A program made the translations under genes and the position numbers. The notes below the pieces were generated by a model that saw only the letters and a list, made by a program, of their open reading frames with translations, made no database searches and had not been told where the DNA came from. Of a DNA stretch of 64,000 bases, positions 1 to 64,000 are shown piece after piece. The DNA is taken from contig CANLCX010000002.1 of the NCBI GenBank assembly GCA_947489315.1, forward strand, positions 124,001 to 188,000, given 5' to 3'. Every line of letters begins with the position of its first letter. The stretch's first letter is position 1. Source of the DNA: an uncultured Sphingomonadaceae bacterium (GTDB taxonomy: Bacteria; Pseudomonadota; Alphaproteobacteria; Sphingomonadales; Sphingomonadaceae).

Positions 1-216
1 AAAGTGGATGAGGCTTATCATGAGTTTAGCTTCAAATCAGACGATATCTTGCTTTTTGGATCAGAAAGCACTGGCGTTCCCAATGATGTAAATCAACGCG
101 CCGATGAACGAATCACCATAAAGATGCAAAACGGCATGCGTTCATTGAACCTTGCCGTCTCTGCAGGCATGGCGCTAGGTGAAGCGCTCAAACAAACGGG
201 ACAATTTTCCAAATGA
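1..216 (+). CDS. trmL: tRNA (cytidine(34)-2'-O)-methyltransferase, C-terminal part
   Basis: The frame is open from the first base, so the gene begins before the window and only about 71 C-terminal residues are seen. They carry the SPOUT-class (SpoU family) knot motifs: LLFGSESTGVP, then the cofactor-binding segment MRSLNLAVSAGMALGEAL. The small single-domain enzymes of this family (TrmL/YibK) 2'-O-methylate the wobble base of tRNA-Leu isoacceptors with S-adenosylmethionine. The family is clear; TrmL rather than another small SpoU methylase is inferred from the short C-terminal end. The stop codon overlaps the hemF start in an ATGA, so the two genes are translationally coupled. Confidence 0.85.
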   Translation, partial: KVDEAYHEFSFKSDDILLFGSESTGVPNDVNQRADERITIKMQNGMRSLNLAVSAGMALGEALKQTGQFSK

Positions 217-1097
217 CGGCACAGCCTCCTATCCGAAAAAATGACCAGCCACTGGATGACCAGCAATTGCAAGCACAGACATGGTTCGCAAAACTGCGGG
301 ACGATATCTGCGCTGAATTTGAAGCAATCGAAGCCGAAGCGGGCAGTGATGCGCGGTTTGACTATCTGCCCTGGGATCGGAAAAACCCAGATGGCAGTCC
401 AGGCGGCGGTGGTGTTCGCGGAGTTATCAAGGGCAAAGTTTTTGAAAAAGCCGGCGTCAATATATCAACCGTTGATGGGACGTTTAGTGAGGAATTTGCC
501 AAATCCATTCACGGAGCGTCAGAAAATCCACATTTCTTCGCCACCGGCATTAGCCTTGTGGCCCATATGGCGAATCCGCATGTCCCTGCCGTTCATATGA
601 ACACGCGATTTCTGTGCACCACGAAGCGCTGGTTTGGTGGTGGCACTGATCTAAACCCGCCCATCCCTTATAACAAGGATACCGCAGATTTTCATGCAAG
701 GATGGAGCAAACCTGCGCCTCCCATGATCCAGACTATCATGCCAAATTTAAAAAATGGGCGGATGACTATTTCTATATCCCACATCGGCAAGTCCATCGC
801 GGCGTTGGCGGTATATTTTACGATCACCTTGAACTCGAATCAGATGACGACTTCGACAAGCACTTTGCCTTCACACAGGACGTAGGCCGCGCTTTTCTGG
901 ATATCTTCCCCAAACTGGTGCGGCGGCGTATGGGATTAGCTTGGACAGATGATGAAAAAGAGCAGCAACTGATCTGGCGGGGTCGCTATGCCGAATTTAA
1001 CTTAGTCTACGATCGCGGTACGACATTTGGATTGAAAACTGGCGGCAACGTCGATGCCATATTGATGAGTCTGCCACCCGAAGCGAAGTGGAGCTAA
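213..1097 (+). CDS. hemF: Oxygen-dependent coproporphyrinogen III oxidase
   Basis: This enzyme decarboxylates two propionates of coproporphyrinogen III to vinyl groups, giving protoporphyrinogen IX in cytosolic haem synthesis with O2. At 294 residues it has the usual HemF length (about 300). Family signatures are visible: a GGGGVRGVIKGKVFEKAGVN segment near residue 65, HMNTRF near 130 and VHRGVGGIFYDHL near 195. The start codon overlaps the trmL stop by four bases. A GNAT acetyltransferase follows after four bases, so the three genes look like one transcript. Aerobic HemF fits the aerobic lifestyle suggested by the rest of the window. Confidence 0.97.
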   Translation: MTAQPPIRKNDQPLDDQQLQAQTWFAKLRDDICAEFEAIEAEAGSDARFDYLPWDRKNPDGSPGGGGVRGVIKGKVFEKAGVNISTVDGTFSEEFAKSIHGASENPHFFATGISLVAHMANPHVPAVHMNTRFLCTTKRWFGGGTDLNPPIPYNKDTADFHARMEQTCASHDPDYHAKFKKWADDYFYIPHRQVHRGVGGIFYDHLELESDDDFDKHFAFTQDVGRAFLDIFPKLVRRRMGLAWTDDEKEQQLIWRGRYAEFNLVYDRGTTFGLKTGGNVDAILMSLPPEAKWS

Positions 1098-1101
1098 TCC
1101 T

Positions 1102-1680
1102 TTGACGATGATCCCCGTCCCCGATGGCCACTTGGCAGATATTGTGACTCATTTGGAAATGACTGCAAAGCCGGTGATTACGCGGAAGGATTCGTCCCTT
1201 TCGGTCAAGGCATGGAAACAGCCGGACCCGGACGCCTATCTGACGCTGTTCCGTAAAGTGGGCGAACCATGGCTTTGGCAATCGCGATTATTGATGAGCA
1301 CCGAGGAACTTACCGCTGCTATCCGGCATCCTGATGTCGAGATTTTTCTCGTTCAGCAGGACGAACGGCACGTTGGTTTTATCGAGCTGGATTTCCGTGA
1401 GGCTGGCCAATGCGAAATCGGGTTTTTCGGGCTGATACCCGAGCTAAATGGTCAAGGCCATGGCCGCTGGCTCATGGCAGAGACGTTAACCAAGGCGTGG
1501 CGTGAAGGGATCAAGCGAGTTTGGCTGCACACCTGCACATTGGATTCGCCGCGTGCCATGATCTTTTATCTAAATTCCGGCTTTGTCGCCTATAAGCGCG
1601 AGATAGGGATTGGTCCCGACCAGCGCTTAACTGGCGTTCTGCCGATGGATGCGGGCCCGCATATTCCAATTATCAACTAA
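1102..1680 (+). CDS. GNAT-family N-acetyltransferase
   Basis: A 192-residue acetyl-CoA-dependent acetyltransferase of the GNAT fold; the substrate is unknown. The acetyl-CoA-binding motif A is seen as LIPELNGQGHGRWLM near residue 115, preceded by a beta-strand with the FIELDFRE pattern, and motif B follows with ARAMIFYLNSGF-like residues (DSPRAMIFYLNSGF). I chose the TTG start at 1102 because a GGAG sequence lies eight bases upstream; the next in-frame ATG at 1108 is 14 bases from it. It follows hemF by four bases and its end overlaps by eight bases the end of the convergent membrane-protein gene. The fold is certain, the function is not. Confidence 0.85.
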   Translation: MTMIPVPDGHLADIVTHLEMTAKPVITRKDSSLSVKAWKQPDPDAYLTLFRKVGEPWLWQSRLLMSTEELTAAIRHPDVEIFLVQQDERHVGFIELDFREAGQCEIGFFGLIPELNGQGHGRWLMAETLTKAWREGIKRVWLHTCTLDSPRAMIFYLNSGFVAYKREIGIGPDQRLTGVLPMDAGPHIPIIN

Positions 1681-2425
1681 AAACCTCAGCGACGTCAGAG
1701 CCTTTGCCAGTCAATTGATAGTAGATGGATCCGATTACTACCGTGAACAAAACCTGCAGAGCAGCCCCGCCAAGCGCGGAAACAAGGTTCTCGATCAGCG
1801 GCCAACCTTCACCACCTGTGGCAAGTCCGGTAACAACTCCGATAAGCATCTGAATAACCCCAACCGTGATCGCCCCGATAATCGCGATGATAAGGATCAA
1901 CAAAAGGATAGAAAAGCCATTGTCTTTTGTATGGTCCCAGCTTTTTTTCACGGCTTCGAGAGGATTTTTTTCTCCGCGGTCGGCGATGATGATCGGCACC
2001 AATACCAAACGGCAGGCGACATATAGTCCCGGAATGACAAGCAATAGAAAACCAGCAAATGTTGCTAGTCCCGTTAAAATATTGGCAAGCAAGAATATCA
2101 GGAACAGCCGCATTGCTTTGCTCAAATCGTCTGCCACTGTTCCACTATGCGAAGGAGCAATGGTAAAAAAGATGACGAACCCGCCAAAACTGATCAACAG
2201 GTTCGATAGAATGATCGCCACTGCATTCTCGCTAAAAAATGTCGAATATGCCGCAGTAATCGCATTTAGATCTTCCGTACCTGACAGAACGGGTTGCCCT
2301 ACAAATTGAGCCATCAATAATGTTGGCAGGAACACAAAAACACCGGCTATCGCCAGAATGGCTTCCTTATGATCACGCAATAATGCCATCGCACCATTCC
2401 AGCATTGCATATAATTCAGCTTCAT
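1673..2425 (-). CDS. Multi-pass membrane protein (glycerophosphodiester-phosphodiesterase membrane-domain-like)
   Basis: A 250-residue integral membrane protein with about five or six hydrophobic segments, at roughly residues 22-42, 70-92, 105-135, 170-200 and 220-240. The pattern of long hydrophobic stretches joined by a conserved-looking basic loop (LEAVKKSWDHTKDN near residue 158) is typical of small uncharacterised membrane proteins related to the membrane domain of glycerophosphoryl diester phosphodiesterases. No catalytic motif is visible. It is transcribed alone, convergent with the GNAT gene and divergent from lipB. I cannot assign a function. Confidence 0.7.
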   Translation of the reverse strand: MKLNYMQCWNGAMALLRDHKEAILAIAGVFVFLPTLLMAQFVGQPVLSGTEDLNAITAAYSTFFSENAVAIILSNLLISFGGFVIFFTIAPSHSGTVADDLSKAMRLFLIFLLANILTGLATFAGFLLLVIPGLYVACRLVLVPIIIADRGEKNPLEAVKKSWDHTKDNGFSILLLILIIAIIGAITVGVIQMLIGVVTGLATGGEGWPLIENLVSALGGAALQVLFTVVIGSIYYQLTGKGSDVAEVFS

Positions 2426-2499
2426 TGGCTTAACTCTCAGGTTTGAATTTCATCAAGCGCACCCTTGCCACCGGTGCGTCAATTGTGCACGGAAATTTT

Positions 2500-3147
2500 A
2501 TGACCAACTTGTTCGACATTGAATGGCGCATCAGCGATAAGCAAATCGCCTATCCCGACGCCTTGTCGGAAATGGAAGAGCGCAACGCCGCAATTTATCT
2601 GGGCCAGCTCCCCGAACTCATCTGGTTGCTGGAACATCCGCCGCTTTATACTGCAGGAACCAGCTCTGATCCCGCCGAATTGCTGAGCCAGGATTTTCCA
2701 GTTTATGAAACCGGCAGGGGCGGGCGGCATACCTATCATGGCCCGGGTCAAAGAGTCGGTTACATTATGCTCAATCTGAAAAAGCGTCAGGCAGACGTGC
2801 GCAATTACGTGCACGCTTTGGAAGATTGGGTGATCGAGGCGCTTGCGGAATTTGGCGTTAGTGCCCGGGCCGTTGAAGGGCGTGTCGGAATTTGGTGCGA
2901 TACACCGCAAGGCCAGGAAGCAAAGATCGGTGCGATCGGTATTCGCATCCGCAAATGGGTTACAATGCACGGTTTTTCAGTAAACATCGATCCCGATCTC
3001 AGCCATTTTGGCGGCATCGTTCCCTGCGGGATAAGTGAGTATCCCGTGACCAGTCTAAGGCAGCTGGGCATAGCAGCTACCCTAGATGATTTCGACGCGG
3101 CACTCAAAAAAACTGCACCGGCTTTTCTCTCGGCAATTGATAAATAG
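2500..3147 (+). CDS. lipB: Lipoyl(octanoyl) transferase
   Basis: LipB moves octanoate from acyl carrier protein to the lipoyl domains of 2-oxoacid dehydrogenases and GcvH. The family signature [17 protein letters not shown] lies near residue 75, the catalytic lysine sits in [11 protein letters not shown] near 145, and the catalytic cysteine in GIVPCGI near 175. The frame is open from 2443, but the ATG at 2500 with an upstream GGA gives 215 residues, the normal family length, whereas the longer form would add an unsupported N-terminus. It is divergent from the membrane-protein gene. Confidence 0.95.
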
Positions 3148-3191
3148 ACGCGAAGCGATATGGTCATCGCCAAATCAGGTTAGGAAAAATA

Positions 3192-3443
3192 ATGATTAAA
3201 CTAGTTAAAGCCTCAGCGTTGGTCTTGGCAATGACATCCGTAGCGGCATGTTCGGGCGATCCGGAAGCACCAGAGGCCGATACGGTCACTGAAACCCGCA
3301 TGGATGAAGTCGATGTCATTGATGGGACCATCAGTGACGACATGGTCGATGTAGATGCACAAGCAACCGGCGATGAGCTTGCCGAAGGCGCCGATGAAGA
3401 CGGCAAAACTGCTGACAATGACAAGCAAGATTCCGAAGAATGA
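3192..3443 (+). CDS. Small acidic lipoprotein
   Basis: An 83-residue protein starting with a lysine-containing, hydrophobic signal peptide that ends in a lipobox, SVAAC (Cys20). The remainder is almost purely hydrophilic, has no aromatic residue, and is dominated by Asp and Glu, so the mature protein should be disordered and strongly acidic. The start has an AGGA ribosome site seven bases upstream. It sits between lipB and the convergent queE, whose stop is four bases away. I do not recognise a family. Lipidation and export are inferred from the lipobox; the gene is supported by start, signal and composition. Confidence 0.7.
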   Translation: MIKLVKASALVLAMTSVAACSGDPEAPEADTVTETRMDEVDVIDGTISDDMVDVDAQATGDELAEGADEDGKTADNDKQDSEE

Positions 3444-3447
3444 TAGG

Positions 3448-4092
3448 CTAAGCCAGACCCAATATCTTGTGAGTTTGCAGGGATAGCCGCCATTTCGGAT
3501 GGGCCTGCACAAAGGCAATCGCTGTCTGCAAATTGGCTTCATTAGCCGCTTCATCCAAACGCGCATCCATGGGCTGCAGCAAGTGATTGGCAAAATCCCA
3601 ATCCTGCATCGCTTCCCAATCGCTTCCGGATTGCGGCCAGACCAGTTTCAATTCATCTCCGGAGCGCTGTATCGTTTCGCTACCCGCTTTTGGGCTGATG
3701 CAAATCCAGTCGATTGAACGCGGCACCGCGAGCGTGCCGTTGGATTCAATAGCGATTTCAAATCCGGCAGAATGAAGTGTGTCGATCAAAGCATCGTCAA
3801 CCTGTAACATCGGTTCGCCGCCCGTGAGTACAACAAAACGATTATCTTCGCCCTCACCCCAGGTTGCTGATATTGCAGCAGCAAGCGCAGCAGCATCTTT
3901 AAAACGTCCGCCGCCATCGCCGTCCATACCGACAAAATCTGTATCGCAAAATTGGCAAACGGCTGAAGCACGGTCTTTTTCCAGACCTGACCACAAATTA
4001 CATCCGGCGAAGCGAGTGAATACGGCTCGGCGCCCGGCCTGCACCCCCTCCCCCTGCAAGGTCAGGAACATTTCCTTGACGGCATAGCTCAT
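3448..4092 (-). CDS. queE: 7-carboxy-7-deazaguanine synthase
   Basis: QueE is a radical-SAM enzyme that converts 6-carboxy-tetrahydropterin to 7-carboxy-7-deazaguanine in queuosine synthesis. The cluster-binding cysteines occur in the CX14CX2C arrangement of the proteobacterial type (Cys31 in FAGCNLWSG, then CQFC), not in the usual CX3CX2C of radical-SAM proteins. VLTGGEPMLQ near residue 88 is the SAM-binding GGE motif. Length is 214 residues. Its ATG overlaps the queC stop in an ATGA, so queC-queE are a coupled pair. The other genes of the pathway (queD, folE) are not in the window. Confidence 0.96.
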   Translation of the reverse strand: MSYAVKEMFLTLQGEGVQAGRRAVFTRFAGCNLWSGLEKDRASAVCQFCDTDFVGMDGDGGGRFKDAAALAAAISATWGEGEDNRFVVLTGGEPMLQVDDALIDTLHSAGFEIAIESNGTLAVPRSIDWICISPKAGSETIQRSGDELKLVWPQSGSDWEAMQDWDFANHLLQPMDARLDEAANEANLQTAIAFVQAHPKWRLSLQTHKILGLA

Positions 4093-4778
4093 GGTACCAG
4101 TGCATAGCGGGTGGGGTCTGCAATACCTGCCTCTTCAAAACCCTTTTGACGCAACCGGCAACTGTCGCAGAATCCACAATGCAAATTGCCTTCCGCCGGA
4201 TCATAGCATGACCAGCTTAGCGCCGGATCGATATCCAGCCGCCGCGCTTCCTTGGCGATATCTGCTTTGGTCATATATTGCAGAGGTGTCTGTATCGTGA
4301 AACCACTGCCCTGATCGCCCGCTTTGGTTGCGAGGTCAGCGAGCCTCTCAAATCCCTCGATAAATTCAGGTCGGCAATCCGGATAGCCGGAATAGTCCAG
4401 CGCATTGACCCCGATGAAAATATCTCTGGCATCACGAGCTTCTGCCAGGCCAAGCGTCAGCGAAAGAAAAATCAAGTTGCGCGCGGGCACGTAGGTCACT
4501 GGAATATCATTGGTGACACCGGATTTGGGCACATCAATATCATCCGTCAAAGCAGAACCGCCAAAGCGGCTGAGGTCGAGTGGCAGGATGATATGCTCGC
4601 CAACATCGAGTTTCGCCGCGATCTGAACAGCGGATTGGAGCTCAATTTTGTGCCGCTGATTATAGTCAATGGTCAGCGCGACGATATCATAGCCCTGCTC
4701 CCGCGCCATCGCGGCAGATACCATGGAGTCGAGTCCGCCGGACAGCAGGACAATGGCTTTTTTTCGATCTTGAGACAT
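4089..4778 (-). CDS. queC: 7-cyano-7-deazaguanine synthase
   Basis: QueC uses ATP and ammonia to turn 7-carboxy-7-deazaguanine into preQ0. The PP-loop motif LLSGGLDSM is at residues 10-18, and the zinc site shows C near 185 followed by CGFCDSC. The ATG at 4778 gives 229 residues and the standard N-terminus just ahead of the PP-loop. The frame stays open up to 4880, but that extension would translate through a strong intrinsic terminator at 4857-4893, so I reject it. A GGGGCGGG sequence just before the ATG could serve as ribosome site. Queuosine genes are often riboswitch-controlled, but I see no preQ1 aptamer in 4779-4856. Confidence 0.95.
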   Translation of the reverse strand: MSQDRKKAIVLLSGGLDSMVSAAMAREQGYDIVALTIDYNQRHKIELQSAVQIAAKLDVGEHIILPLDLSRFGGSALTDDIDVPKSGVTNDIPVTYVPARNLIFLSLTLGLAEARDARDIFIGVNALDYSGYPDCRPEFIEGFERLADLATKAGDQGSGFTIQTPLQYMTKADIAKEARRLDIDPALSWSCYDPAEGNLHCGFCDSCRLRQKGFEEAGIADPTRYALVP

Positions 4779-4856
4779 GCCCGCCCCGCTAATCCTCTTC
4801 GCGGCGACAATCAAGTATTCTGGCAAGCATTCAAGCAACATTTGACGGCAAGTGCC

Positions 4857-4893
4857 AAAAAAATAGGGCCGCAGCTTCATCGAAGCGCGGCCC
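4857..4893 (-). terminator. Strong intrinsic terminator upstream of queC
   Basis: The stem GGGCCGC plus GCTTC pairs with GAAGC plus GCGGCCC around a three-base loop, with a single bulged base, giving 12 pairs. On the minus strand it is followed by TATTTTTTT. It ends whatever transcript comes from the small-RNA region or the secreted-protein gene and separates it from queC. Confidence 0.85.
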
Positions 4894-4963
4894 AGTTAGG
4901 CTTCTAGTTCAAGCCAAAAGGGAGGAAGTCATGCCTAAGCATGATTTTTATGGCTTAGCAGAA
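4857..4963 (-). ncRNA. Predicted small RNA with anti-Shine-Dalgarno linker
   Basis: This gene-free stretch has the full architecture of a small RNA gene. A promoter-like TTGAAG (4992-4997) and TATTTA (4970-4975), 16 bases apart, precede it. The RNA would fold as hairpin 1 (4941-4961 region, CTAAGC...GCTTAG core), an unpaired linker containing CUUCCUCCC (4919-4929), hairpin 2 (GGCTT/AAGCC) and a terminator hairpin with a uridine run. Linkers of this C-rich type pair with ribosome-binding sites in known alphaproteobacterial small RNAs. Nothing here codes on this strand. The structure is what I see; the function is inference, and no family is assigned. The same region could instead be the 3' end of the upstream gene's transcript. 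Confidence 0.5.
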
Positions 4964-4969
4964 ACATGG

Positions 4970-4997
4970 TAAATATTTGGTTAACGCTCGACTTCAA
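4970..4997 (-). promoter_or_regulatory. Putative promoter of the predicted small RNA
   Basis: On the minus strand TTGAAG and TATTTA are separated by 16 bases, close to the sigma-70-type consensus. A start site six or seven bases further on falls exactly before the first predicted hairpin, at about 4963. It lies directly downstream of the stop of the secreted-protein gene. Confidence 0.35.
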
Positions 4998-5007
4998 AAG
5001 CCTAAAC

Positions 5008-5415
5008 TCAGCAGGTGCCCGTTCTGCGACCTTCAACATTGAAGGAAAATGGAGCATTGCCTTCTATGCCTTGTGACTGAATCTGCACCAATCCACTGGA
5101 TTCGCGCTTGATTGTCGTCACTCCATGATCGGAACTGCCACATTTATAGCTAACACGGACACTATTCGGCGTATCTTGAATAACATAGCGCGAACAGGTC
5201 GTTCCGCGATGTTGAATTTGTAGTAATATTCCGGGATCGCCGAGACAGACTTTCCTGCCAGCATCCTCAGAACCGCGAGCTTTCAGCGTCCATTCACCCT
5301 TTTGTAGATTGTCGAGAAGCGCTAATTCAGGAGCCTGAGCCGGCGCTGAAACAGAAAATGCCAGAAATGCTGCAGTCGATGCGCTGATAGTCTTTATCAG
5401 TGTGATGCCCTTCAT
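5008..5415 (-). CDS. Exported DUF3617-like protein
   Basis: A 135-residue protein with a signal peptide (hydrophobic residues 8-27, cleavage after SAPAQA). The mature part holds four cysteines, including KVCLGDPG and the C-terminal GTC, likely forming disulfides in the periplasm. The layout WTLKARG near the N-terminus, a central VCLGDPGILLQ segment and a late VEGRRTGTC resembles the DUF3617 proteins that are abundant in sphingomonads; no function is known for them. The ATG follows an AGGGA sequence about six bases upstream. It is a single gene, with a terminator about 115 bases after its stop. Confidence 0.65.
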   Translation of the reverse strand: MKGITLIKTISASTAAFLAFSVSAPAQAPELALLDNLQKGEWTLKARGSEDAGRKVCLGDPGILLQIQHRGTTCSRYVIQDTPNSVRVSYKCGSSDHGVTTIKRESSGLVQIQSQGIEGNAPFSFNVEGRRTGTC

Positions 5416-5565
5416 TCCCTGATCCCTTTCTTTTCCAATAAAAACGGAAAATCCGCTTCATCGTTTAGTTAGTGTATGATTATGGCGATTATCGCGCCCA
5501 ATTGCGGCGATGAATTGTATGATTTGGACAGATTTTAGGAAAAATCCAGAAATCTCAATGCAAAT

Positions 5566-6480
5566 TCAATTATTTAAGCTTGCACTGGAGATAATGAATT
5601 TCTTGCTACAAAACGCACAATCGATTGAGATTGTGCCATCCTCGCTAACCATATCCTCCTTATCTTCTTTTGGGAATCGTGCGATTACGTCCCGGATATG
5701 ATCTTCATTACAGCGGCAACCCTTAACGAGCGGTTTACCGCTCAAAACCCTCACTTCGTCGCTCTCACTAAATAAACGCCACAGCAAATCTTCCAGCGGT
5801 AGACCAGCATCAATAAGTTCTTCGGCCTGAACACTGCCGCCCATGATCGCAACATGCTCCCATTCCGGGTGGTTCATGCGGACGTGCAGCCGTTCTTTGC
5901 CTTCCTCCCCATCTGGAAGATGTTGGACCAGCAAGCCGCCAGCAGTCATTCTGTTGCCGTCCGTCTCAAGCGCAACGCGAATGACAGTCGGTATTTGCTC
6001 GGACTGCATAAAATAACTTTGTACAGCCTCAGCCAGGCTCGCGCCTTCCAGCGGTACAATACCCTGCGAACGTCCGCGTGGTTTGGGATGATCAAAGGTA
6101 ATCGCCAGATAGCCCTTGCCGAATAGAGCCATCAGGCTGGGTTCTAGCGGCTGGCTCGCAAGCCGTTCGGCATCAAACTGAACATAGCCGCGTACGTCGC
6201 CATCCTTATAGTCGCAAGCTAGCAAACTGATGACGCCGCTCTCGGTCTGGGCCTGCAAAGTTAGCTGCGCGTCTTCCTCTTTTAGAAGAGCACCCAGTAA
6301 AGATGTTAGACACACCGCTTCGGCCAGCAGGGATTTAATTTGCGAAGGATAATTATGGGCAGACAATATATCGTCGAGCACGGGACCAAGTCGTACGGCC
6401 CTACCTCGGCAATGTTTTGAGGGGATCGAAAAGGATAAGTTTTTATCAATCAACGTCGGAATATCTGAATTTGCAGCCAT
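5566..6480 (-). CDS. hslO: Redox-regulated chaperone Hsp33
   Basis: Hsp33 is a cytosolic holdase activated by oxidative unfolding. The 304-residue protein ends in the zinc redox switch: CRCN near residue 262 and CAFC near 294, which release zinc and form disulfides on peroxide or bleach stress. The body has the expected Hsp33 N-terminal domain. Its ATG shares one base with the argF stop (TGATG), making it the last gene of an argD-argF-hslO operon, an order common in alphaproteobacteria. No terminator is evident after its stop. Confidence 0.96.
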   Translation of the reverse strand: MAANSDIPTLIDKNLSFSIPSKHCRGRAVRLGPVLDDILSAHNYPSQIKSLLAEAVCLTSLLGALLKEEDAQLTLQAQTESGVISLLACDYKDGDVRGYVQFDAERLASQPLEPSLMALFGKGYLAITFDHPKPRGRSQGIVPLEGASLAEAVQSYFMQSEQIPTVIRVALETDGNRMTAGGLLVQHLPDGEEGKERLHVRMNHPEWEHVAIMGGSVQAEELIDAGLPLEDLLWRLFSESDEVRVLSGKPLVKGCRCNEDHIRDVIARFPKEDKEDMVSEDGTISIDCAFCSKKFIISSASLNN

Positions 6481-7406
6481 CAGATTTGACCAAAGACCCA
6501 GCGCAGAACGGATTTCTGTGCGTGAATACGATTCTCCGCTTCATCCCAAACCAATGACTGCGGGCCATCAATGACGGATGGCATAACCTCTTCACCGCGA
6601 TGAGCGGGAAGGCAGTGCAAAAATACGGCATCAGCTTTGGCTTTTTCCATAATCACATCATTGACCTGAAACGGCATCATAGCCTCTATCTTGGCTTCGG
6701 CATGCGCCTGCCCCATCGATACCCACGTATCGGCGACAACCACATCAGCGCCGGCTGCGGCTTCCATTGCATCACGGAACACGGTGATGTTGGCGCCAGC
6801 TGCCTGCGCCGCCGTAATGAAGCTCTGGTCCGGATCATAGCCTTCCGGGCAACCAATTCGTACGTTGTATTTCATCAAGCCTGCGGCCTCAACGATGCTG
6901 TTGAGAACATTGTTGCTATCGCCCAACCATGCCACTTCCAGCCCCGGTAGCGCCTTACCATGTTCGATCAGGGTCAGCAGATCAGCGACGATCTGACACG
7001 GGTGCGACAAATCGGTCAGGCCGTTTATCACCGGCACACTGGCATTGGCCGCCAACTCTTCGATTTTGGCATGGTCGTCGGTACGGATCATGATCGCATC
7101 GCACATACGCGAAAGCACTTTGGCCGTATCAGCCACTGTCTCACCGCGCCCCAATTGCATCGACCCGCTATCCATCACGATGCTTGTCCCGCCCAATTGA
7201 CGGATCGCAATGTCGAACGACACGCGGGTTCTTGTACTGCTCTTTTCAAAGATCATCGCCAGAACGTGATCAGCAAGTGGCGCGTCTGCATCTACCTTGC
7301 CCTTGGGCCAGCTCTTACGGGCTTCCTTGCGTTCCATAGCATCGTTGATCATGGCGGCAAGCACATCGCCGCCGGCATCCGCTAGATTCAAGAAATGCTG
7401 GGTCAT
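6480..7406 (-). CDS. argF: Ornithine carbamoyltransferase
   Basis: This enzyme makes citrulline from ornithine and carbamoyl phosphate in arginine synthesis. The carbamoyl-phosphate motif SSTRTR lies at about residues 55-60, HPCQ near 135, the ornithine-side DSNNV near 160 and the catalytic HCLP near 265. Length, 308 residues, is normal for the anabolic enzyme. It overlaps argD upstream by four bases and hslO downstream by one, so all three are translationally coupled. Confidence 0.97.
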
Positions 7407-8587
7407 GATTCAGGTGCCTGATAATCAGCGGCACCGGCTGATAATTTTTCGATAAACGTCGCAATATGGCTTTCGTCAATGTTGAGCGGCGGCAATATCC
7501 GCAAAGTATTGTCACCAGCCGCAACCGTCAGCAGTCCATGATGATCACGCAAATGCGCGACAAAGGAACGGGTTTCCCGAGTCATGGTGATACCGAGCAT
7601 CAAGCCGTGTCCCCGTACACCTGTGAACAGGGCAGGATAATTACCGATAAACTGCTCAATCGCGGCGCGTAGTTTTCCGCCGATGTCACGGACATGTTCC
7701 AGAAATTCATCATTGGCGACCACATCCCAGACCGCATTACCAGCGGCCATGGCCAACGGATTGCCGCCATAGGTTGAACCATGGGTGCCGGGGACCATGC
7801 CCCGAGCCGCTTCTTCGGTCGCTAGACAAGCGCCAAACGGAAAACCGCCGCCAATACCCTTTGCGCTCGCCATGATGTCTGGGGTTATGCCGTAAAGCTC
7901 GTGCGCATAAAGCGCTCCGGTTCGCGCAACGCCGCATTGCACTTCGTCGAGAACCAGCAAAATGCCATGCTTATCAGCCAAAGCACGCAGGCCTTTCATA
8001 AAGGCTTCCGATGCCGGACGCACGCCGCCCTCGCCCTGAATAGGTTCAACCAGGAAAGCAGCGGTTTTTGGGCCAATCGCGGCCTCCGCACCCTCTAGAT
8101 CATCAAAATCCACATATTTGAAGCCGCTAAGAAGCGGAGAAAAGCCATGGTGCATCTTCTCTTGGTTGGACGCGGAAATAGTCGCCATCGTCCGGCCATG
8201 AAACGCATTCTTGAATGTGATTATTTCAAACCGATCACTGCCCGCTGATTGATGATAGACCCGCGCAGCTTTGATCGCGCATTCAACCGCCTCGGCCCCG
8301 CTATTGGTGAAGAACACTGTGTCGGCAAAAGTTGTATCGACCAGTCTTTGCGCCAGTTTTTCGCCTTGCGGACTACCATAAAGATTTGACACATGCATCA
8401 GCGTCGCTGCCTGCTCTTGTATCGCCTTGGTCAAATGCGGGTGGCCATGACCCAAAAGGTTCACGGCAATGCCAGTGGCGAAATCAAGCGCGCGGCTGCC
8501 ATCTTCGGAAATCAGCCAGGCGCCCTCGCCTCGCACAGGACGAAAACCACACCGGGGATATACGGGCATGAGCGGGGTAATCGTCAT
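7403..8587 (-). CDS. argD: Acetylornithine/succinyldiaminopimelate aminotransferase
   Basis: A class-III PLP aminotransferase that converts N-acetylglutamate semialdehyde to N-acetylornithine and probably also serves lysine synthesis. LVLDEVQCG near residue 215 and the PLP lysine in [13 protein letters not shown] near 245 are diagnostic, with [11 protein letters not shown] near 275. The ATG at 8587 is preceded by GGAAGGAAAG and gives 394 residues; the open frame to 8731 would add 48 residues with no family match. It heads the argD-argF-hslO operon and is divergent from katG. Confidence 0.96.
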
Positions 8588-8751
8588 CTTACTTTCCTTC
8601 CAAAAAATGGTCGCAGAAAAAACAGAAAAGGCGACCCGATTGGCCGCCTTCTTCAACTTGATCTTCTTATATGCATGAACAGGATAGCGGTCAATCATTG
8701 CAAAAGGTCGCAAACGATCTTTGACTGGCAATTGGCTTAATCGACTGAAAC

Positions 8752-11056
<2,305 letters not shown>

Positions 11057-11083
11057 GCAGGCCTTAGGGCTGCAGACTTAAAG

Positions 11084-11115
11084 ACGGCTCGCCGGGAAAC
11101 TGGCGAGCCGTTTTG
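11084..11115 (+). terminator. katG intrinsic terminator
   Basis: ACGGCTCGCC and GGCGAGCCGT form a ten-pair stem; the inner GG/CT extends it to a GAAA tetraloop, and TTTT follows. The core GCCGGGAAACTGGC recurs in the terminators of both TonB-dependent receptors further along. Confidence 0.95.
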
Positions 11116-11118
11116 CGT

Positions 11119-11487
11119 TTACAGACTGGCTTTGGATGCTTCCCAATTCTGTCCGTCAAATTTCATGATGTTCGGTTGCAGATCATGCCCCGCATCCAGG
11201 CAGTTATAATTGACGCTATAACTTTCAGGGTGGGAACGCGGCTGGTAGAAGCTTTTTATACCGCAATGGCTGCAGAACAGATGATCGGCCTGACCGCTCC
11301 CAAATTTATAGCTGGTCAGGTCATCCACACCTTTCAGCAAATTGAACCGTTCATGCGGGATGAACAGGTGCAGATAACCGGTGCGCGCGCATATCGAACA
11401 ATTGCAATCAAGCATCTCCGGCTTTGAATCGGCCATGGCGGTGAAGCGAACAGCCCCGCAATGGCACCCACCAGCGACTTCGATCAT
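11119..11487 (-). CDS. GFA-family zinc protein
   Basis: A 122-residue protein of the Gfa/CENP-V fold. The N-terminal [10 protein letters not shown], then [10 protein letters not shown] near residue 29 and CSHCGIKSF near 77, give the six or seven zinc-binding cysteines of the family. Some members bind glutathione or spontaneously react with formaldehyde adducts, but most have no known activity, so I do not name a substrate. It is the last gene of the run glmS-osmC-gfa, its start overlapping the osmC stop by four bases. A second, less similar GFA gene is at 37226. Confidence 0.85.
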
Positions 11488-11924
11488 GACCGTACCTCGG
11501 TGGAATGGATATCAATCCGGTTCTCCAACGTCCGGTGAACCGGACATTTATCGGCAATTTCGAGCAACTTCTGGCGCTGCTCGTCCGATAAATCCCCTGT
11601 GATGGTTATGGCGCGATCAATCACATCAATCCGGTTGTCATCATTGCTACACGTGCTGCAATCATCGACATGTTCGCGGCTATGTTCCAGTTCAATATGC
11701 ACGCCTTTCAGCGGTATGCCTTTGCGGTCTGCGTACATTTTCATTGTCATGGAAGTACAAGTTCCCAATGCCGCGAGCAGCAGATCATAGGGGGATGGCC
11801 CGCTATCCTCTCCACCGAATGAAACGGGTTCGTCAGCAAGAAAGACATGCTTGCCGACACGGACAGTTTGCTGAAACTTGCCGCTCGCGGTTTCAACCGT
11901 AACGAGCGAGGGATTGGTGGCCAT
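11484..11924 (-). CDS. OsmC/Ohr-family peroxidase-like protein
   Basis: A 146-residue OsmC-fold protein. Members of the family reduce organic hydroperoxides with a cysteine pair; here the two cysteines are in [13 protein letters not shown] near residue 58 and in DKCPVHRTL near 127. The spacing fits the OsmC/YhfA-like group rather than Ohr. It is encoded three bases after glmS and overlaps the GFA gene by four bases, so it is expressed with them. A role in detoxification of peroxides is inferred from family. Confidence 0.9.
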
Positions 11925-11927
11925 ATT

Positions 11928-13751
11928 CTACTCCACAGTTACCGACTTCGCGAGATTGCGAGGCTGATCAACATCCGTACCTTTTGCGACCGCCACATGA
12001 TAGGCGAGCAATTGGACGGGCACAGCATAAACTAGCGGTGCGATCAATGGATGAACCTTAGGCATCTCAATGGTCGCCATACACCCCTCTCCTGCTTCCG
12101 CCAAACCCGCTGCATCGGAAATCAGTACAACCTTGCCGCCGCGCGCCATCACTTCCTGCATATTGCTGACCGTTTTTTCGAACAATGGCCCAGACGGCGC
12201 CAGTACGATCACCGGTACGGCTTCATCAATCAACGCGATGGGGCCGTGCTTCATCTCGCCCGATGCGTAGCCCTCGGCATGGATATAGCTTATTTCCTTG
12301 AGCTTCAGCGCGCCCTCCAATGCCAGCGGGTAATCCGGGCCACGGCCGAGATAGAGTACATCCCGTGCCGGCGCGATGAGATGCGCCATATCGGCTATGT
12401 CCTCATCATGGGCCAGCGCTGCATTCAGCGCAGCTGGCGCTTCCGTAAGATGCTCGACAACTTCATGCTCTTCATCACGGGTCATCTTGCCTTTGACCAC
12501 GGCGAGATGCGCGGCGAGCGCTGCCAGTACCGCCAGCTGGCAAGAAAATGCCTTGGTTGAAGCCACGCCGATTTCCGGGCCAGCATGGGTGGGCAGCAAC
12601 AGGTCAGCCTCTCGCGCCATCGAACTGGTCGGGACATTGACCACCACCGCAATTTTTTGGCCTTGCTCCTTGCTATGGCGCAGAGCGGCGAGGGTATCAG
12701 CAGTCTCACCAGATTGAGAGATAAACAGCGCGAGGCCGCCCGGTTCCAAAACTGGATCACGATAGCGAAATTCCGATGCGACATCCAAATCCACCGGAAC
12801 GCGCGCAAAAGTCTCGAACCAATATTTGGCAACCATACCGGCATAGTAGCTGGTGCCACATGCGACGATGGTAATCCGTTTGGTATCCTTCAGATCAAAA
12901 TCCATCTGCGGCAGCGCCACTTGCTGTTCCAGCGGCCGGATATAACTTTGCAGGGTCTGCGCAACCACGGTGGGTTGTTCAAAAATCTCTTTCTGCATGT
13001 AATGGCGATACTGGCCCTTCTCGATGGTCGCTGCAGACACGCCAGATGTGGTCACTTCGCGCTCGACCGGATTGTTGGCGCTGTCGAATATCTTTGCGCC
13101 GTCACTCGTGACAACGACCCAGTCACCTTCTTCCAGATAAGCGATTTTCTGGGTCAGCGGTGCCAGTGCGAGTGCGTCCGATCCCAAATAGGTCTCGCCC
13201 TCGCCATAGCCGACAACTAGCGGCGAGCCGAGCCGCGCGCCGATCAGCAGATCAGGATTGGACTTGAAAGCAATGGCCAACGCAAAAGCCCCGCGCAATT
13301 GTGGGAGAACAGCCTGCACCGCTTCCTGTGGAGACTTGCCCGCTTCGACCAGCTCGCTGACGAGATGGGCGACCACTTCGGTATCGGTTTCGCTCTCAAA
13401 GCTGCGACCTCGCGCCGATAATTCTTCGCGCAGCGGCTTGAAATTCTCGATAATCCCATTGTGGACCAATGCAACTTCGCTGGTCGCGTGTGGATGGGCA
13501 TTGCTCGTTGTCGGCGCGCCATGGGTGGCCCAGCGGGTATGGGCAATGCCAATCATGCCCGGTGCATCGTCTTTTTTCAGCACCTCGACCAGATTGATCA
13601 GCTTGCCCTCAGCGCGGCGGCGGATCAGTTGGCCATCATGAACCGTACAGACGCCAGCGCTATCATAGCCGCGATATTCCATCCGCTTCAGGCCATCAAC
13701 GAGACGATCCGAGACCGCATCCCTGCCAACAATTCCGATAATTCCGCACAT
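11928..13751 (-). CDS. glmS: Glutamine-fructose-6-phosphate aminotransferase (isomerising)
   Basis: GlmS makes glucosamine 6-phosphate from fructose 6-phosphate and glutamine, the entry to UDP-GlcNAc, peptidoglycan and LPS. The N-terminal nucleophile is in MCGIIGIVG, exposed after Met removal, HTRWATHG lies near residue 73, and two SIS domains follow (VACGTSYYAG near 300, FISQSGETADT near 345). Length 607 is standard. The gene begins 18 bases after the vapC stop and lacks a clear ribosome site or separate promoter, so it may rely on upstream transcription. No glmS ribozyme-like leader fits in the 18-base gap. Confidence 0.97.
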   Translation of the reverse strand: MCGIIGIVGRDAVSDRLVDGLKRMEYRGYDSAGVCTVHDGQLIRRRAEGKLINLVEVLKKDDAPGMIGIAHTRWATHGAPTTSNAHPHATSEVALVHNGIIENFKPLREELSARGRSFESETDTEVVAHLVSELVEAGKSPQEAVQAVLPQLRGAFALAIAFKSNPDLLIGARLGSPLVVGYGEGETYLGSDALALAPLTQKIAYLEEGDWVVVTSDGAKIFDSANNPVEREVTTSGVSAATIEKGQYRHYMQKEIFEQPTVVAQTLQSYIRPLEQQVALPQMDFDLKDTKRITIVACGTSYYAGMVAKYWFETFARVPVDLDVASEFRYRDPVLEPGGLALFISQSGETADTLAALRHSKEQGQKIAVVVNVPTSSMAREADLLLPTHAGPEIGVASTKAFSCQLAVLAALAAHLAVVKGKMTRDEEHEVVEHLTEAPAALNAALAHDEDIADMAHLIAPARDVLYLGRGPDYPLALEGALKLKEISYIHAEGYASGEMKHGPIALIDEAVPVIVLAPSGPLFEKTVSNMQEVMARGGKVVLISDAAGLAEAGEGCMATIEMPKVHPLIAPLVYAVPVQLLAYHVAVAKGTDVDQPRNLAKSVTVE

Positions 13752-13769
13752 AGTTCTGAGGCTTTCTTT

Positions 13770-14138
13770 TTAAAGAGTATAGGGAACACGAATGCCCGGC
13801 ATTTCCGCCGGAAAATCGCGCGTGTTTCGTGTGATCAGGATGCGCCCGGTAAGCTGGGCAGAGGCAAGAATGACAGCGTCCATGGTTTTCAGCCGCCGCC
13901 GGTCGCTGCGCAGCAAGGCAGCGCGCCGACCGATTTCTTCATTGACCTCAATGACATTGAAAAAGGAGAGAAACGCCTCCGCCCGGTCGCCATCATCCGG
14001 TAACGCGCGCGTCAGCACTTCAACCCAGGTCAGGCGGCTGATATAGCGGCGGTCATAGCGCTGCAGCTCGACATTGGCGCGGCCAACATCGTTAAGCGCG
14101 TCAAACAGGATGTTGCTGTCGAATACCGCTTCGTTCAC
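13770..14138 (-). CDS. vapC: VapC-like PIN-domain toxin
   Basis: A 122-residue PIN-domain ribonuclease. The acidic metal ligands of the family are visible: FDSNILFD at the N-terminus, WVEVLTRA near residue 38, KTMDAVILASA near 86 and the late LITRNTRDF near 103. Toxins of this type cleave tRNA or rRNA when freed from antitoxin. Its start overlaps the antitoxin stop by four bases. By eye the pair is GC-richer than neighbouring genes, and it sits in the middle of a glmU-glmS gene run, both signs of horizontal acquisition. No key residue seems to be missing. Confidence 0.88.
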   Translation of the reverse strand: MNEAVFDSNILFDALNDVGRANVELQRYDRRYISRLTWVEVLTRALPDDGDRAEAFLSFFNVIEVNEEIGRRAALLRSDRRRLKTMDAVILASAQLTGRILITRNTRDFPAEMPGIRVPYTL

Positions 14139-14467
14139 GAGGCGCCCTTCATGCGATAGCGCTCGGCCTCGCGGTCATCATTAGCGTCGAAAAGGTCGGG
14201 AAATTCCTTGCGCACATCCCAGTAATCAGGGTCCCAGGGCCGCGTCCACGACGCCCGCTCGCGCCGCTGCCAGGCAACCGGATCGCCGACATCGCGGCGG
14301 TCGCGCCAGATACCGAAATATTTCTCGATTCCCTGCTTGGAGGCATCCGCCCGAAACGCCGCTACCGCGTCACGAAGCAATTGCGCCCGCGACGTCCCCT
14401 GCGCCGCCGCCTGTGCGTCGAGCCACTGGACATCTTCTTCTGATAAATCGGCGAGTATGCGAGTCAT
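14135..14467 (-). CDS. vapB: Ribbon-helix-helix antitoxin of the VapBC pair
   Basis: A 110-residue protein. Residues 1-40 (MTRILADLSEEDVQWLDAQA, then SRAQLLRDAVAAF) read as a ribbon-helix-helix DNA-binding domain of the CopG type. The charged, Trp- and Asp-rich C-terminal half would bind the toxin. No Shine-Dalgarno sequence precedes the ATG and palindromes begin eight bases upstream, which suggests a very short leader or leaderless message repressed by its own product. It is paired with vapC by an ATGA overlap. Confidence 0.85.
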   Translation of the reverse strand: MTRILADLSEEDVQWLDAQAAAQGTSRAQLLRDAVAAFRADASKQGIEKYFGIWRDRRDVGDPVAWQRRERASWTRPWDPDYWDVRKEFPDLFDANDDREAERYRMKGAS

Positions 14468-14474
14468 GATATAG

Positions 14475-14497
14475 TGATATCATATCATGATATCATG
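14475..14497. promoter_or_regulatory. Palindromic operator of the vapBC pair
   Basis: Two perfect TGATATCA palindromes stand at 14475-14482 and 14488-14495, the second extended to the 12-base CATGATATCATG. Their 13-base centre spacing puts them on nearly the same DNA face. They end eight bases from the antitoxin ATG. Such tandem sites are typical of ribbon-helix-helix autorepression; the match of protein and site is inferred. Confidence 0.65.
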
Positions 14498-15389
14498 TCA
14501 ATCTCCGTTTCAAGTCTTCCCGCTCTGATGCGGCACGAGGAAGACCGATGTCCCAGACAAGACCTATTTTTCCCAGACCGGAGATAACCCACCATGCAGG
14601 ATCGGATTGACCAGCTTCGATACCAATTCGAGCCGATTCTGGAAAAGCATGATGATTGTTGTGCCAGCATTCGCCGTAGGTCAGCCAACCTAGGCCGGGT
14701 AGATTGGAGGCTTGGACTGATGCCTTTTGAACATCCCAACGCCCATTGCCAGGGCGATGACAAAAATAGGTGATCGTCCAATGCCCAGCCACACTGAAAA
14801 TAATACGTACAAATATTCCCCAAATGACCCACGGCAACCCTCCGATGGCGAACAAAATCAGCGCCAAAGGCAACTGGTGCCAGCGCCATGTATTTTCCAG
14901 AAACTGGTAAAATTTATCCTTCGCGATATTCTCTTCAATCGCAAACTTTGGTGGCCTGTCGAACTCGAACCGATAGAATAACTGCCAAGTCAGATCTCTT
15001 ACTAGGGATTTTCTATGAGCGAAAAAGTCGTGACATACAGACTGGCGTTGAGCCCAATCACGGATGTCATGAACATATAATATGCCGTGGGGACCAGCCA
15101 CCCCGACCAATGTACCGAGATATATCAACGATCTCTCTAAAGATTTGGAGCAAGCGAATGTTCGGTGGATCATCATCCGATGCATCCCAACGCTATGCCC
15201 CAATAACAGCGATACATATGTCAGGATCAGGAACATCAAAAATGCTCCCATGGTGAAGAAAGGGATGGCCAACGTCAGGGTGAGAAGTAGCATGGAACCA
15301 TTCCATAGCGTCTTCTTCGCATCAAACATGAGTCGCCCCAATTCGGCAGATGCGGATGATCCATCCACCCGGATTACCGGTTCCATCAT
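14493..15389 (-). CDS. Acyl-lipid/acyl-CoA fatty acid desaturase
   Basis: A 298-residue membrane di-iron desaturase with four hydrophobic segments (about residues 25-70 and 160-200). Histidine box 1 is HSVGMH near residue 60 and box 3 is WHNNHHAFP near 235. The second box is unusual: instead of HRXHH there is RQSVCHDFFAHR near 110. It probably adds a double bond to membrane acyl chains. I take the ATG at 15389 (or 15386), since upstream codons run into the glmU stop, although no ribosome site is evident. It lies between glmU and vapB on the same strand. Confidence 0.8.
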   Translation of the reverse strand: MMEPVIRVDGSSASAELGRLMFDAKKTLWNGSMLLLTLTLAIPFFTMGAFLMFLILTYVSLLLGHSVGMHRMMIHRTFACSKSLERSLIYLGTLVGVAGPHGILYVHDIRDWAQRQSVCHDFFAHRKSLVRDLTWQLFYRFEFDRPPKFAIEENIAKDKFYQFLENTWRWHQLPLALILFAIGGLPWVIWGIFVRIIFSVAGHWTITYFCHRPGNGRWDVQKASVQASNLPGLGWLTYGECWHNNHHAFPESARIGIEAGQSDPAWWVISGLGKIGLVWDIGLPRAASEREDLKRRLT

Positions 15390-15396
15390 AGCAGGA

Positions 15397-16749
15397 CTAA
15401 GACTTCCCCGCCTTCTTCTTCGCACTCACCGCATTAAACCGATCCGCCCAACCCTTTTTCGCGGTCTGTTCCGCCCGCACCAGCGCCAGGTCGCCAGCCT
15501 CAACATCCTTGGTGAGCACTGCGCCAGCGCCGACAATCGCGCCATCGCCAATTATCACCGGCGCCACCAGGGCGCTGTTGCTGCCGATGAAGGCACCCTT
15601 GCCGATCTTCGTCCTATATTTAAAATAGCCGTCATAATTGCAGGTGATTGTGCCTGCGCCGATATTGGCGCCCTCGCCCACTTCGGCATCGCCCAGATAG
15701 GTCAGATGATTGGCCTTGGCGCCCTTGCCCAGCACCGCCTTTTTCATTTCTACAAAATTACCGACCTTGGAGCCTTCTTCCAGCACCGCACCAGAGCGAA
15801 GCCGCGCGAAGGGACCGACATTGGTATCGGGACCGATTGTTGCCCCTTCAATATGACTTTGGCCGTAAATTTTTGCGCCGCTGGCGATCGTGACACCAGG
15901 GCCAAAAATGACATTAGGTTCTACGACAACATCTGAAGATATTTCTGTATCATATGAAAACCAAACGGTTTCTGGTGCAATCAGGCTAACGCCATCCGCC
16001 ATTGCCTTTGCTCTGCGACGCCCTTGCCATTCGCTTTCGACCGCAGCCAGTTCCGACCGGCTATTCACGCCGGCAACCTCGGCTGGATCATCCACTTCAA
16101 TCACGGCGCTTTGCTGACCCGGCAACATGACAATATCCGGCAGATAATATTCGCCCGCCGCGTTATCATTGCTGATCTGGTCAAGCAAAATGAACAAATC
16201 GGTCGAGCGCGCCGCCATCAGGCCGCTATTGCACAGATTGACCGCTCGTTCCTGCTCATTGGCATCTTTAAACTCTACCATTTTTTCGATTTCGCCCTGA
16301 TCATCGGCGATGATCCGGCCATAGGCGCCGGCGTCATCGGGGCGGAAACCCAGCACAACCGCACGCGGATCGGACCCGTTATTCAGGCGAAAAATCATCT
16401 CCTGCATCGTCGCGGCGCTAACCATCGGAACATCACCGTAAAGGATGAGCACATCACCAGCGAAGCCTTTCAGCGCATCATGGGCCTGCGCGACCGCATG
16501 GCCGGTGCCCAATTGATCGTCCTGCACGGCAATGGCGACATTGCGCCCTTCAACGCTCGCCTCAATCTGCTCGCGCCGCGCACCAACGACCACAACCGTG
16601 CGCTCGACACCAATAGAATCAACCGTATCGAGTAAATGATGAAGCATGGGCTTCCCGGCAATCGGATGCAGCACCTTGTGCGTCTCCGATTTCATCCGTG
16701 TGCCTTGTCCGGCGGCTAATATAATGGCTGCTAAAGGACGATCACTCAT
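15397..16749 (-). CDS. glmU: Bifunctional N-acetylglucosamine-1-phosphate uridyltransferase / glucosamine-1-phosphate acetyltransferase
   Basis: GlmU acetylates glucosamine 1-phosphate and then makes UDP-GlcNAc. The N-terminal uridyltransferase has ILAAGQGTRMKS at residues 9-20 and LHPIAGKPM next. From about residue 250 there is a left-handed beta-helix of hexapeptide repeats (IGPDTNVGPFARLR, GEGANIGAGTITCNYDG) for the acetyltransferase. The ATG at 16749 gives 450 residues and the normal N-terminus; the frame is open to 16815. In many relatives glmS directly follows, but here a desaturase and a toxin-antitoxin pair intervene. Confidence 0.97.
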   Translation of the reverse strand: MSDRPLAAIILAAGQGTRMKSETHKVLHPIAGKPMLHHLLDTVDSIGVERTVVVVGARREQIEASVEGRNVAIAVQDDQLGTGHAVAQAHDALKGFAGDVLILYGDVPMVSAATMQEMIFRLNNGSDPRAVVLGFRPDDAGAYGRIIADDQGEIEKMVEFKDANEQERAVNLCNSGLMAARSTDLFILLDQISNDNAAGEYYLPDIVMLPGQQSAVIEVDDPAEVAGVNSRSELAAVESEWQGRRRAKAMADGVSLIAPETVWFSYDTEISSDVVVEPNVIFGPGVTIASGAKIYGQSHIEGATIGPDTNVGPFARLRSGAVLEEGSKVGNFVEMKKAVLGKGAKANHLTYLGDAEVGEGANIGAGTITCNYDGYFKYRTKIGKGAFIGSNSALVAPVIIGDGAIVGAGAVLTKDVEAGDLALVRAEQTAKKGWADRFNAVSAKKKAGKS

Positions 16750-16845
16750 GCCACAAAACTCCGAATATATGTTCACTACGCTGAATTTGCGCCCCATGCC
16801 ATGATGCGGTTGCATATGCCAGCCAGATCGGTTCTATGCATGTTT

Positions 16846-17532
16846 ATGACAGAAATATCTTTCGAAATCATCGGCTTTGATCTGGACGGCACCTTGCTCG
16901 ACACCAGCATGGAACTGGCCGCCTCGCTCAATCATGCCCTCGACAGCGCTGGTCGGCCTCAGGTCGATGCAAAATCCGTGCGATCGCTAGTCGGCATGGG
17001 TGCACGACATATGCTGGAAATGGCGCTGGAACAGTCTGGCAGCAGTGACAAAGAGATGGTCAAGGGCCTAATGCCGGTGTTGATCGACCATTATGAGGCC
17101 AATCTCGGTAAAAACGCACCTGCATTTGCTGGACTGCTCCAAGCCATGGACGCACTGCAGGATCAGGGTATCAAACTGGCTGTTGTTACCAATAAATTCG
17201 AAAGCCTGGCAGTGAAGCTGCTCACCAACGTCGGCATGGTCGATCGCTTCGTCACCGTCATCGGAGGCGATACCATGGGCAAAGGGCGCAGCAAGCCCGA
17301 GCGCGATCCGATTGACGAGATGATCCGGCGCTGTGGTGGCGTAGTGGACCAAACGCCCGCGGCTTTTATTGGCGACAGTATATTCGACATTAAAGCAGCG
17401 CAAAATGCCGGTATTGCCAATGTTGCGGTAAGTTTCGGCTTTCTGCATCAGCCTGTCGAGGAACTAGGCGCCGATGCGATTATTGATCATTATGACGAGC
17501 TTATGCCGACCTTGATCAAATTGGCGCGCTAG
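16846..17532 (+). CDS. gph: Phosphoglycolate phosphatase
   Basis: A 228-residue HAD-superfamily hydrolase. The nucleophile motif FDLDGTLLDTS lies near residue 9, motif II in VVTNKFES near 105, and the acid motif GDSIFDIKAAQNAG near 170. The cap domain between motifs I and II is of the C1 helical kind found in Gph, which hydrolyses 2-phosphoglycolate from oxygenase reactions and DNA repair. The open frame extends to 16801, but the ATG at 16846 begins the family-like N-terminus; no ribosome site separates the options. It is divergent from glmU and convergent with the nucleotidyltransferase gene, whose stop is three bases away. Confidence 0.88.
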   Translation: MTEISFEIIGFDLDGTLLDTSMELAASLNHALDSAGRPQVDAKSVRSLVGMGARHMLEMALEQSGSSDKEMVKGLMPVLIDHYEANLGKNAPAFAGLLQAMDALQDQGIKLAVVTNKFESLAVKLLTNVGMVDRFVTVIGGDTMGKGRSKPERDPIDEMIRRCGGVVDQTPAAFIGDSIFDIKAAQNAGIANVAVSFGFLHQPVEELGADAIIDHYDELMPTLIKLAR

Positions 17533-17535
17533 CGA

Positions 17536-18555
17536 TCATCCCTTGCGCCACTTTGTCCATAAATGGCGAGTGAGCATAAGCGGCGGCATTCTTAACCAAT
17601 GGGAACGGATATAGAAGGCTTGCCGTGTGAACTTTCGATTTTCCCGGCCCCACCCGTCTCTTGCTAACAGACGGCGAACGTAAAGAAAATCGGCAAACTT
17701 GGCCTTACCCGCGCGACCTTCACAAACAGGCGTGCCATATAGCCGAGCAGCCATTCGCAGCGCGCGCTTAAGATGCCGTTCCAGTTGGTGTAATTTGGCG
17801 CGCGTGCCCAATTTCGTCCAAAAATCTTCCTCTTGCTCGGCAAATTGCCGCACCAGCCGATCAATATCCCACAAGTTGCGCAATCCCCCCGCCAAGTCAC
17901 CATCAGCAAAAAGATGCGCAATCGAGTGGAGCAGCATATCAGCCGGCGCCATCACGTAGAGGTCAGAATCCAGCTTAACTGCAGCATTTAACATCGCACT
18001 GGCATTGGGCGTGGGCGCGGCGGTCAGCGGCAAAGTCGTATGATGCACATCGATCATCCGATCCCGCTCCCGGTGGATCAGCGGCGGCAGCTCATGCATA
18101 TGATCGCGGTAATATTGATCGTCATAAGGGTCCGGTTTCACCCATTCCCAGCCGGCGTCCAACAATAGTTCTTCGACAGCGGGCAACTGATCCCGTGCGA
18201 CCATGATATCAAGATCGCCAATGCTCCGTCCAATGCCCGCATCGAGATTCGCTGCGACATAGGCGGTGCCTTTCATCAACACCGTCTTACAGTTTAGTGG
18301 TGCAAGAGCACGACGCGCACTATCCGCCTCCCAAATCGCTTGTTGTCGAGCAAGGTCAGTGGCTTGAATCGCATCCTTCAGAATTGGTTCAACCTGTACT
18401 GGAACCTCAATATCTGCCAAGCGATGTGCCAAACTGCCGATTAGCGACTCCGCCCGGGCAATACTGATGAGGTCCGTCCACCCTGCCCCGTCAAGCGCAA
18501 GAACCGTATCTGGCGCACGAAGAGCATCCACCAGAGATTGAGCATTGTGCATCAT
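17536..18555 (-). CDS. Nucleotidyltransferase-family protein of the HPr-rel-A cassette
   Basis: A 339-residue protein of the uncharacterised nucleotidyltransferase group (NTP_transf_5 type). The fold is suggested by LMKGTAYVAANL near residue 88 and DLDIMVARDQLPAVEELL near 115, with the paired acidic residues of a nucleotidyltransferase site, and DVHHTT near 168. Related enzymes occur in lasso-peptide and PqqD-containing peptide clusters beside HprK-like kinases, where they may modify a phosphorylated peptide. The substrate here is unknown. The ATG overlaps the kinase stop (ATGA), and another ATG is one codon downstream. It is the last gene of the cassette. Confidence 0.85.
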   Translation of the reverse strand: MMHNAQSLVDALRAPDTVLALDGAGWTDLISIARAESLIGSLAHRLADIEVPVQVEPILKDAIQATDLARQQAIWEADSARRALAPLNCKTVLMKGTAYVAANLDAGIGRSIGDLDIMVARDQLPAVEELLLDAGWEWVKPDPYDDQYYRDHMHELPPLIHRERDRMIDVHHTTLPLTAAPTPNASAMLNAAVKLDSDLYVMAPADMLLHSIAHLFADGDLAGGLRNLWDIDRLVRQFAEQEEDFWTKLGTRAKLHQLERHLKRALRMAARLYGTPVCEGRAGKAKFADFLYVRRLLARDGWGRENRKFTRQAFYIRSHWLRMPPLMLTRHLWTKWRKG

Positions 18556-19421
18556 GACAGCTCGCTCCAGAGGCCATCGATCAGCTCTTCCGCCTGAGCC
18601 CCCGATTGATAGTCCATTGCCTTAACCGCAACCGTATCAACAAACTTGGTCAGTGCACGAAAGCCCGTCTCGCCCAGAGCAACATAATTGGTCGATGCTT
18701 GCGTCAAGCGCACAAAAATCTCGCTCTTCCCCATATCGCGCAGTGCGGGATCATAGCCGAAACGCGGAAATAACAGCAAGGCTGGCTTCGCGGTGCTCGC
18801 CATCTTGTTAACCGAATCCAACGGCGGAACGATATGACGAATGTCGCCTTTGGGCGTATCCTTCATCAACGGACCAAACCGGTTATCAGGCACAATTGCT
18901 TGCATAGCTGCAATTGCCTCATTTTTCAGACTGATAAGGCGCGGAAAGCTGTGCACCATGCCCGTATCAGGGTTAAGCAATGCAAATTCATCGCCCATGA
19001 ATCGCCAGCCTTTTTCGGCGAGCATTGCGGATAACGTTGATTTGCCCGAACCGGACAGCCCGGTCATCAGCAAGGCCTTGCCGTCTTTTTCCACACTGCT
19101 GGCATGCAACAAAAGGTGCCGGCGCCAACCCAAAGCCATTTGCAGGTTCATCCCCATTTCAGCTGCCAATAAGCTTTGGTTCAGCGGTAACGGCGCAGCA
19201 TCGGGTAACCAATAGTCACCCGAAATATGGACCGATGGCCGTATATAGCGCCGCCATGGCTTCTCAGGCTCCAATCGGACCGTAAAATCCGCATAACCAT
19301 CTTGCGATGCAGGATAGTCCTTATACAGCGCCGCCAATTGATCCAGAGGTTGTCGCCAAGTCGAAGCAACTCGGAATCGTGCGGGGCCGACGGCTAGATA
19401 TAGATGATGAAGCTGCGCCAC
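18552..19421 (-). CDS. HprK-related kinase A
   Basis: A 289-residue relative of HPr kinase/phosphorylase C-terminal domains. It has a P-loop GLSGSGKST near residue 127 preceded by LLHASSVEKDGKALL, a Walker-B-like WRFMGDEFALL near 148 and RLISLKN near 168, the pattern of peptide kinases of the HPr-rel-A type. Lasso-cluster relatives phosphorylate a serine of a precursor peptide; no HPr is encoded nearby. I chose the GTG at 19421, five bases after the PqqD-like stop, because QLHHLYLAVGPARFRV is the expected N-terminus. A GTG at 19457 would overlap the upstream gene by 31 bases. It is coupled to the nucleotidyltransferase gene. Confidence 0.9.
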   Translation of the reverse strand: MAQLHHLYLAVGPARFRVASTWRQPLDQLAALYKDYPASQDGYADFTVRLEPEKPWRRYIRPSVHISGDYWLPDAAPLPLNQSLLAAEMGMNLQMALGWRRHLLLHASSVEKDGKALLMTGLSGSGKSTLSAMLAEKGWRFMGDEFALLNPDTGMVHSFPRLISLKNEAIAAMQAIVPDNRFGPLMKDTPKGDIRHIVPPLDSVNKMASTAKPALLLFPRFGYDPALRDMGKSEIFVRLTQASTNYVALGETGFRALTKFVDTVAVKAMDYQSGAQAEELIDGLWSELS

Positions 19422-19426
19422 CTGCC

Positions 19427-19705
19427 CTAAACCTGTTCCACAAGACCAAGCGAACACAGCTCAACCAGCCTTGCCAGCACGATATCAGCTGCATCAACGG
19501 TATCTTCCAAATCAAAGCTGGAGGAGAGCCGCTGCGCGACATCAGCAGCAGTCAATATATCCTCAGCCATAGCCTCGATTATCGCTGGTACCGGATCAGC
19601 AACCATATGCGTGATCCCTGATGATCTCTGGAAAATCAGAGTCATGCTGTCCAGCGGATGCTGGATTAGCCCATCAGGGGCTGTGGCGCGATAAAGTTGG
19701 CTCAT
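19427..19705 (-). CDS. PqqD-like peptide chaperone, HPr-rel-A system
   Basis: A 92-residue single-domain PqqD relative with the small winged-helix recognition-element fold that binds leader peptides of ribosomally made, modified peptides. The typical pattern is present: a beta-strand rich N-terminus (LIQHPLDSMTLIFQRSSGITH), then helices with PAIIEAMAE and a C-terminal LVELCSLGLVEQV. It precedes the kinase gene by five bases. A partner peptide is therefore expected. No radical-SAM or B/C lasso enzyme is encoded, so it should present a substrate to the kinase and nucleotidyltransferase. Confidence 0.87.
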   Translation of the reverse strand: MSQLYRATAPDGLIQHPLDSMTLIFQRSSGITHMVADPVPAIIEAMAEDILTAADVAQRLSSSFDLEDTVDAADIVLARLVELCSLGLVEQV

Positions 19706-19813
19706 TTTCGGTTACACTATTCCTGATCAAGGCAAGTCATTCAAAACAAGCCCGTCTGGTAGCATGAATATGTTAATAAGCGTTGGCTTTGAAGCCGAAA
19801 ATCAACGCACTGC

Positions 19814-20242
19814 CTATCGCGGCATTTGCAAGGAGGCGTAACAAGTAAAACCGCTTTGTCCGGACTGCAGTCGACGGATATAATTCACATAAGCCTTGGA
19901 CTGGTCGTATGATGTACCGGGCAAGGACCGACCATTCATCGCGCGCTTCACTTCTTCACCAGTAAAATTGCGGCCAGCAGGTGGGAATGCACCTGGTGTG
20001 TCAGGTGATACGATTTTGCCGTCAGGACCGATAAAACCGCCCGCAGCGTGATTGCCGGGTACTGGTATCTCACAATTGAGAACAGAACCGGCAGTTTGCG
20101 CCAAAGCTGGTTTGATGCTGACAATAGCGGAAGCTGTTACTGCACCCATCATCAAGGCCCGACGGCGCGTTACGATAGAGGCATTCTTAGAACCATCGGT
20201 GGATTCTAAAGACTTATCATTCTGATTTAAACTGTAGGTCAT
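19814..20242 (-). CDS. Exported protein upstream of the HPr-rel-A genes, candidate substrate
   Basis: A 142-residue protein I do not recognise. A polar N-terminus of about 25 residues is followed by TRRRALMMGAVTASAI, a Tat-like twin-arginine signal, and cleavage is likely after PALA near residue 48. The mature part of about 95 residues has two cysteines (LNCEIPVP and the late FTCYAS) and many Gly, Pro and Ser, and ends in LQMPR. It is the first gene before the PqqD-like gene, 108 bases upstream, in the same direction. Its ribosome site AGAGGAAA is about nine bases from the ATG and is part of an inverted repeat. That it is the cassette's substrate is inference from position only. Confidence 0.6.
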   Translation of the reverse strand: MTYSLNQNDKSLESTDGSKNASIVTRRRALMMGAVTASAIVSIKPALAQTAGSVLNCEIPVPGNHAAGGFIGPDGKIVSPDTPGAFPPAGRNFTGEEVKRAMNGRSLPGTSYDQSKAYVNYIRRLQSGQSGFTCYASLQMPR

Positions 20243-20251
20243 TGCGCAAAA

Positions 20252-20282
20252 TTTCCTCTATATTTCGTCCTTAAAGAGGAAA
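20252..20282 (-). promoter_or_regulatory. Hairpin over the ribosome-binding site of the exported-protein gene
   Basis: TTTCCTCT and AGAGGAAA are perfectly complementary and are separated by 15 bases. On the transcript the right arm AGAGGAAA is the Shine-Dalgarno sequence itself, so folding would hide it. It could equally be a DNA operator. The loop contains a second purine-rich AAGGA. Confidence 0.5.
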
Positions 20283-20476
20283 ACGATTAAATGCGAGTAA
20301 ACAGTCTTTGCTAGACTTAGGCGTCCAAAAACGGGACAAAACTGCTAAATTGATTAAGCGGCAGCATGACAAAATGGAGGGAAAAAGGGTGGCGTTTGAA
20401 TTATGGACGATATCATTGCTCTTTTTCCACAAACCCGCGTAAACACCACTGACTGAATTTTAACATAGCTGCAATT

Positions 20477-21709
20477 ATGAACTCGATTTCTCCGTTTCGC
20501 CTGATTTTCGCGATCCTTCTTATCATCGGAGGGTCGGTACTGGCTGCACAAGTGTCAGAAGCGTTGACGAAAATCATCATTATGTCAGCCTTTGGTGTTG
20601 TGGCCCTTGCCGTTGTAGCATTGGAAGATCATGTGGCACCCCAGCCAGACTTTAGTGCCTTGGAACGTCAAAAAAAACGACTGTTGTATCAAGGGCGAGC
20701 TGAGGCCTATCAGGATGTCATCGACCCGATTACCGATCCGATACTATTGATTCGCAACGCAAAAGTTGCAGCCGCAAACCCGGCAGCGAGCAATTTCCTG
20801 GGCAATCACATCATTGGCGAAGATGTACGGGTCGCTATCCGGCATCCAGCGGCGGCTGACCGGCTCGCCAATCCAAATGCCGAGCATACGGGAGAACCGA
20901 TATTATTGGTGGGCGTCGGCAGCGCAAATCAAAGATGGGAACTGCGGATTCACACGCTGAATGACGGATTGAAGCTCGTGCAATTATCCGATCAAAGTAG
21001 CCGTTATGCAGCCGAACGTATGCGCACCGATTTTGTTGCCAACGCTAGCCATGAGTTGCGCACCCCTCTCGCCGCTATCAAAGGCTTTATAGAAACACTG
21101 GAAAACCCTGAAGCAGGTAAAGACGAAAAGACCCGCGTCCGTTTTCTACAGATTATGTATCAGGAAGCTGATCGCATGCAGCGACTAGTCGAAGACTTAA
21201 TGTCTTTGTCTCGAATTGAGGCTGAAAAATATCAACTGCCGTCAGAGCCCGTCGACCTTGCAGCATTGGTTGCTGACGTTAAGGGCGACTTTCTTAACGG
21301 ACGATCAAAGAAGGACCACGATTTTCAGACGTCATTGCCCGATAATATTCCGATGGTTCAGGGAGATTATGCGCAATTATCCCAATTGCTGCATAATTTG
21401 GTTAGCAACGCTTACAAATACGGACATCGCGGCACGCCGATATCGGTTAGCATAGAGCCCAACCGAAACGGATCCATGTTGCGCCTGTCGGTCACCGATC
21501 AAGGCGACGGAATAGCACCCGAACATATTCCTCGGCTAACGGAACGCTTTTATCGCGTAGATAAGGGGCGTAGCAAATCTATCGGAGGCACCGGACTGGG
21601 TTTGGCCATCGTCAAACATATAACGGAACGGCACGGCGGGCGTATGGAAGTGAACAGCGAATTGGACATCGGCACTAGCGTATCGATATTTCTGCCGGTT
21701 ATAAAATAG
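20477..21709 (+). CDS. phoR: Phosphate-regulon sensor histidine kinase PhoR
   Basis: A 410-residue membrane histidine kinase. Two transmembrane helices occupy about residues 8-25 and 30-48, a PAS-like region lies at about 75-165, the phosphoacceptor His is in ASHELRTPLAAIKGF near residue 192, and the ATPase has the N box (LHNLVSNAYKYG near 312) and G boxes (DQGDGIAPEH, GGTGLGLAIV). It senses phosphate limitation through PstSCAB and PhoU and phosphorylates PhoB. It leads the phosphate cluster while phoB ends it. Its start lacks a strong ribosome site. The last 150 bases before pstS hold tandem Pho boxes. Confidence 0.93.
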   Translation: MNSISPFRLIFAILLIIGGSVLAAQVSEALTKIIIMSAFGVVALAVVALEDHVAPQPDFSALERQKKRLLYQGRAEAYQDVIDPITDPILLIRNAKVAAANPAASNFLGNHIIGEDVRVAIRHPAAADRLANPNAEHTGEPILLVGVGSANQRWELRIHTLNDGLKLVQLSDQSSRYAAERMRTDFVANASHELRTPLAAIKGFIETLENPEAGKDEKTRVRFLQIMYQEADRMQRLVEDLMSLSRIEAEKYQLPSEPVDLAALVADVKGDFLNGRSKKDHDFQTSLPDNIPMVQGDYAQLSQLLHNLVSNAYKYGHRGTPISVSIEPNRNGSMLRLSVTDQGDGIAPEHIPRLTERFYRVDKGRSKSIGGTGLGLAIVKHITERHGGRMEVNSELDIGTSVSIFLPVIK

Positions 21710-21733
21710 CCTAGCGATGCCGATGACGGGCAC

Positions 21734-21762
21734 TTGTCACATATCTGTCATAAATATGTAAC
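21734..21762 (+). promoter_or_regulatory. Tandem Pho boxes of the pst operon
   Basis: Three seven-base units, TTGTCAC (21734), CTGTCAT (21745) and ATGTAAC (21756), stand exactly 11 bases apart, matching the PhoB direct-repeat rule; the middle unit is the consensus. TATTAG just after could be the -10. This marks the PhoB-activated promoter of pstS onwards. Confidence 0.88.
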
Positions 21763-21861
21763 TATTAGGACACTGGCCACTTTTAAACCGTGCCCAGCAA
21801 GCCAATTATCCGAATCGATTCTTGGCCGATATTTCAACACTCCATAGAAAACGGGGATATA

Positions 21862-22908
21862 ATGATGTTCAAGAAAATCGCTCTTCTGGCGGTATCTACA
21901 CTCGCCTTGGCAGCATGCCAGGACCAAGCTTCTGGCGGACAAGGCGGAACTCGCAGTGAAATAAGGATCGTTGGTTCTTCGACTGTTTTCCCATTTGCCA
22001 AGGCGGTGGCCGAACAGTTTAGCGCCAGCGGTGAGAACACGTCACCAATTCTAGAATCAACCGGCACCGGCGGCGGAATGAAATTATTCTGCGCGGGCGT
22101 TGGCGCCAACACACCGGATATTGTCAATGCGTCACGGCGGATGAAGGCCACCGAATTTGAGATGTGTAATGGAAATGGCGTAACCGATGTGGTCGAAGTC
22201 CAGATCGGCATTGACGGCATCGCCGTTGCGCAAGCCAATGAAGGACCCTCTATCAAATTGACGCCAACGCAGATTTACGAAGCCATTGCGGAGCGGCCGT
22301 TTGGCAAAAAGAATGAAGCGAAAAACTGGTCTGATATTGATTCTTCACTCCCGAACATTGCGATTAGCGTTTATGGTCCGCCATCGACATCTGGTACCCG
22401 CGATGCGCTGACCGAATTAATCATGGAAGTGGGCTGTAAAACCGACGCTGCGACCAAAGCGCTCAAAGAAACAAACGAAGATGAATATGATGCAATCTGT
22501 CACGATGTCCGCGCTGATGGTGCCTATATCGATGCTGGAGAGAATGATAATCTGATAGTCCAGAAACTGAAGGCCAATCCAAACAGCCTCGGCATTTTTG
22601 GCTATAGCTTCCTGGAAGAAAATACAGACTCCGTCCGCGGCGTCGCCGTTTCCGATGTTGAACCTGCTTATGACGCGATTGCATCTGGTGAATATCCAGG
22701 CGCCCGCCCGCTCTATATCTATGCCAAGAAGCAGCATGTTAATGTTATTCCCGGTCTGCAAGAATATCTAACCGAATTCGTGAGTGCCGGCGGGAAAGAT
22801 GGCTATCTTGTGAAAGCTGGCCTGATTGCCTCACCTGATGATATTCGCACACAAATGGGCGCGGCTGCAAAAGACCTCCCAACCCTAACCGGTACCGAAC
22901 TGAAATAA
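21862..22908 (+). CDS. pstS: Phosphate ABC transporter, substrate-binding lipoprotein
   Basis: A 348-residue PstS-family protein that binds phosphate in the periplasm. It starts with a lipoprotein signal (lipobox LALAAC, Cys19) and has the phosphate-binding loops IRIVGSSTVFPFAKA near residue 38 and STGTGGGMKLFC near 68. GPPSTSGTRD near residue 175 is the second ligand segment. The ATG at 21862 follows GGGGATATA; the open frame begins earlier at 21790. It lies directly after the Pho boxes and is separated from pstC by a strong hairpin, as expected for a product needed in excess. Confidence 0.96.
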   Translation: MMFKKIALLAVSTLALAACQDQASGGQGGTRSEIRIVGSSTVFPFAKAVAEQFSASGENTSPILESTGTGGGMKLFCAGVGANTPDIVNASRRMKATEFEMCNGNGVTDVVEVQIGIDGIAVAQANEGPSIKLTPTQIYEAIAERPFGKKNEAKNWSDIDSSLPNIAISVYGPPSTSGTRDALTELIMEVGCKTDAATKALKETNEDEYDAICHDVRADGAYIDAGENDNLIVQKLKANPNSLGIFGYSFLEENTDSVRGVAVSDVEPAYDAIASGEYPGARPLYIYAKKQHVNVIPGLQEYLTEFVSAGGKDGYLVKAGLIASPDDIRTQMGAAAKDLPTLTGTELK

Positions 22909-22916
22909 TTATCTAT

Positions 22917-22955
22917 CGGAATGCGGTCTGTTATTTTAAGGCAGTCCGCATTCCG
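22917..22955 (+). other. Stem-loop between pstS and pstC
   Basis: CGGAATGCGG (22917-22926) pairs perfectly with CCGCATTCCG (22946-22955), and after one mismatch CTG/CAG continue the stem round an 11-base loop. No T-run follows, so it is not an intrinsic terminator. A 3'-end stabiliser for pstS message is the likeliest role. Confidence 0.7.
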
Positions 22956-22992
22956 ATCTACATATTCCTAACCAAGGATCAGTTATTTTACC

Positions 22993-24375
22993 GTGACAGG
23001 CTCTATTCTCTTCCTGCTGATCATTGTCCTTGGCGGCATTGCTTGGTTTTTTGGTCGCGTTAAAGCGAGAGGCTTTTCCGCGACCAACACAAAAAGGGGA
23101 GCCGTTCATTCGCTTCCCACTTATCACGGCTGGTATGTTGCCCTTTGGGCAATCGGCCCTGCCCTTTTGTTCCTTATTGTCTGGAACATCGCCAGCCCAG
23201 CCCTGATCACCGACGCGGCGCTAGCTAGTCCTGCGGCAGAGCAGCTTCCCTCAGATCAGTTTGCACGCGGTGCAATATTAGCAGAAGCGCGGTCGATCGC
23301 ATCGGGACAGCAAGTCAGAGCGTTTAATCCTCTCTCCCAATCCATGGTCGAACCCTATAGGACAGCCATTTCCTATTATCAGATGATAGGCATGGTTGCC
23401 GCTCTGCTGTTGGTCTTTGCTTGCGGCGTTTTTGCTTGGTTGCGGCTAAAGCCCGAACTTAGAGCGCGTACGAAAATTGAACGTATCACCATGATGACGC
23501 TGCTTCTCGCATCGCTTATCGCTACAATAACAACCGTCGGCATATTTGCCTCGCTTATATTCGAATCAGCAAGATTCTTTTCGATGGTATCTCCGATAGA
23601 CTTTTTGTTCGGAACCGAATGGAATCCCAAAGCCGTTGCTGGGCCACGCGGAGAAACCGGCTTTGGCGCCATTCCGTTATTTTGGGGCACTGTATTTATA
23701 GGTGCAATCATTGCGATGATTGTAGCCATCCCTTTGGGTTTAATGAGCGCAATTTATCTTACTCAATATGCTGCACCTGGTTTCCGGGCTTGGATGAAAC
23801 CAATATTGGAGGTTCTCGCTGGAGTTCCGACAGTTGTTTATGGGTATTTTGCGGCATTGACTGTCGCGCCTGCTTTGCGGGACTTTGCGGTTTCGATTGG
23901 TATTTCCGGAGCTTCTTCGGAATCGGCGCTGGCAGCGGGTGTCGTTATGGGTATCATGATCATCCCGTTTGTATCTTCAATGGCGGATGACAGTATCGCT
24001 GCTGTTCCGAGCGCGATGCGCGATGGATCACTTGCCATGGGAGCCACAAAAAGCGAAACCATCAAGAAAGTACTTATCCCGGCGGCACTCCCAGGCGTCG
24101 TTGGCGGGGTATTGCTAGCTGTCAGTCGTGCGATTGGCGAGACTATGATCGTCGTTATGGCGGCGGGTCTAGCTGCCAATATGACTGCCAACCCTTTCTC
24201 AAGCGTAACAACTGTAACCACCCAAATCGTCCAGTTGCTGACCGGAGATCAAGAATTTGACAGTCCCAAAACCCTTGCTGCTTTTGCACTGGGATTGGTT
24301 TTGTTCATTGTGACTTTGCTGCTCAACTTGATCGCTCTCAGGGTCGTCAAAAAATATCGGGAAGCTTATGAATAG
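22993..24375 (+). CDS. pstC: Phosphate ABC transporter, permease subunit PstC
   Basis: A 460-residue inner-membrane permease of the PstSCAB system. The C-terminal half holds the MetI-like permease fold with the ATPase-contact loop RAIGETMIVVMAAG near residue 380. The N-terminal extension of about 150 residues with a periplasmic loop makes it longer than E. coli PstC (about 320), which is normal in alphaproteobacteria. The gene begins with GTG after the intergenic stem-loop. Its end overlaps the pstA start by eight bases. Confidence 0.93.
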   Translation: MTGSILFLLIIVLGGIAWFFGRVKARGFSATNTKRGAVHSLPTYHGWYVALWAIGPALLFLIVWNIASPALITDAALASPAAEQLPSDQFARGAILAEARSIASGQQVRAFNPLSQSMVEPYRTAISYYQMIGMVAALLLVFACGVFAWLRLKPELRARTKIERITMMTLLLASLIATITTVGIFASLIFESARFFSMVSPIDFLFGTEWNPKAVAGPRGETGFGAIPLFWGTVFIGAIIAMIVAIPLGLMSAIYLTQYAAPGFRAWMKPILEVLAGVPTVVYGYFAALTVAPALRDFAVSIGISGASSESALAAGVVMGIMIIPFVSSMADDSIAAVPSAMRDGSLAMGATKSETIKKVLIPAALPGVVGGVLLAVSRAIGETMIVVMAAGLAANMTANPFSSVTTVTTQIVQLLTGDQEFDSPKTLAAFALGLVLFIVTLLLNLIALRVVKKYREAYE

Positions 24376-25636
24376 CACCGCGGCCTTTGTAGAAGAGCGC
24401 AATCCAACCGATTGGCAGGGCGATGCAATGCAAAAACGCATCCGTAAGCGCTATGCATCTGAACGGAGGTTCAAGGCGCTGGGCCTTGGCGCGATTATTT
24501 TATCCGCAAGTTTTCTCGCCTTCCTGCTCATCGTGATGGTTGGCAATGGTTTCCGCGGCTTTACCCAGACCGAACTTCCGGTTGAGATTGATTTTCCCGC
24601 CATGACGGGCGGCGCTTCTGCAAGCCAGTTTGAAGGTGCCAATGCGGTAGCGAACGTGAGAACACTAGGCGTGCGGGACATCGTAAATACCAGTGTTCAA
24701 ATCCAATATGGAGAGCAAGGCACAGAGCTGTTTTCAGCTGGCAGTTGGCAAACTGTTCAATCAGAAATTCTTGATAATCCGGACATCGTTACATCTAAAG
24801 CTACGCTCTACCTCCCCGTGGAATCCGAAATTGATGTTGCCTATAAAGGCGACGGCAGTGCTTCGGCTGAGGAAAAAGTTGCTGAATTGGAGGGAAAACT
24901 CAGCACGGGTTTCAACTCGAATTTCCTTTTCAATTCGGATGCCACAGATCCCATGCAAGTAGGAATATGGGGGGCGCTCAAAGGGTCGCTGATCACGATG
25001 TTCATAACATTGCTTATCGCCTTTCCCGTTGGTGTTTTGTCCGCTCTTTATCTCGAAGAATATGCGCCCAAAAATCGCTTCACTGATTTGATAGAGGTTT
25101 CAATCAACAACCTTGCGGCCGTCCCGTCAATCATCTTCGGTTTGCTCGGCCTTGCCGTTTTTCTCAATCTATTTGGATTGCCGCGATCTGCAGCTTTGGT
25201 CGGCGGCCTCACACTTGCGCTCATGACTATGCCTGTGATTGTGATTTCGGGGCGTAACGCAGTGAAAGCTGTGCCGCCATCTATTCGCGAAGCAGCATTA
25301 GGAATTGGTGCCAGCCAAATGCAAGTCGTGTTTCATCACGTCTTGCCGCTCGCACTACCGGGCATTCTGACCGGTACCATTATTGGTATGGCCCGCGCCT
25401 TGGGCGAAACCGCGCCCTTGCTGATGATTGGCATGCGGGCCTTTATCGCGACACCGCCTGGCGGAATTGTCGAGCCGGCAACCGTGCTCCCTGTCCAGAT
25501 TTTTCTCTGGTCTGACGAGGTCAATCGCGGCTTTGTCGAAAAAACCTCAGCTGCCATTATCGTGTTGCTCTTGTTCCTTCTCACTATGAACGCTCTTGCG
25601 ATATATTTACGCAATCGTTTCGAAACCCGCTGGTAG
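24368..25636 (+). CDS. pstA: Phosphate ABC transporter, permease subunit PstA
   Basis: A 422-residue permease partner of PstC. The N-terminal 190 residues form the DUF3333-type domain seen in alphaproteobacterial PstA, with one transmembrane segment (about 38-60) and a periplasmic region. The MetI-like part follows, with the coupling loop [15 protein letters not shown] near residue 340. Start overlaps the pstC stop by eight bases, so translation is coupled. The pstB gene follows after eight bases. Confidence 0.93.
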
Positions 25637-25644
25637 ATGATAAT

Positions 25645-26487
25645 ATGACTGAATTGATTGATAACGCCAGCTCCAGCGAAAGTCCGATTATGACTGAAAC
25701 CGCTCCGCCCGCCATCTCCGCTGGCGATGGACCTTTAAAAATGACGACGCGCAATGTGGATGTTTTCTATGGTGAAAAACAGGCGATTAATGGTGTCTCC
25801 ATCGACGTCACGATGGATAATGTAACAGCTTTCATTGGCCCCTCAGGTTGCGGGAAATCTACGTTTTTGCGCTGTTTGAACCGGATGAATGACACGATAC
25901 CGATTGCGAAAGTGTCCGGCGAGATCACGCTGGAAGGTGAGGATATTTATGCCCCGAGCATGGACGTTGTGCAACTGCGCGCTCGCGTCGGGATGGTCTT
26001 TCAAAAACCCAATCCTTTTCCCAAGTCGATTTATGATAATATCGCCTATGGTCCTCGTATTCACGGATTGGCGAGCACAAAAGACGAGCTCGATAATATA
26101 GTCGAAACATCGCTCCAGCGCGCCGGCCTTTGGGGCGAAGTATCTGACCGGCTACAGGACAGCGGGACCGCCCTATCGGGTGGTCAACAACAACGGCTAT
26201 GTATCGCCAGAGCCATCGCCGTCGACCCTGAAGTAATTTTGATGGACGAGCCTTGCTCAGCGCTTGACCCAATCGCAACCGCAAAGATTGAGGAGCTGAT
26301 TCACGAGCTGCGCGGCAAATATGCTATCGTGATCGTGACACATAATATGCAGCAAGCCGCCCGTGTGTCACAACGCACCGCCTTTTTCCACTTGGGAACA
26401 TTGGTCGAATATGGCGTAACGTCAGACATATTTACCAATCCGACACAGGAAAAAACGCGAGATTATATTACCGGACGCTACGGTTAA
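25645..26487 (+). CDS. pstB: Phosphate ABC transporter, ATP-binding protein PstB
   Basis: A 280-residue ABC ATPase. Walker A is GPSGCGKST near residue 70, the signature is [16 protein letters not shown] near 185, and Walker B is [13 protein letters not shown] near 205. [16 protein letters not shown] is a PstB-specific loop. The N-terminus has about 30 extra residues relative to E. coli PstB (257); the ATG at 25690 would be an alternative start giving 265. The protein drives phosphate import through PstC/PstA and, with PhoU, reports phosphate status to PhoR. Confidence 0.96.
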
Positions 26488-26517
26488 GCGGATCGAAAAG
26501 GGAAGGAACCCCAGAAG

Positions 26518-27243
26518 ATGGCAAATACCGGAACAGAACATACCGTCAAAGCCTTTGACACCGATATTAACGAGCTACGCGGAATGGTCGCGGAAATTGG
26601 TGGCCGCAGTGAACAGGCCATAGCCAAAGCCATGCGTGCCTTGGAAAAACACGATTTGGAATTAGCTGCAGAGGTTGTCGCCGAAGATAAGCTGATTGAC
26701 GAACTTGAAAAGCGCATTGATGAGCTGACGTTTCAGACCATTGCCTTGCGGGCTCCGATGGCAGACGATCTGCGCGAACTCATAGCTACTTTCAAAATAT
26801 CAGGTGTGGTCGAACGCATAGGTGACTATGCTAAAAATATTGCCAAACGCGTACCAGTTATTGCGGGTACCCATAAGCTTGGACCAGCTTCCTTGCTCCC
26901 ATCCATGTCCAACATTGCGTCAGAACTCGTCCGTGACTCACTCGAAGCTTTTGCACGGCGCGATGCGGACCTTGCTCTCGAAGTCAGTGAGCGAGATCAA
27001 ATTGTTGACGATTTCTACACCAGTATTTTCCGGTCCGTGATTACATATATGATAGAGAATCCCAAAGATATTGGCGAAGCGGCTCATTTGCTGTTTATCG
27101 CCAAAAATTTGGAACGCATTGGCGATCACGCGACCAACGTCGCTGAAATGGTCTATTTCGCTGCAAGAGGCGAACCGATGCCAGAGCGCGATCGCGGCGA
27201 AAACCCTACCGATCTTTTGGAAGAACCGAGCAACGGAAGATAG
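26518..27243 (+). CDS. phoU: Phosphate-signalling complex protein PhoU
   Basis: A 241-residue PhoU: two helical-bundle repeats, each with an E(X3)D metal motif, seen here as ERIGDYAKNIAKR near residue 102 and ERIGDHATNVAEM near 200. It connects the Pst transporter to PhoR and represses the Pho regulon in high phosphate. A GGAAGGAA ribosome site precedes the ATG. It is the sixth gene of the phosphate run and phoB follows after four bases. Confidence 0.96.
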   Translation: MANTGTEHTVKAFDTDINELRGMVAEIGGRSEQAIAKAMRALEKHDLELAAEVVAEDKLIDELEKRIDELTFQTIALRAPMADDLRELIATFKISGVVERIGDYAKNIAKRVPVIAGTHKLGPASLLPSMSNIASELVRDSLEAFARRDADLALEVSERDQIVDDFYTSIFRSVITYMIENPKDIGEAAHLLFIAKNLERIGDHATNVAEMVYFAARGEPMPERDRGENPTDLLEEPSNGR

Positions 27244-27247
27244 CAAT

Positions 27248-27943
27248 ATGTCCAACGCAAAACTATTATTGGTAGAAGATGACGCGGCACTGGCCGAGCT
27301 TTTGTCATGGAACTTCAAAAAAGAAGAATATGATGTGATTCATACAGCAGACGGCGAAGAAGCGTTGTTGCTGGTCAAAGAAAACCGCCCTGATGTTATT
27401 TTGCTAGATTGGATGATAGAAAACCTCTCCGGTATCGAAGTATGCCGTCGTCTGCGCCGCTCGCCCGAGACAGCAAATATTCCCATTATAATGCTGACCG
27501 CGCGCGGCGAAGAAGAAGACAAGATCCGTGGGCTCGAAACCGGAGCTGACGACTATATCACCAAGCCATTCAGTCCTCGCGAACTAATCGCCCGTGTAAA
27601 GGCAGTATTGCGGAGGGTTCGCCCTGCCCTGGCTGGTGAAAAACTGGCTTTTGGTGATCTGGAGATGGACACAGTTGGCCACAAAGTGAAGCGCGATGGT
27701 GATATGATTCCGCTGGGGCCAACTGAATTCCGGCTGCTAAGACATTTTCTGGAACACCCTAATTGGGTATTTTCCCGCGAGCGCTTGCTAGACAGCGTAT
27801 GGGGTCAAGATAGTGATATCGAGCTTCGGACCGTCGATGTGCATATCCGACGCCTTCGCAAAGCGCTCAATGCAAATGAGCGCCCGGACATCATTCGGAC
27901 TGTCCGATCTGCTGGATATGCTCTCGATACGGAAGCTGCTTAA
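27248..27943 (+). CDS. phoB: Phosphate-regulon response regulator PhoB
   Basis: A 231-residue OmpR-family regulator. The receiver domain has the acidic pair ED near residue 10, the phosphoacceptor Asp in LLDWMIENLSG near 53, and the Lys in DDYITKPFSPRE near 105. The winged-helix domain (about 130-228) reads the Pho boxes. It is the last gene of the phosphate cluster, four bases after phoU, and is closed by a terminator 29 bases beyond its stop. Position at the far end of the operon puts it under its own positive control. Confidence 0.95.
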   Translation: MSNAKLLLVEDDAALAELLSWNFKKEEYDVIHTADGEEALLLVKENRPDVILLDWMIENLSGIEVCRRLRRSPETANIPIIMLTARGEEEDKIRGLETGADDYITKPFSPRELIARVKAVLRRVRPALAGEKLAFGDLEMDTVGHKVKRDGDMIPLGPTEFRLLRHFLEHPNWVFSRERLLDSVWGQDSDIELRTVDVHIRRLRKALNANERPDIIRTVRSAGYALDTEAA

Positions 27944-27971
27944 GTTAACTTTTCTTTACATTATCAGCACA

Positions 27972-27999
27972 AAAAAGGCCGGATAGCACCGGCCTTTTT
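27972..27999. terminator. Bidirectional terminator between phoB and the porin gene
   Basis: AAAAAGGCCGG and CCGGCCTTTTT form an 11-pair perfect stem with loop ATAGCA. T-runs on both strands mean it can stop phoB and the convergent porin transcript. Confidence 0.95.
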
Positions 28000-28020
28000 C
28001 AATTGATTTGTGGGCAGCTG

Positions 28021-29376
28021 CTAGAAAGCAATCTGCGCCCGTGCGCCAATAACGTCGACCGAAAAATCATCCGGTGCTCCCGTGACGATACCAAGCGCAT
28101 TGCCATAAGATAGATGACCATAATTCACGAGAAAGCGAACATAGTCGACCGGCGTCCAAATCAGCGAAGCCATATAGCCATCTTGCGTGCCGCCGATGAC
28201 GCCGGCGTCCGTCAGGTCGAGCCGGTCATAGCGGACATTGATCTGCCACGCTCCGGAGCCACCGGAGCCGACCGGGTTATTGACCTTCACACCTTTGAAT
28301 ACACCGTCCTTATATTCCCGTTTGTCATCCGTTAGGAACAAGCCTGCTTCCACTGAACCACCAAAGAAGGTCGGATTTGCCAAACCAGGGCGACTGACCT
28401 TAGCCCAGTGGGTTTCTGCAGCCGCATGGAACCGGCCAGAGATTACCGCCGCTTCCAAGCCATAGGTTAGTTGCTCTTCCGCAGAAATATTGTCCGTATT
28501 GATAAAGCGTGTATCGACGCTGTGGATCAACGGTCGTTGGCGATAACGCACAGAGTCAATCGCATCGCCAAGATCTGTCCAGTGAACAGAACCACCAAGA
28601 TGAAGTTGGGCACCACCCAGTTTCGGAGCGAAAACTACCCGGCCATCAAGCCCGATACTGTCATTTCCGTCGCTTAGATCGTCAATATTGTCAGTAAAAA
28701 CACCGCCCTGCAACAATAGATCACCGGTCTTATAAGCCGCCGAAACGCCGACTTTACGCTGAAAACCAAAAGCGTCCGTAAATGCTGAGCGCTCGATGAA
28801 GCTGGTATCGTTACTGCTTGATATTTCTTCCAGCGACTGGAAATTGTTATGCTGTCCGACTGTCACCGTCAGACCGCCACTTTTATAATCAAGATAAGCG
28901 TCCGTTATTTCCACGCCATCCAAAAGATCAGCCTCAAGCTTATATCCAAAGCCACCTGGAATTTTACCCTGAACGCCAAGCCTGACCCGGCGCGCTTCAT
29001 TGGAGAAGCCCTCGCCTGCAATATCAATTGTCGATGGCACGGATGACAGATTGTTGAAGTCATAAAGTATGCGGCCCCGCGGCTTAAAGCTCCACCCACC
29101 ATCCGTTTTAATCTCTGGCGCACCTTTGAAATTGATGCTGGTCGTTTCTTTTGCCTGCGCGACTTTTTCGACCTCAGCAACCTGTTCGCTTTGCTGCTGT
29201 TGTACGGTTTCGACATTACCCAGCTGCGTGCGCAGGCTCACGACTTCCTTTTCAAGCTGGTTTAGTCGTTCCAAAAGCGCGGCCGCTTCTTCATTGGAAA
29301 TTGGGGCTGCGAAAGCCTGACTAGGCAATAGTGCCAAAATAGCTGCGCCGGTTACAAGATTAGATTTTAAGTTCAT
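28021..29376 (-). CDS. OprP/OprO-type phosphate-selective porin
   Basis: A 451-residue outer-membrane porin. The signal peptide (cleavage after SQAFA) is followed by a coiled-coil stretch (AALLERLNQLEKEVVSLR, about residues 35-53) that helps trimerise such porins, then a beta-barrel ending in the aromatic AQIAF. In Pseudomonas, OprP and OprO pass phosphate or polyphosphate; the convergent location to the phosphate genes supports the same role here. The ATG at 29376 follows GGGGACT; the frame is open to 29397. A Pho box upstream would be expected, and only a weak candidate is seen. Confidence 0.85.
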   Translation of the reverse strand: MNLKSNLVTGAAILALLPSQAFAAPISNEEAAALLERLNQLEKEVVSLRTQLGNVETVQQQQSEQVAEVEKVAQAKETTSINFKGAPEIKTDGGWSFKPRGRILYDFNNLSSVPSTIDIAGEGFSNEARRVRLGVQGKIPGGFGYKLEADLLDGVEITDAYLDYKSGGLTVTVGQHNNFQSLEEISSSNDTSFIERSAFTDAFGFQRKVGVSAAYKTGDLLLQGGVFTDNIDDLSDGNDSIGLDGRVVFAPKLGGAQLHLGGSVHWTDLGDAIDSVRYRQRPLIHSVDTRFINTDNISAEEQLTYGLEAAVISGRFHAAAETHWAKVSRPGLANPTFFGGSVEAGLFLTDDKREYKDGVFKGVKVNNPVGSGGSGAWQINVRYDRLDLTDAGVIGGTQDGYMASLIWTPVDYVRFLVNYGHLSYGNALGIVTGAPDDFSVDVIGARAQIAF

Positions 29377-29509
29377 ATTTATAGAGTCCCCAACCAATAT
29401 GCTGAATGATTGATGACGGCTCTATGTTCTTTGCGTTTCGAAAAAACGTCATTTTTATTGCAGTTTTTTTACGAAGCTATCTTTGCGAAATATATCGGAT
29501 GAAAACGCG

Positions 29510-29866
29510 CTATTCTGAGACCAGCTTCATCAACCGACGTTCCATTGGCGCCAGCACGCCGGCAAGATCGTGCCCACGCTTTAATATCTGTCCATGCTCG
29601 CCGTGCAAAGTCCACATACCTTGTTTGTTGCGATCGGCAGGTCGTTTCTCTATCCGCATTTGCGGTCTTTCGGATGTTCGGCGAAAAGCGGCGAAAATAG
29701 CGGCATCCTTGCCCATGTCCATGGCATAATCGCGCCAATGACCGGCAGCGACCATCCGTCCATAGAGATTTAAAATCCGCTCCATCTCTTTCCGTTCGAA
29801 CCCCACTTGAACAGGCGACGCCTGTCGATTGGGAAAGGATGAGATATTAGAATTTTCAGAGCGCAT
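29510..29866 (-). CDS. DUF2794-family protein
   Basis: A 118-residue protein of the alphaproteobacterial DUF2794 family, recognisable by the VGFERKEMERILNLYGRMV segment near residue 21 and AMDMGKDAAIFAAFRRTSE after it. The function is not known. It follows cysE with a one-base overlap, an arrangement often seen in this group of bacteria. The protein is short and basic, with no signal peptide or membrane segment, so it should be cytosolic. Confidence 0.85.
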   Translation of the reverse strand: MRSENSNISSFPNRQASPVQVGFERKEMERILNLYGRMVAAGHWRDYAMDMGKDAAIFAAFRRTSERPQMRIEKRPADRNKQGMWTLHGEHGQILKRGHDLAGVLAPMERRLMKLVSE

Positions 29867-30570
29867 CAGGCGCTATCTCGTTTACTTTCCGATTCGTCTT
29901 CATCCGCCAGATCGCGGCCTTCCGCAAAGGCAGCTATGCGCTTTTGCAGTTGTTCCATTTCACATTGCAAGATTTCCAGCTTCTGTGTCGAAGGGTCAAA
30001 AACCTCACTGCAAGGAGTCCCATAAGGGGTAAACTCTTCTTGATATTGCTCTACTTGAACCAGCGTAGGGCGCGCTCGAACGCCAACCATTGTTGCGCCC
30101 TCGGGAACATCTTGTGTCACAACCGCATTTGCACCGATACGCGATCTTTTACCGACGATAATCGGGCCCAATATCTGCGCACCAGAACCCAAAATGGCGT
30201 CATCCTCAATGGTCGGATGTCGCTTTCCGCCTATGCCATTGGTTGGATTGGTTCCACCCAGCGTCACGCACTGATAAATCGTTACATTATCTCCAATTTC
30301 AGCCGTCTCGCCAATAACCGAGAAGCCGTGATCTATAAATAAGTGGCGACCAATCTTGGCGCCTGGATGAATATCAATTGCCGTAAATAGACGGGAAAAA
30401 TGATTGACGAAACGAGCGAAGAAATAAAGTTCGCCCTTGAACAACCAGTGAGCCACACGATGCAAGCCAACGGCCAAGACACCTGGATAGAGTAGCACTT
30501 CCCAACGAGAACGAGGTGCGGGGTCACGCGCCTTTATGGAGTCCAAATATTCACCTAAGTCCCGAAACAT
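29866..30570 (-). CDS. cysE: Serine O-acetyltransferase
   Basis: CysE makes O-acetylserine from serine and acetyl-CoA for cysteine synthesis. The 234-residue protein is of the short (EpsC-like) kind. From about residue 65 there is a hexapeptide-repeat left-handed beta-helix: HPGAKIGRHLFIDHGF, then GETAEIGDNVTIYQCVTLGG and GSGAQILGPIIVG. The active-site His is in DHGFSVIGE. The ATG has a GGAG ribosome site. It is divergent from oxyR and transcribed ahead of the DUF2794 gene. Confidence 0.93.
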   Translation of the reverse strand: MFRDLGEYLDSIKARDPAPRSRWEVLLYPGVLAVGLHRVAHWLFKGELYFFARFVNHFSRLFTAIDIHPGAKIGRHLFIDHGFSVIGETAEIGDNVTIYQCVTLGGTNPTNGIGGKRHPTIEDDAILGSGAQILGPIIVGKRSRIGANAVVTQDVPEGATMVGVRARPTLVQVEQYQEEFTPYGTPCSEVFDPSTQKLEILQCEMEQLQKRIAAFAEGRDLADEDESESKRDSA

Positions 30571-30719
30571 ATTTTTCTCCGGAGATTTTACAAACTACAA
30601 ACTAAGGTTAGGGACACAATATTTCCAGTCCTTTCTTGCAACTCATTTGAAACCTGTCCTTTTGCACTCGTATTTATCATCATATTGAATTACCGAGAGC
30701 CTATTCATCGAAGGACCAA

Positions 30720-31646
30720 ATGATGTCAAACTATCTGCCCACGCTTAAACAGCTGCAATATCTGGTAGCACTCGAAGAGCATGGTCACTTCGGACGGGCT
30801 GCCGAAGCCTGCTACGTCACCCAATCAACATTGTCCGCCGGCATTAAAGAGCTAGAGACGTTGCTTGATGTGATGTTGGTGGAACGGACCCGCCGTGTCG
30901 TACGCTTTACGGAACTTGGCAAACAAATGGTCGAGAAAGCACATCGCATTCTTCGTGAAGCCGAGGAGCTCTCTGATATGGCGCGCTCTGCCGGCCAGCC
31001 ACTAGTAGGGGATGTACGAATGAGCGTCATTCCGACAATCGCTCCCTTTTTATTGCCCCGGCTCCTGCCCCGCCTGCGCAAAGAACGGCCAGAGCTTAAA
31101 CTCTATCTGAAAGAAGAAACCAGCCATGCCGCTTGCGACTCGCTCAGCCATGGCAAAGTCGACTGCGTCTTACTCGCTCTGCCCTTCCCTTGCGGCGACA
31201 TAGAATCAGAAGTTCTGTTTAACGATGAAATTTTCATTGCCTTTCCAAAAGATGACCCCCGGGATCCTCCCAAATTGGTGGACCCAGCCAATATTGACGA
31301 AAACCGTTTATTGCTGCTCGAAGATGGTCATTGTTTGAAAGACCATGCACTGGCAGCCTGCAATCGCCCTGAATTGAGGGCCTCGGCCCGAATGATGGGC
31401 ACCTCGCTTCATACTCTGGTCCAGATGGTCGACAACGCGCTTGGCCTGACGTTGTTGCCCAAAATGGCAATAGATAGTGGCATTTTGGCGCATACCGATA
31501 TTATCGCGCGCCCAATCAAATCTGATCGCGCATTTCGCGACATTGCGCTTGTCTGGCGTAAAAACAGCCCGCGCCGGGAAGAGTTCAAGCTCTTGGCCGA
31601 GATTATGCGGCAAGGACAAAGCTGGGTAAAAAAAACTGCGGCTTAA
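30720..31646 (+). CDS. oxyR: Hydrogen peroxide-sensing regulator OxyR
   Basis: A 308-residue LysR-family activator. The N-terminal helix-turn-helix spans about residues 18-40 (AEACYVTQSTLSAGIKELE). The redox cysteines are Cys205 (GHCLKD) and Cys214 (AACNRP), nine apart as in E. coli OxyR Cys199/Cys208; this identifies OxyR rather than another LysR protein. On peroxide the pair forms a disulfide and the regulator activates catalase-type genes. katG in this window is the natural target, but it lies 20 kb away. Two ATG codons (30720, 30723) can start it. Its end overlaps the moaE end by four bases. Confidence 0.94.
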   Translation: MMSNYLPTLKQLQYLVALEEHGHFGRAAEACYVTQSTLSAGIKELETLLDVMLVERTRRVVRFTELGKQMVEKAHRILREAEELSDMARSAGQPLVGDVRMSVIPTIAPFLLPRLLPRLRKERPELKLYLKEETSHAACDSLSHGKVDCVLLALPFPCGDIESEVLFNDEIFIAFPKDDPRDPPKLVDPANIDENRLLLLEDGHCLKDHALAACNRPELRASARMMGTSLHTLVQMVDNALGLTLLPKMAIDSGILAHTDIIARPIKSDRAFRDIALVWRKNSPRREEFKLLAEIMRQGQSWVKKTAA

Positions 31647-32086
31647 CTCTTCCAATATTGTGCTGCGTCTAAATCAGACTGGCGCTCTTCAACCCAATTT
31701 TCGGTGCCATCCTGCAGTATTTCTTTTTTCCAGAACGGCGCAACTGTTTTCAGTTGGTCCATGATATAGGAGCAGGCTTCAATCGCAGCCTGCCTATGAT
31801 CAGAACAAGTGCAAACCAATACAATTTGCTCTCCCACTTGTAATCGCCCAACCCTGTGGATGATCGTAATCCCATGCAACGCCCATTGCTCTGATGCTTT
31901 AACTGCAATTTTGCGCAGGGCTTTTTCTGTCATCGCTGGATAATGCTCCAGTTCCAACGCACGCAACTTCCCGTCGCCTCTCACCTGCCCAACAAAACTG
32001 GATATGGCGCCGCCGCCTATCGCTGCCAGTCGATTGATTTCCGCACCAGATTCAAAATCATTTTCTTGAACTGTTATGGAAATCAT
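31643..32086 (-). CDS. moaE: Molybdopterin synthase catalytic subunit
   Basis: MoaE is the large subunit of molybdopterin synthase, which transfers sulfur from the MoaD thiocarboxylate to precursor Z. The 147-residue protein has GGGAISSFVGQVRGDG near residue 25 and the conserved VCTCSDHRQAAIEA region near 90, with a C-terminal WKKEILQDG motif carrying active-site lysines. The ATG overlaps the moaD stop. Other moa genes are absent from the window, so the pair is separate from moaA/B/C. Confidence 0.95.
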   Translation of the reverse strand: MISITVQENDFESGAEINRLAAIGGGAISSFVGQVRGDGKLRALELEHYPAMTEKALRKIAVKASEQWALHGITIIHRVGRLQVGEQIVLVCTCSDHRQAAIEACSYIMDQLKTVAPFWKKEILQDGTENWVEERQSDLDAAQYWKS

Positions 32087-32346
32087 CCGCCTGTGACCGG
32101 TGGAAATATAGCCAGTTCCTTTGCTGACCGTAGCGGGGCTTCTAGTCCTACAAAATCCTGATCCAGCGCAAATCGAAGCTTGTTGAGATCAGCGAAAACA
32201 TCTTGATAAACGGCATCTTTGATTCGAAGATATTCAAGAAGCTGGCCGACAGTCTCAGCATTTTCCGGACAATCAATCACATCTTGATCGCGACCAATGC
32301 GTTCCTTGACCCAGGAAAAGTACATGATGCTAAGTTGATGCGGCAT
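32083..32346 (-). CDS. moaD: Molybdopterin synthase sulfur carrier subunit
   Basis: An 87-residue ubiquitin-fold carrier protein whose C-terminal Gly-Gly (FPPVTGG) is adenylated and converted to the thiocarboxylate used by MoaE. The ATG at 32346 follows an AGGTGA ribosome site that overlaps the pgsA stop, so the two are translationally coupled; a GTG at 32358 is less likely. The small size and terminal GG are decisive. The gene is between pgsA and moaE. Confidence 0.93.
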   Translation of the reverse strand: MPHQLSIMYFSWVKERIGRDQDVIDCPENAETVGQLLEYLRIKDAVYQDVFADLNKLRFALDQDFVGLEAPLRSAKELAIFPPVTGG

Positions 32347-32358
32347 GGTAGCGATCAC

Positions 32359-32910
32359 CTAATCCATATGCTTGAGACCGACCCGAAGATAATCCCAGCC
32401 GGTGATAAGTGTCAAAATTGCAGCGGCCCAGAGCGTCCAGATACCGACAATCTGGATGAATTCAAATTGCGGCAAACCACCAGCAAGTATCAATGCGCCC
32501 AATGAAATCAGTTGAAATGTTGTCTTCCATTTCGCCAGTTGAGAAACAGGCACACTAACCTGGAGACCAGCAAGAAACTCACGCAGCCCGGAAACCGCTA
32601 TCTCTCGTAGCAAGATAATAAGGGCTGCAATGACATTATAGCCTTCTATGTCACCGCTGGCACAAAGGATAAGAATGACGGACGCCACCATAATTTTGTC
32701 GGCAATCGGATCAAGAAATATACCCAATTTCGAGACGGTCCCTTGGGATCGCGCAAGATAGCCGTCAAAATAGTCCGTAATGGCCATTAATGCATAGAGC
32801 ACAGTTGCCAGCAAATATCCCAGCTTCCAGTCCGGCCACCACAAAAGCGCTACCAGAAAAGGTACTGTGAAAATCCGCGAAAGCGTCAAAATATTTGGAA
32901 GATTCAACAT
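32359..32910 (-). CDS. pgsA: CDP-diacylglycerol-glycerol-3-phosphate 3-phosphatidyltransferase
   Basis: PgsA makes phosphatidylglycerol phosphate in the inner membrane. The CDP-alcohol phosphatidyltransferase signature DG-X2-AR-X8-G-X3-D-X3-D is visible as DGYLAR...GIFLDPIADK near residues 55-75, and there are about five transmembrane segments. The ATG at 32910 gives 183 residues, E. coli size (182), with GCGGA upstream; the ATG at 32925 or the open frame to 32994 are alternatives. It heads the pgsA-moaD-moaE run and is divergent from the LplT-like transporter. Confidence 0.94.
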   Translation of the reverse strand: MLNLPNILTLSRIFTVPFLVALLWWPDWKLGYLLATVLYALMAITDYFDGYLARSQGTVSKLGIFLDPIADKIMVASVILILCASGDIEGYNVIAALIILLREIAVSGLREFLAGLQVSVPVSQLAKWKTTFQLISLGALILAGGLPQFEFIQIVGIWTLWAAAILTLITGWDYLRVGLKHMD

Positions 32911-33084
32911 ATTGTCCGCAGCCATAACGAGATTTCGCACAAAGTTAAATCTTATCCTTGTTATCCTGACATTAGTGATGAAATTTTCGAACATTCAGCG
33001 CCTTGCGCAATCGATTAACATCGCTAGGGTAGCGATCAAATTCATCCCCTGTCTGACAGCGTTCAACAACAGGAAATCTCCAGC

Positions 33085-34371
33085 ATGTCATCAGCTCTTC
33101 GTCTATTAGCCAAACGTCGTTTTTGGCCGCTTTTTATTACTCAAATGCTTGGCGCTTTTAACGACAATCTATTCAAATTCTCTATGGTGATTTTGGTAAC
33201 CTACGGGATTTACCAAGATCCCGCTCAGGATTTTCAATTTAATGCGCTGGCGTCAGGAATTTTTATCTTACCTTTTTTCCTGTTCTCATCTCTCGCAGGG
33301 CAATTAGCCGATAATTATGACAAGGCTCGAATAACAAGGCTCGTAAAAACATTGGAGATAGTGATTGCTATAATCGGCGGGGTCGGGCTTTGGATTCAAT
33401 CCATTCCGATCATGCTCACAGCGCTATTTTTGCTTGGCTTACAATCGACATTTTTTGGTCCGATAAAATATGCCATTTTGCCACAGCATCTTAAAAAGGA
33501 TGAAGTTCTTGCCGGGACAGGGCTGGTAGAGGCTGGTACTTACATCGCGATATTGGCAGGAACAATATTGGGCGGCATCATAATCGATAGAAACGGAAAT
33601 GGCGTAGAGATAGCTGTTATTTCGGTATTTTTTGTAGCTTTGATCGGACGCATTGGCGCGCAGTTTCTTCCAAGTGCGCCGCCTCAGAAAGAGGTCGAAA
33701 AAATTGATTTCAATTTTATCCGCTCATCAATCAAATTAATCTCGGCAACACTTCACATAAGGCGTCTATATCTTGCGATTGTGTCTATTAGCTTTTTCTG
33801 GACCATCGGTTCAGTGCTGATCATTCAATTTCCACCTCTGGTTGAAAATGTCCTGACATCGACACCTGCTGTCGCCAGCCTCTTTCTCGGCGTCTTTTCC
33901 ATCGGCATTGCGGTCGGATCCATCTTGATAAACCGGCTGCTAAAAAGCCAGGTGTCTGCGCGCTATGCGCCGGTCAGTGTCATAGCGATGGGTGTATTCG
34001 TATTGATATTATTTTTCATAGCGCGCGGTTGGGAAGGTCTACCGAACGGCGAGCTCTATACGTTCCAAACTTTCATGCAGCATGACGGTGCTTGGGCGCT
34101 TTTGGGAACATTGGCTGGTGTTTCAGTTTTTGGCGGCATGTTCGTTGTCCCGCTTTATGCCTTTCTCACCACGACCGTTGATATTAGCGAAACAGCGCGA
34201 ACTATAGCTGCCAATAATGTGGTCAATTCCGGGTGTATGGTACTGGGAGCTCTGGCGGCTTTGGGATTAAGCATGCTCGGCGTATCAACGACGGAGCAAT
34301 TGCTACTTGTCGCCAGCATGTGTTTAGTAGCTGCATGGCTAGGCTGGCAACTTCATCTCGCTTGCGATTAA
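33085..34371 (+). CDS. MFS transporter, LplT-like
   Basis: A 428-residue major-facilitator protein with 12 predicted membrane helices. The start, WPLFITQMLGAFNDNLFKFS, is typical of LplT, the lysophospholipid flippase, and of the transporter half of fused LplT-acyltransferase proteins. The loop GQLADNYDKARITRLVKTLE near residue 72 fits the MFS A motif. The acyltransferase/acyl-ACP synthetase domain usually fused or adjacent is not here. An AGGAA ribosome site lies about ten bases upstream. Substrate remains inferred. Confidence 0.8.
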   Translation: MSSALRLLAKRRFWPLFITQMLGAFNDNLFKFSMVILVTYGIYQDPAQDFQFNALASGIFILPFFLFSSLAGQLADNYDKARITRLVKTLEIVIAIIGGVGLWIQSIPIMLTALFLLGLQSTFFGPIKYAILPQHLKKDEVLAGTGLVEAGTYIAILAGTILGGIIIDRNGNGVEIAVISVFFVALIGRIGAQFLPSAPPQKEVEKIDFNFIRSSIKLISATLHIRRLYLAIVSISFFWTIGSVLIIQFPPLVENVLTSTPAVASLFLGVFSIGIAVGSILINRLLKSQVSARYAPVSVIAMGVFVLILFFIARGWEGLPNGELYTFQTFMQHDGAWALLGTLAGVSVFGGMFVVPLYAFLTTTVDISETARTIAANNVVNSGCMVLGALAALGLSMLGVSTTEQLLLVASMCLVAAWLGWQLHLACD

Positions 34372-34389
34372 ATAGGTCGCAATATTTCT

Positions 34390-34608
34390 TTAGAATATGA
34401 ACAGATAAAATGCAGTGAAAAAGGCTGAAAAACTAAGTACGAAGAGACTTGCATCTTCGTTCAACCATTTTTTGGGTGGCGCCACCGCTTCCACCGCCAT
34501 AACGTCGTCTTGGGCGACTGTAAGAACTTCCAAAGGCAGAGAGAGCCGAAATGGATGCTTAGCACCTTCATTGTGCAGCACGAGATTTCTAGTTCGTTTT
34601 TGTTTCAT
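34390..34608 (-). CDS. Possible small tail-anchored membrane protein
   Basis: A 72-residue protein with a basic N-terminus (MKQKRTRN), a soluble middle and a final hydrophobic stretch of about 20 residues (SLFVLSFSAFFTAFYLFIF), the pattern of a tail-anchored protein. No ribosome site is obvious and I do not recognise the family. An overlapping 68-residue frame on the other strand is less convincing because it lacks any coherent feature. The stop is 18 bases from the convergent transporter stop. If it is not real, 34372-34870 would be the longest gene-free stretch in the window. Confidence 0.4.
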   Translation of the reverse strand: MKQKRTRNLVLHNEGAKHPFRLSLPLEVLTVAQDDVMAVEAVAPPKKWLNEDASLFVLSFSAFFTAFYLFIF

Positions 34609-34740
34609 GGAAAAGTGTTAACAAATTGTTAGCTATAAAATCCACGCTAAACTTGCCCTTGGATTGAGTTGTCATAGGATGGCACAGTTATTCAAGCTGC
34701 TCTCCATGCCAGATGTTAGTCCGAAATGGATCGAAAATGG

Positions 34741-34820
34741 GATTGTGTGATCTTTGCAACAATGATTAACAATCGGCACCGCACGCCTAAATGTTGTTGA
34801 TTTCAAACAATTGTTATGGC
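34741..34820. promoter_or_regulatory. AACAAT/ATTGTT cluster upstream of the small secreted protein
   Basis: The words GATTGTG, CAACAAT, TTAACAAT, TTGTTGATT and AACAATTGTTA crowd into 80 bases before the gene at 34871, and the 13-base TAACAAATTGTTA palindrome is at 34619-34631. They may be operator repeats for an unknown regulator, or simply AT-rich bias. The rest of 34609-34870 shows nothing I can name. Confidence 0.25.
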
Positions 34821-34870
34821 AGTGAACTTGTCGTATTAAGTGAAATGCGAAAACCCTGAAGGAGCAAAAT

Positions 34871-35119
34871 ATGCGTTTCGGTAAAATTGGTATGGCTGCA
34901 GTAGCAGCCTCCGCTCTGGTTGCTACACCTGTGTTCGCACAGGCTGCTCAGCCAGTTTCTAAAGTTTCTCAAGCTGTTCGTGCTGATGCATCTGCAGACA
35001 AAGAAGAAAAACTTGCAGGCGGATCGGGCATCATCATTGCCGTTCTTGCTGCTGCTGCAGTAATCGGTGGCATTGTCATCGCTGCTGACGGAAGCGACGA
35101 CGATCCAACAAGCCCCTGA
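34871..35119 (+). CDS. Small exported or membrane protein with a glycine-alanine helix
   Basis: An 82-residue protein. Residues 1-24 look like a cleavable signal (VATPVFAQA), followed by a charged stretch and a Gly/Ala/Ile-rich transmembrane helix (GGSGIIIAVLAAAAVIGGIV), then an acidic tail ending DGSDDDPTSP. Such short proteins occur widely in sphingomonads without known function. The ATG has AAGGAG nine bases upstream. It is a monocistronic unit with its own strong terminator. Confidence 0.8.
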   Translation: MRFGKIGMAAVAASALVATPVFAQAAQPVSKVSQAVRADASADKEEKLAGGSGIIIAVLAAAAVIGGIVIAADGSDDDPTSP

Positions 35120-35140
35120 ATTCAGGCGCTAAGCTAATTT

Positions 35141-35170
35141 AAAATGGCGGCCTTTTGGTCGCCATTTTTT
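35141..35170 (+). terminator. Intrinsic terminator of the small secreted protein gene
   Basis: AAATGGCG...CGCCATTT is continued inwards by GCC/GGT pairs to a TTTT loop, followed by seven T's. Confidence 0.93.
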
Positions 35171-35258
35171 TGCTTTTAGGGCAAAACAATTGACACTAAT
35201 CAATCGAAGCTGAACACAACCGGTTGCACTTGATCATCATATTTCCCATATCCGGTTT

Positions 35259-35825
35259 ATGACAGAAAATCAGCAGCATGGCATGCAACAATGGCATGGC
35301 ACCACAATCCTATCCGTCCGCAAAAATGGCAAGGTTATCGTGATCGGCGATGGTCAAGTATCCATGGGCCAAACGGTCATGAAACCCAATGCGCGCAAGG
35401 TTCGTCAGCTCCATGACGGTTCCGTGATCGGCGGTTTTGCGGGTGCGACCGCAGATGCATTTACCTTGTTCGAAAGGTTGGAAGCAAAACTGGAACGCCA
35501 TAATGGTCAGCTGATGCGGGCCGCTGTGGAGCTAGCTAAGGACTGGCGCACCGACAAATATTTGCGCAATCTGGAAGCGATGATGATCGTTGCTGACAAG
35601 GAAGTTACTTTGATACTGACGGGCAATGGCGATGTCTTGGAGCCCACTCAAGGGATAGCAGCCATAGGATCGGGCGGTAATTTCGCGCTCTCCGCGGCTA
35701 GGGCTCTGATCGACTATGAAAAAGATGCGGAGGCTCTCTCACGAAAAGCGATGACAATAGCCGCAGAGCTTTGTGTGTATACCAATGACCAAGTCACGGT
35801 AGAAACACTGGATAGCGACACTTAG
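35259..35825 (+). CDS. hslV: HslUV protease, proteolytic subunit
   Basis: A 188-residue threonine protease of the proteasome-beta type. The catalytic Thr follows a short propeptide in [11 protein letters not shown], and the family segment [20 protein letters not shown] lies near residue 30. HslV degrades SulA-like and misfolded proteins with HslU. It precedes hslU by 65 bases. A CTTG/CCCATAT pair upstream looks heat-shock-like, but the spacing is too short to claim. Confidence 0.96.
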
Positions 35826-35890
35826 TTTTGAACAGCGGCCAGAAACCACTTTTTCAACCCCTTCAAATTTGACTCCATCAAAGGTTCAAC

Positions 35891-37192
35891 ATGCTAGATA
35901 ATCTCACCCCCAAGGCCATTGTTCAGGCACTGGACGAACATATTGTAGGCCAGAATGACGCCAAACGCGCGGTGGCTGTCGCTTTGCGCAATCGCTGGCG
36001 ACGCCAGAAGCTTCCTGCCGAATTGCGTGAAGAAGTGACGCCAAAAAATATCCTAATGATAGGCCCGACCGGCTGCGGTAAGACAGAGATATCGCGCCGC
36101 CTCGCCAAACTGGCCGATGCGCCGTTTATCAAGATCGAAGCAACCAAGTTTACCGAGGTCGGCTATGTCGGACGGGATGTGGAGCAGATTGCTCGTGATC
36201 TTGCCGAAGAGGCGGTTCGCCTCGAACGTGAACGCCGCCGGTCAGCAGTCAGCGATGCTGCTACGGATGCAGCGATGAAGCGCCTACTCGACGTACTATG
36301 CGGTGAAAATGCTAGTGAAGCGACACGAGAAAGTTTCCGTCAGCGGGTTGTCGATGATCATATGAACGACACCGAGATCGAAATCGAAGTTGAAGACACG
36401 CCTAGCGCGCCAATGGATATACCTGGCATGTCTGGTCAGGTCGGCATGATAAATTTGTCGGATATGATGGGCAAGGCATTCGGTCAAAACGCCATGAAAC
36501 GGCGCAAAATGAGGGTTGCCGATGCATGGGACAAATTAATCGAGGAAGAATCCGACAAACGTCTCGACGATGATGATATCGCTCGCGCTGCTATTACCGA
36601 TGCGGAATCCAACGGCATTGTCTTCCTGGATGAGATTGACAAGATTGCAGTCAGTGATGTCCGCGGCGGATCGGTTAGCCGTGAAGGCGTACAACGCGAT
36701 CTCTTGCCGCTAATCGAAGGCACAACGGTTGCCACCAAATATGGTCCGATGAAGACCGACCATATATTATTCATCGCCTCTGGAGCTTTCTCAATCTCCA
36801 AGCCCAGCGATATGTTGCCGGAGCTGCAAGGGCGGCTTCCGATCCGCGTAGAATTACGTGCGTTAACAGAAAAGGATTTCGTTCGGATTCTAACCGAAAC
36901 AAAAGCCAATCTGCCCAAACAATATATCGCACTATTGGGTACGGAAGAAGTCACCATCGAAATCACACAGGATGCGATTGAAAAGCTCGCGCAAATAGCC
37001 GCTAACGTGAACGAGACCGTCGAGAATATCGGCGCACGGCGATTACAGACTGTGATGGAAAAACTGCTCGAAGATATCAGCTTTGATGCTGAGGATCGCA
37101 AAGGTGAAACCATCATAGTTGATGGCACCTATGTCGACAACCAGCTTTCCGATGTTGCCAAAGACACAGATTTATCGAAATATGTGCTATAA
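35891..37192 (+). CDS. hslU: HslUV protease, ATPase subunit
   Basis: A 433-residue AAA+ unfoldase with Walker A GPTGCGKT near residue 58, Walker [10 protein letters not shown] near 247, the I domain between about 110 and 220, and the C-terminal end LSKYVL that docks into HslV. It feeds substrates to HslV. The gene is normal for the family, closely downstream of hslV. Confidence 0.97.
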
Positions 37193-37225
37193 CAAAGCCC
37201 ATATTTCAATGTGATGGAGGATAAG

Positions 37226-37627
37226 ATGGCTGAAGGTGGATGTTATTGCGGATTAGTTCGCTATGAAATTTCGGGCGAACCAGTCAACCAATCCATCTGC
37301 CATTGTCGTGACTGCCAAAAAAGCAGTGGCGCAGCCTCCGTCGCCTGGATCATGCTGGATCAAGATGCGTTTTCGATAAGCAAGGGCGAACTTAAAACGA
37401 TTCAAGGTCAAGGCGGCGCGGAGCGTCTATTCTGCCCCGACTGCGGGACCGGAATAGCTTATAAGAATGGGGATATTCTATCAGGAATGGTCGACGTGCA
37501 AACTGCCACGCTGGATGAACCCAGTGACTATATTCCGGAAATGAACATCCAACTTGCTGAACAAATCGGATGGGAAAAAGTCGCACATGAAATGCCGGGC
37601 TTTGATCGCTTTCCACCACAAGAATAG
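37226..37627 (+). CDS. GFA-family zinc protein (second copy)
   Basis: A 133-residue Gfa/CENP-V-fold protein with GGCYCGLVRYE at the N-terminus, CHCRDCQKSSGAA near residue 31 and CPDCGTGI near 73, the zinc cysteines. The ATG at 37226 is preceded by GGAGG at ideal distance; GTG at 37211 is possible but unlikely. Function unknown; family members bind glutathione or other thiols. It follows hslU by 33 bases and may share its transcript. Confidence 0.88.
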   Translation: MAEGGCYCGLVRYEISGEPVNQSICHCRDCQKSSGAASVAWIMLDQDAFSISKGELKTIQGQGGAERLFCPDCGTGIAYKNGDILSGMVDVQTATLDEPSDYIPEMNIQLAEQIGWEKVAHEMPGFDRFPPQE

Positions 37628-37692
37628 TTTTATATGTAACCTTTCAGCTTTGCCTATCGAATACCCGAGACAAACTATCAGGAGTGTCTATT

Positions 37693-38322
37693 TTGAAACG
37701 GATCGCCTCACTATTTGCTTTAGTCCCTGCCCTTACATTTGCAGCCTGCTCTGAATCTGGCCCGCCGCCGGCAGACAACAGCGACATCACTGAAACTGCG
37801 GAACCGATAGCAACAGATGAAGTGGCCGAACTACCAACGATTGATGCGGGCTTAGCCATCGGTGCTACCGCCCCGGTTAATGTAAAATTTCAAACCGGCG
37901 ATGGTGAAAAAACGCTCGCAACCGTTTTGGAAGATGGCCCTGCAATTTTTGTCTTCACCCGGTCCGTTGAATGGTGCCCGTTTTGTCAAACCCAATTAAA
38001 AGGCATAAATGCCATCGTCAGCGACCTTAAAGAGCGCGGCTATAACTTATATGGCGTGAGCTATGACAGCGTCGAAAGCCAAGATCGCTTTTCCAAAAAT
38101 CAGATGCTTGAATATACGATGTTATCTGATGAAGGTTCCGCGGCAATTGACGCCTTTGATATACGCGATCCGCAATATACCGAAGGCAAAGCTGTAGGCG
38201 TTCCTTATGCTTCTGTTATCGTCGTCGACAAAGATGGCAAGATAACCGCAAAATCGATATCCGGTGACTTTAAGAAGCGTCCCACCAATGATCAGCTATT
38301 GGCGATAGTAGACGCTATCTAA
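37693..38322 (+). CDS. Lipoprotein with peroxiredoxin-like (AhpC/TSA) domain
   Basis: A 209-residue protein. A lipobox, LTFAAC, lies near residue 17, so it is likely a lipoprotein. After an acidic linker the redoxin domain (about residues 60-205) has FTRSVEWCPFCQTQL near residue 97, a CPFC active site. TTG at 37693 is the likely start, because AGGAG lies eight bases upstream; GTG at 37684 overlaps that ribosome site. It would reduce peroxides or disulfides outside the cytoplasm. The M16 protease is convergent and stops eight bases away. Confidence 0.82.
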   Translation: MKRIASLFALVPALTFAACSESGPPPADNSDITETAEPIATDEVAELPTIDAGLAIGATAPVNVKFQTGDGEKTLATVLEDGPAIFVFTRSVEWCPFCQTQLKGINAIVSDLKERGYNLYGVSYDSVESQDRFSKNQMLEYTMLSDEGSAAIDAFDIRDPQYTEGKAVGVPYASVIVVDKDGKITAKSISGDFKKRPTNDQLLAIVDAI

Positions 38323-38330
38323 CGTCTGAC

Positions 38331-41246
38331 TTATCGCGAATGCACAGAGGAAGTCGCGTCTTTGTTGACCGCGGCTTTTTCATTTCCTTCTGGCAAAACT
38401 AGCAGCTTCCATTCCGTCGAATCCTTCAAATATTTCTGCGCAAGTTGCTGAACCTCTTCCGGCGATATCACAGTATAGTCGCTTAGCAATGTTCTCAGGA
38501 CGGTGAACTTCTTGGGGTTAAAGCTCGCCCCTTCCAATTGACTCATCCAGAAGCTGTTTCCGCTGCTAGCGCGCGAAATAAGCTGCCGGAGTGGTTCGAC
38601 GATACGTTTCAACTCATCTGGACTTACCGGGTTTTCCCGTAAATCCTTCGCAATCAACTCTGCTACACCATAAAACCGGTCAACATTGCCCGGTGTCAGC
38701 TGACTGGATGCACTGATATAACCACCAGTTTGAAACGCTACTGGCCAGTTGTTGATCACTTGAGGGCTATAGCTTGCACCTTCCTGCGACCGCAATATCT
38801 CAAACATCCGATCATTGAAAATCGAGACCAGAACCTCAAGCCTTCTGCTTTCTCTGATATTTTCAAGCCCGCCACCGGTCGGCCAAGCAATCAATGCAGC
38901 AGCTCGCTCAGCATCTCCCTTGTGCACCAGTATTTCAGGTGCGGCGCTAGATTTCGGGAACATAGGCGACGTGACACCATCGGGCATTTTATCAAGTTTT
39001 CGCTTTTTCAGCGCGCCGAAGGTTTCCAGTATCGCTTCAACTGCCTCATCACGGTCAAAATCACCGAAAAGCATCAACTCAACTGGCCCGCTCGCCAATA
39101 TCGGTTTCCAGAATTTCTTAAAATCCTTAGGCGTCAAGGCATTGAAATCGTCCTTATTTGGCGTTTTCCAACGAGGGTCCTTACCCCGCACCAGCCACTC
39201 CAGATCCCGCTGCAATACGGCTTGGGGAGAGGCGGCAAAGCTATCATAGCCGATCAATGATGCTGCACGTCCGCGAATGACGGGGGCTTCGTCCCAGCGA
39301 GGACGTTGCAACTTAGCCGCTATCAAATGAAGTTGGTCTTTCAGGTCGGCCGCTCTGGTATCTGCCTTGATTTCATAGGCATCATCATCAATTTCGAAGC
39401 TGAGACCAATGCGCCGTCCAGTCGTGATCTTGTCCAACTCTTCTTGCCCGAGTTTACCAATACCGCTCGCCATTAAAGCCATACCGCCGGTCCAGGCTAA
39501 ATTCTCTTCGCTGGCATCAAGACCACTATATCCTCTACCAAAGCGCGCATTGACCATGATCTTGTTGCGTTCCGCCTTATTGGGGAACAGCAATACACGC
39601 ACCCCATTGGAAAGAATGAGCTTCTCGATATCAAAACGGGAAATTTTTTCGGTTGATTTCACTTTGCCAGCACGACCGATCCGCGGCAGCGCGTCGAAAC
39701 CAAGATTAGCCTGTTTCACGCGCGCATTGCCATCCGCAGTGACTTCTTCACTCAACGCAGCAGCAAGCTTGGCTTTACCGTCATCCACGACGGTTGGTGA
39801 GGTCAATAGTGCCCTTGTCGCCGTCCCATCAAACAGTTTTTGTGTAGATTCCAGTAACCGTTGAGGTGTGTAAAGGTCGCGCATTGCCCGAAAAACATCC
39901 AGCGCAGTTTGTGGTGTGGCGACGGTTTCACGAATATCCACTGCATTGACGATATCGTCTGCCTGCTTCCGTGCCGCTTCCGTTGCATAGCCTTCGGTCC
40001 CTATTGCTAAAGCAGCGTCAAATTCGGCTATCTCTCTAGCAATATCCTCTTCGGATGGTGCCTGCGTCGTGGCGTCCGCAATCACGCCGCGCACATCTTT
40101 CAAAGCAGCGGCCCAGTCTTCGCCCAGCGGAACTATGTTTATGAAAGTTCCATCAACCGATCGGCTGACATCCTCTTGATTTACACTAGCCTGTAAATAA
40201 CTTCCTCCACCCCGTGCCCGCGATTCTAACCTCCGGTTGATCATTTGAAGAGCTAAAAGGTCGATCAACAATTGTTGATTATAAGCGATGGTATCATCAA
40301 CCTGTTCCCAAGGCCGAGCGACAAGCATCGAAATATAGCGAGGCAAAGTGGGTTCGATAACCAACCGGCTGCTATCGCCGCTGTCGTCAGGGTCACCAAA
40401 ATCCGGTGCGACGCCAGCTTCTCCCGCGCCTTTCCACTTAGAGAAATGCTTTTTGATCAGCGCTTCAAATTCAGCTGGCTCTCCGTCACCAGCAACGACA
40501 ATCACTGTATTTTCGGGGCGATACCATCGTTGATGGAATAACTGAAGCATCTGCGGAGTTGCCGCTGCCAGCGCTTCGGGTGTGCCAATCGGCGCCCTGC
40601 TCGCAAGCCGCTGACCAGCAAAAAACAGTTCCCGCGTGGCGTCCTGGACTTTGGTCTGAGGCCCCTGTCGTTCCTGCAATTCCGCCATAACAACCGGGCG
40701 CTCGGAGTTAACCGATATGGTATTGAGACCTGGCGCGCTGACCATACCGGAAATAATCTTGATGCTCTCATCCAGACTGGTGGGATTGGCATTGGGCAGA
40801 TCAAGCTTGTAAACGGTCTGGGTAGGCGTCGTTTCGGCATTGCTATCGCTGCCAAAAGTCGCACCCAAACGTTGCCAAACCCGCTTCGCTTCTCCATCCG
40901 GCACATAGGTCGATCCGCGGAATGACAAATGCTCCATAAAATGCGCAAAGCCCTGCTCATGATCTTGCTCCATCAAGGAACCGACATCAATCCGGACTCG
41001 AATGGAAACCTGCCCTGGCGGGACACCATTATTTTTCACGGCATAGCGTAGCCCATTGTCGAGCACCCCAAAGGTCCAGCTCTTATCAATGGGAACATCA
41101 CTGCCTTTGTACAGCCAAGGCTTTTCGGCAATAACCTCTGCCTTCGTTTCCTGGGCCTGTACCGCGACTTGAGATGGAATCGTCAGTGCAGCAAAAAGGG
41201 TGAATGTTGTAAAAAGGCGACCAAATGCGCGGGTGTGTTTGTTCAT
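38331..41246 (-). CDS. M16-family zinc peptidase (pitrilysin-like)
   Basis: A 971-residue secreted metallopeptidase. A signal peptide covers about residues 1-31. The inverted zinc motif HXXEH appears as HFMEHLSFRG near residue 82, with the distal Glu about 75 residues on (NAETTPTQ and later). Several M16-type domains follow in the usual two-halves arrangement (the second begins near residue 540). The ATG at 41246 gives the signal peptide directly; the frame to 41306 is longer. Substrate unknown. It is convergent with the peroxiredoxin gene. Confidence 0.88.
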   Translation of the reverse strand: MNKHTRAFGRLFTTFTLFAALTIPSQVAVQAQETKAEVIAEKPWLYKGSDVPIDKSWTFGVLDNGLRYAVKNNGVPPGQVSIRVRIDVGSLMEQDHEQGFAHFMEHLSFRGSTYVPDGEAKRVWQRLGATFGSDSNAETTPTQTVYKLDLPNANPTSLDESIKIISGMVSAPGLNTISVNSERPVVMAELQERQGPQTKVQDATRELFFAGQRLASRAPIGTPEALAAATPQMLQLFHQRWYRPENTVIVVAGDGEPAEFEALIKKHFSKWKGAGEAGVAPDFGDPDDSGDSSRLVIEPTLPRYISMLVARPWEQVDDTIAYNQQLLIDLLALQMINRRLESRARGGGSYLQASVNQEDVSRSVDGTFINIVPLGEDWAAALKDVRGVIADATTQAPSEEDIAREIAEFDAALAIGTEGYATEAARKQADDIVNAVDIRETVATPQTALDVFRAMRDLYTPQRLLESTQKLFDGTATRALLTSPTVVDDGKAKLAAALSEEVTADGNARVKQANLGFDALPRIGRAGKVKSTEKISRFDIEKLILSNGVRVLLFPNKAERNKIMVNARFGRGYSGLDASEENLAWTGGMALMASGIGKLGQEELDKITTGRRIGLSFEIDDDAYEIKADTRAADLKDQLHLIAAKLQRPRWDEAPVIRGRAASLIGYDSFAASPQAVLQRDLEWLVRGKDPRWKTPNKDDFNALTPKDFKKFWKPILASGPVELMLFGDFDRDEAVEAILETFGALKKRKLDKMPDGVTSPMFPKSSAAPEILVHKGDAERAAALIAWPTGGGLENIRESRRLEVLVSIFNDRMFEILRSQEGASYSPQVINNWPVAFQTGGYISASSQLTPGNVDRFYGVAELIAKDLRENPVSPDELKRIVEPLRQLISRASSGNSFWMSQLEGASFNPKKFTVLRTLLSDYTVISPEEVQQLAQKYLKDSTEWKLLVLPEGNEKAAVNKDATSSVHSR

Positions 41247-41396
41247 ATGACCAGTTATAAGCAGGGCATATCTTACTGGCCAGTGAATAAAGCCAGTTAG
41301 ACCCATGCAAAAAACTTATCGCTAAGACTGCATGTTTTGATGGCTGCGAGGCAATTTAACCTTGATAGCCCGGGCAAATGCTCCCACATATCGAAC

Positions 41397-41969
41397 ATGC
41401 TGATAGAAACTGAAAAAACTCCCAACCCCTCCACGCTCAAATTCTTGATGGGCCAAACCGTTATGACTGACGGGACAAGAGATTTTGCGTCACCGGAAGA
41501 CGCCGAAATTTCCCCCCTTGCAGAGGCGTTATTTACGCTGGGCGACGTGACCGGCGTCTTTTTCGGTTCAGACTTTGTTTCTGTTACTGCTGGTCCTGGA
41601 TCGGAATGGACCGATGTTAAACCCCAGGTGCTGAGTATATTGCTTGATCATTTTTCCGCCGACCTGCCTTTGTTTAAGCCCGGATCAGCGGGAGAAATCC
41701 ATATTCCGCCGGAAGAAGAAGTGAATGATGATCCAGAAGATGCCGATATTGTTGCACAGATCAAGGAATTGATCGAAACGCGCGTTCGCCCCGCTGTTGC
41801 GAATGATGGCGGCGATATTGTTTATCGCGGTTTCAACCAAGGCGTGGTGTTTCTGAAAATGCAGGGTGCCTGTGCTGGATGTCCATCATCATCTGCAACG
41901 TTGAAACAAGGCATTGAATCGTTGCTTAAACATTATGTGCCGGAAGTGGTTGAAGTCAGAGCCGCATAA
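41397..41969 (+). CDS. NifU-family Fe-S scaffold protein (NfuA-like)
   Basis: A 190-residue protein with two domains. The N-terminal Nfu_N (about residues 1-88, starting IETEKTPNPSTLKFL) and the C-terminal NifU domain, whose CXXC (GACAGCPSS near residue 160) holds a transient [4Fe-4S] cluster. It supplies clusters to target enzymes. The ATG at 41397 lacks an evident ribosome site; the open frame begins at 41337. A nitroreductase gene follows. Confidence 0.9.
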   Translation: MLIETEKTPNPSTLKFLMGQTVMTDGTRDFASPEDAEISPLAEALFTLGDVTGVFFGSDFVSVTAGPGSEWTDVKPQVLSILLDHFSADLPLFKPGSAGEIHIPPEEEVNDDPEDADIVAQIKELIETRVRPAVANDGGDIVYRGFNQGVVFLKMQGACAGCPSSSATLKQGIESLLKHYVPEVVEVRAA

Positions 41970-42005
41970 CCAAGTTATAAGCCGAAACAAATGAACGGGG
42001 ACTTT

Positions 42006-42599
42006 ATGAATCAGCCACTTGATGATGCTGCACTGGATCAGCTTTTCCGAACAGCGCGCACTTATAACGGCTATCATGACAAGCCCGTCACCACAGATCA
42101 GCTTCACGCCATTTGGGATCTCATGAAAATGGGACCTACCAGTGCGAATATGCTGCCTGCACGGATGGTCTGGTGCCATAGTGAGGATGCAAAACAACGC
42201 CTTGCTGACTGTTCAAGCCCAGGTAACAAAGACAAAATTCTAAAGGCGCCAGCCTCTGTCGTCATAGGAATGGATCAGGATTTTCACGAACATCTGCCGG
42301 AGCTATTTCCCCATGATGATGCAAAAAGCTGGTTTGCCGGCGATGCTGACGGCCGAAAAGTTCATGCAATGCGGAATAGCTCGCTACAAGGCGCTTATTT
42401 TATTCTGGCGGCTCGCGCTCTGGGACTCGACACCGGCCCGATGTCAGGCTTTGACAATGCAGCTGTCGACCAAGCCTTTTTCGGCGATCAGCCTAGTGTG
42501 AAGTCAAATTTCATCTCCACTCTTGGTTATGGCGATTCTTCGACAATTTTTGACCGCAGCCCGCGACCTGGTTTCGATAAATTCAACGCGATCCTCTGA
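42006..42599 (+). CDS. Nitroreductase-family malonic semialdehyde reductase-like protein
   Basis: A 197-residue flavoprotein of the RutE/YdfG-like nitroreductase group. The pattern RTYNGYHDKPVT near residue 20, MGPTSANMLPARMVW near 45 and LGYGDSSTIFDRSPR near 180 is that of RutE-type malonic semialdehyde reductases. No other rut genes are present, so the physiological substrate is uncertain. The ATG at 42006 follows GGGGAC. It lies between the Nfu gene and tsaB on the same strand. Confidence 0.83.
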   Translation: MNQPLDDAALDQLFRTARTYNGYHDKPVTTDQLHAIWDLMKMGPTSANMLPARMVWCHSEDAKQRLADCSSPGNKDKILKAPASVVIGMDQDFHEHLPELFPHDDAKSWFAGDADGRKVHAMRNSSLQGAYFILAARALGLDTGPMSGFDNAAVDQAFFGDQPSVKSNFISTLGYGDSSTIFDRSPRPGFDKFNAIL

Positions 42600-42616
42600 C
42601 GGTCAGCGCCAGATCA

Positions 42617-43243
42617 ATGGGCAAACGCGTTCTCACGATAGACACTGCGACAACGGCTTGCTCCGTTGCTCTGCTCGAAGACGATCAACCTATCGCAAGT
42701 GCCTATGAGGAAATTGGCCGCGGTCATGCCGAGAAATTGGTGCCCATGATCGCCCAATTGCCGGAAAAAGGGCGCGCGGATCAAATTATAGTCAATTGCG
42801 GTCCGGGAAGCTTTACCGGCGTTCGCATCGGCCTGTCTGCCGCAAAAGCTCTCGCTATGGCTTGGCATGCCGAAATTTCCGGATATCAATGTCTTCATCT
42901 CGTGGCTGCGCAGGCTTTAGCTGATATGAAAGACGTTTCCCCAGTTTTTGTTGTTATGGTCGGTGGCCATGGCGAATATTTTGTACAGAATTTTGCTGCC
43001 GACGGCAGCGCGGTTGATGATCTGCTTTCGCTTTCACCTGAGTCCGCCTTACATCATGCGAAGGTCGATTTTTTTGCGGGCTCCGCAGCGCAATCCCTAG
43101 CCAGCTTAACCAATGGTGTCACATTTTCTAATGTCTTACCAGACGCTGCCAAATCTGCGCTGTTAACCAGCAATGACAAATTTTTGGACGCCTCGCCTGT
43201 TTATGGCCGTGTTCCAGATGCCCAACCGGCTCATCGGGCCTAG
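42617..43243 (+). CDS. tsaB: tRNA threonylcarbamoyladenosine biosynthesis protein TsaB
   Basis: A 208-residue ASKHA-fold protein, partner of TsaD in t6A modification of ANN-decoding tRNAs. TIDTATTACSVALLE at the N-terminus and CGPGSFTGVRIGL near residue 58 are the family hallmarks. It lacks the metal-binding histidines of TsaD, as expected. rimI follows after three bases, an order common in proteobacteria. Confidence 0.93.
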   Translation: MGKRVLTIDTATTACSVALLEDDQPIASAYEEIGRGHAEKLVPMIAQLPEKGRADQIIVNCGPGSFTGVRIGLSAAKALAMAWHAEISGYQCLHLVAAQALADMKDVSPVFVVMVGGHGEYFVQNFAADGSAVDDLLSLSPESALHHAKVDFFAGSAAQSLASLTNGVTFSNVLPDAAKSALLTSNDKFLDASPVYGRVPDAQPAHRA

Positions 43244-43246
43244 ACT

Positions 43247-43759
43247 ATGTCCCAGCTCAAACCCGATCTCGAAAATGACGCAATCCCAGTGGATCTGGGC
43301 GAGACAATAGAGCTGGAATATGCTGGGTATGACAAGCTGCGGGTTGTAATGCAGATTATGGGCAAGTCGTTTTCTAGCGTTTACGGAGAATCTTGGAACG
43401 AACATCAATGCCGATCCATGCTGTCTTTACCGGGCACATTATTGATGATTGCGGCTAGTGATGAGCAGCCCTGCGGCTTTGCAATCAGCAGAGTGATCGC
43501 GGGCGAACAAGAACTATTGATGATTGCAGTCGATCCGGATTATCAAAATAAAGGAATTGGCCTCGCAATCCTGAAAAGACTTATCTCAGATGCCGAAGAT
43601 AACGGGACTATAGCTGTGTTCTTGGAGGTGCGTTCTAACAACCCTGCCCAAAGCCTCTATCAAAAACTTGGGTTCGAGAAGATTGGACTTCGGCCTGCCT
43701 ATTATACAGGTCACAACAAAGAAAAGTTTGATGCCATTACCTACAAGAAATCTTTGTGA
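43247..43759 (+). CDS. rimI: Ribosomal-protein-alanine N-acetyltransferase RimI
   Basis: A 170-residue GNAT enzyme. The acetyl-CoA loop is VDPDYQNKGIGLAIL near residue 90, preceded by LLMIAV, and NPAQSLYQKLGFEKIG near 130 is the typical RimI end. It acetylates the N-terminus of ribosomal protein S18. An N-terminal extension of about 25 residues beyond the fold is seen. It is three bases after tsaB. Confidence 0.88.
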   Translation: MSQLKPDLENDAIPVDLGETIELEYAGYDKLRVVMQIMGKSFSSVYGESWNEHQCRSMLSLPGTLLMIAASDEQPCGFAISRVIAGEQELLMIAVDPDYQNKGIGLAILKRLISDAEDNGTIAVFLEVRSNNPAQSLYQKLGFEKIGLRPAYYTGHNKEKFDAITYKKSL

Positions 43760-43885
43760 TGGTGAAAGCAACGCAAATTCAACACACTATATAGTATGAT
43801 CGTTGATAATCCGACTTGTCCGTGCAAATAATCGTGCAGCAAAAAATTGCTCAAAACCATAAAATGGTCGCACGAAGAGGTATAT

Positions 43886-44299
43886 ATGACAGAGGAAGAT
43901 ATTGCTCTGAATGAGACGTTGATTACGCTCACTTCAGATATTGTTGCCGCGCATGTTAGTAATAACAGCGTTGCTGTTTCAGACTTGCCGCTCATCATCA
44001 ATAATGTACATGGCGCGCTATTCGGCCTGTCAGGAAAAGCTGCTGAGCAAGCTCGCCCGGATCCCGCCGTACCAATCAAATCATCGATCAAGCCTGATTA
44101 TGTCGTCTGCCTGGAAGATGGTAAGAAATTGAAAATGCTGAAACGGCACTTAATGACCCATTATGGCATGACGCCAGACGAATATCGCGTAAAATGGGGA
44201 TTGCCGAGCAACTATCCGATGGTGGCCCCCAATTATGCCGAGAAACGCCGAGAATTGGCCAAGGCCATTGGTTTAGGGAAGAAAAAGAAGAAGAAATAA
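43886..44299 (+). CDS. mucR: MucR/Ros-family transcriptional regulator
   Basis: A 137-residue regulator of the alphaproteobacterial MucR family. LTSDIVAAHVSN near residue 12 is the oligomerisation region, and DYVVCLEDGKKLKMLKRHLMTHYGMTPDEYR covers the zinc-finger-like DNA-binding domain with Cys, His and His ligands (described in pieces: VCLEDGKK, RHLMTHYG). The ATG at 43886 has an AAGAGG site. The tail KKKKKK is strongly basic. MucR binds AT-rich promoters to silence exopolysaccharide and motility genes. Confidence 0.9.
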   Translation: MTEEDIALNETLITLTSDIVAAHVSNNSVAVSDLPLIINNVHGALFGLSGKAAEQARPDPAVPIKSSIKPDYVVCLEDGKKLKMLKRHLMTHYGMTPDEYRVKWGLPSNYPMVAPNYAEKRRELAKAIGLGKKKKKK

Positions 44300-44327
44300 A
44301 CCACGCGTTTCGTTAGATTTAATCAAT

Positions 44328-44362
44328 GGGAAAATTGCGCATAATATCGCAGTTTTCCCTTT
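44328..44362 (+). terminator. Intrinsic terminator of mucR
   Basis: GGGAAAATTGCG pairs with CGCAGTTTTCCC (12 pairs, one wobble) round an eight-base loop, followed by TTTGCTTTATT, a weak T-run. Confidence 0.75.
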
Positions 44363-44376
44363 GCTTTATTGTCGGC

Positions 44377-44395
44377 GGATAATAGGGTATTATCC
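44377..44395. promoter_or_regulatory. Perfect palindrome upstream of fur
   Basis: GGATAATAGGGTATTATCC is an eight-base perfect inverted repeat with a GGG centre, 20 bases before the fur ATG. The half GATAAT/ATTATC is the Fur-box half-site, but the centre is five bases, not the standard one. A role in fur autoregulation or another repressor is inferred. Confidence 0.45.
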
Positions 44396-44414
44396 AACAA
44401 TCGGGATGGAGCAA

Positions 44415-44837
44415 ATGCCGGATAAAATTGACCTTGAAAAATTATGCGCAGAAAAAGGCCTGCGAATAACGGACCAGCGCCGTGTTATTGCGCGCGTTAT
44501 ATCTGACGCGGAGGATCATCCTGATGTGGAAACCCTTCATGACCGGGCCTCTGCGGTTGATTCACGCATTTCCATTGCCACTGTTTACCGGACCGTGCGG
44601 TTATTTGAAGAAGCAGGAATCCTTGATCGTCATGACTTTGGCGATGGCCGCGCACGGTATGAAGCGGTTCCAGAAGCGCATCATGATCATCTGATCGATG
44701 TCGAAACCGGCAAAGTGATTGAATTTGTCGATCCCGAGCTTGAAGCCCTGCAGAAACAAATTGCTGAAAAACTGGGCTACAGATTGGTCGATCATCGCAT
44801 GGAACTCTATGGCGTATCCTCTGACCGAAAGAGCTGA
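44415..44837 (+). CDS. fur: Ferric uptake regulator Fur
   Basis: A 140-residue Fur-family repressor. The winged helix spans roughly residues 10-80 (RITDQRRVIARV, then SIATVYRTVRLFEE) and the metal site HHDHLIDVETGKVIEF is near 86. The Cys-X2-Cys structural zinc motif is absent, as in alphaproteobacterial Fur/Mur, and the only cysteine is near the N-terminus. It may respond to manganese as well as iron. ATGs at 44406 and 44415 compete; GGAG lies close before the second. plsC starts inside its end. Confidence 0.9.
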   Translation: MPDKIDLEKLCAEKGLRITDQRRVIARVISDAEDHPDVETLHDRASAVDSRISIATVYRTVRLFEEAGILDRHDFGDGRARYEAVPEAHHDHLIDVETGKVIEFVDPELEALQKQIAEKLGYRLVDHRMELYGVSSDRKS

Positions 44838-45609
44838 CGCCGGTCAGCTTTCAATATCAGTAGTGGGTGCACTGCTTATCGGATTGCGTGTGTTGGGCAT
44901 TTTGCTCAGCTTATTCATTTGCCTCCCCATGCATTACCTCTGGCGACTATTCCGCTTGCCTTCTCCATGGCCGCGCTTCTTCCTTTGGTTGGTCGCAACC
45001 AATTGCGGCGCTGTGATCAAGACCAAAGGCAACCGGCTGAAACAGGATGTGTTCTACGTTTCCAATCACATAAGTTGGTTTGACATTCCGGTAATCGCTG
45101 GAGTTACCGGCTGCACGTTTGTGGCGCAGGATGGCATTGCTAGCTGGCCCATTATCGGATGGCTTTGCCGGATCAACAAAACGATTTTCGTCTCTCGGAC
45201 CGACCGGATGCAGGTTGGTGATCAGATTGGTATTATTCGTCAAGCTATCGAGGAAAAATATCCGATTACGGTATTTCCCGAGGGCACGACTACAGATGGG
45301 CACAGTTTACTGCCCTTTAAACCGTCTTTGTTTCAGGCCATGGCACCGCCACCGAAGCCAACCATGATCCAACCTGTGCTGTTGGATTATGGGAAAATCA
45401 GCAAAGATATTGCTTGGGTTGGTGATGAATCGGCTGTCGACAATGCTAAGCAGCTATTTGCAAGGCTGGGTATTATCCCGACGACCCTGCACTTTCTTGA
45501 ACCCTTTGATCCTGCGCGATTTGGCGATCGCAAGACGATTTGTGCAGAGGCAGAACGACGGATTGCCAAAGCGCTTTCCGCTTCCCTGTCTGGAGAGCCC
45601 ATTGTATAG
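44809..45609 (+). CDS. plsC: 1-acyl-sn-glycerol-3-phosphate acyltransferase
   Basis: A 266-residue membrane acyltransferase. One N-terminal transmembrane helix (about 17-45) is followed by NHISWFD near residue 86, the HX4D catalytic motif, and the FPEGTT motif near 160 that binds phosphate. It acylates lysophosphatidic acid in phospholipid synthesis. The chosen ATG at 44809 lies 28 bases inside fur, with GGAA upstream; the open frame starts at 44719. The overlap suggests coupled expression with fur. Confidence 0.88.
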   Translation: MAYPLTERADAGQLSISVVGALLIGLRVLGILLSLFICLPMHYLWRLFRLPSPWPRFFLWLVATNCGAVIKTKGNRLKQDVFYVSNHISWFDIPVIAGVTGCTFVAQDGIASWPIIGWLCRINKTIFVSRTDRMQVGDQIGIIRQAIEEKYPITVFPEGTTTDGHSLLPFKPSLFQAMAPPPKPTMIQPVLLDYGKISKDIAWVGDESAVDNAKQLFARLGIIPTTLHFLEPFDPARFGDRKTICAEAERRIAKALSASLSGEPIV

Positions 45610-45618
45610 GCAGCGGTT

Positions 45619-46956
45619 ATGAATCGATCTGATCCCAAGAAATTCCGCGTCAAATCCTTTGGCTGTCAAATGAACGTCTATGATGGCGAGCGCATGTCTG
45701 AAATGCTTGTTGATCAGGGCATGTCTAGCGCCGCCGATGGAGAAGACGCTGACCTAGTTGTCCTGAACACCTGTCACATTCGAGAAAAAGCCGCCGAGAA
45801 AGTCTATTCCGACATCGGCCGGTTGCGTGGCAAAGACGGCAAGAGCCCAATGATCGCGGTCGCTGGCTGCGTCGCACAGGCGGAAGGCAAAGAGATCTCA
45901 CGCCGCGCGCCCAGTGTTGATATTGTCGTGGGACCGCAAGCATATCACAGGCTGCCCGAACTTATCGAGCGTGCTAAAACTGGAAAGAAAGCACTAGACA
46001 CGGACATGCCTGCCGTGTCGAAATTCGATGTTTTGCCAACCCGCAAGAAACAAGCCCGACCGAGTGCTTTCTTAACGGTACAAGAGGGTTGCGACAAATT
46101 CTGCACCTATTGTGTGGTCCCATATACACGCGGAGCAGAAATCTCCCGTCCTTGGGGCGATCTGATCACCGAAGCTCAGGCGTTGGTTGATGGTGGCGTC
46201 AAGGAGATCACCCTTCTTGGTCAGAATGTAAATGCCTGGACCAGCGAAGATCACAAGGGTCAAAAACAAGGTCTCGATGGCTTGATCCGTGCATTGGACG
46301 GAATTGATGGTCTGGAGCGCATCCGATATACAACGAGCCACCCAAATGACATGACAGACGCGTTGATCGCTGCCCATGGTGAAGTTGCAGCGCTCATGCC
46401 TTACCTGCATCTTCCGGTACAGTCCGGCAGTGACCGCATTCTGAAGGCAATGAATCGTTCACACACAACTGAAAGCTATCTCGATATATTGTCGCGTATG
46501 CGTAAAGTCAGACCAGACATTGCGATTTCTGGCGACTTCATAGTCGGATTTCCCGGCGAAACTGATGCTGATTTTGAAGAAACCTTGGCTGTTATACGCG
46601 AAGCCAATTATTCGCAGGCCTATTCTTTCAAATATTCACCGCGGCCGGGTACGCCAGCTGCCGTAATGGATGAGCAAGTCGCACCAGAAATAATGGATGA
46701 GCGGCTCCAACGGCTGCAGGCATTGCTGAACGAACAACAGCATGAATTTAACAAACAGGCACTTGGTCGGCAGACCGATATTTTGCTGGAACGCAATGGC
46801 AAACTCAAAGGCCAACTTGTGGGTAAGACACCATGGCTGCAATCTGTTCATATCATTGCGCCTGATCTAGCAATCGGCGATATGGTCAATGTAACGATAG
46901 AAAGCGCGGGACCAAACAGCCTGCAAGGCAAGATGACACGGAGAGAAGCTGCTTAA
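45619..46956 (+). CDS. miaB: tRNA-2-methylthio-N6-dimethylallyladenosine synthase
   Basis: MiaB adds methylthio groups at A37 of tRNAs reading UNN codons. The 445-residue protein has the UPF0004 domain ([10 protein letters not shown] near residue 15), the radical-SAM cysteines CDKFCTYC near 157, and a TRAM domain at the C-terminus (about 380-440). It is nine bases after plsC and one base shared with phoH, leading the miaB-phoH-ybeY-corC run. Confidence 0.97.
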
Positions 46957-47984
46957 TGACCAAAAAGAGCATTGCCGAAGACAAAATGAAGCTGGTGACG
47001 CTGGACGTAGAATTTGATGATCCTCAGATTTTGGGTGAACTTTTTGGCGAATATGATCGTAATATCGTTGCCATCGAAAATCGATTGGGTGTCTATATCG
47101 CGGCCCGTGGCACAAAGCTGAAAATCGAAGGTGAAGAGGAATCTGCAACCCAAGCTCGTGATGTCCTAACCGGCATCTATAATCGCTTGGAAGAAGGTCA
47201 AGAAATCGACGCTGCGGCCGTGGAAGCGATTATTGGTATGGTTGCCGATCCAAGACTTTCCAAATCAGCGAAATCGGAAGATTTGCCAAGGACAGTTAAA
47301 GCCGACATCTCCGCGCCGCCCAAAGTCATGATTAAAACGCGGAAAAAGACTATTTTTCCGCGCTCTGTTCGCCAGGCCGACTATATGGAAAAACTGGCTC
47401 GCGATGATATGATTTTTGCACTCGGACCAGCCGGGACTGGCAAAACCTATTTGGCAGTGGCTCAGGCCGTTTCACAACTCATCACCGGATCGGTGGATCG
47501 CCTTATATTATCACGGCCCGCAGTGGAGGCTGGCGAAAAAATCGGCTTTTTGCCGGGCGACATGAAGGAAAAAGTCGATCCTTTCCTCCGCCCACTTTAC
47601 GATGCACTCTATGATACTTTGCCTGCCGAGCAGGTCGAACGACGGATCGAAAGTGGTGAAATTGAAATTGCCCCTATTGCGTTCATGCGTGGTCGGACTT
47701 TAGCCGATGCCTTTGTGATTTTGGATGAAGCGCAGAACACAACCGCGGCTCAAATGAAGATGTTCCTCACACGTTTCGGTATGAACAGCCGGATGGTGAT
47801 ATGCGGAGACCCCAAACAGGTCGACTTGCCAAGCGGAGCAACCTCTGGCCTAGCCGATGCAGTGCAGAAACTAGACGGCGTCGATAGCGTCAGCACTGTA
47901 CGGTTCGGTGCCGCCGATGTCGTCCGCCATCCATTGGTCGGCAAAATAGTCGAAGCCTACGAAGGCAAAGATGCTGCAGATTGA
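46956..47984 (+). CDS. PhoH-family ATPase
   Basis: A 342-residue PhoH-like protein with an N-terminal KH-like region and a P-loop GPAGTGKTYLAVAQA near residue 152, Walker B FVILDEAQN near 252. Family members (YbeZ in E. coli) work with YbeY in ribosome maturation or RNA decay. It overlaps the miaB stop by one base and ybeY by 14 bases. Confidence 0.93.
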   Translation: MTKKSIAEDKMKLVTLDVEFDDPQILGELFGEYDRNIVAIENRLGVYIAARGTKLKIEGEEESATQARDVLTGIYNRLEEGQEIDAAAVEAIIGMVADPRLSKSAKSEDLPRTVKADISAPPKVMIKTRKKTIFPRSVRQADYMEKLARDDMIFALGPAGTGKTYLAVAQAVSQLITGSVDRLILSRPAVEAGEKIGFLPGDMKEKVDPFLRPLYDALYDTLPAEQVERRIESGEIEIAPIAFMRGRTLADAFVILDEAQNTTAAQMKMFLTRFGMNSRMVICGDPKQVDLPSGATSGLADAVQKLDGVDSVSTVRFGAADVVRHPLVGKIVEAYEGKDAAD

Positions 47985-48480
47985 ACTCAACACGGGTCCG
48001 GATTGGCAAGACAAGATTGACTGGCAGAAACGGAGCGAAAAGGCCGTAGGTGCGGCGCTTTCCATCTCACCTTATGGTGAGTTAGCTCAGCAAAGTTTTG
48101 TGTTAGAGATCAGCGTAAAGCTGTCCAACAATGATGAAGTGCAGCAACTGAATGCCGCTTATCGCGGCAAGGACAAGCCGACCAACGTGCTTTCCTTCCC
48201 CTTAGTGCCACAAGACCTATTGCAATCCTTGTCCAACAGCGACGATGGCGAGGTGCTTCTCGGCGATATCATCATGGCTCATGATGTTTGCGCCAGCGAA
48301 GCGGTAGAGAAATCTATTGCTATGGAAGACCATGCATCCCACTTGTTGGTTCATGGTGTTTTACATTTATTGGGCTATGATCATGAAACCGAAACCGATG
48401 CTCTGATTATGGAAGCATTGGAAGTCAAAGCGTTACAGAATTTAGGCATTGCCAACCCTTATACCGATCAACATATATGA
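47971..48480 (+). CDS. ybeY: Endoribonuclease YbeY
   Basis: A 169-residue zinc-dependent RNase for 16S rRNA 3'-end maturation and ribosome quality control. The metal motif HGVLHLLGYDH near residue 122 is complete. FYRGKDKPTNVLSFPL-like text (AAYRGKDKPTNVLSF near 60) is the family hallmark. It starts 14 bases inside phoH, so translation is coupled. Confidence 0.95.
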   Translation: MLQIELNTGPDWQDKIDWQKRSEKAVGAALSISPYGELAQQSFVLEISVKLSNNDEVQQLNAAYRGKDKPTNVLSFPLVPQDLLQSLSNSDDGEVLLGDIIMAHDVCASEAVEKSIAMEDHASHLLVHGVLHLLGYDHETETDALIMEALEVKALQNLGIANPYTDQHI

Positions 48481-48501
48481 TGAGTGACCAAGAACAAAAA
48501 T

Positions 48502-49449
48502 ATGTCAGACGATAACAATAATAACGGGAGCGGCGGACGGTCTTCGTCTTCGTCACGTAATGAGGATGATGAACCAGGGCGAATATGGCGCAGCCTGAAA
48601 GCCATGGTTTTCGGGGAAGCGGAAGATAATTCGCTACGCGCGCAACTCGAAGAAGTCATTGATGAACATGAAAGCGATGGCGAAACCGACAAAAATGGTG
48701 ACCCAGACATCTCTCCTGTCGAGCTGGAAATGTTACGCAACCTACTCCAATTTGGGGATCACCGGGTTGACGATATCGCGGTACCGCGCGCCGATATAAT
48801 CGCGATTGAGGAAAGCGCTCCGTTCAGCGAAATTGTTGAGATATTCTCCGAACATGGTCACAGCCGCATTCCGGTATATCGCGATAATCTCGATACAATC
48901 ATCGGTATGATCCATATCAAGGATATTTTTGCTCTGGTCGCGAAAGGCGGAACGCCGCCCACCGATATTACTCCCTATCTCCGCCAGCCCAGATTTGTTC
49001 CAGAATCGATGGGTGTACTGGATCTGCTCGCCGAAATGCGTGCTACTCGAATCCATCTGGCCATTATATTTGATGAATATAATGGCACGGAAGGGTTGGT
49101 CACGATTGAAGATATAGTTGAAGAAATTGTTGGCGATATCGAAGACGAGCATGATGATGAACCCGTACCGATGCTGAAACCGCTAGACGGCGGCATTTGG
49201 GAAGCAGACGCGCGGGCCGAGCTGGATGATGTTGGTGAGGCAATAGATTCGGCGCTGGCCGAGATTGACGAAGATGTTGATACGATCGGTGGCCTGGCCT
49301 TTGTTTTGGCTGGTCACATTCCAAAAACGGGTGAAATGCTGGAACATCCAAGCGGCTGGCAATTGGAAATATTGGAAGCTGATGACCGGCGGGTAACCAG
49401 ACTTCGCCTGTTACCGCCCAATGCTGACATCGCTGCCGCCCACCAATAA
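48502..49449 (+). CDS. CorC/HlyC-type CBS-domain protein
   Basis: A 315-residue cytosolic CorC-like protein. A low-complexity Asn/Gly/Ser stretch (residues 3-25) is followed by paired CBS domains (about 95-215, with FSEHGHSRIPVYRDN) and a CorC_HlyC domain (GLAFVLAGHIPKTGE near 265). It may help with magnesium or cobalt export. I took the ATG at 48502; a GTG at 48484 adds six residues. The usual partner lnt is not next to it; a MOSC gene is convergent. Confidence 0.88.
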   Translation: MSDDNNNNGSGGRSSSSSRNEDDEPGRIWRSLKAMVFGEAEDNSLRAQLEEVIDEHESDGETDKNGDPDISPVELEMLRNLLQFGDHRVDDIAVPRADIIAIEESAPFSEIVEIFSEHGHSRIPVYRDNLDTIIGMIHIKDIFALVAKGGTPPTDITPYLRQPRFVPESMGVLDLLAEMRATRIHLAIIFDEYNGTEGLVTIEDIVEEIVGDIEDEHDDEPVPMLKPLDGGIWEADARAELDDVGEAIDSALAEIDEDVDTIGGLAFVLAGHIPKTGEMLEHPSGWQLEILEADDRRVTRLRLLPPNADIAAAHQ

Positions 49450-49451
49450 GG

Positions 49452-50105
49452 CTAAACCGCGGCCAGTTGAGCTGCGCGCTTGCGCCAAGTTTCTGCCAGA
49501 ACCGGCATCTTAGATAGCGCCAATAGCTCGGCGCTTTGCCCCTTATGATTACCGCCAATTATGAGACCGAACAGACGCTCTAGGGGCCAGTCGGAATGAG
49601 GCCTGTCCTGCTGGACCAATCTATCACCAGCCTTCACTGCACCGGGCTCCAACACTCTGAAATAGCTACCAGATTTGGACGTCTTGACCACGGTCTTCAA
49701 CACATCGGGCTTCCCAAAATGATGATTGAGCTTCCAGCATGGCTGGCGAGCATGACTGCACTCTATCAAGGCTTCGCCGAGCCGAAAAATATCGCCTAGG
49801 CACAGTTTGTCTTCCGTCAGGCCGGCACAACTCAGATTTTCGCCAAAGGCTCCAGGCCGATTCAGGAAATCAACATCCGGATATTTGTCTTTCCAGAAGG
49901 CATAATGTTCTGTGGGATAAAGATGCACCGCTTTATCTCGCCCGCCATGATGCAAGGGATCAGCGACTTGATTGCCATCTAGACCAAAAAAGCCCAACGC
50001 TACGGGCTCTAAAACACACTGTTTAACAATGGCACTCATTTCGCCATCCTTACGAAATGGCTTAGGTGTGCCGATCAGCAGGTTATCAAGCTTCGTTTCA
50101 ATCAT
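49452..50105 (-). CDS. MOSC-domain protein (YiiM-like)
   Basis: A 217-residue MOSC-domain protein, beta-barrel fold used for molybdenum-cofactor sulfur transfer or detoxification. FGENLSCAGLTED near residue 94 and HARQPCWKL near 128 hold the conserved cysteine. MOSC proteins of the YiiM type detoxify hydroxylated purine analogues using molybdenum cofactor. Moco supply in the window is represented only by moaD/moaE. It is convergent with the CorC gene, whose stop is two bases away. Confidence 0.87.
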   Translation of the reverse strand: MIETKLDNLLIGTPKPFRKDGEMSAIVKQCVLEPVALGFFGLDGNQVADPLHHGGRDKAVHLYPTEHYAFWKDKYPDVDFLNRPGAFGENLSCAGLTEDKLCLGDIFRLGEALIECSHARQPCWKLNHHFGKPDVLKTVVKTSKSGSYFRVLEPGAVKAGDRLVQQDRPHSDWPLERLFGLIIGGNHKGQSAELLALSKMPVLAETWRKRAAQLAAV

Positions 50106-50169
50106 TTACCTTGGTTAGCTGCACAAGTTCATATTGGCAATTTCCCGTTGATTATGCTTCAAGGCGCAA

Positions 50170-51351
50170 ATGGAAATAAGCGACCTGCGCATTGCACTGT
50201 ACAGCGGCAATTATAACTTCGTGCGCGATGGCGCCAATCAAGCATTAAACCGGCTAGCGGAGTATCTTTTGCGTCAGGGTGCTGCGGTCCGGATCTATTC
50301 ACCCACCACAGATACTCCCGCATTTGAACCCACTGGTGATTTGATAAGCGTGCCTTCCGTCGCGTTTCCGGGACGCGGCGAATATCGCTTTCCGACCCAT
50401 ATCTCTGCCAGCGCAAAACGCGATCTCGCTAACTTCAATCCCAATATCATCCAGATTTCGAGTCCAGACCGAGTCGGGCATAAAATGGTAGGCTGGGCGC
50501 GAAAACATGGTGTCCCGGTGCTCGCATCTGTTCATACGCGGTTTGAGACCTATCCACGCTACTATAACCTCGCTTTCCTAGAACCAGTTATAGAAGCAAT
50601 GTTAAGGCGTCTTTATCGGCGCTGCGACGCGCTGGTCGCGCCGTCTGAATCGATGGCTCAAGTGCTCCGGCAACAACGGATGAACTACGACGTCGGCATT
50701 TGGTCACGCGGCGTGGACAAAACCGTGTTTAACCCATCAAAACGGGATCTTTCGTGGCGCCAGTCATTTGGCATTGCTGACGATGAACCGGTTATCGGCT
50801 TTCTGGGCCGGCTGGTGATGGAAAAAGGACTCGATGTCTTTTCTGATACTATTGATGAATTAAAGCGCCGCCGGATCAAGCATCGCGTCATCATCATTGG
50901 CGAAGGTCCTGCGAAACAATGGTTTGAAGAACGGATGGAAGATGCGATTTTTGCGGGCTTCCAGCAGGGCCATGATCTCGGCCGTGCCGTCGCCAGCATG
51001 GATATGCTCTTTAATCCTTCGGTGACCGAAACATTTGGCAATGTAACACTCGAAGCCATGGCCTGCGGACTTCCCGTTGTCGCGGCGAAAGCAACCGGCA
51101 GTCAAAGCCTAGTCAAAGACAAAGAATCCGGGCGATTGGTTACTCCTGGTGCAATTCGTGATTTTGCAGATGTGCTGCAGCTCTATTGCCAGGATGAAGT
51201 CATCCGCAAAGCGCATGGCGCTGCTGGCGAAAACCGCGCCGACGAGTTTAGCTGGGATCAGATCAACAACGCGGTTGCCGAAACCTATATTCGCCTCATT
51301 CGACAGCGGCAGTCAGGTCAGAGCCCGATCAAACAGGCTGCGGTTCGCTAG
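50170..51351 (+). CDS. GT4-family glycosyltransferase
   Basis: A 393-residue GT-B glycosyltransferase. The N-terminal domain begins with LYSGNYNFVRDGANQALNR, where the acceptor is usually bound, and the C-terminal donor domain has FLGRLVMEKGLDVF near 212 and the EX7E motif in NPSVTETFGNVTLEAMA near 285. The closest pattern is GDP-mannose-dependent mannosyltransferases or SQD2-like glycolipid enzymes. Sugar and acceptor are unknown. It is divergent from the MOSC gene. Confidence 0.85.
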   Translation: MEISDLRIALYSGNYNFVRDGANQALNRLAEYLLRQGAAVRIYSPTTDTPAFEPTGDLISVPSVAFPGRGEYRFPTHISASAKRDLANFNPNIIQISSPDRVGHKMVGWARKHGVPVLASVHTRFETYPRYYNLAFLEPVIEAMLRRLYRRCDALVAPSESMAQVLRQQRMNYDVGIWSRGVDKTVFNPSKRDLSWRQSFGIADDEPVIGFLGRLVMEKGLDVFSDTIDELKRRRIKHRVIIIGEGPAKQWFEERMEDAIFAGFQQGHDLGRAVASMDMLFNPSVTETFGNVTLEAMACGLPVVAAKATGSQSLVKDKESGRLVTPGAIRDFADVLQLYCQDEVIRKAHGAAGENRADEFSWDQINNAVAETYIRLIRQRQSGQSPIKQAAVR

Positions 51352-51357
51352 GCCTAT

Positions 51358-51819
51358 TTAACGCAACACACCCTTTGCAGTCATCATCCGTGCATACCAG
51401 ATGAGTAAAATGATCGACAACCAGATGACAGCGGTAAAAATCAAAATAGCTGGTGTATTCAAGCTGGCTGGCATGTCGGCTGTCATCTGATAGATTGATG
51501 AACCAATTAATCCGATGAAGGATATCACAAATGCCGCCACCGCATGACGGCTGCGCAATAACAACAACAACGAACCAATAACCGCGCCCCATACACCAAG
51601 CGCCCAGACAGCGTCAGCCCAAGCAGGAAACGCGTAAAAATAGTCCAGTTGTTCTGGCGTAAATGCACTCATATAAGATTCGTTTCGTGACTGCGTCATT
51701 GTGTAGTCAAATGCGCCACCAGAATTCCAGAGCGTTGCAATGATACCAACAACCCATAAGTGCCAAGGTGTTGCTGGCCGAATGTCGTTCCCGGCCACAT
51801 TCTCAACTGTCTCAGACAT
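51358..51819 (-). CDS. Four-helix membrane protein of unknown function
   Basis: A 153-residue protein with four predicted membrane helices (about residues 19-37, 62-85, 90-112 and 120-145). Nothing catalytic is visible; WNSGGAFDYTMTQSRN in the first loop is polar and conserved-looking. I do not recognise a family name. The gene is convergent with the glycosyltransferase and divergent from rarA. Confidence 0.7.
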   Translation of the reverse strand: MSETVENVAGNDIRPATPWHLWVVGIIATLWNSGGAFDYTMTQSRNESYMSAFTPEQLDYFYAFPAWADAVWALGVWGAVIGSLLLLLRSRHAVAAFVISFIGLIGSSIYQMTADMPASLNTPAILIFTAVIWLSIILLIWYARMMTAKGVLR

Positions 51820-51936
51820 GTTTTTCCTCCCTATTATCCAACCACATCATATCACGAGCCCAGCTGACTACAAAATTTTGGCAGAAGTATAGGAACATGC
51901 TGGTTTTCAGGCGAGAAAATGCCATAACGACAAGCA

Positions 51937-53256
51937 ATGGACGATTTCTTCACCACTGATGATGCACCGCAAGGAACGGACACGCTTCCTGTCAATGCAC
52001 CCCTTGCGGAAAAACTCAGACCGAGAAACCTCGACGAGGTGGTTGGTCAAGATCATCTGGTAGGAGAAGAAGGCGCACTCAAACGTATGATCGTCGCCGG
52101 AAAACTATCTTCTATCATTTTCTGGGGGCCGCCTGGCACGGGTAAGACCAGTTTAGCGCGATTGCTAGCCAATGAAACAGACCTGCGCTTCAAAGCAATT
52201 TCAGCGGTTTTTTCTGGCGTTGGTGACCTTAAAAAGGTTTTTGCAGAGGCCGAGCAACGGCAAAAGACTGGCAAACAGACCTTGTTGTTCGTGGATGAAA
52301 TCCATCGTTTTAATCGCTCTCAGCAAGATAGTTTTTTGCCCTATGTAGAGAAGGGCACGGTGATATTGGTTGGTGCAACCACTGAAAATCCATCGTTTGA
52401 ACTCAACGCAGCCCTGTTAAGCCGGACGCAGGTATTGATCCTGAATCGACTGGATAGCGCCGCACTGGGACAGCTTTTGACCAAGGCGGAAGCATTGACA
52501 GAGAGCGCCCTGCCCGTGACGGACGGGGCGCGCGAAGCATTAATCGCCAGTGCAGATGGTGATGGGCGCTTTTTGCTCAATCAGGCCGAGACTCTATTTT
52601 CGCTCAGTATCGATGAACCTCTGGATTCCGCTGCGCTGGCAAAATTGCTGCACCGGCGGATGGCGGTCTATGACAAGGACCGCGAGGGTCACTATAATCT
52701 GATATCCGCCCTGCATAAATCGCTGCGCGGATCGGACCCGCAGGCCTCGCTCTATTATCTCGCGCGCATGTTGGTGGCAGGTGAAGAACCGCTTTATATC
52801 CTGCGCCGCATAGTCCGCTTTGCAAGCGAGGATATCGGCCTGGCGGATCCGCAAGCGTTGGTACAAGCACTAGCCGCAAAAGACGCCTATGACTTTCTGG
52901 GCAGTCCCGAAGGCGAACTGGCAATAGTACAAGCCTGTCTCTATTGCGCCACGGCTCCGAAATCCAATGCAGCTTATAAAGCCCAGAAAGCCGCCTGGAA
53001 ATCCGCGAAACAGACTGGTTCTTTGATGCCGCCGCAGAACATCCTCAACGCGCCGACAAAGCTGATGAAAGAAATCGGCTATGGTGAAGGGTATAGCTAT
53101 GACCATGAGAGTGATGAAGGCTTTTCCGGTGACAATTATTGGCCAGAAGAGATGGAACCGGAACAATTTTACAGACCGGTCGATCGCGGATTTGAGCATA
53201 AAATTCGGGAAAGACTGGACTATTGGGAGACCTTGCGGCGTGATAACAAAGTTTAG
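51937..53256 (+). CDS. rarA: Replication-associated recombination protein A
   Basis: A 439-residue AAA+ ATPase (MgsA/RarA) that acts at stalled replication forks. Walker A GPPGTGKTSLARLLA near residue 67, Walker B DEIHRFNRSQQDSFLP near 120, and the long C-terminal tetramer domain are present. The following gene begins inside its last codons, so the two are coupled. Confidence 0.95.
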   Translation: MDDFFTTDDAPQGTDTLPVNAPLAEKLRPRNLDEVVGQDHLVGEEGALKRMIVAGKLSSIIFWGPPGTGKTSLARLLANETDLRFKAISAVFSGVGDLKKVFAEAEQRQKTGKQTLLFVDEIHRFNRSQQDSFLPYVEKGTVILVGATTENPSFELNAALLSRTQVLILNRLDSAALGQLLTKAEALTESALPVTDGAREALIASADGDGRFLLNQAETLFSLSIDEPLDSAALAKLLHRRMAVYDKDREGHYNLISALHKSLRGSDPQASLYYLARMLVAGEEPLYILRRIVRFASEDIGLADPQALVQALAAKDAYDFLGSPEGELAIVQACLYCATAPKSNAAYKAQKAAWKSAKQTGSLMPPQNILNAPTKLMKEIGYGEGYSYDHESDEGFSGDNYWPEEMEPEQFYRPVDRGFEHKIRERLDYWETLRRDNKV

Positions 53257-53761
53257 AAGTTCGACAGCTGCCATATCGATATTTTCAGCATTACTCGCAG
53301 CCGGACCGTCTTATGCCGAGACCAAAGCAGCGGAAACAGCCTGGTATCTTGTAGATGAAATTATCGAAGACGAAGCACCGGACTATCGCAGCGATATCTT
53401 TTTCGCCGACAAAGCCAGCATCAAGCAGGAAGATGGGTATACCTCTGTTTCGATTTCCCACATCATTATGGCGCGAAGCGAGATCAAAGATATGCGCTCA
53501 CGCATTCTGATCGATTGCAATCAACATATCTACGCGGCGATGGAAGTTGCTGAATATGATCAAGATAACAAACTGGTCACATCCAAAGCTATCGATTTGG
53601 AAACGGTAGAATGGATATTGCCCTATGCCAATTCTGGTTATGTCAGTGTTTTCCGATTTGCGTGTGAGCCGAACATAAAATTTGGATCGCAGAAATTTCG
53701 CGGTGATATACAGCCGCTGACATCTGTAATGGCTTACTTAAATGCCGATTGGAGCAAATAA
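53240..53761 (+). CDS. Exported protein of unknown function
   Basis: A 173-residue protein whose GTG start at 53240 lies in the last bases of rarA, with GGAGA ten bases upstream. It has a signal peptide (cleavage after GPSYA) and a small mature domain with two Cys (LIDCNQ and FACEPN). No motif identifies it. The open frame starts further upstream at 53081, but that part is inside rarA and lacks a signal sequence. The quinone oxidoreductase gene begins one base after its stop. Confidence 0.65.
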   Translation: MITKFRSSTAAISIFSALLAAGPSYAETKAAETAWYLVDEIIEDEAPDYRSDIFFADKASIKQEDGYTSVSISHIIMARSEIKDMRSRILIDCNQHIYAAMEVAEYDQDNKLVTSKAIDLETVEWILPYANSGYVSVFRFACEPNIKFGSQKFRGDIQPLTSVMAYLNADWSK

Positions 53762-54754
53762 ATGGCGAGCACCTATCGCGCAGCGGTCTGTACAGCATTG
53801 ACGGGACCAGATTCTATTCGAGTGGAGGACATCGAAGCGCCGCCGCTGAAAGCCGGAGAGGTTCGGATAGCGGTAAAAGCAGCGGGCCTCAACTTTCCCG
53901 ACTTACTAATGACCTATGGCAAATATCAATTTCGTCCCGACCCGCCCTTCATACCGGGACTGGAAGTAGCTGGAACCGTGATCGAGATAGGCGAAGCTGT
54001 TACCGGCCTTTCCTTAGGTGATCGCGTGATGGGTGGAAGCAAAGGAAATGGTTTTGCTGAACAGATCGTTCTGCCCGAAACGGCCATTCGTTCATTGCCC
54101 GCTGCATTGTCCTTTGCTGAAGGGGCGTGTTGGCATGGGGCCGCTATCACGGCATGGCATGCACTAAACGACAAAGCAGCATTGCACGAAGGAGAAAGCA
54201 TCCTGATCCTCGGAGCAAGTGGTGGCGTTGGCATGGCGGCGGTTAAACTCGCCAAGCATAGAGGCGCTAGGATCATCGCCACTGGTTCCAGTGACAAAAA
54301 GCGCAAGGCAATTGAAGATGCCGGTGCAGACCATAGCCTCGACCCCGCCGACCCGGAACTGGCGGCCAAAGTAAAAGCCCTCACCGACAGCAAAGGCGTC
54401 GATGTTGTATTTGATCCCGTTGGCGGCGACTTGGCTATAACCGCGACGCGCTCGATCAGCTGGGGCGGCCGTTATCTTATCGTCGGCTTTGCCAGCGGAG
54501 ACATCCCTTCCTTCCCGGCCAATCATGCTTTGATAAAAGGGTATAGCCTCATAGGACTGCGTGCAGGCGAAAGCGCTCGACGCGATCCGGAACTCGCTAA
54601 GCGAAGTGAGCAAGCACTCCGCAGCCTGGCAGAACAAGGCGTGATGCGCCCGCATATCTCACACAGTTTCGCACTGGACGATGCCGCCGATGCGCTGCGC
54701 GTCCTCGAACAACGGGCCGTTATCGGTAGAGCGGTCATTGAAATGACGCTCTAA
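53762..54754 (+). CDS. NADPH:quinone oxidoreductase-like zinc-free MDR
   Basis: A 330-residue member of the medium-chain dehydrogenase/reductase family, quinone oxidoreductase group. The dinucleotide fold is shown by ILGASGGVGMAAVKLAK near residue 142, and the catalytic-zinc ligands are absent. VFDPVGGDLA near 215 is typical. Substrate uncertain. It starts immediately after the exported-protein stop. Confidence 0.88.
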   Translation: MASTYRAAVCTALTGPDSIRVEDIEAPPLKAGEVRIAVKAAGLNFPDLLMTYGKYQFRPDPPFIPGLEVAGTVIEIGEAVTGLSLGDRVMGGSKGNGFAEQIVLPETAIRSLPAALSFAEGACWHGAAITAWHALNDKAALHEGESILILGASGGVGMAAVKLAKHRGARIIATGSSDKKRKAIEDAGADHSLDPADPELAAKVKALTDSKGVDVVFDPVGGDLAITATRSISWGGRYLIVGFASGDIPSFPANHALIKGYSLIGLRAGESARRDPELAKRSEQALRSLAEQGVMRPHISHSFALDDAADALRVLEQRAVIGRAVIEMTL

Positions 54755-54876
54755 GCTATCGCGTTACATATGATTACACTATCTCGCCGCCCAAACGCTA
54801 CTCAACACTATATCTCACATAGGGAACGTGTTAACGTTTTTCCCTGAACTGAAGTTTTCATAATAGGGGAATAGAA

Positions 54877-56088
54877 ATGGATGGATTGAGAATAGGTAAC
54901 TATGCGCTCGATACCGAGCTCATGATGGCATGGGGAGAAAAGATCGGCATTGCACTTATCATTCTCCTGGTTACTTGGGTTGTCGCAAAAGCAGCGAAAT
55001 GGGCCTTCGCAAAGTTGGTCGATAATATCAGCCTTCTCCAACGCGACACGGGATCCGGTGAGTCCATCGGTATGTCGCTCGGTAAGATTGTTTCGCTTTT
55101 AATTTGGTTGTTCGGTCTTATCGCTGTCCTGCAGACATTCGGCCTTAACAACGTAATCGCACCGCTTGAAACGTTGCTCGACAATGTAATGGGCTTCATC
55201 CCCAATATTGTTGGCGCTGGCATCATTTTCTTTGTTGGTTCGATTGTTGCAAAAATCGTCAAGCAAATTGTCGAAACCGCTATGATGACCGTAAATTTGG
55301 ACAAATGGGCGAACAAGGCTGGCGCTGAAGAAGTGACTGGCAACAGCACGATCAGCAAAACCATTGGCACGGTCGTCTATGTTCTGATCCTCATTCCGAT
55401 AGCAATATTGGCGCTTGATGCATTGCAAATGTCTGCGATCACCAGTCCTGCGACAGCATTGCTCGATACGATCTTTACTTCCATTCCTTTGGTCATTGGC
55501 GCCGCCATCTTGCTTGGCATCGCTTATTTGATCGCACGTTGGGTTGGCGGACTGATTGAAGAAGTTCTGCCTGGCCTTGGCGTAGATCGTTCGGTTGATG
55601 CGCTTGGAATTTTGCCGGAGAAAACAACGATTTCTTCGGTTGTTTCCAAAGTTGTGGTTATTGCGATCATGCTTTTCGCTGCAATCGCTGCTACCCGCAT
55701 GCTGCAATTTCCAGAGCTTACCAATATCCTGAATGAAGTGTTGGGACTGGGCGGCAAGGTAATCTTTGGCGGCGTGATCATTGGCCTCGGCTTCATGATC
55801 GCGAACATCCTATCCAAGGTTGTCAGCGGCGCGTCTCAAGGCGGAATGGGTGGTCAGATTGTCAAATATGCGACCATCGTTCTCTTCGTTGCAATGGGCC
55901 TGAAATATATGGGCCTCGCAGATTCGATCATCAACATGGCCTTCGGTGCCTTGGTAATCGGTGGCGGAGTTGCAGCAGCCCTGGCCTTTGGCCTAGGCGG
56001 ACGCGACGCAGCGGCGAAGACGCTGGAGGATTTGCGTGCAAGCAAGCCTAAAGCGCCTGCCGCGCGGAAACCAGCTGCTAAAAAATAA
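54877..56088 (+). CDS. MscS-like mechanosensitive channel family protein
   Basis: A 403-residue protein with about eight to ten hydrophobic segments, arranged as repeated conserved TM helices (GMSLGKIVSLLIWLFGLIAV and the similar FGGVIIGLGFMIANILSKVV pattern). The PF05552-type conserved TM helices are found in mechanosensitive channels of the small-conductance group. The C-terminus is a Lys/Ala/Pro-rich tail. It probably relieves turgor in osmotic downshift. It has its own terminator 25 bases on. Confidence 0.8.
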   Translation: MDGLRIGNYALDTELMMAWGEKIGIALIILLVTWVVAKAAKWAFAKLVDNISLLQRDTGSGESIGMSLGKIVSLLIWLFGLIAVLQTFGLNNVIAPLETLLDNVMGFIPNIVGAGIIFFVGSIVAKIVKQIVETAMMTVNLDKWANKAGAEEVTGNSTISKTIGTVVYVLILIPIAILALDALQMSAITSPATALLDTIFTSIPLVIGAAILLGIAYLIARWVGGLIEEVLPGLGVDRSVDALGILPEKTTISSVVSKVVVIAIMLFAAIAATRMLQFPELTNILNEVLGLGGKVIFGGVIIGLGFMIANILSKVVSGASQGGMGGQIVKYATIVLFVAMGLKYMGLADSIINMAFGALVIGGGVAAALAFGLGGRDAAAKTLEDLRASKPKAPAARKPAAKK

Positions 56089-56112
56089 GCTGAGAAGCGT
56101 TTGAAAGATTGA

Positions 56113-56139
56113 GGGCGGGCCCATTGGGCCTGCCCTTTT
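56113..56139 (+). terminator. Terminator after the MscS-like gene
   Basis: GGGCGGGCCC and GGGCCTGCCC pair over ten positions (one wobble) with a three-base loop, followed by TTTT. Confidence 0.93.
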
Positions 56140-56199
56140 CTTTTGTCTATTTCCGTCTGCCAATTTCCTTTCGGCTGCGGGATAGTTTAGAGATCGCCC

Positions 56200-57072
56200 A
56201 TGCGCCGCTTCTCTCATTTCACCTGCGTCGACTGGTCTGGCGCGAAAACCGAACGCCCCAATGGAATTGCGGTAGCAACTATCGGGCCGGACGGGCCGCC
56301 TGCCCTGCGCTCTCCTGACCCCAGATGGTCCCGCGAAGACGTTCGCGATTGGCTGCTCCAGTTAGCTGCCGTAAAGCAGGACATGCTGATCGGCTTTGAT
56401 CTTTCGATGGCTTTACCGTTTCAGGATGCCTGCAGCTATTTTCCAGAATGGGATGCCAGTCCACCCCACGCGACGGCGCTCTGGCAATTCGTCGACCGTT
56501 TATCGGCCACAGATCCTTATTTGAACGTTCTGTCCTTTCTTAATCACCCTCAGGCCGCGCGCCATTTCCGCCATAGCCGCGATCATGTCGGAGACTTATT
56601 TACCGGCAGCACGGGTCGTTTGCGCGTGGTCGAGCAATATCAACGTGAAACCGGTCAGGCAAATAGCGCCAGTTGTTTTAATCTGGTGGGCGCTGCCCAG
56701 GTCGGAAAATCGAGCCTGACGGGGATGCGGATGCTCCATCAACTAAATGGCGCTATCCCGGTTTGGCCTTTTGACCCGATACCGGACAGCGGGCCGATGA
56801 TTATCGAAATCTATACAACTATCGCCGCTCTTGCTGCCGGATTGCCAAAGGGCAAAAGCAAGATCAGGGACCGAGATGGGCTAGAAACAGCACTTCAGGC
56901 ACTGAACACGCCCCTGCCCGCTATGTTGTCGCAATATGACGATCACAGCACAGATGCCCTGATCACCGCGGCGTGGATGAAGAACGCGAGCTCAGACCGG
57001 CGGTTATGGCACCCGCCAATGCTGACGGATGAAATAGCGCAAAAAGAGGGCTGGACCTTTGGTGTGTTTTGA
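56200..57072 (+). CDS. DUF429-like RNase H-fold protein
   Basis: A 290-residue protein of the RNase H-like (DUF429) type. Three acidic segments fit the fold: CVDWSGAKTERPNGIAVA at residues 9-26, LIGFDLSMALPF near 67, and DDHSTDALITAAWM near 247. Members are predicted nucleases with no known substrate. Between them lies an unannotated stretch with SCFNLVGAAQVGKSS near 165, which resembles but is not a P-loop. It is a single gene ahead of tRNA-Thr. Confidence 0.65.
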   Translation: MRRFSHFTCVDWSGAKTERPNGIAVATIGPDGPPALRSPDPRWSREDVRDWLLQLAAVKQDMLIGFDLSMALPFQDACSYFPEWDASPPHATALWQFVDRLSATDPYLNVLSFLNHPQAARHFRHSRDHVGDLFTGSTGRLRVVEQYQRETGQANSASCFNLVGAAQVGKSSLTGMRMLHQLNGAIPVWPFDPIPDSGPMIIEIYTTIAALAAGLPKGKSKIRDRDGLETALQALNTPLPAMLSQYDDHSTDALITAAWMKNASSDRRLWHPPMLTDEIAQKEGWTFGVF

Positions 57073-57113
57073 AGCAAAGAGCGCTCGTTATTGGCTAAAG
57101 CCACTAAACCAGC

Positions 57114-57189
57114 GCCGAATTAGCTCAGCTGGTAGAGCAACCGCCTTGTAAGCGGTAGGTCATCCGTTCGAGTCGGATATTCGGCACCA
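57114..57189 (+). tRNA. tRNA-Thr (TGT)
   Basis: A 76-base tRNA with the GCCGAAT/ATTCGGC acceptor stem, D-loop AGCTCAGCTGGTAGAG, anticodon stem CCGCC/GGCGG-like with TGT anticodon, TTCGAGTC T-loop, and an encoded CCA. The anticodon reads ACA and related Thr codons. Confidence 0.97.
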
Positions 57190-57235
57190 TTTTTTCGGAA
57201 AGAGCAATCATCCTGAGGATGATTGCCCGAAAAAA
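57190..57235. repeat. Long imperfect inverted repeat after tRNA-Thr
   Basis: GCAATCATCC (57204-57213) and GGATGATTGC (57217-57226) form a perfect ten-pair stem with loop TGA. Outside, TTTTTTCGG (57190-57198) pairs with CCGAAAAAA (57227-57235), with AAAGA bulged. It can serve as tRNA terminator. The rest of 57236-57369 shows no gene. Confidence 0.7.
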
Positions 57236-57369
57236 TCCCGACTGCAAAGGAGGGTGGCTACAAGCAACAGCAACGGCCACTGATACCTTTCGAGCAACTC
57301 AAACCAAATCTGAGACACTCCTCCGACATGTTCATGATGAGCATCTCTACAAACCTCTCGCAACCCAAC

Positions 57370-57399
57370 AAAAAAGCCCCGCCAGTTTCCCGGCAGGGC
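57370..57399 (-). terminator. Terminator of the first TonB-dependent receptor
   Basis: On the minus strand the stem GCCCTGCC/GGCGGGGC has one mismatch, is capped by GGGAAACT, and is followed by six T's. The loop and inner stem match the katG terminator. Confidence 0.92.
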
Positions 57400-57423
57400 T
57401 CCTTTTCACGCGACGAATTCTTT

Positions 57424-60324
57424 TTAGAACTTAATGCCAGCTGCGATGCCATAACGGCGTGGGTCCAGCGTAAAGATGTTCGTAAACAGACCTGAAGATG
57501 CATCGGTCAGATATTGACCGGTAATAGAATTGCTATCGAAGATGTTCTGTACAAACAACCTAGCAAACCATTTGTCTTCCGCACCGTTTAACTGCAACGA
57601 CGCATTGGCTTGCGTGAAGCCTTCAATCTTGTTCACATTTCCGTTGAAGATGCTGCCCGTCTGATCGCCGGTATAGGCTAGATCAACACGCGGTACCAAA
57701 GTCCAACCGCTATCGAAGTTATGTGTATATTGGATACCAGCCGAGACTTTCACATTCGGTGCCTGTGGCAGATCGTTGCCCTTCAAGTTAACTTGTACGC
57801 CTGGGCTAAGCACCTGAATGCCAGCGGCATCAAAGCCTGCACCAATTGCAGCTGCCTGCGCTTCGAGAACTCCGCAAATGCTAAATGCGCCCGTGGAGGC
57901 AATGTTACCGTCGGCTGGAAATGCAGTTGTCCCTTGTAACCCTAGTCCGGGGTTGATGGCGTTGACGAAAGCGTTAGCCCCGGCCGCATTGCCGGCTGTT
58001 CCCGGCACCACCGCACAGTTCGCACCATTGGTGATATCTTTGATAATCACCGCATCGGCCCGTCCACCACCTGGATCCCGCGGATTGCTGAAGAACTCGT
58101 CGCCAGTCACTTTGGTCTTCAGATAACTGAAGCCCAAGTTGATCAGCCAATCTGGATCCGGGCGAAGAACGGCTTCAATTTCCGCTCCATAAATATCAGC
58201 GTCAATTGTATCATTCACCGCTGTCCGGGCGATAATCCGGCTTAACTGCAGGTCTTTATATTTATAGTAGAATGCTGTGGCATTCAGCTGGAACATGCCG
58301 CCAGCAAATGTGTTTTTGGATCCAATCTCAAACGAATCAATCTGTTCGGGTGCGAAGGATTCAGGAACTTCAAAGATGGGTTGCAACGGTGGATTGATCC
58401 CCCCTGATTTGTAGCCTCGCGAATAAGAGATATAGACCAGATTGTCATCGGTCACCTGCCAGTCAAGCACAGCGCGACCGGTAATTTCATCAAAGGCCAC
58501 ATTACGCTGTTGGACAATCTGATTTCCATCGGTACCCGGATCCGCATCGAATGCACCAACAAAAGGTGAGTCAAATGCATCAGCAACACCCGTTGTCGGT
58601 ACTAAAAAGCTAGCGAGCGTTGATCGCGCTTCGACAAATTTCTTGTCATTATTATACCGCAAACCACCGGTAAACTTCAGCGTATCGGAAATGTCGAAAT
58701 AGACTTCACCGAAAATACCATAGGATTTTAGTTCAAACTCTCTTGTATTATTCCGAAAATAGGGCGTTCCAAGGAATGATGGTGGTAGTGCGTTAGGAAA
58801 GGAGTTAAACGCGCCCAGAAGGCCGACAATATAGTCAATTGCAAATGCATTCACATAGTAGCTATTTTGTCCGAGATTATTTTCAGCATAGATACCGCCA
58901 ACCAAAAAGTTGAATGGGCCATCAAGGTCGCTCGAAACTATACCTTCAATCGACCAGCTAGTGTTGTCCTGATTAGACCGGTCTAGCGATATCGGGCTAT
59001 CTGAACAGATCCGATTTCCGCCAAATGAACCAAGACCGGATGTGTCGGTATCGGACGTACAAAGCTGCCCGTCTGGACCATCTGGAATAATTGCATTTGC
59101 TAACGGAGCGAAATATTCAGCTGGCAAACCCGGGATCTGTCCTGCGGCCGCAGCGGCCAAAGTATTTAATCCCGGAGCGAAAGCCGTTCGATCCAAAATA
59201 GACAGGTTATAGTCTTGGCGGGAATCAACCGCAGTTTCCTGGTATAGCCCGGTCAGTGAGACTTGTATCGGACCGAAATCATGCTCAATATGGGCTTGTA
59301 GCTGCAACTCATCGGTGAAATATTCCGGTGTGAAGTCGGTGTTCACAGTCCGAACATCATCCGGCTCGTCAAAAAATGCGTGACCATCTGGTCCATAAAG
59401 ACTGTTTAGGCCAAATGCCGCCGGAATTCCGTTAACAGCCAAAAATTCGCTAGAACCCAGTGTACCCGTAAAGTTCGCGTTGGTATTATTCTTGTCGGCA
59501 TCAAGGCGATTGTTCAGACAACCGAGTACACCGGTCGGATCACGCTGACAAAGCTGCTTCTGAATCCGCAGGCGATCATCGTTCTCCCGGAAATAATAGG
59601 CCATCAAATTTACCGTTGTATCTGGCGTCGGCTCCCATTTTATCGAACCGCGTACGGCATACATGTCGCGCCCATCTATATTGGAGCCATCAAATAGATT
59701 GGTCGTATACCCATCGCGCTTCTGGTAAAAACCTGCGGCACGAAACGCCAATGTTTCGCCAAGCGGTACGTTGAGCATACCCTTAACCTGATAGGCATTG
59801 AAATTGCCATAGCTGCCTTCGACAGCGCCCTTAAACTCACCCAGCTCTGGCTTGGCTGTCACGACGTTGACCACACCAGAAGTAGCATTCCGACCAAACA
59901 AAGTGCCTTGCGGACCGCGAAGGACTTCGACCCGTTCCAGATCAAAATATTCTGTTTCAAACAAACGAGTGTTGAACAGAGGAGCGTCGTTCAAGTGAAT
60001 GGCAGTCGCCGAATCACAAGTCACACCGACGCAAAGATCGCCAATACCGCGGATGGTGAAGCTGGATGCTGTAAAGTTGCTTTTCGTAAAAGACACATTG
60101 GGCAGCGTTAGTTGCAGATCAGAGGCGTTCTCAATCTGCTGTGCTTCCAGTGCTTTTGAATCAAAGGCGGAAACCGCGATCGGCACTTCTTGCAGGCTTT
60201 GTGCCTGGCGCTGTGCCGTAACGATGATCACATTGTCATCGAGATCATTGTCTGCTTGTGCCAATGCCGGTGAAGCCACTGCAGTTATAGCTGTGGCGGC
60301 TAATAGTAACGATTTACGCATCAT
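57424..60324 (-). CDS. TonB-dependent outer-membrane receptor
   Basis: A 966-residue TonB-dependent receptor. A signal peptide (cleavage after SPALAQA) is followed by the plug domain (about 35-150) with the TonB-box-like DNVIIVTAQR and VEVLRGPQGTLFGRNATSGV near 130. The barrel ends in YGIAAGIKF with terminal Phe. The plug contains an unusual cysteine pair (DLCVGVTCD near 100). The substrate is unknown; paralogues in sphingomonads transport iron chelates, sugars or aromatics. The ATG at 60324 follows GGGAGAGA. A second receptor gene follows it upstream on the same strand. Confidence 0.88.
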   Translation of the reverse strand: MMRKSLLLAATAITAVASPALAQADNDLDDNVIIVTAQRQAQSLQEVPIAVSAFDSKALEAQQIENASDLQLTLPNVSFTKSNFTASSFTIRGIGDLCVGVTCDSATAIHLNDAPLFNTRLFETEYFDLERVEVLRGPQGTLFGRNATSGVVNVVTAKPELGEFKGAVEGSYGNFNAYQVKGMLNVPLGETLAFRAAGFYQKRDGYTTNLFDGSNIDGRDMYAVRGSIKWEPTPDTTVNLMAYYFRENDDRLRIQKQLCQRDPTGVLGCLNNRLDADKNNTNANFTGTLGSSEFLAVNGIPAAFGLNSLYGPDGHAFFDEPDDVRTVNTDFTPEYFTDELQLQAHIEHDFGPIQVSLTGLYQETAVDSRQDYNLSILDRTAFAPGLNTLAAAAAGQIPGLPAEYFAPLANAIIPDGPDGQLCTSDTDTSGLGSFGGNRICSDSPISLDRSNQDNTSWSIEGIVSSDLDGPFNFLVGGIYAENNLGQNSYYVNAFAIDYIVGLLGAFNSFPNALPPSFLGTPYFRNNTREFELKSYGIFGEVYFDISDTLKFTGGLRYNNDKKFVEARSTLASFLVPTTGVADAFDSPFVGAFDADPGTDGNQIVQQRNVAFDEITGRAVLDWQVTDDNLVYISYSRGYKSGGINPPLQPIFEVPESFAPEQIDSFEIGSKNTFAGGMFQLNATAFYYKYKDLQLSRIIARTAVNDTIDADIYGAEIEAVLRPDPDWLINLGFSYLKTKVTGDEFFSNPRDPGGGRADAVIIKDITNGANCAVVPGTAGNAAGANAFVNAINPGLGLQGTTAFPADGNIASTGAFSICGVLEAQAAAIGAGFDAAGIQVLSPGVQVNLKGNDLPQAPNVKVSAGIQYTHNFDSGWTLVPRVDLAYTGDQTGSIFNGNVNKIEGFTQANASLQLNGAEDKWFARLFVQNIFDSNSITGQYLTDASSGLFTNIFTLDPRRYGIAAGIKF

Positions 60325-60398
60325 TCTCTCCCAATCCCGAACCATTTTGCTGGAGAGTGAAGCTTTGGCTCATCCCCCCAGATGTGCTGATCTTCAAC

Positions 60399-60412
60399 TA
60401 ATCGATCGATTA
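60399..60412. promoter_or_regulatory. Perfect palindrome upstream of the first receptor
   Basis: TAATCGATCGATTA is a 14-base perfect palindrome 75 bases before the receptor ATG, a possible operator. No regulator gene is adjacent. The surrounding 60325-60493 holds nothing else I can name. Confidence 0.35.
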
Positions 60413-60493
60413 AGTCCAGACTGAAATGATAAAAATGCACCAGAGCATTACATTTTTGCACCTTTGTTGCTGAAATTCATAGAGTTCTGGCAC

Positions 60494-60524
60494 AAAAAAA
60501 GCCCCACCAGTTTCCCGGCGGGGC
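60494..60524 (-). terminator. Terminator of the second TonB-dependent receptor
   Basis: GCCCCGCC/GGTGGGGC on the minus strand has one mismatch, loop GGGAAACT, and seven T's follow. It is nearly the same as the terminator of the other receptor. Confidence 0.92.
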
Positions 60525-60550
60525 TCGCTTTTTAGACGAAAGTTATTCGA

Positions 60551-63055
60551 TTAGAACTTGTAGCGTGCTGACACACCATAAGTCCGCGGCTGGTTTGGAT
60601 AGCCAGAAAAGCTTCCTCCCTGACCCACTGACGGGAATGCTGTTGTCAGATATTCCGCACCGGTCAGATTACGACCCCAGATCGTGAAGTTCAGATCTTC
60701 GTTGTAAGTCAACGTAGCAGAAGCGTTTAGTGCGTTGACTTCACGCGTAAAGTTGATCGCTCCTGGGTCCGTCGGATCATCATCAAACAAATTCACTTTG
60801 GACTCATAGTGATAATCAGCGCGAAGATTTAGACCCAGGCTATCGCTTAGGAAAATATCATAATCGACGCCAATTGTAGTCGACAATGCCGGGATCGTTG
60901 ATGGTGTTGTTCCCGACAGATCAAGGCCAGCGGCTGTGATAAAGTCGTCATATACTGGATCCAGATACACCATGGCGACACTGAATTTCAGGCCGTCAAT
61001 TGGTGATACGGAACCATCAAATTCGATACCATCAGTGGTCTGTTTACCCGCATTGTCGAGCTCAAAACCAGTGCCGTTGAAGGTGTTGGATTGGAAACCT
61101 TCGATAGATTGACGGAAGAAGGTCAGGTTAAATGCAGCCTGATCCCATTTACCCTTGATACCAAGTTCATACACTGTGGCATTTTCAGGAGAAGCAAACC
61201 GTGTACCAAATGCCTGATTTGGTTGCAGCAATCCAGCAGCACCCAGAGCCGCAGCATCTTCTGCAAAGGGACGGCTATCGCGAGACAGATTGATCGAACT
61301 TGCTTTGAAACCAGTTGCATAGCTTGCATAGACATTCAGGCTTGGAGATACCTCATAGGCCAAACGTGCTGTGTAAGTTAGCTTGTCATCCTTCGTGCGA
61401 CCATCTTCAACCGAGTTTGGCAAATTGACCAAAGGTGGCTGGAATTGGAACGCCCGCAAGCCATCAAGCGGGTTTGCGCCCGGTATCGTGGGGTTGGCAG
61501 CCAAAAATGCCGCCGTCGCCGCATCTACGCCTGCACCCAGCAAAAGAGCTTCGCGGAATGGTGTATATTGCGCCGCATCAAAATCGATTGAAGCGTATGT
61601 TTCTGTCGCAATAACAGTATTCGAGAAATTCTTGCGATCGTTAGTGTAGTTCAAACCGCCGGTCAAAACCATGCCATCTATGATTTCAAAATCGACCGTA
61701 CCGAAAATCGAGAAAGCTTCGTTTGAGAACGTGTAGACTTCATCATAACCGGTTCCGCTTGCGAAGAACTGATTTGCGTAGCTCACGCCGTCGGCAGCGC
61801 CAAATGCGCCTTCCAATGCGGCAAAACTCAATGCACCGCCTGTAGCGGCACCAATAAGCGCATCGCCATAAGCACGGAAATCATCACCAAATTCAATGTC
61901 ATTGGCGATATCGATATCTTCGTTGAAATAATAACCACCCAACAGGAAGTTGAACGGACCATCAAAATCAGACGTCACTCGGAGTTCCTGAGTGAAGGTC
62001 CGGATTTCTGTATCGTTGATGTTCTGGCTAAGCAAATCGGCTGCTGTAAAGTCAGAGTCCTGATTACTAAAGCTATCAACACCGCGATAGGCCGTGATTG
62101 ATGTTAGGCTCAGTGCACCAAGATCATAATCTATCTGTGCTGACGCGCCATAATTTTCAATCAGATTTTCAGATGGCAGATTGGTGTAGACATCATAGGA
62201 AAACGGGTTTTCTGCATCAATACCGATGCCCCCAGCCAAAGCATTTACAATCGCTCCGGTTGGTCCGTTGACAATGTTGCCTGCAACACAGCAATCTTCG
62301 TCAATCTTGTCATAGTCACCAATGATACGGATTGACAGATCATCGGATGGTTCGATCAACAGCTGACCACGAAAACCATAACGATTACGCTCGTTGACAT
62401 CGGTGCCCAAGTTAAGGTCGTCGGCATAGCCATCACGCTTGTTGAGATTTGCTGCCAAGCTAAATGCGATGCTATCGCTAATCGGACCAGTAATATCGGC
62501 TTTTGCGATAATGGCGTTAAAGTTGCCGTAGCTGAGTTCAGCTGAACCGCCGAAATCAAATTGCGGTTTTTGCGTCACGATGCTGATCACACCAGCAGAT
62601 GCGTTTTTACCGAAAAGTGTAGATTGCGGTCCACGCAGAACTTCAACCCGCTGCAAATTGGGAAGATCGCCAATGGCCGCTGCGGACCGTGAACGATATA
62701 CGCCGTCGATAAACACACCAACTGATGGTTCGATACCAGCGTTGTTCGCGCCGTTACCAAAACCACGAATAATGAAGTTGGTGTTGGCCGAGCTCTGCAG
62801 CTGATTAACACGAAGCGTCGGTGCAATGGTTTGAAGATCGCTCAAATCGCGAACCTGCGCTTTGGCAATGTCTTCCGCGCTGGTCACGGAAACAGCAACT
62901 GGAATTTCTTGCAGCGTCTGCTCACGCTTAGTGGCGGTCACGATGATAACGTTATCATCAATCGCTTCGTCTTCCTGCACATCCTGCGCATAAGCAGGCA
63001 CAGTCGACATTAGGCCACCGATAGCGGTAGCAGTCAAAAATTTGGTGATGTTCAT
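60551..63055 (-). CDS. TonB-dependent outer-membrane receptor
   Basis: An 834-residue receptor. Signal peptide of about 23 residues, TonB-box-like DNVIIVTATKREQTLQEIPV near residue 33, the plug motif LRGPQSTLFGKNASAGVISIV near 135 (in pieces), and a barrel ending YGVSARYKF. N-terminal similarity to the receptor at 57424 indicates paralogues, but sequence and length differ a lot in the barrel. The ATG has a clear AGGAG site. The substrate is unknown. Confidence 0.9.
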   Translation of the reverse strand: MNITKFLTATAIGGLMSTVPAYAQDVQEDEAIDDNVIIVTATKREQTLQEIPVAVSVTSAEDIAKAQVRDLSDLQTIAPTLRVNQLQSSANTNFIIRGFGNGANNAGIEPSVGVFIDGVYRSRSAAAIGDLPNLQRVEVLRGPQSTLFGKNASAGVISIVTQKPQFDFGGSAELSYGNFNAIIAKADITGPISDSIAFSLAANLNKRDGYADDLNLGTDVNERNRYGFRGQLLIEPSDDLSIRIIGDYDKIDEDCCVAGNIVNGPTGAIVNALAGGIGIDAENPFSYDVYTNLPSENLIENYGASAQIDYDLGALSLTSITAYRGVDSFSNQDSDFTAADLLSQNINDTEIRTFTQELRVTSDFDGPFNFLLGGYYFNEDIDIANDIEFGDDFRAYGDALIGAATGGALSFAALEGAFGAADGVSYANQFFASGTGYDEVYTFSNEAFSIFGTVDFEIIDGMVLTGGLNYTNDRKNFSNTVIATETYASIDFDAAQYTPFREALLLGAGVDAATAAFLAANPTIPGANPLDGLRAFQFQPPLVNLPNSVEDGRTKDDKLTYTARLAYEVSPSLNVYASYATGFKASSINLSRDSRPFAEDAAALGAAGLLQPNQAFGTRFASPENATVYELGIKGKWDQAAFNLTFFRQSIEGFQSNTFNGTGFELDNAGKQTTDGIEFDGSVSPIDGLKFSVAMVYLDPVYDDFITAAGLDLSGTTPSTIPALSTTIGVDYDIFLSDSLGLNLRADYHYESKVNLFDDDPTDPGAINFTREVNALNASATLTYNEDLNFTIWGRNLTGAEYLTTAFPSVGQGGSFSGYPNQPRTYGVSARYKF

Positions 63056-63248
63056 AATATACTCCTGAGCGTCCCCGATTTACGGGGTCTAACGAACTAA
63101 AGTTGTCCTCCAACTGTTCGCCGCACTGATAGAAAAGGCGGCATTAGTCCACCATTTACGAGACTTTACAGCCGTGTGCCTATCATTATTGTGCAGAGCT
63201 CGCTGAAACCGTTGCAACAAAGCAACATATATGACGAAAATACCGGAA

Positions 63249-63333
63249 TGGTGCCCCTGGCCCGACTCGAACGGGCACTCCTTGCGGAACTGCATTTTGA
63301 GTGCAGCGCGTCTACCAATTCCACCACAGGGGC
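63249..63333 (-). tRNA. tRNA-Leu (CAA)
   Basis: An 85-base class-II tRNA with acceptor GCCCCTG/CAGGGGC, anticodon loop CTCAAAA (CAA, reads UUG), the long variable arm typical of Leu, T-loop TTCGAGTC, and encoded CCA. The 93-base stretch beyond its 5' side (63334-63427) shows no gene. Confidence 0.97.
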
Positions 63334-63427
63334 TGATAAGCATCGCCGTAGACTGGCATTTGCAAAATCGACGCCCTGTTAGCGGAGGGAATTTGTGCTG
63401 GCAACCATCTTTATGCTGACCATTTGC

Positions 63428-64000
63428 CTAAAGTAGATTTGTTTCGGTAGCGGTCTGTATGATCCATAGCGGAAAGGCGGAAACCGCCATGAAACTGCCC
63501 AATGGTAAAGCGCTATCCGCCGTCACGGCCTGCCCGCGCCTGTACATGGTCGCAACGGCCAGCAATCCAACAAGACCGGCACCTAGCATGACCAGCGGTA
63601 GCGCGGACCAACCGAGCCAGCAGCCAATTGCGCCTAACAGTTTCGGATCGCCGCCACCCAGCCCCTCTCGCCCCCGCAAATAGCGATACCCCCAGCCGAT
63701 AAGGAAAAGGGAACCAAAGCCAATGATTCCGCCAATGACACGGTTTAACAAATCAGGATCATTGCCAAGGAATGAAGCAGCTAGCCCGCTGACCGCCAAT
63801 GTTAGCGTCAACCGATCGGGCAACCAGTGATGCTGCGCATCCAGCGCGGCTAAAGTGAGCAACAACCAGCCAAATATGGCGCCCAAAAGCCCGCCCAGCC
63901 CTGGATCAACGAACAATGCCAATCCACCGATCAGGCCAGCGCTGAGTTCAATGACAAGATGGTCGGATTTTATTTCCCCGCCACATGCAGAACATTTTCC
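63428..64000 (-). CDS. Type IV prepilin peptidase, partial (5' end beyond the window)
   Basis: A membrane aspartate protease of the A24 family that cleaves and methylates type IV prepilins or type II secretion pseudopilins. The visible 190 residues include KCSACGGEI, part of the cytoplasmic zinc loop, the first catalytic Asp region LAALDAQHHWLPDRLT near residue 50, and the GXGD motif REGLGGGDPKLLGAIG near 112. About five membrane helices. The frame is open through 64000, so the start lies outside. A TTG at 63922 is not needed. Confidence 0.88.
   Translation of the reverse strand, partial: GKCSACGGEIKSDHLVIELSAGLIGGLALFVDPGLGGLLGAIFGWLLLTLAALDAQHHWLPDRLTLTLAVSGLAASFLGNDPDLLNRVIGGIIGFGSLFLIGWGYRYLRGREGLGGGDPKLLGAIGCWLGWSALPLVMLGAGLVGLLAVATMYRRGQAVTADSALPLGSFMAVSAFPLWIIQTATETNLL

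Follow-up and report, generated by a model that had tools for sequence, protein, structure and literature searches.

A four-gene HPr-rel-A module of Sphingomonadaceae with a Tat-signal protein as its candidate substrate

Four minus-strand genes occupy positions 17536-20242 of the window (the whole 64,000-nucleotide stretch of Sphingomonadaceae DNA that was analysed). They encode a Tat-signal protein of 142 residues (19814-20242, from the ORF and an alignment of relatives), a PqqD-like leader-binding protein (19427-19705), an HprK-related kinase (18552-19457) and an NTP_transf_5 nucleotidyltransferase (17536-18555), and all four ORFs of the compact unit described in an earlier note on this DNA were recovered. 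For the kinase, an in-frame GTG at 19421, right after the PqqD-like stop codon, is by sequence reading a better fit as the start than 19457. An ATGA overlap joins the kinase stop to the nucleotidyltransferase start, resembling the arrangement of a co-translated unit. The module is flanked by two plus-strand genes that we take to be gph (16801-17532) and phoR (20477-21709); beyond gph lies a presumed glmU and beyond phoR a presumed pstS with two permease genes, the domains of the flanking genes coming from a Pfam scan. The divergent intergenic region towards phoR (20243-20476) is the presumed site of the module promoter. Scans for promoter-like sites (6, weak ones only, versus 3.4 in shuffles) and terminator-like sites (1 versus 3.5) were uninformative, and a candidate hairpin between genes 1 and 2 was discarded, its folding being no better than that of shuffled sequences (z -0.34).

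Both the kinase and the PqqD-like protein score above their curated NCBIfam cut-offs (TIGR04352, 244.8 bits with a cut-off of 200; TIGR04353, 48.1 bits with a cut-off of 35). The second family is named there as PqqD-family peptide chaperone of the HPr-rel-A system; Pfam gave no match to the protein at E ≤ 1, the PqqD family included. The nucleotidyltransferase matched PF14907 (E 2.8e-48, 165.1 bits). Kinase residues H118, K139, D156 and E157 (numbered from 19457) were invariant in 121 of 121 aligned sequences, and nucleotidyltransferase residues D114 and D116 were present in 116 of 116 and D169 in 115 of 116; as judged from these alignments, the active-site residues of the enzymes are intact. 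Searching solved structures by sequence returned only weak matches for the kinase (best UvrA, E 0.0052; HPrK, E 0.35) and no match for the nucleotidyltransferase. The model of the latter (mean pLDDT 87.6) has a predicted nucleotidyltransferase fold: its matches at E ≤ 0.001 were three MenT1 chains only, with weaker structural scores for ANT(2'') and LnuA.

The product of the first gene had no Pfam or NCBIfam match at E ≤ 1. When the window protein and 10 relatives were compared with NCBIfam and Pfam, and nine more cargoes with Pfam, no family reached its cut-off; the cargo at locus L175 showed weak Tat-signal matches in NCBIfam. The leader (residues 26-49, positions 20096-20167, RRRALMMGAVTASAIVSIKPALAQ) shows a twin arginine, then a hydrophobic stretch free of charged residues and an A-x-A-like site, features of Tat substrates from which export is predicted. 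A lysine immediately precedes the PALA site. In an alignment of 42 Tat proteins, leader residues R27, L30, G33, P45, A46, A48 and Q49 were invariant. Conservation of Ser, Tyr and Cys residues, which the earlier note had proposed as a check, was borne out at S53, C57, Y118, Y121, S130, C134 and S137, with T133 likewise invariant and no variation at 14 of the 21 positions from 117 to 137. The conserved C-terminal tail (residues 130-142, positions 19817-19855, SGFTCYASLQMPR) holds a C-x-x-S motif, Cys134-Ser137, five residues before the C-terminus, and its invariant serine is encoded at 19832-19834. Almost all of this tail was modelled at pLDDT below 50, which may indicate flexibility, a reading that is suggestive only since the mean over the whole low-confidence model is 57.4; residues 71-120 were moderately confident (block means 76-85). 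A structure search with this low-confidence model found no structural match.

Among 199 genomes of the family, the kinase was above cut-off in 61 and the Tat profile matched in 61, with both in 60, a co-occurrence for which the Fisher test ignores phylogeny. The exceptions were G153, with the kinase and no Tat gene, and G172, with a weak Tat match (2.3e-5) and no kinase. In 57 of the 60 both-positive genomes the two genes were adjacent on the same strand (283-1618 nt from match to match), as the proposal that the Tat gene belongs with the enzymes had anticipated; in three (G095, G097, G176) they were split. Six genera (g43, g57, g65, g72, g75, g90) mix positive and negative genomes, and there both genes change together except in the weak case of G172. 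Within the window's genus, a Tat-protein match was found in all 31 other genomes searched (in two pieces in G007, with one stop in G008), and in 34 of 60 relatives overall. By tblastn, the three remaining genes lay in the same orientation as the Tat gene at 41 of the 47 Tat-protein loci in the genome collection. A further locus (L075) showed just the PqqD-like gene beside the Tat gene because the contig ends there, and five Sphingopyxis loci (L101-L105) showed none of the other three. Chance does not explain the grouping of the four genes, which is met again and again in the family.

The module mostly occupies one site in the family, between phoR/pstS and gph/glmU. In 7 of 12 kinase-negative relatives (L312, L313, L318, L320-L323), whose sites were located via glmU, gph lies directly beside phoR and all four genes went undetected; in the remaining five, phoR was not found nearby, which leaves seven sites that could be judged. 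At the Sphingopyxis-type loci the Tat gene stands beside phoR in 5 of 5 cases, and enzymes adjoin gph and glmU at L218, L264-L267 and L326, with neither flank detected at L268. The idea that the Tat genes of Sphingopyxis have nothing to do with the enzymes was rejected, the kinase being above cut-off elsewhere in all five genomes. G176 shows both separated halves and G097 its Tat half. These arrangements point to an ancestral module that apparently broke between genes 1 and 2 with both halves retained. G095 has another break, with the Tat and PqqD-like genes beside phoR (L324) and the kinase and nucleotidyltransferase genes on another contig (L176). The split loci are natural experiments, and the retention of both halves after separation argues that the enzymes and their putative substrate cooperate in trans.

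At E ≤ 1e-30 few genomes of the window's class have the kinase (9 of 337, including the window's own genome and one family member); it is commoner in a sample of the phylum (61 of 398 genomes, 13 of them in the window's order), and was found in 41 of 369 genomes from the class of G847. We read 120 kinase loci, a selection from the matches of the genome searches plus G037. At 68 of the 71 loci outside the family an RR-signal protein was assigned, as a rule with its gene 170-600 nt upstream of the kinase, a count that rests on an RR filter with no chance expectation and on assignments by hand or by length. Ten cargoes that the filter missed were assigned by hand (L146, L154, L155, L174, L180, L238, L242, L251, L253, L255) and four were chosen by length (L158, L236, L237, L246); at L204, where the contig breaks off, no RR is visible. 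No adjacent cargo was accepted for L218, L264-L268 and the short duplicates L225-L229, at some of which the filter had picked up unrelated ORFs. At L146 the Tat gene is downstream of the enzymes, and at L197 it precedes the kinase by about 1.6 kb.

Enzymes without the upstream gene, which the earlier note had named as evidence against its proposal, were encountered outside the family, where 3 of 71 loci (L163, L164, L171) have the kinase and neither a PqqD-like nor a Tat gene; inside the family the missing gene was found elsewhere, G153 being the sole kinase-only genome. The parallel between absent cargo and absent PqqD-like protein at these three loci is not clean, since six loci with a cargo (L174, L175, L177-L180) also have no PqqD-like profile match, a 93-residue ORF standing in that place at L174.

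The RR-proteins beside the enzymes have more in common than a Tat motif, namely an unusual Tat-type leader. Alignment of 48 cargo leaders gave the consensus RRxLLKGxxxxxPxxxTLxSxxAxA. When leaders were held out in five folds, with groups of 60% identity kept together, 59 of 66 outscored the best of 30 control loci with ordinary Tat signals (taken from 67 matches in four cassette-bearing genomes), the median profile score being 30.75 bits versus 4.0 in the controls, whose maximum was 17.5. The leader profile built outside the family was rejected as a means of finding the window protein directly (E 18 in one search, no match at E ≤ 10 in another). The same profile matched a family intermediate, L185, at E 1.9e-7, and among its best 400 matches only 17 of the 67 family cargoes were found at E ≤ 1. 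The window leader is probably a derived form of the cargo leader, a kinship claimed solely via intermediates such as L185, since the outside-family profile misses the window protein. If RiPP is taken to mean a ribosomal precursor that carries a leader and is modified, the leader conservation fits, and modification and leader removal would be proposed steps.

The motif in the C-terminal tail extends to other cargoes. With cargoes made non-redundant at 45% identity, so that related cargoes are not fully independent in these counts, C-x-x-S was present in 56 of 67 mature cargoes versus 19.7 in shuffles, and outside the family in 48 of 59 versus 18.3. C-x6-S was also enriched in the non-redundant set, because one type of cargo carries C[ST]xSGxxSGN. 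Of all 110 cargoes, 67 have C-x-x-S near the C-terminus, including 42 of 42 from the family; in 32 it stands elsewhere, for the most part close to the mature N-terminus, and the signal cut used leaves 11 without it. Among the non-redundant cargoes, the motif is likewise missing from 11 of 67 by that cut, from L174 solely through the cut; given also its mostly N-terminal position in the other type of cargo, one acceptor site for all cargoes does not follow. By our own reading, L170 and L238 have alanine in place of the cysteine and keep the serine in a similar C-terminal context, which makes the serine a likelier target than the cysteine.

The module is linked statistically, and not mechanistically, to the XrtA exopolysaccharide system. 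In the family, the exosortase XrtA was above cut-off in 56 of 61 cassette genomes versus 73 of 138 others, and with one genome per genus (94 genera) in 29 of 31 versus 33 of 63. Neighbouring ORFs were scanned at 26 loci outside the family (one per locus, two at L162 and L164), and an XrtA/PEP-CTERM-system family was above cut-off at 10, including the cargo-less L164; the neighbours were partly picked by eye, and of 20 rule-based picks 19 were scanned and 6 passed. The one neighbouring ORF scanned at L176, inside the family, gave no such family above cut-off.

On balance, we favour the interpretation that this is a protein-modification-and-export module, in which the Tat protein is modified and then exported; that the Tat protein is the substrate of the module enzymes is, from the sequence comparisons, very probable. 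The Tat signal of the first protein would double as a leader bound by the PqqD-like protein, which would present the Tat protein to the enzymes and may hold back its export. The kinase would phosphorylate a serine, most likely Ser137 in the putatively flexible tail, although whether Ser137 is indeed the phosphate acceptor we regard as an even question. The nucleotidyltransferase would then add a group to the phosphate, either a nucleotide or, as in pseudomycoidin, a sugar, and the finished protein would reach the periplasm through Tat.

Lasso peptide tailoring provides the precedent, and the likeness of the three enzymes to lasso-type tailoring enzymes, claimed in the earlier note, is right for the enzyme types by the account of a review (PMC9266682). 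According to it, PadeK phosphorylates the C-terminal serine of a lasso precursor, ThcoK and SyanK, the latter from Sphingobium, attach several phosphates, and knock-outs tie PsmK to phosphorylation at the C-terminal serine of the precursor and PsmN, annotated as a nucleotidyltransferase, to a hexose on the phosphorylated serine, with true nucleotidylation followed by a host glycosyltransferase as the alternative for PsmN (PMC9266682). In a rumen survey, an HPr kinase, PqqD and an uncharacterised nucleotidyltransferase accompany lasso clusters (PMC7533575). By these accounts, the same types of enzyme already act at the C-terminal serine of a peptide, and the module shares with lasso tailoring (PadeK/ThcoK/SyanK/PsmK, PsmN and B1) an HprK-like kinase, a nucleotidyltransferase and a PqqD-like leader binder (PMC9266682, PMC7533575). 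A candidate serine near the C-terminus is also common to both; however, the module substrate would be a 142-residue Tat-signal protein in which five residues follow the conserved serine, so that it is not the last residue. The lasso kinase motif is described as His-Lys-Asp-Asp (PMC9266682), and compared with that description the module kinase has H118, K139 and D156, then Glu157. As the earlier note had observed, lasso B and C enzymes are not seen at this locus: Pfam detected neither a B2 transglutaminase-like protease nor a C asparagine-synthase-like cyclase among 13 window proteins (13770-25636).

Other readings of the locus were weighed against modification of the Tat protein. It is unlikely that the Tat protein stays unmodified and serves, once exported, as partner or binder of something that the enzymes make on another molecule; co-occurrence and splitting establish dependence and not a substrate role, but the PqqD-like family is named as a peptide chaperone, and the leader varies less than ordinary Tat signals do. 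Adjacency to phoR, and mostly to pstS, in the family would suit a phosphate-starvation regulatory unit in which an HprK-like kinase/phosphatase is tied to the phoR-pst genes, yet 7 of 12 module-less relatives keep phoR, pstS and gph at the site and outside the family the module is often among XrtA genes, making this improbable.

The fixed spacing of C-x-x-S could also bring to mind lanthionine-like chemistry, in which the serine receives a phosphate or nucleotidyl group, is eliminated and is then attacked by the motif cysteine; but scans of the four genes and of nine flanking proteins showed no lyase or cyclase, and the alanine that we read at the cysteine position in L170 and L238 also speaks against this highly improbable route. 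The MenT1 chains, as the sole structural matches at E ≤ 0.001, raise the idea of a toxin-like nucleotidyltransferase in a defence or toxin-antitoxin device. This idea is scarcely credible, as ANT(2'') and LnuA, at weaker scores, share the general fold, the module also combines a kinase with a leader binder and an exported protein, and its chromosomal site is fixed in the family.

Modification of the Tat protein followed by export would add a new substrate class to a named system. The earlier note had called the system undescribed, which does not hold for the kinase and the PqqD-like protein, both already in NCBIfam as HPr-rel-A, so that the novelty lies in the substrate class. Neither the Tat protein nor any of the 10 relatives scanned brings an NCBIfam model to its cut-off. 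Enzymes that were named and had no substrate would thereby gain a concrete substrate class, a candidate acceptor in Ser137 and a proposed mechanism, and, if the proposal is true, HprK-type peptide tailoring extends from lasso peptides to Tat-exported proteins. We found no published description of the module in a search that left most subscription journals outside; the topical matches were papers on lasso peptides, RiPP mining and mycofactocin. The Tat proofreading chaperones TorD, DmsD and NapD offer an analogy, in that the cargo would be finished with its specific Tat signal bound by a small protein of the cytoplasm; they differ in belonging to another sequence family, and the finishing step in the module would be phosphorylation with nucleotidyl or sugar transfer.

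A putative post-translational pathway is hereby linked statistically to the XrtA exopolysaccharide system, and a far-reaching version of the proposal, which we consider doubtful, would make it a widespread tagging pathway. One signal would act as both Tat signal and RiPP-type leader, the PqqD-like chaperone would delay export until the serine of C-x-x-S bears a sugar or nucleotide joined through phosphate, and the protein so tagged would anchor or prime XrtA-associated exopolysaccharide. In the window's own genome, XrtA and the module share a contig and are about 81 kb apart.

Cassettes outside the Sphingomonadaceae carry a second type of cargo (the twin-arginine signal protein encoded at the cassette), in which a C[ST]xSGxxSGN-like motif immediately follows the signal, often with a Cys and an SPGxW-like segment further downstream. 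Examples are found at loci L154, L162, L175, L230-L237, L239, L241, L244-L249, L252 and L254, and those second-type cargoes that were scanned gave no family match above the cut-off. At three loci (L081, L106 and L029) and in one genome (G007), the Tat gene contains an in-frame stop or is split into two pieces, possibly reflecting decay or sequencing error.

At three HprK-related kinase A loci (L163, L164 and L171), neither a PqqD-like gene nor a Tat gene was detected. The kinase locus of L164 is surrounded by genes of the XrtA exosortase system, and that of L171 has an adjacent sugar-epimerase-like gene. Close to a cassette, L259 encodes an exosortase-A-associated putative O-glycosylation ligase (TIGR03097; 9757-11001). 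At L315, a nucleotidyltransferase (9671-10468) with 29% identity to that of the window adjoins glmU, and the genome lacks an HprK-related kinase A above cut-off.

Elsewhere in the window, a minus-strand gene (13770-14467) encodes a PIN-domain protein (PF01850 match, Pfam scan) and overlaps an upstream 110-residue ORF. Together these look like a putative VapBC-type toxin-antitoxin pair, of which only the PIN domain is confirmed.
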